From Vairimorpha apis BRL 01 (taxonomy: Eukaryota; Microsporidia; Nosematidae), in assembly GCA_000447185.1 (NCBI GenBank), contig KE647224.1, positions 4,773 through 15,933 on the forward strand: a DNA stretch of 11,161 nucleotides, given 5' to 3'. Made by a program: the position numbers and the translations under genes. Below the pieces are notes generated by a model. It saw only the letters and a program-made list of their open reading frames with translations, did no database searches and was not told where the DNA came from. Below are positions 1 through 11,161 of the stretch, piece by piece. Each line of letters begins with the position of its first letter. Within the stretch, counting starts at the first letter, position 1.

Positions 1-8
1 AATAATAT

Positions 9-53
9 CTTCTATAACAAATTCTTCTATAACAAATTCTTCTATAACAATTA
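9..53 (+). repeat. 15-bp tandem repeat, three copies
   Basis: The unit CTTCTATAACAAATT occurs at 9-23, 24-38 and, with the last bases diverged, 39-53. The first two copies are identical. It lies at the window edge, so the array may have continued to the left only as far as the diverged bases 1-8. No coding role is seen. Confidence 0.9.
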
Positions 54-420
54 TTTTATAATATTTTCTTTAAGAATCCTCTTTATATTCTTATAATTTC
101 TTGTATTTATGCTTATTTCATTTTATTTATAGTTAATAACTTTTATGCATTAATATTTATGGAGATAAGAAATATTTTAATTATTATATTTTATATAGAT
201 AAATTAATATTACAATCTACCTATATCAATTTTAAATTACATATATTACAATATACAATCCATTTTTATTACTACATATATTAATTTTATTAATATATAT
301 ATCAATTTTATTATTATCTATATCAATTTTATTATAATATAAATATATTAATATTATAAGATTCACACATATATTATAAATCCACTAATATTACAAAATC
401 CATTAATATTATAAAATCCA

Positions 421-424
421 CCCC
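421..424 (+). promoter_or_regulatory. CCC-type start-proximal motif of the 429 gene
   Basis: The sequence CCACCCCTTCA runs straight into the ATG at 429, with four bases between the C-run and the start. CCC/GGG-like motifs next to start codons are described as transcription signals in microsporidia. Here it supports the choice of ATG at 429. Confidence 0.6.
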
Positions 425-428
425 TTCA

Positions 429-887
429 ATGCCACAAAGTAAAATAACAAAAGAAGTCTCACCTAATAAAATAAAAAGAGAAGTCTCACCTAATAAAATA
501 ACAAAAGAAATTCCACTTAACAAAATAACAAAAGACACAACACTTTTATCTCTAAAAAGAATCTTAGAAAACTATACAGACACAACAAAGAACAACCTAA
601 AACAAAAAATAGAACACAAGAAATTCAATCAAAATAAATCTTCATCTCTAATTGACATACTCAAAATATTTAAAACACAACTAGACGAATTTATAAAAAC
701 TAAAGAAAAAATAAGTATTTATGAATTTAATAAATGTTTAGAGATACTTGATAATATAAGAAATGAAATATATTTAGTTCAATGTGAGAATGATATTGTT
801 AGTAGGAAAGTGTTTGTTATGTGGATTCTGATGGGTGTTTGTGTTTTTATGTGTTGTGTTAAAGTTGTTCATTATAGATTGTTTTGA
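429..887 (+). CDS. Small tail-anchored membrane protein with N-terminal 9-residue repeats
   Basis: This gene encodes 152 residues and I do not recognise a family. Residues 5-39 are almost four copies of a 9-residue unit (KITKEVSPN, KIKREVSPN, KITKEIPLN, KITKDTTL), a basic and probably disordered segment. Residues 40-125 are polar and helix-prone, with heptad-like spacing around LIDILKIFKTQLDEF. A single hydrophobic segment at about 128-145 (VFVMWILMGVCVF) is followed by a short basic tail, so the predicted topology is C-terminally anchored with the bulk in the cytosol. Short SNAREs have this layout, but I cannot confirm SNARE layer residues. The ATG follows a CCC motif by four bases. The 5' 160 nt hold 30 C and 12 G, and the 3' 160 nt hold 4 C and 37 G, so synonymous usage flips along the gene. 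It could be a lineage-specific hypothetical protein. Confidence 0.75.
   Translation: MPQSKITKEVSPNKIKREVSPNKITKEIPLNKITKDTTLLSLKRILENYTDTTKNNLKQKIEHKKFNQNKSSSLIDILKIFKTQLDEFIKTKEKISIYEFNKCLEILDNIRNEIYLVQCENDIVSRKVFVMWILMGVCVFMCCVKVVHYRLF
441..545 (+). repeat. 27-bp in-frame repeat (KITKEVSPN units)
   Basis: Units start at 441, 468, 495 and 522. The first two share the stretch GAAGTCTCACCTAATAAAAT almost exactly, and the last two are diverged. The repeat keeps frame and encodes alternating basic and Pro/Asn residues at the protein N-terminus. Confidence 0.85.
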
Positions 888-902
888 ATTAATTTGTGAT
901 TG

Positions 903-1085
903 AGATAGGTTATATATTTGTTAATGTTGTGATAATGAAGTGTGTAGATATGTTGTGTAGAGTGAATATATTGTGTTGTGTTGAGTGAATATATATTTAA
1001 GATAGGTTAGATATGTTATATATTGATTAAGATAGGTTGTGTTATGTATTTATATTAAAGATAGGTTATGTTGTGTCATGTATAA
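903..1085 (+). repeat. Degenerate GATAGGTT repeats, about 30-bp period
   Basis: The core AAGATAGGTT occurs at 999-1008, 1029-1038 and 1058-1067, which is a 29-30 bp period. An earlier copy of the core, GAGATAGGTT, lies at about 902-911. The spacer holds GTTATGTAT-like and TTGTGTTGTG-like words. The array lies in the 3' flank of the 429 gene and consists only of A, G and T apart from one C. Confidence 0.65.
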
Positions 1086-1682
1086 AAATTATAGAAATAT
1101 TGTATAATATGTATTTATATATATAATTGTTTATAAAATAATTTGTTATATTTCTAATCTATATATTTAAAATATATTATATAAATGCATTATATTAATT
1201 AATTTATCTAATCAAGTATTTTTAATATAATAAATTTATATTAAATAAAAATAAACTGATTTTATTAATTAAATTAAAAAATTTATATTAAAAAATTTAT
1301 TATTTATTTGTATTAATCTATCTCTACTTAAAGAATTATAATATAAAATGTTTTTATAACCAATTTTAATACTATTAAATCTATATCTACTAATATTATT
1401 AAATCCACATCTACTAATATATATAATTTATTATCTCTCCATCTTTAACATACATATACTCATTAAAAATACTATAATCCACTTATTATTAAATTTATTA
1501 TCTTCACCATCTATAACATAATCACTACTTAAATTTTACAATAACACATTCTAATAATATAAAATCTATATCTACTAATACTTTTAAATCTACTAATACT
1601 ATTAAATCTACTCATTAAAAATATTATAATCTACTAAAAATATTAAATCCACGTCTTCAAATCATTTAATTTACTCATTAAA

Positions 1683-1770
1683 AATATTAAATCCACTAAT
1701 AATATTAAATCCACTAATAATATTATAATCTACTAAAAATATTAAATCCACTAATAATATTAAATTCACC
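1683..1770 (+). repeat. 18-19 bp tandem repeat AATATTAAATCCACTAAT
   Basis: Copies lie at 1683-1700, 1701-1718, 1719-1737 (diverged, one base longer), 1738-1755 and 1756-1770 (partial). Looser relatives such as TACTAATACTATTAAATC extend leftward to about 1370. A related motif family sits upstream of the 429 gene at 381-421. The array ends at the stop codon of the minus-strand gene at 1774. Confidence 0.8.
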
Positions 1771-1773
1771 AAC

Positions 1774-2361
1774 TCACATTAAAAACCCAACAAAATACAA
1801 ATAAATACCAACACAAACAACATTTAAACACTTCACTGTATCAATACACTCACTCACAAACCAACTACTACTTACACTAAATAAAATAAAAATAACAGGC
1901 CGTAAAACTAAGAAAAAACTTAAATAAATATAAACAGGAAAATAAATAAATCCAAGTAAATTTATATATAAACAAAATAAAAAATTATTGTTACTAAATA
2001 AAAAACAAATATAAGAAATAAATAGTTGGTAAAGTATAAATGAAGTTATTAGTAATAAATAATTGAGTAAAGGTAAATTGAATGAAGATAAAGTAATTGA
2101 TAGAATTAGTAATGTTAATAGGAATGTTAATTGGTATATATTTGGGTATTGATTATAGTGTTGATTATGGTATTGACTATGATATATATTATGGTTATGG
2201 TTTGGGTATTGATTAGTGTATATATTATGATGATTAGGATATTGACTAGGATATAGGTTAGGTTTATTTGGTGTTATTTTTTTTATGATGAGAGAATTTA
2301 AAATGTCTTTTAGTGTTAATGTAATGTTATATGAGGGTTTAGAGTGGTGTCTAATTACCAT
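1774..2361 (-). CDS. Five-TM membrane protein with QYPNHHNIY repeats, putative Yip1-like family member
   Basis: This gene encodes 195 residues. Residues 11-30 form an amphipathic start (LTLKDILNSLIIKKI). Residues 36-75 are a His/Tyr/Asn/Pro-rich repeat (YPSQYPNHHNIY, TNQYPNHNHNIY and shorter units). Five hydrophobic segments follow at about 76-95, 97-122, 127-151, 153-172 and 177-195. Segment three (YINLLGFIYFPVYIYL) and segment four, followed by ECIDTVK, line up in position with SYAYIILLSTSFIPIF and NGYLNLIRV of the 7901 gene. I infer a diverged paralog in which the repeat has expanded ahead of TM1. Yip1/Yif1 proteins have five TMs and work with Rab GTPases in ER-Golgi traffic, but no family motif is decisive. 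The coding strand reads AAAACCCAT 17 bases before the ATG, and an in-frame TAA lies shortly upstream, so the start is firm. On the + strand C:G is 36:5 at the left end and 5:38 at the right end. Confidence 0.75.
   Translation of the reverse strand: MVIRHHSKPSYNITLTLKDILNSLIIKKITPNKPNLYPSQYPNHHNIYTNQYPNHNHNIYHSQYHNQHYNQYPNIYQLTFLLTLLILSITLSSFNLPLLNYLLLITSFILYQLFISYICFLFSNNNFLFCLYINLLGFIYFPVYIYLSFFLVLRPVIFILFSVSSSWFVSECIDTVKCLNVVCVGIYLYFVGFLM
2134..2255 (-). repeat. Imperfect coding repeat, His/Tyr/Asn/Pro-rich
   Basis: On the + strand this is a run of GATTATGGTATTGA-like words. On the coding strand it gives QYPNHHNIY, QYPNHNHNIY, QYHNQHYNQYPNIY and similar units of about 9-12 residues. It forms an extramembrane segment just before TM1 of the 1774 gene. 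Confidence 0.75.
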
Positions 2362-2378
2362 TTGATTTTAATTAAGAT

Positions 2379-2381
2379 GGG
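2379..2381 (-). promoter_or_regulatory. CCC-type motif upstream of the minus-strand gene
   Basis: On the minus strand the sequence is ATAAAACCCATCTTAATT, 17 bases before the ATG at 2361. It matches AAACCCAT at 7889-7896, upstream of the 7901 gene. Its presence on the correct strand supports the gene's orientation and start. Confidence 0.55.
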
Positions 2382-2560
2382 TTTTATATATTTTTTGATG
2401 TGTTGAAAAGGGGATGGTGATGTGTGTATGTGGAGATTATGTAGTGATGTGTATTTAAATGTGTTTTGTTTATTTAATGTTTTATTAAAAAATGTGGTGG
2501 TATACTTATATTGAGTATATAAATTGTTGTATTATTTTTAATTTTATAATTATAATTGTT

Positions 2561-2825
2561 TAAGTGTTTGAGATGTTTGACGTTTTTTAGAAGTTTGGAA
2601 GTGATTTGTGTTATTTTTACTTTATTAAGTGTTTGAGATGTTTGACAGATTTTAGAAGTTTGGAAGTGATTTGTGTTATTTTTACTTTATTAAGTGTTTG
2701 AGATGTTTGACGTTTTTTAGAAGTTTGGAAGTGATTTGTGTGTTTGAAAATATTTTGGTTATTTGAGATGTTTGACGTTTTTTAGAAGATTATGTGATTT
2801 GTGTGTTTGAAAATATTTTTTGTTT
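2561..2825 (+). repeat. 65-bp tandem repeat, three good copies and decayed ones
   Basis: Copies start at 2561, 2626 and 2691 with an exact 65-bp step. Each opens TAAGTGTTTGAGATGTTTGA and contains TTTTAGAAGTTTGGAAGTGA. A fourth, shorter copy begins near 2756. Strongly decayed copies start near 2895 and 2978 (TAAGTTTTTGAGATGTTGGA and TAAGTATTTAAAATGTTTTA). The gradient of decay from left to right suggests growth at the left end. The tract is nearly free of C. Confidence 0.9.
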
Positions 2826-3195
2826 ATTTAAAATTTAAAACGTTAAACTTTTTTAACATTTTAAAAAATATTTAAATTTATAATTATACTTTATTAAGTT
2901 TTTGAGATGTTGGACAGTTTTTAGTATATAAAAATATTATTTATTTTTTGTATATTTAAAAAATATTAATACTTTATTAAGTATTTAAAATGTTTTACAT
3001 TTTTAAAAGATTAATTAAAAAACACATTTATTGATCTACCAATAATATTTTATTAATTTAATAATTAATATTATAAATAACATCACAAATAAAATGTTTG
3101 AAAATATCCTTATAATTTTATATAAATATAATAATTAATAGTTTTTTAAATAAATAGTAATTTATATTAAAATTAAAAAAATTTAGAATAATTAT

Positions 3196-3510
3196 AGATA
3201 TTTTTATTGTTTAGTAAATTTTATAATGATTTTAGATATTTTTATTGTTTAGTAAATTTTATAATGATTTTAGATATTATTTGTTAGTTTAGTAAATTTT
3301 ATAATGATTTTAGATATTATTTATCAGTTTAGTAAATTTATATATTAAAATTACTTTTAAAAAAAAATTTATAATAATTTTAAATTATTTGTTAGTTTAG
3401 TTAATTTATATATTAAAAATTATTTTTAAGCTTAAAGATTTATAAAAATTATGGAATAATTTTAAATGATTTATCAGTTTAGTAAATTTATATATTAAAA
3501 TTACTTTTAA
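3196..3510 (+). repeat. 38-40 bp tandem repeat plus a 150-bp spaced duplication
   Basis: Copies of AGATATTTTTATTGTTTAGT start at 3196 and 3234, then diverged copies (AGATATTATTTGTTAGTTTA) start at 3272 and 3312. A 40-bp segment beginning TTATCAGTTTAGTAAATTTA is identical at 3321-3360 and 3471-3510, and a diverged intermediate copy lies near 3389-3429. All share the core TTTAGTAAATTT. Confidence 0.85.
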
Positions 3511-3904
3511 GAAAAAATTTTAAATAATTTAAAAATGATTTACCATTTTAGTAAATTAAGATAATAATAAAATTTAAGCTTTAAGATTTATAGTGTAAAA
3601 AAATTAAAGAATTAATTTAAATAAATAAAAAAATAGTAAAATTCATTAAAAAAATTTAAATCTTTAACGTATAAATTTGGTATTTTAAGAATATAAAATA
3701 TAAATTAAGATATATCATTTAACATTTTGAAATATTTCAAATAATTAAAAATAATTAAATATATTTAGAAAATTTAGTATTTTAAAAATATTAAAAAAAT
3801 TATAAACCTTTTTATAATAAAAATTATGTATTTTTAGTCTAAAAAAATTTATAATTTTAGATAATTAAAAATTTCTTTTTATAGAAATAAATATAAAAGG
3901 TTCG

Positions 3905-4021
3905 AATAATCTAGTATTTTATTAAATATAAATGTTAATTTTAAAATTTATTTTTCTAAAAATTAATTAAAAAATTTAGATAATCTAGTATTTTTATTAA
4001 ATATGAATGTTAATTTTAAAA
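3905..4021 (+). repeat. 74-bp direct duplication
   Basis: The segment around AATCTAGTATTTTATTAAAT at 3908 recurs at 3982 with one extra T. Both copies continue into a shared AATGTTAATTTTAAAA. No function is apparent. Confidence 0.7.
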
Positions 4022-4200
4022 ATTCTAAAAATAGATTTGTAATCTATGATAATAAAAATTAATAAGTAAAATATTTTTAATAAAATTAATCAAAAATTTA
4101 GTAAATTTAAATAATAAATTATTTTAAAAAAAATGTGTTAATATTTATAATTCAATTAATAAAAAAAAGATTTTATTTAAAGGTCAATTTCATTATTTTA

Positions 4201-4323
4201 TTATTTTTCGCATTCGTATCTAACGAGTTCACTTAGTATGTAAGTTTTCGTTCCTCTAATTTTCCCTTATATTAAGTCGCCTCCTCATTTGTACTCCATT
4301 GATATACTCTCTAATTTTAATTA
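4201..4323 (-). pseudogene. Small GC-richer island, possible degraded coding relic
   Basis: This island has far more G and C than its surroundings. On the minus strand one frame reads LKLESISMEYK, a TGA, GGDLI, a TAA, then GKIRGTKTYILS and ELVRYECEK before a TAA at 4203-4201. The residues use codons for Gly, Arg, Glu and Cys that are rare in this AT background, which suggests an old protein-coding fragment with two in-frame stops. I do not recognise the protein. A structured RNA gene is an alternative, but no tRNA T-loop or clover-leaf was found on either strand. Confidence 0.35.
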
Positions 4324-4420
4324 ATTAAAAACATTTTTATTGATAATTTTATAATATAAAAAAAAGAACATTTTTATAAATAATTTTTTAATATAATAAT
4401 ATTCAATAGATACAAATAAA

Positions 4421-4640
4421 TTAATGATTTAATTGAAAAAGAATATTTTTATAAAATTAAATCTCTAATAAAATAATTTAATTAAAAACCACATTTTTAT
4501 AAATTTCAATTTCTAATAAATTATTTTTAATTAATATTAAAAAATTAATGATTTAATTAAAAAGAACATTTTTATAAAATTAAATCTCTAATAAAATAAT
4601 TTAATTAAAAACCACATTTTTATAAAATTTAATTTCTAAA
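4421..4640 (+). repeat. 124-bp direct duplication
   Basis: The segment starting TTAATGATTTAATT at 4421 recurs at 4545. Both copies continue through ATTAAATCTCTAATAAAATA and AATTAAAAACCACATTTTTA with few differences, so most of the unit is duplicated. It is C-containing and almost G-free on the + strand. Confidence 0.85.
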
Positions 4641-4650
4641 ATAAAAAACA

Positions 4651-4811
4651 TTCTAAATTTAAAAACCTTTTAATTAATCTCTAATAAATTATTTTTAATA
4701 GATATAGAACTATTAATAATTTTAAATTACTACAACATTCAAAATTTAAAAACCTTTTAATTAATCTCTAATAAATTATTTTTAATAGATCTAGAACTAT
4801 TAATAATTTAT
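4651..4811 (+). repeat. 87-bp direct duplication with further decayed copies
   Basis: The segment starting at 4651 recurs at 4738 with an 87-bp step. Shared words are AAATTTAAAAACCTTTTAAT and GAACTATTAATAATTT. Weaker AAAAACCTTTTAATTAA copies appear near 4829 and 4931, so the array decays toward the 5037 gene. Confidence 0.85.
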
Positions 4812-5022
4812 AAAAATATTCAACAATAAAAAACCTTTTAATTAAAAATAAATCTTTAAAATAAAACTTTTTTACATTTTAATTAAAAATTAATTTCAAT
4901 TTTAAAATAAAACAACATTCAATATTATAAAAAACCTTTTAATTAATCTCTAATAAAATAAATTTTAATAATAAAAAAACCTTTTTATAAAAATAAATTT
5001 TTATTAAATTTAAAAATAAAAA

Positions 5023-5025
5023 CCC
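5023..5025 (+). promoter_or_regulatory. CCC-type motif upstream of the 5037 gene
   Basis: The sequence AAAAACCCAACAAAATTAT precedes the ATG at 5037, with 11 bases between the C-run and the start. It marks 5037, rather than any start near 5176, as the beginning of this gene. Confidence 0.55.
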
Positions 5026-5036
5026 AACAAAATTAT

Positions 5037-5907
5037 ATGCAACAAAATCCACACTTATACACAAACATAATAAACTCACTAACACTAACAAAACCAACTT
5101 TTATTACACATATACCAACATTCATTTCATTACTTATAATAAACTTATTTCAGTTTACATTTATTTTAATCTTTATTGTTAATTTTGAAATTTAGTTTTA
5201 ATTATTTTTTTGTTATTTGTTTAGAAAGTTTGGGTGTTGTTTGTGTTAACTTTTTTGTTAGTTTGGGTATGGGGTATTTGTGTTTATATGTTTTGGGTTT
5301 TTATGGACGATCTTATAGTACGATGTATAGGTATAGGTTTGTTGGTGTTGTAAATAGAAATGGAGGACATTTTAATAATGAAAGAGAATCTAATTGTGAA
5401 AGAGGAGTAAGTGAAACACAATCTAATTGTGAAATAGGAGTAAGTGAAAGAGAATCTAATTGTGAAATAGGAGTAAGTGAAACACAATCTAATTATGAAA
5501 TATCATATAATGAAAGAGAAGTAAGTGAAAGAGAATCAAATGAATTATCACATAATGAAAGCGAAGTAAATGAAATATCACATAATGAAAGAGAAGAACT
5601 TGAAATACAATCAAATGAAAATATTTATAAACAAACCCTACTAAAATACACATACACATTCCTCTTAAGCAACTCACTTATTCCTGTCTTCATAACATAC
5701 ATTTATTTATTTAATATGTTTGCTGACATTTATGAACTTGTTTATGGTTGTATTTCAATTTACTATTGTTATATTAGTATTTTAAATGGTAGGCAAAGAT
5801 TTTTAGGTAGTAAAAAGTTGTTTGGTTTTAGATGTTTAATGGTTTGTTTTTTCTGTGTTAAAGTTATGAAGATTAAGTTTTTTATATATTGTTTATTTGG
5901 TAAGTAA
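5037..5907 (+). CDS. Five-TM Yip1-like paralog with a long loop repeat; one frameshift near 5170-5195
   Basis: The gene appears in two frames. ATG 5037 opens 52 codons (MQQNPHLYTNIINSL, then TM1 FISLLIINLFQFTFIL) ending at TAG 5193-5195. The next frame is open from 5170 and runs to TAA 5905-5907. Together they match the 7901 gene from end to end: TM1, TM2 (about 5230-5298), TM3 with SLIPVFITYIYLF against SFIPIFVVFIYLF, TM4 and TM5. The loop between TM2 and TM3, about ten residues in 7901, here holds some 80 residues of Glu/Ser/Asn repeats. The second frame has no ATG until 5269, inside TM2, so a separate gene is unlikely. The frame change needs one base skipped in the 26-base overlap. It may be a real lesion, a sequencing error or, less likely, a 43-nt GT-AG intron (5153-5195) that would remove part of TM1. 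The role is unknown; the Yip1-like assignment is inferred from topology. Confidence 0.65.
5380..5620 (+). repeat. 33-bp coding repeat (ERESNCEIGVS units) in the TM2-TM3 loop
   Basis: Four 11-residue units lie at 5380-5412, 5413-5445, 5446-5478 and 5479-5511. They alternate ERESNCE and ETQSNCE/SNYE, so the evolutionary unit is a 66-bp dimer. They are followed by degenerate pieces with NEREVSERESN, ISHNE and IQSNE. The DNA is A/G-rich, which makes the antisense strand open over long stretches. The segment is acidic and predicted to be disordered. Confidence 0.9.
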
Positions 5908-6075
5908 ACTGTTTTTTTATTTGAGTAGATGATTTTTTATTTGTTTGGTAATAAATTGTTTTTTATTTGAATAGATGGTTTTTAATTTGTTTGGTAATAA
6001 ATTGTTTTTTTGTTTGAATAAATTATTTCGTTTATGTCGTTTGAAAAAAGATGATTTTTATTTGATTGGTAATTA
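5893..6075 (+). repeat. 46-48 bp tandem repeat beginning at a stop codon
   Basis: The core TTTGGTAATAAATTGTTTTT lies at 5944 and 5990. A more diverged core (TTTGGTAAGTAAACTGTTTT) at 5896 includes the last codons and TAA stop of the 5037 gene. A fourth, weak copy (ATTGGTAATTAAATTG) lies near 6067. The array therefore grew out of, or into, the 3' end of the coding region. Confidence 0.8.
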
Positions 6076-6630
6076 AATTGTTTTTATATTTGATTGTAAG
6101 TAGAGGATTTTTAATTTATGTTATTTTTGTGTATTTTATTTATTGTTTGTAGAAAATAGATTTTATAGTATTTAAAATATTATATATTTAAAGTACTACA
6201 ATATTATAAATTATATGTTCAATATATCTAAAGGATGTAAAAGAACATTTAATGATAAGTTTTTATTTTAATTTGTAAACTCAAAATTATTTATGATGAA
6301 ATACTAAATTTATATATTTATTTTTATATTTAAGAAGTAAAATAATTTCTAATATTTTGTTAAAATAGTTAAAGTCTTTATAGTATTTTTTTAAAAATTA
6401 TAATTAAATTTACGTTTTTTTAAATTTATAAATACATACTTTTATTTTTTCATATTAACTAAAATATTATTAAGGATATAATTTTAAATTATTACATATT
6501 AATAATATGACTTTAGTAAAATAAATTTTTATTAAAATTAGAGTTTCAAAAAAACAATCTTGTGAATATTTTTTTAATTTACTAAGAATAAAAGTTTAAT
6601 TAAATATAATCTTGAAAATTAGTTGTTTTT

Positions 6631-6755
6631 TTAAAAACAATTTATGTTTTAATGTATTAAAATAAATAGAACTAATAAGAAATTTAATTTACTAGAAAAC
6701 TTTTTTTATTGAACAATATTTTAAAAACAATTTATGTTTTAGTGTATTAAAATGA
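6631..6755 (+). repeat. 90-bp spaced direct repeat
   Basis: The words TTAAAAACAATTTATGTTTT at 6631 and 6721 are exactly 90 bp apart. Both continue into A(A/G)TGTATTAAAAT. A decayed third copy (AATTATGTTTTGGTATAATA) lies near 6774, and ACTAGAAAA occurs in the second half of the first and third units. Confidence 0.8.
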
Positions 6756-7360
6756 ATATATTTTAAAGAAATAAATTATGTTTTGGTATAATAAATAATA
6801 ATAACTTATAAGAAATAATGTTACTAGAAAAAAAAATCTTTAAAATAATAAATTTATTATAAATAAAATAATATTATAATAAACTCTTTTGATCTTATAG
6901 ATATAAAAAAAATTAAATAAACAACACATCAAACATTGTGTACCGTTTTAATTTATAAAAATAATTCTTAAAATTTTTATTTTCGTTTTATTAATACATT
7001 TAGTAATATTAAAGTTTTTATAAAAATTAATTCAATATTATTAAAATACTAAAAAATTATTTTATTTTTTTATAAATTTAAATTTAATTTCTTTGCAAAT
7101 TTTAAGTTATAATTAAATTTTTAAAATTTATTTTCAGAATATATTTTTATAAAGATATCATAATTTTTTGATAAAAACGTAATTATATTTAAAATGTTAA
7201 TTTAATCACATTATGGAAAAAAATTTAAATTTTAAAAAAAGATTCATTTTTAAAAAAAATAAATTTATTGTAATCTGTAAAATATGAAATTATAAAATGT
7301 TATCTTTAAAATTTATAAATTCAATATTAAAAAAATAAATATAAACAATATACATTTAAT

Positions 7361-7840
7361 TATAAATTGTCATATATCTCAATATTTTATAGATTTCAAA
7401 AAAATATTTTTATATTAACATATAATGTATTCTTATTATATATATTTAATTTTAAACTGTATATATCATATTCTTATTTATATTAATATATAATATATTT
7501 AAAATAAATATTTTTTTAATTATAAACCGTCATATATTCAATATTATATAGATTGTAAAAATTATTTTTATATTAATAAATATTTTTTAGTATAAATTGT
7601 CATTTATATCATATTCTTTTTTACATTAATATATTTATAAATAAATACTTTTTTAATATAAACCGTCATATATTTCAAATATTTTCTCTAAATTAACATT
7701 AAAGATCTTTTTATATTAATATATAATGTATTGAAAATAAATATTTTAATATTAGGAGATGTTTATTTATTTCATATTCTTATTTATATTAATATATTAT
7801 AAATATTTTTTTAATATAAACTGTCATATATTTCAAATCT
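7361..7840 (+). repeat. Diverged 66-90 bp repeats carrying TATAAACYGTCATATAT
   Basis: The core starts at 7361 (TATAAATTGTCATATATCTC), 7451 (weak), 7521, 7591, 7657 and 7815 (TATAAACTGTCATATATTTC), with a degraded copy near 7755. Between cores lies a second shared block, TTTATATTAATATATAAT. The two best copies, 7657 and 7815, also share TTTCAAAT(A/C)TTTTCT. The array stops about 50 bases before the start motif of the 7901 gene. No spacer structure of CRISPR type is present. Confidence 0.75.
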
Positions 7841-7891
7841 TTTCTATAAACTAAAATCAATTTTATAAAAGTATTTAAATTAAAACTAAAA

Positions 7892-7894
7892 CCC
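7892..7894 (+). promoter_or_regulatory. CCC-type motif of the 7901 gene
   Basis: CTAAAACCCATTCAT precedes the ATG directly, with six bases between the C-run and the start. It is the closest match to the shared AAACCCAT word and fixes the start at 7901. Confidence 0.65.
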
Positions 7895-7900
7895 ATTCAT

Positions 7901-8515
7901 ATGACACCAACCACACCAAACAATAATATATCAACACAACCCAACAATAAAACAATCCAAGATACAATAAAAGATTATATAAAAACATTAATATTTCTAC
8001 CTATCCAATTCAATAACATCAAAACAAACTTTATACCAATATTGATAATAACAATATGCCAACAACTAACTTTAACAATATTATTACTAATTTTCCGTTT
8101 TATTAAAATAAAAAATATAATACACTATTTTTATAAAATAGATTTATTAAAATTTAATTATATAGCTTTAATTTTATTAATATCAAACTTAATATTTTCT
8201 TATATACTAGGATTAGTTTGTACTTATTTTATTGAAAAAGTTGATGATATTGAATTGAATTCTTATGCTTATATTATTTTATTAAGTACTTCTTTTATAC
8301 CAATATTTGTTGTTTTTATTTATTTATTTGAGAATATTAATAGTTTATTTGAGGTTTTGTGTTCTGTATTGGGATTTATGAATGGGTATTTAAATTTGAT
8401 AAGAGTTTGTTCTTTTGAGAGTTTGGGTGTTAAATATGTGTTTAGTATTTGTTTGTTGGTTAGTTATGGTTTTTATTTTGTTTTGGTGTTGTCTTATTTT
8501 ATAGTAAATAAATGA
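7901..8515 (+). CDS. Intact five-TM membrane protein, putative Yip1-like family
   Basis: This 204-residue protein is the best-preserved member of the local family. Residues 1-20 are polar and Asn/Thr/Pro-rich, without a signal peptide. A helix (TIKDYIKTLIFLPIQF, 18-37) leads into TM1 (43-66), TM2 (87-110), TM3 (123-143, SYAYIILLSTSFIPIF), TM4 (149-167, ending NGYLNLIRV) and TM5 (178-201). The short acidic loop at 112-120 (EKVDDIELN) is where the 5037 paralog carries its repeats. The helix-LP-F lead, five TMs and the Y.Y....PI pattern in TM3 resemble Yip1/Yif1 proteins of ER-Golgi membranes, but I see no residue that proves it. The N-terminal MTP, FLPI, SYAY and LSTSFI words are shared with the decayed copy at 9676. 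Codon choice flips: 7901-8060 has 36 C and 5 G, 8341-8500 has 3 C and 40 G. It could equally be a lineage-specific transmembrane family. Confidence 0.85.
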   Translation: MTPTTPNNNISTQPNNKTIQDTIKDYIKTLIFLPIQFNNIKTNFIPILIITICQQLTLTILLLIFRFIKIKNIIHYFYKIDLLKFNYIALILLISNLIFSYILGLVCTYFIEKVDDIELNSYAYIILLSTSFIPIFVVFIYLFENINSLFEVLCSVLGFMNGYLNLIRVCSFESLGVKYVFSICLLVSYGFYFVLVLSYFIVNK

Positions 8516-8780
8516 AGATTTTTAAATAAATATATGATTAATTTTTATTTAATTTTGTATTTATTGTATAATTTATTTTAAAATCTGAAGTTTTTTAAAT
8601 GAATATATAATGCATCTTTTATTTAAGTTTATGTGCATTGTATAATTTATTTTAAACTTTCTTAAAATAACTTTAAGATTTATAAAAATCAATAAAATTA
8701 TTAAACTTTCTTAAATAACATTAAGATTTACATACAAAAGTCCCTAAAATTATTAAACTTTCTTAAAATAACTAAATTAT
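8513..8780 (+). repeat. 74-bp repeat starting at the stop codon, then ~50-bp repeats
   Basis: TGAAG at 8513, which contains the TGA stop of the 7901 gene, recurs at 8586. TTGTATAATTTATTTTAAA recurs at 8564 and 8638, a 73-74 bp step. A second array with the core AAACTTTCTTAAAATAAC follows at 8654, 8703 (diverged) and 8755. Both lie in the 3' flank and have no coding content. Confidence 0.8.
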
Positions 8781-9231
8781 TTTAAATTAGATTAAATTTC
8801 GTAAAAATAAATTCTTATAATATTTATAAAATAAATATAATTTAAATTGTATATTTATAAAATAAATTATACGTTTAAGATATATTTTAAAAAAATAAAT
8901 TGTAAAATATTTGACAATTTTTAATATAATTTTTAAATATTTCAGAAATAACATATTATTGTTTAGTAGTTTATAAAAATATATTATTTTTTAGAGTTTT
9001 TTTGTAAAAATTTTAGTATAAATTAGTATAAATAAATATAAAATATTTAAAGTTAATAAATTTGATATAATAAATTAAAATTATAATGTATTATCATTAT
9101 AAAAATTTAGTATTTTAAATTATCAATATTAAAACGATTTTTTTTATTTTGGGGTTTTTATAAAGATTTAAAAAGGATTAGTTTTATGTTAAATGATAAA
9201 ATTTGAAATATTTTATATATAAATATTAGTA
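8516..9231. other. AT-rich 3' flank and desert
   Basis: Beyond the repeats at 8513-8780 there is no gene. From about 8780 to 9230 the sequence is short A/T words with a few G's. No RNA gene or regulatory element can be supported. Confidence 0.7.
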
Positions 9232-9447
9232 TCAATAACATAAAATTTTTTGTCTAAATTGTGGTATAACCCGTTCAAGTATCAGTCCTGAAGATAAATA
9301 TCTTTCCAAAATAGATTTTACCCCACCAATAAAATTGTCTCTTGTGTTAACCTTTTTGTTATTATATGTTTTATTTGAATAATTTACTATCCTTATATCT
9401 TTGCTCAGTATTGTATATATTTTATAAAGTAATTCTTTATATATTTA
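9232..9447 (-). pseudogene. Coding relic of an unidentified protein, no start codon
   Basis: The minus strand is open for 70 codons between TAA (9447-9445) and TGA (9234-9232). It reads IYKELLYKIYTILSKDIR, then IVNYSNKTYNNKKVNT, RDNFIGGVKSILERYL, SSGLILERVIPQFRQK and ILCY. The composition is that of a soluble, basic, helical domain with Gly, Arg, Gln and Glu. G+C is clearly higher than in the surroundings, and there is no Met codon. The RDNFIGGVKSILERYLSSG stretch looks like a real protein, perhaps from a mobile element or a lost gene, but I do not recognise it. No C-run start motif precedes it. The upstream side (9450-9600) shows no clear continuation in any frame, so this is a fragment rather than a spliced gene. 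Confidence 0.5.
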
Positions 9448-9658
9448 AGTTGTTCTATAAAATTAAAATAAACGAAAAAAAATTGATAAATTAAATAAAA
9501 AAATAAATTAAAAGTTGAACAAATAAACAAATTATTAAAAAAATGTAAATACATAGCACATAAATAAATACATATAACACAATATAAAATTTTTTAAATG
9601 TGACACATAACAAATAAAATTTAATTAATTTTTAAAATTATTTAATAAAGAAATTTTA

Positions 9659-9661
9659 CCC
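9659..9661 (+). promoter_or_regulatory. CCC-type motif of the decayed 9676 copy
   Basis: ATTTTACCCATTAATACTG precedes the ATG at 9676, with 14 bases between the C-run and the start. The motif has survived although the gene body is broken. Confidence 0.5.
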
Positions 9662-9675
9662 ATTAATACTGAAAT

Positions 9676-10298
9676 ATGACACCTGATTTATCAAACAATA
9701 CACGATCTGATTATGCAAATAAAACTGACAATGAGATGTTTATAGATTATTTAAGATCATTATTTTTCCTACCTATCAAAATATCTAATGTAAAATCTCA
9801 TTTTTTATCAATTTTTATAATAAGTTATTGTCAAAATGCAACTTTTTATTTATATTTTTTGGTTTCCTATGGTTTAAATGTCAATTTTTTAATAATTACA
9901 TTTCTTTTGACAAAAATGTTTATTATAAATTTAATATTTACACTTTCGGTAGGTTTTATTTGCAAATACTTTGTGAAAAAGTCTAAAGACACAGGATTTG
10001 CTTCTTATGCTTACAATTTTAGGTTAAGCACTTCGTTTATTATTATATACTTTATTTTTTTGTTAACTTTATGAATTATGATAAAATTTTAAAATTAATT
10101 TTTTTCCAATATCATTTTGCAATGGATATTTTAATATGAAAAGAGAAGTTACTTTTAAAAATGAAAAATCTGAATATATTTTTACTATTATCATGTTGTT
10201 GTTTTATATTATGTGGTTCTCAACTTTTTCTTTTTTCTAATTGGAAAAAAGCCAAAATTATTATTAAAATTTGTAGTTTATGTTATAAAGCATTTTAA
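9676..10298 (+). pseudogene. Decayed paralog of the 7901 five-TM gene (frameshift plus stop)
   Basis: The first 132 codons (9676-10074) align with the 7901 protein: MTP start, DYLRSLFFLPIKISNVK against DYIKTLIFLPIQFNNIK, FICKYFVKK against LVCTYFIEK, and SYAYNFRLSTSFI against SYAYIILLSTSFI. The frame then closes at TGA 10072-10074, early in TM3. The -1 frame resumes the homology at once (VNFMNYDKILKLIFF), with the change lying in or near the T-run at 10055-10061. That frame hits a TGA at 10137-10139 and stays open to TAA 10296-10298, which gives a full-length footprint of about 207 codons. Two lesions in one copy make a pseudogene more likely than an assembly error, although the T-run alone could be a sequencing slip. 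The C-to-G composition switch of the intact genes is nearly absent: 22 C:14 G at the start, 17 C:20 G before the first stop. Confidence 0.75.
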
Positions 10299-10312
10299 TA
10301 TTATTTTAATTG

Positions 10313-10780
10313 TTTTTTATTAACTTAAGTTTATTTTGTATTAATATTTCAAATAATTTGTTTTTTATAAATTATTTTTTTATAACTTAAGTTTATTTTT
10401 CAATAATATTTAAATATTTTGTCTTTTTTAAGCTTATTATTTAAAGTGTTTTTTATAAACTTAAGTTATTTTGCAATAATATTCAAATAATCTGTTTTTT
10501 ATAAATTTATTTTTTTATAACTTAAGTTTATTTTTCAATAATATTTAAATATTTTGTCTTTTTTAAGCTTATTATTTAAAGTGTTTTTTATAAACTTAAG
10601 TTTATTTTGCAATAATATTCAAATAATCTGTCTTTTATAAATTTATTTTTTATAACTTAAGTTTATTTTTCAATAATATTTAAATATATTGTCTTTTTTA
10701 AGCTTATTATTTTATGTGTTTTTTATTAACTTAAGTTTATTTTGTATTAATATTTTAAATATTTTGTCTTTTATAAATTG
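10313..10780 (+). repeat. 135-bp higher-order (dimeric) satellite
   Basis: The word AACTTAAGT starts at 10322, 10384, 10458, 10519, 10593, 10654 and 10728. The steps alternate 62, 74, 61, 74, 61 and 74 bp, so the true unit is a dimer of 135-136 bp, present three times plus a partial copy. One half carries TTTTCAATAATATTTAAATA followed by TTTTAAGCTTATTAT. The other carries TTGCAATAATATTCAAATAA. The first and last copies share TTGTATTAATATT instead, as if edge copies had been spared homogenisation. The array abuts the end of the 9676 pseudogene. Confidence 0.9.
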
Positions 10781-11161
10781 AGTTATCTATTTATGTCAAA
10801 TTTAATATAAAATATTTTATAATTTATTTTAATTTTTAATATTTTGCAGTGAAAAAAATAAAAAAAAATATTTAAATTCATTAAAGTTAAATTATTTGAA
10901 ATACCATTATAAAATAAAAATTTATATAATTTTATAACTTAAAATTTTAAATTATTTGTTTATTTTTTTTCAATATTTAATATGATCAAAAATATAATTA
11001 ATTAAAATTGTGTATAAATAAAAATTTACTTATAATTTTCTCTTTATAAAAATTATCTAAAAATTTTAAACTTAATTTAAAAAATAAAAATTTATGATCT
11101 TTTTTTTAAATATCAAAACTTTTTTAAATTTATATTTTATCTATAAAAAAATTTGAAAACT
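10781..11161. other. AT-rich desert to the window end
   Basis: This stretch is nearly pure A+T with long A and T runs. I see no gene, RNA, ordered repeat or start motif in it. Confidence 0.7.

Follow-up and report, generated by a model that had tools for sequence, protein, structure and literature searches.

Strand-composition switches near the midpoints of coding blocks in part of the genome of Vairimorpha apis

Why should the forward strand of a microsporidian contig pass from C-rich to G-rich within one gene after another, whichever strand encodes the gene? The question is raised by a stretch of 11,161 nucleotides from Vairimorpha apis BRL 01 (assembly GCA_000447185.1, contig KE647224.1, positions 4,773 to 15,933 of the forward strand), called here the window, whose coordinates are used below. 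A first-pass annotation of its letters reported such a switch inside all four putatively functional genes, and proposed gene-centred bidirectional replication starts as the first candidate cause.

The switch in the four window genes

A four-state HMM, together with the genes and repeats, gives the window the following features.

199..714: left arm of island 1, A/C-rich, upstream DNA and 5' part of gene 1 (HMM)
429..887, + strand: gene 1, 152 aa
715..1081: right arm of island 1, G/T-rich (HMM)
1082..1357: AT-only spacer, with a G/T arm to its left and an A/C arm to its right
1358..2024: left arm of island 2, A/C-rich (HMM)
1774..2361, - strand: gene 2, 195 aa, membrane-protein-like by eye
2025..2809: right arm of island 2, G/T-rich, containing a 65-bp tandem array at 2560-2804 (HMM)
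2810..4585: AT desert between islands (HMM)
4586..5171: A/C-rich arm left of the first block of gene 3 (HMM)
5037..5907, + strand: gene 3, paralogue of gene 4, open in two frames (5037-5195 and 5176-5907)
5172..5413: G/T-rich arm, right half of the first block of gene 3 (HMM)
5414..5602: repetitive low-complexity insertion within gene 3 (33-bp repeats)
5603..5701: A/C-rich arm, left part of the second block of gene 3 (HMM)
5702..6152: G/T-rich arm right of the second block of gene 3 (HMM)
6153..7817: AT desert (HMM)
7818..8096: left arm of island 4, A/C-rich (HMM)
7901..8515, + strand: gene 4, 204 aa, membrane-protein-like by eye
8210..8492: right arm of island 4, G/T-rich (HMM)
9676..10224, + strand: decayed paralogue of gene 4, 35% identity, with three TGA and four TAA along the match

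The reported C-to-G switch is real. Recounts are identical for gene 3 (C29/G2 in 5037-5166, C4/G36 in 5201-5340) and agree closely for gene 1 (C27/G12 in 429-580, C4/G36 in 740-887), gene 2 (C39/G8 in 1774-1960, C6/G50 in 2150-2361) and gene 4 (C43/G6 in 7901-8100, C5/G46 in 8300-8515). A cumulative C-G walk turns at 682-702, 2010, 5174 and 8208, the last being the midpoint of gene 4, and once more within gene 3 at 5708. As the A/T flip accompanies the C/G flip (A-rich left, T-rich right), the contrast is one of A/C against G/T, and the islands of all four genes carry it in the same order on the + strand. A C-left/G-right pattern had been noted to be strand-palindromic, suiting a gene on either strand, and genes of both strands do give the same order. 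When 250-bp windows were scanned, the four C-to-G peaks were 41, 40, 36 and 29; four peaks of at least 29 did not arise together in any of 300 shuffles, whichever of four block sizes was used, while at least one such peak occurred in 2 of 300 shuffles of 30-bp blocks and in 112 of 300 of 100-bp blocks.

The suggestion that synonymous sites follow the switch, beyond amino-acid content, is borne out by genes 1, 2 and 4, gene 3 being left out of the pool because its frame is broken. Third positions count C35/G6 on the left and C3/G47 on the right, and fourfold sites C9/G0 and A43/T14 on the left against C0/G8 and A21/T51 on the right (Fisher p 4e-5 for C/G, 2e-7 for A/T). The noncoding DNA is skewed likewise, with C31/G1 in 200-428 and C1/G48 in 888-1100 on the two sides of gene 1, C69/G1 in 1373-1773 and C7/G104 in 2362-2820 around gene 2, and weaker values around gene 4 (C15/G9, C8/G13). 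Among seven genes on three contigs, all 14 noncoding flanks have the expected sign (left flanks C>G in 7/7, right flanks G>C in 7/7), and the pooled GC skew is -0.86 on the left and +0.87 on the right, in ranges that, like the inner block edges used below, were picked after the profile had been seen. Amino acids are thus not the cause, given the fourfold switch and the matching sign of the flanks. The decayed paralogue serves as an internal negative control: its composition is mixed, with no switch.

The protein of gene 1, with a polar N part carrying a 27-bp tandem repeat (440-535) and a hydrophobic C end, has itself as sole match in the assembly and no Pfam match. In public data there is a 199-aa version of gene 2, 97% identical, and a protein 98% identical to gene 4; searches with these two proteins each brought up a single close version and no relative bearing a name. 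The public versions differ by five substitutions (P0001) and by one substitution plus a four-residue insertion (P0006), too few to polarise.

The coding block as unit, and its distribution

It had been supposed that each gene holds one gene-centred event, a view not supported by the longer genes, in which several flips alternate by block and insertion. Gene 3, two open pieces in different frames, has more than one switch, and on the cumulative walk a myosin-like gene and the gene for V-ATPase subunit d have several each. In such genes C-to-G flips lie near the middle of each coding block, about 530-790 bp apart inside one gene (gene 3, V-ATPase d, myosin-like), and G-to-C flips lie in low-complexity insertions; since long genes flip several times, the unit is the block and not the gene. 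In stretch L036 the Pfam myosin-head profile ends at 354 before the insertion and restarts at 357 after it. G-to-C flips fall in spacers and insertions in the window, namely at 1149 (walk) to 1229 (250-bp windows) in the AT-only spacer, in the deserts 2810-4585 and 6153-7817, and at the right end (5597-5604) of the insertion 5414-5602, and likewise in the C71 myosin and V-ATPase d genes. The left part of the first desert leans towards G and the right part towards C, and a short patch of higher GC lies at 4182-4311.

Placement at the midpoint is close. By one automatic procedure, five one-block genes have their flip 0.001-0.097 of gene length from the midpoint, and the walk rises by 48-76 on either side; when 37 ordinary ORFs are treated in this way, 2 lie within 0.1, the mean offset of the 37 is 0.519 and the largest rise is 21. 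Over 12 blocks, whose inner edges were hand-set, flips lie on average 0.069 of block length from the midpoint, where uniform placement would give 0.25; a mean as small arose once in 1,000,000 simulations. Modest walk extrema are common in ordinary DNA (230 of prominence at least 15, plateau points counted separately, in 164,743 bp), so that little weight attaches to the weaker inner flips of V-ATPase d by themselves. Tandem arrays are present in arms, deserts and insertions alike, which rejects tandem repeats as the sole cause.

The earlier view that the switch belongs to every gene is not supported. With the island stretch L026 set aside, skew beyond 0.6 in both flanks is seen in 0 of 48 ordinary ORFs whose 200-bp flanks are clean, even the expected sign in both halves is seen in 6 of 50 sampled ORFs, and the mean skew of these 50 shows no switch, so a genome-wide trait is rejected; ordinary ORFs show a faint trend of the same sign (upstream -0.04, downstream +0.11). 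The first 23 stretches yielded one further place at the window's level, a Yip1 gene, and a pattern search led to a DHHC acyltransferase, V-ATPase subunit d and the myosin-like gene. Five places taken from those listed for the island pattern gave islands in three cases (C17 twice, C71), nothing at C31 and, at C29, a G/T segment of just 120 bases. Since the pattern that led to C17 and C71 was itself G/T-rich, the skew there does not count as an independent sample. The island pattern shows no enrichment relative to its reversed control (84+83 matches, compared with 116+106 for the control). Within the sample, skew islands are confined to certain contigs; the part of the genome concerned is minor and marked by AT deserts. 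The first-pass annotation held that a switch missing from most genes would mean chance or amino acids; most sampled genes do have none, but flanks and fourfold sites exclude both explanations here.

The Yip1 family model has no match in the genome, and an intact public Yip1 protein scores just under the curated cut-off of that model. The SecY model and the microsporidian small-subunit rRNA model also found no match. Close versions of three island proteins are present in other public data.

Sources of the skew

The reading that we favour, with a probability of roughly 0.4, is that the skew is a footprint of double-strand breakage and resection in the spacers. Conserved blocks would be bordered by unconstrained, repeat-rich DNA, either intergenic deserts or in-frame low-complexity insertions, in which an event may recur, most likely a double-strand break followed by 5'-to-3' resection. 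Resection would bare one strand on each side, the + strand left of the event and the - strand right of it, and the bared strand might gather C-to-T and A-to-G changes through deamination-like damage. Over time the + strand would become G/T-rich left of a spacer and A/C-rich right of it, so that a block between two spacers would take in A/C at the left edge and G/T at the right. The opposing effects would cancel at the block midpoint, where the C-to-G switch would be the shadow of spacer events, and short one-block genes would have a single switch.

Several observations agree with breakage and resection. G/T on the left and A/C on the right do meet at a common point in spacers and insertions. 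In yeast single-switch clusters, the mutated bases of the top strand are C's to the left and G's to the right (PMC6786661), which would leave a break with GT on its left and AC on its right, as around the spacers here. The pooled purine fraction of the flanks is near-neutral (0.48 and 0.52), as one-strand transitions would leave it. The arms keep one of the two bases, C/(C+T) being 0.26 in the left arm and G/(A+G) 0.39 in the right, and the deserts are poor in both (0.08 and 0.11). Other observations count against it. The purine content of single flanks runs from 0.44 to 0.69. The decayed paralogue and decayed-looking DNA at L026:2695-4118 adjoin deserts yet lack the arms, and the A/C arm is absent beyond a desert where decayed or mixed DNA follows (window 9252, L026:2695). 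AT segments also border ordinary unskewed genes (L011, L012, L027), so a desert alone is insufficient. Moreover, the differences between gene 4 and its unskewed paralogue include, in the left half, 38 T>A and 13 A>T, transversions that transitions alone do not produce. Possible, if doubtful, is the wider proposal that deserts and insertions are chronic sources of single-stranded DNA, with block composition set by distance from two edges, C-to-G flips marking block midpoints and G-to-C flips fragile sites.

Transcription-linked asymmetry, in which sense transcription would make the 3' part and downstream DNA G/T-rich and antisense or divergent transcription the 5' part and upstream DNA A/C-rich as read in the sense direction, is an unlikely source. 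Both arms reach beyond the coding region, the faint trend of ordinary ORFs has the same sign, and the decayed paralogue is without a switch, all as transcription would have it; however, the sign reverses repeatedly within the myosin-like and V-ATPase d coding regions, which is beyond a single sense unit paired with a single antisense unit, and the pattern is limited to some of the sampled contigs. Transcription would give one sign per unit, reversed on the other strand, whereas the + strand order is constant and flips lie within genes.

To much the same degree, it is improbable that selection on RNA or DNA composition made block starts A/C-rich and ends G/T-rich, aiding RNA folding, translation or end signals. 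The rule does track coding blocks and is missing from decayed DNA, and centre-crossing pairs exceed the shuffle mean in two of five islands (179 vs 139 in gene 4, 225 vs 210 in L026). Yet, compared with 40 half-preserving dinucleotide shuffles, folding energy is not improved (z of 0.03, 3.04, -1.17, -0.44 and -1.27 for the five islands), the skew extends into noncoding DNA as far as a few hundred bases from the genes, and YIF1, another membrane-protein gene, has no switch. Inverted repeats or hairpin RNAs are not supported, as the halves of the five islands are not complementary beyond composition and local inverted-repeat scores are at shuffle level, with gene 3 the sole modest excess (49 vs 34.7+-5.4). 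Membrane proteins as such are also rejected as the cause, for YIF1, of a membrane-protein family, has ordinary composition, and V-ATPase subunit d, a soluble protein, has an island.

Replication starts centred on blocks or genes are less probable again. C-left/G-right is the expected polarity of an origin, a weak skew of this order is seen at yeast Mcm sites (PMC10945306), and a C-to-G rise across the site is indeed found. Against this, initiation would be needed mid-block in nearly every conserved island block, several times per gene, in blocks as short as about 250 bp (edges hand-set); and origins imply one flip each, with skew running on to fork termination, whereas the flips are 530-790 bp apart and strong skew stops within a few hundred bases, at deserts. 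Slightly less probable still are origins within deserts and insertions whose leading strand would be A/C-rich: the polarity around spacers agrees, deserts tend towards G in their left parts and C in their right parts, and an earlier yeast report, as retold in PMC10945306, gave an origin skew opposite in sense to that of bacteria, but each insertion inside a single gene would need to be an origin. Amino-acid composition, chance or an assembly artefact is barely credible: several proteins are polar in the N part and hydrophobic in the C part, but fourfold sites and noncoding flanks contradict this reading, V-ATPase subunit d has the switch, and three island proteins have close public versions.

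If breakage and resection in the spacers are the source, simply counting nucleotides would be enough to find fragile sites and functional blocks in a parasite genome, and base composition would be a readable ruler of local breakage, even within one gene. Local DNA damage would then shape codon choice, and perhaps amino-acid choice, over hundreds of bases, and low-complexity protein insertions would be linked with DNA instability.

Comparison with known systems

A C-to-G switch in GC skew is known at transcription start sites and R-loop regions, where it is linked to transcription; the switch described here differs in lying mid-block, away from the gene start. No account of intragenic skew alternating with protein blocks was found in the accessible portions of the literature, microsporidian genome papers included, and within those portions only the Encephalitozoon cuniculi paper treats base skew.

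The yeast APOBEC3A single-switch clusters at double-strand breaks have the same polarity, with C hit on the left and G on the right of the top strand (PMC6786661). They were made with an added deaminase, whereas the pattern here would be a fixed evolutionary footprint and has A/T asymmetry as well. The rise in GC skew at Mcm sites of Saccharomyces cerevisiae shares C-left and G-right over a few hundred bases; it is slight and emerges as a mean across thousands of sites, most of them intergenic (PMC10945306), in contrast to a switch that is near-total at single loci, lies inside coding blocks and is repeated within a gene. At the chromosome ends of E. cuniculi, strong local strand asymmetry likewise occupies part of a microsporidian genome, and replication or transcription is invoked for the GC and AT skews (PMC4704409). 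There, each chromosome end has a skewed region, whereas in V. apis arms of a few hundred bases alternate around coding blocks.

Skew switches in the window

The C and G counts reported by the first-pass annotation at the four window genes (gene 1, 429-887, +; gene 2, 1774-2361, -; gene 3, 5037-5907, +; gene 4, 7901-8515, +) were borne out by a recount. In cumulative walks, C-to-G flips (C excess giving way to G excess) lie at 682-702, 2010, 5174 and 8208, plus 5708, and the base contrast across them is A/C versus G/T. The window was segmented by a four-state HMM into A/C-rich (AC), G/T-rich (GT), AT and mixed states.

Segments of the window, + strand, four-state HMM
1-198, mixed
199-714, AC
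715-1081, GT, then AT
1358-2024, AC
2025-2809, GT, then AT and a mixed patch
4586-5171, AC
5172-5413, GT
5414-5602, mixed
5603-5701, AC
5702-6152, GT, then AT
7818-8096, AC, then AT
8210-8492, GT, followed by AT and mixed states up to the window end

The claim that synonymous choices follow the switch also holds, the switch being present at pooled fourfold sites and third codon positions of genes 1, 2 and 4. It is even stronger in several noncoding flanks (1373-1773, C69/G1; 2362-2820, C7/G104), and by base counts the flanks of gene 4 are weakly skewed. Four C-to-G peaks as in the window were found in 0 of 300 shuffles at each of four block sizes.

The deserts (AT-rich DNA outside the islands) contain a tandem array at 10299-10779, with 3.5 copies of a 135-bp unit and 93% matches, and two short higher-GC patches, 4182-4311 and 9252-9413, neither of which has an ORF of at least 60 aa or an Rfam match at gathering thresholds. 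A decayed paralogue of gene 4 (9676-10224; 35% identity, three TGA and four TAA along the match) is without a switch. A public version of the gene 2 protein, P0006, has four extra residues repeating their neighbours, which points to length instability within the island.

Coding blocks as the unit of the switch

The gene as the unit of the switch, as first proposed, is contradicted by long genes with several flips each. In the myosin-like gene (walk; contig C71 coordinates minus 23,400), C-to-G flips occur at 574-586, 1365 and 2025, and G-to-C flips at 241, 975 and 1762, the last (L036:562) inside a low-complexity insertion in the sampled stretch L036 that splits the Pfam match, which ends at profile position 354 and restarts at 357. 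The walk of the V-ATPase d gene flips C-to-G at 569, G-to-C at 918-926 and C-to-G at 1122-1133. Judged by eye, the stretch at about 900-978 is rich in N and D; the main Pfam match begins at residue 110. Gene 3 has an equal layout of flips around its repeat insertion.

Across 12 blocks (conserved coding stretches), with inner edges hand-set from matches and repeats and the Yip1 and DHHC gene ends read across the frame break, the C-to-G flip lies on average 0.069 block lengths from the block midpoint, a value as small arising in 1 of 1,000,000 simulations; for the five one-block genes the mean offset is 0.051 (300 of 1,000,000). A single automatic procedure gave offsets of 0.001 to 0.097 and rises of 48-76 for island genes. 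In 37 ordinary ORFs the mean offset was 0.519 and the rise reached at most 21; two of them had offsets no larger than 0.1. One stretch homologous between genes 3 and 4 is A/C-rich in gene 3 (5638-5700), and its gene 4 counterpart is richer in T and G; on this sequence comparison, base composition seems to be decided by place, not ancestry.

Islands elsewhere in the assembly

The sampled assembly comprises 5.96 Mb in 223 contigs, the window being C138:4773-15933; the first 4,772 bases of that contig (KE647224.1) are N and were left out. Two tubulin genes in the assembly are intron-free and open over 439 and 433 aa. Further islands were sought by a pattern search. Because the pattern was chosen for matching G/T-rich DNA, skew at its matches is expected; the order and position of flips there are not. 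On contig C17, - strand matches come before + strand ones. In stretch L034, AC 286-761 and GT 898-1606 surround a gene for a DHHC acyltransferase (PF01529, E 1.4e-12), which switches to another frame after about 1030. L035 carries the V-ATPase subunit d gene on the minus strand (PF01992, E 8.7e-29), flanked by C28/G0 on the left and C1/G51 on the right, and L036 and L039 (C71) the myosin-like gene (PF00063), open in several frames. The places examined on contigs C31 and C29, from the same match list, have no island, C29 having just one 120-base G/T segment.

The only Yip1 gene detected in the assembly lies in L026 (contig C70), with flanks of C33/G0 and C3/G49 and a frame broken near 590; the closest named relative of its protein is Yip1 of Hamiltosporidium tvaerminnensis (54%), on which basis the genome is taken as microsporidian. 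Four island genes have reading frames that are open in pieces only, the pieces lying in different frames (window 5037-5907; L026 near 590; L034 near 1030; L036 near 570 and 840). Since an intact 198-aa public Yip1 version (P0002) exists, either assembly error or recent decay may be the cause. L010 (C10:20001-27586) is myosin-like at 5076-7205 by reading its translation and of ordinary composition, possibly a contrast to the skewed C71 gene.

Among 23 stretches (169,928 bases), one other place reaches window level, L026 at 419 (peak 39; next 26), and the HMM found no AC or GT segment of at least 200 bases in 22 other stretches. With L026 left out, 6 of 50 ORFs of at least 150 aa have the expected sign in both halves; among 48 ORFs of at least 130 aa with 200-bp flanks, none has both flanks skewed beyond 0.6, the island sign appearing in 29 left and 26 right flanks. 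The share of AT-desert windows is largest in the window (0.37) and L026 (0.32), the next of the 24 stretches having 0.27. Throughout 164,743 bp of other stretches, weak walk extrema are everywhere (230 of prominence at least 15, plateau points counted apart) and strong one-sided excursions are also present in ordinary DNA; C-to-G maxima of prominence at least 60 number five, against four in the 11-kb window. The rare feature is a strong rise and fall inside one gene's length.

Proposed break resection from block edges and its rivals

A flip at the midpoint is the outcome expected of two opposed processes launched from block edges. A single gene can carry several flips, which makes block-centred replication origins unlikely. 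The tentatively favoured explanation, with a confidence of roughly 0.4, is breakage in spacers, where resection would expose the + strand to the left and the - strand to the right; we infer the breaks, their recurrence and the chemistry. On the exposed strand, C-to-T and A-to-G changes would lower C and A, raise T and G, and leave purine content unchanged. The pooled flanks have purine fractions of 0.48 and 0.52 and amino (A+C) fractions of 0.61 and 0.34. Around spacers the + strand is G/T-rich on the left and A/C-rich on the right, and the leftover G and C of the desert 2810-4585 lean like these arms. Deserts, reached from both sides, would lose both C and G, and they are poor in both, as resection from block edges predicts.

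Set against this, neither the decayed gene 4 paralogue (9676-10224) nor the decayed-looking DNA of L026 is skewed, and both adjoin deserts; AT segments also border ordinary unskewed genes elsewhere in the sampled stretches, and gene 4 differs from its paralogue by many T/A transversions. Given these points and the weak gene 4 flanks, edge-in resection needs some further condition, perhaps expression or regional state, and for the same reasons transcription and selection stay live rivals.

In the accessible portions of the open-licence literature on microsporidian base skew, replication origins, subtelomeres and Hamiltosporidium genomes, intragenic alternation of skew was not found. Skewed regions are reported at the chromosome ends of E. 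cuniculi (PMC4704409), and in yeast single-switch clusters the mutated bases are C's to the left and G's to the right (PMC6786661).
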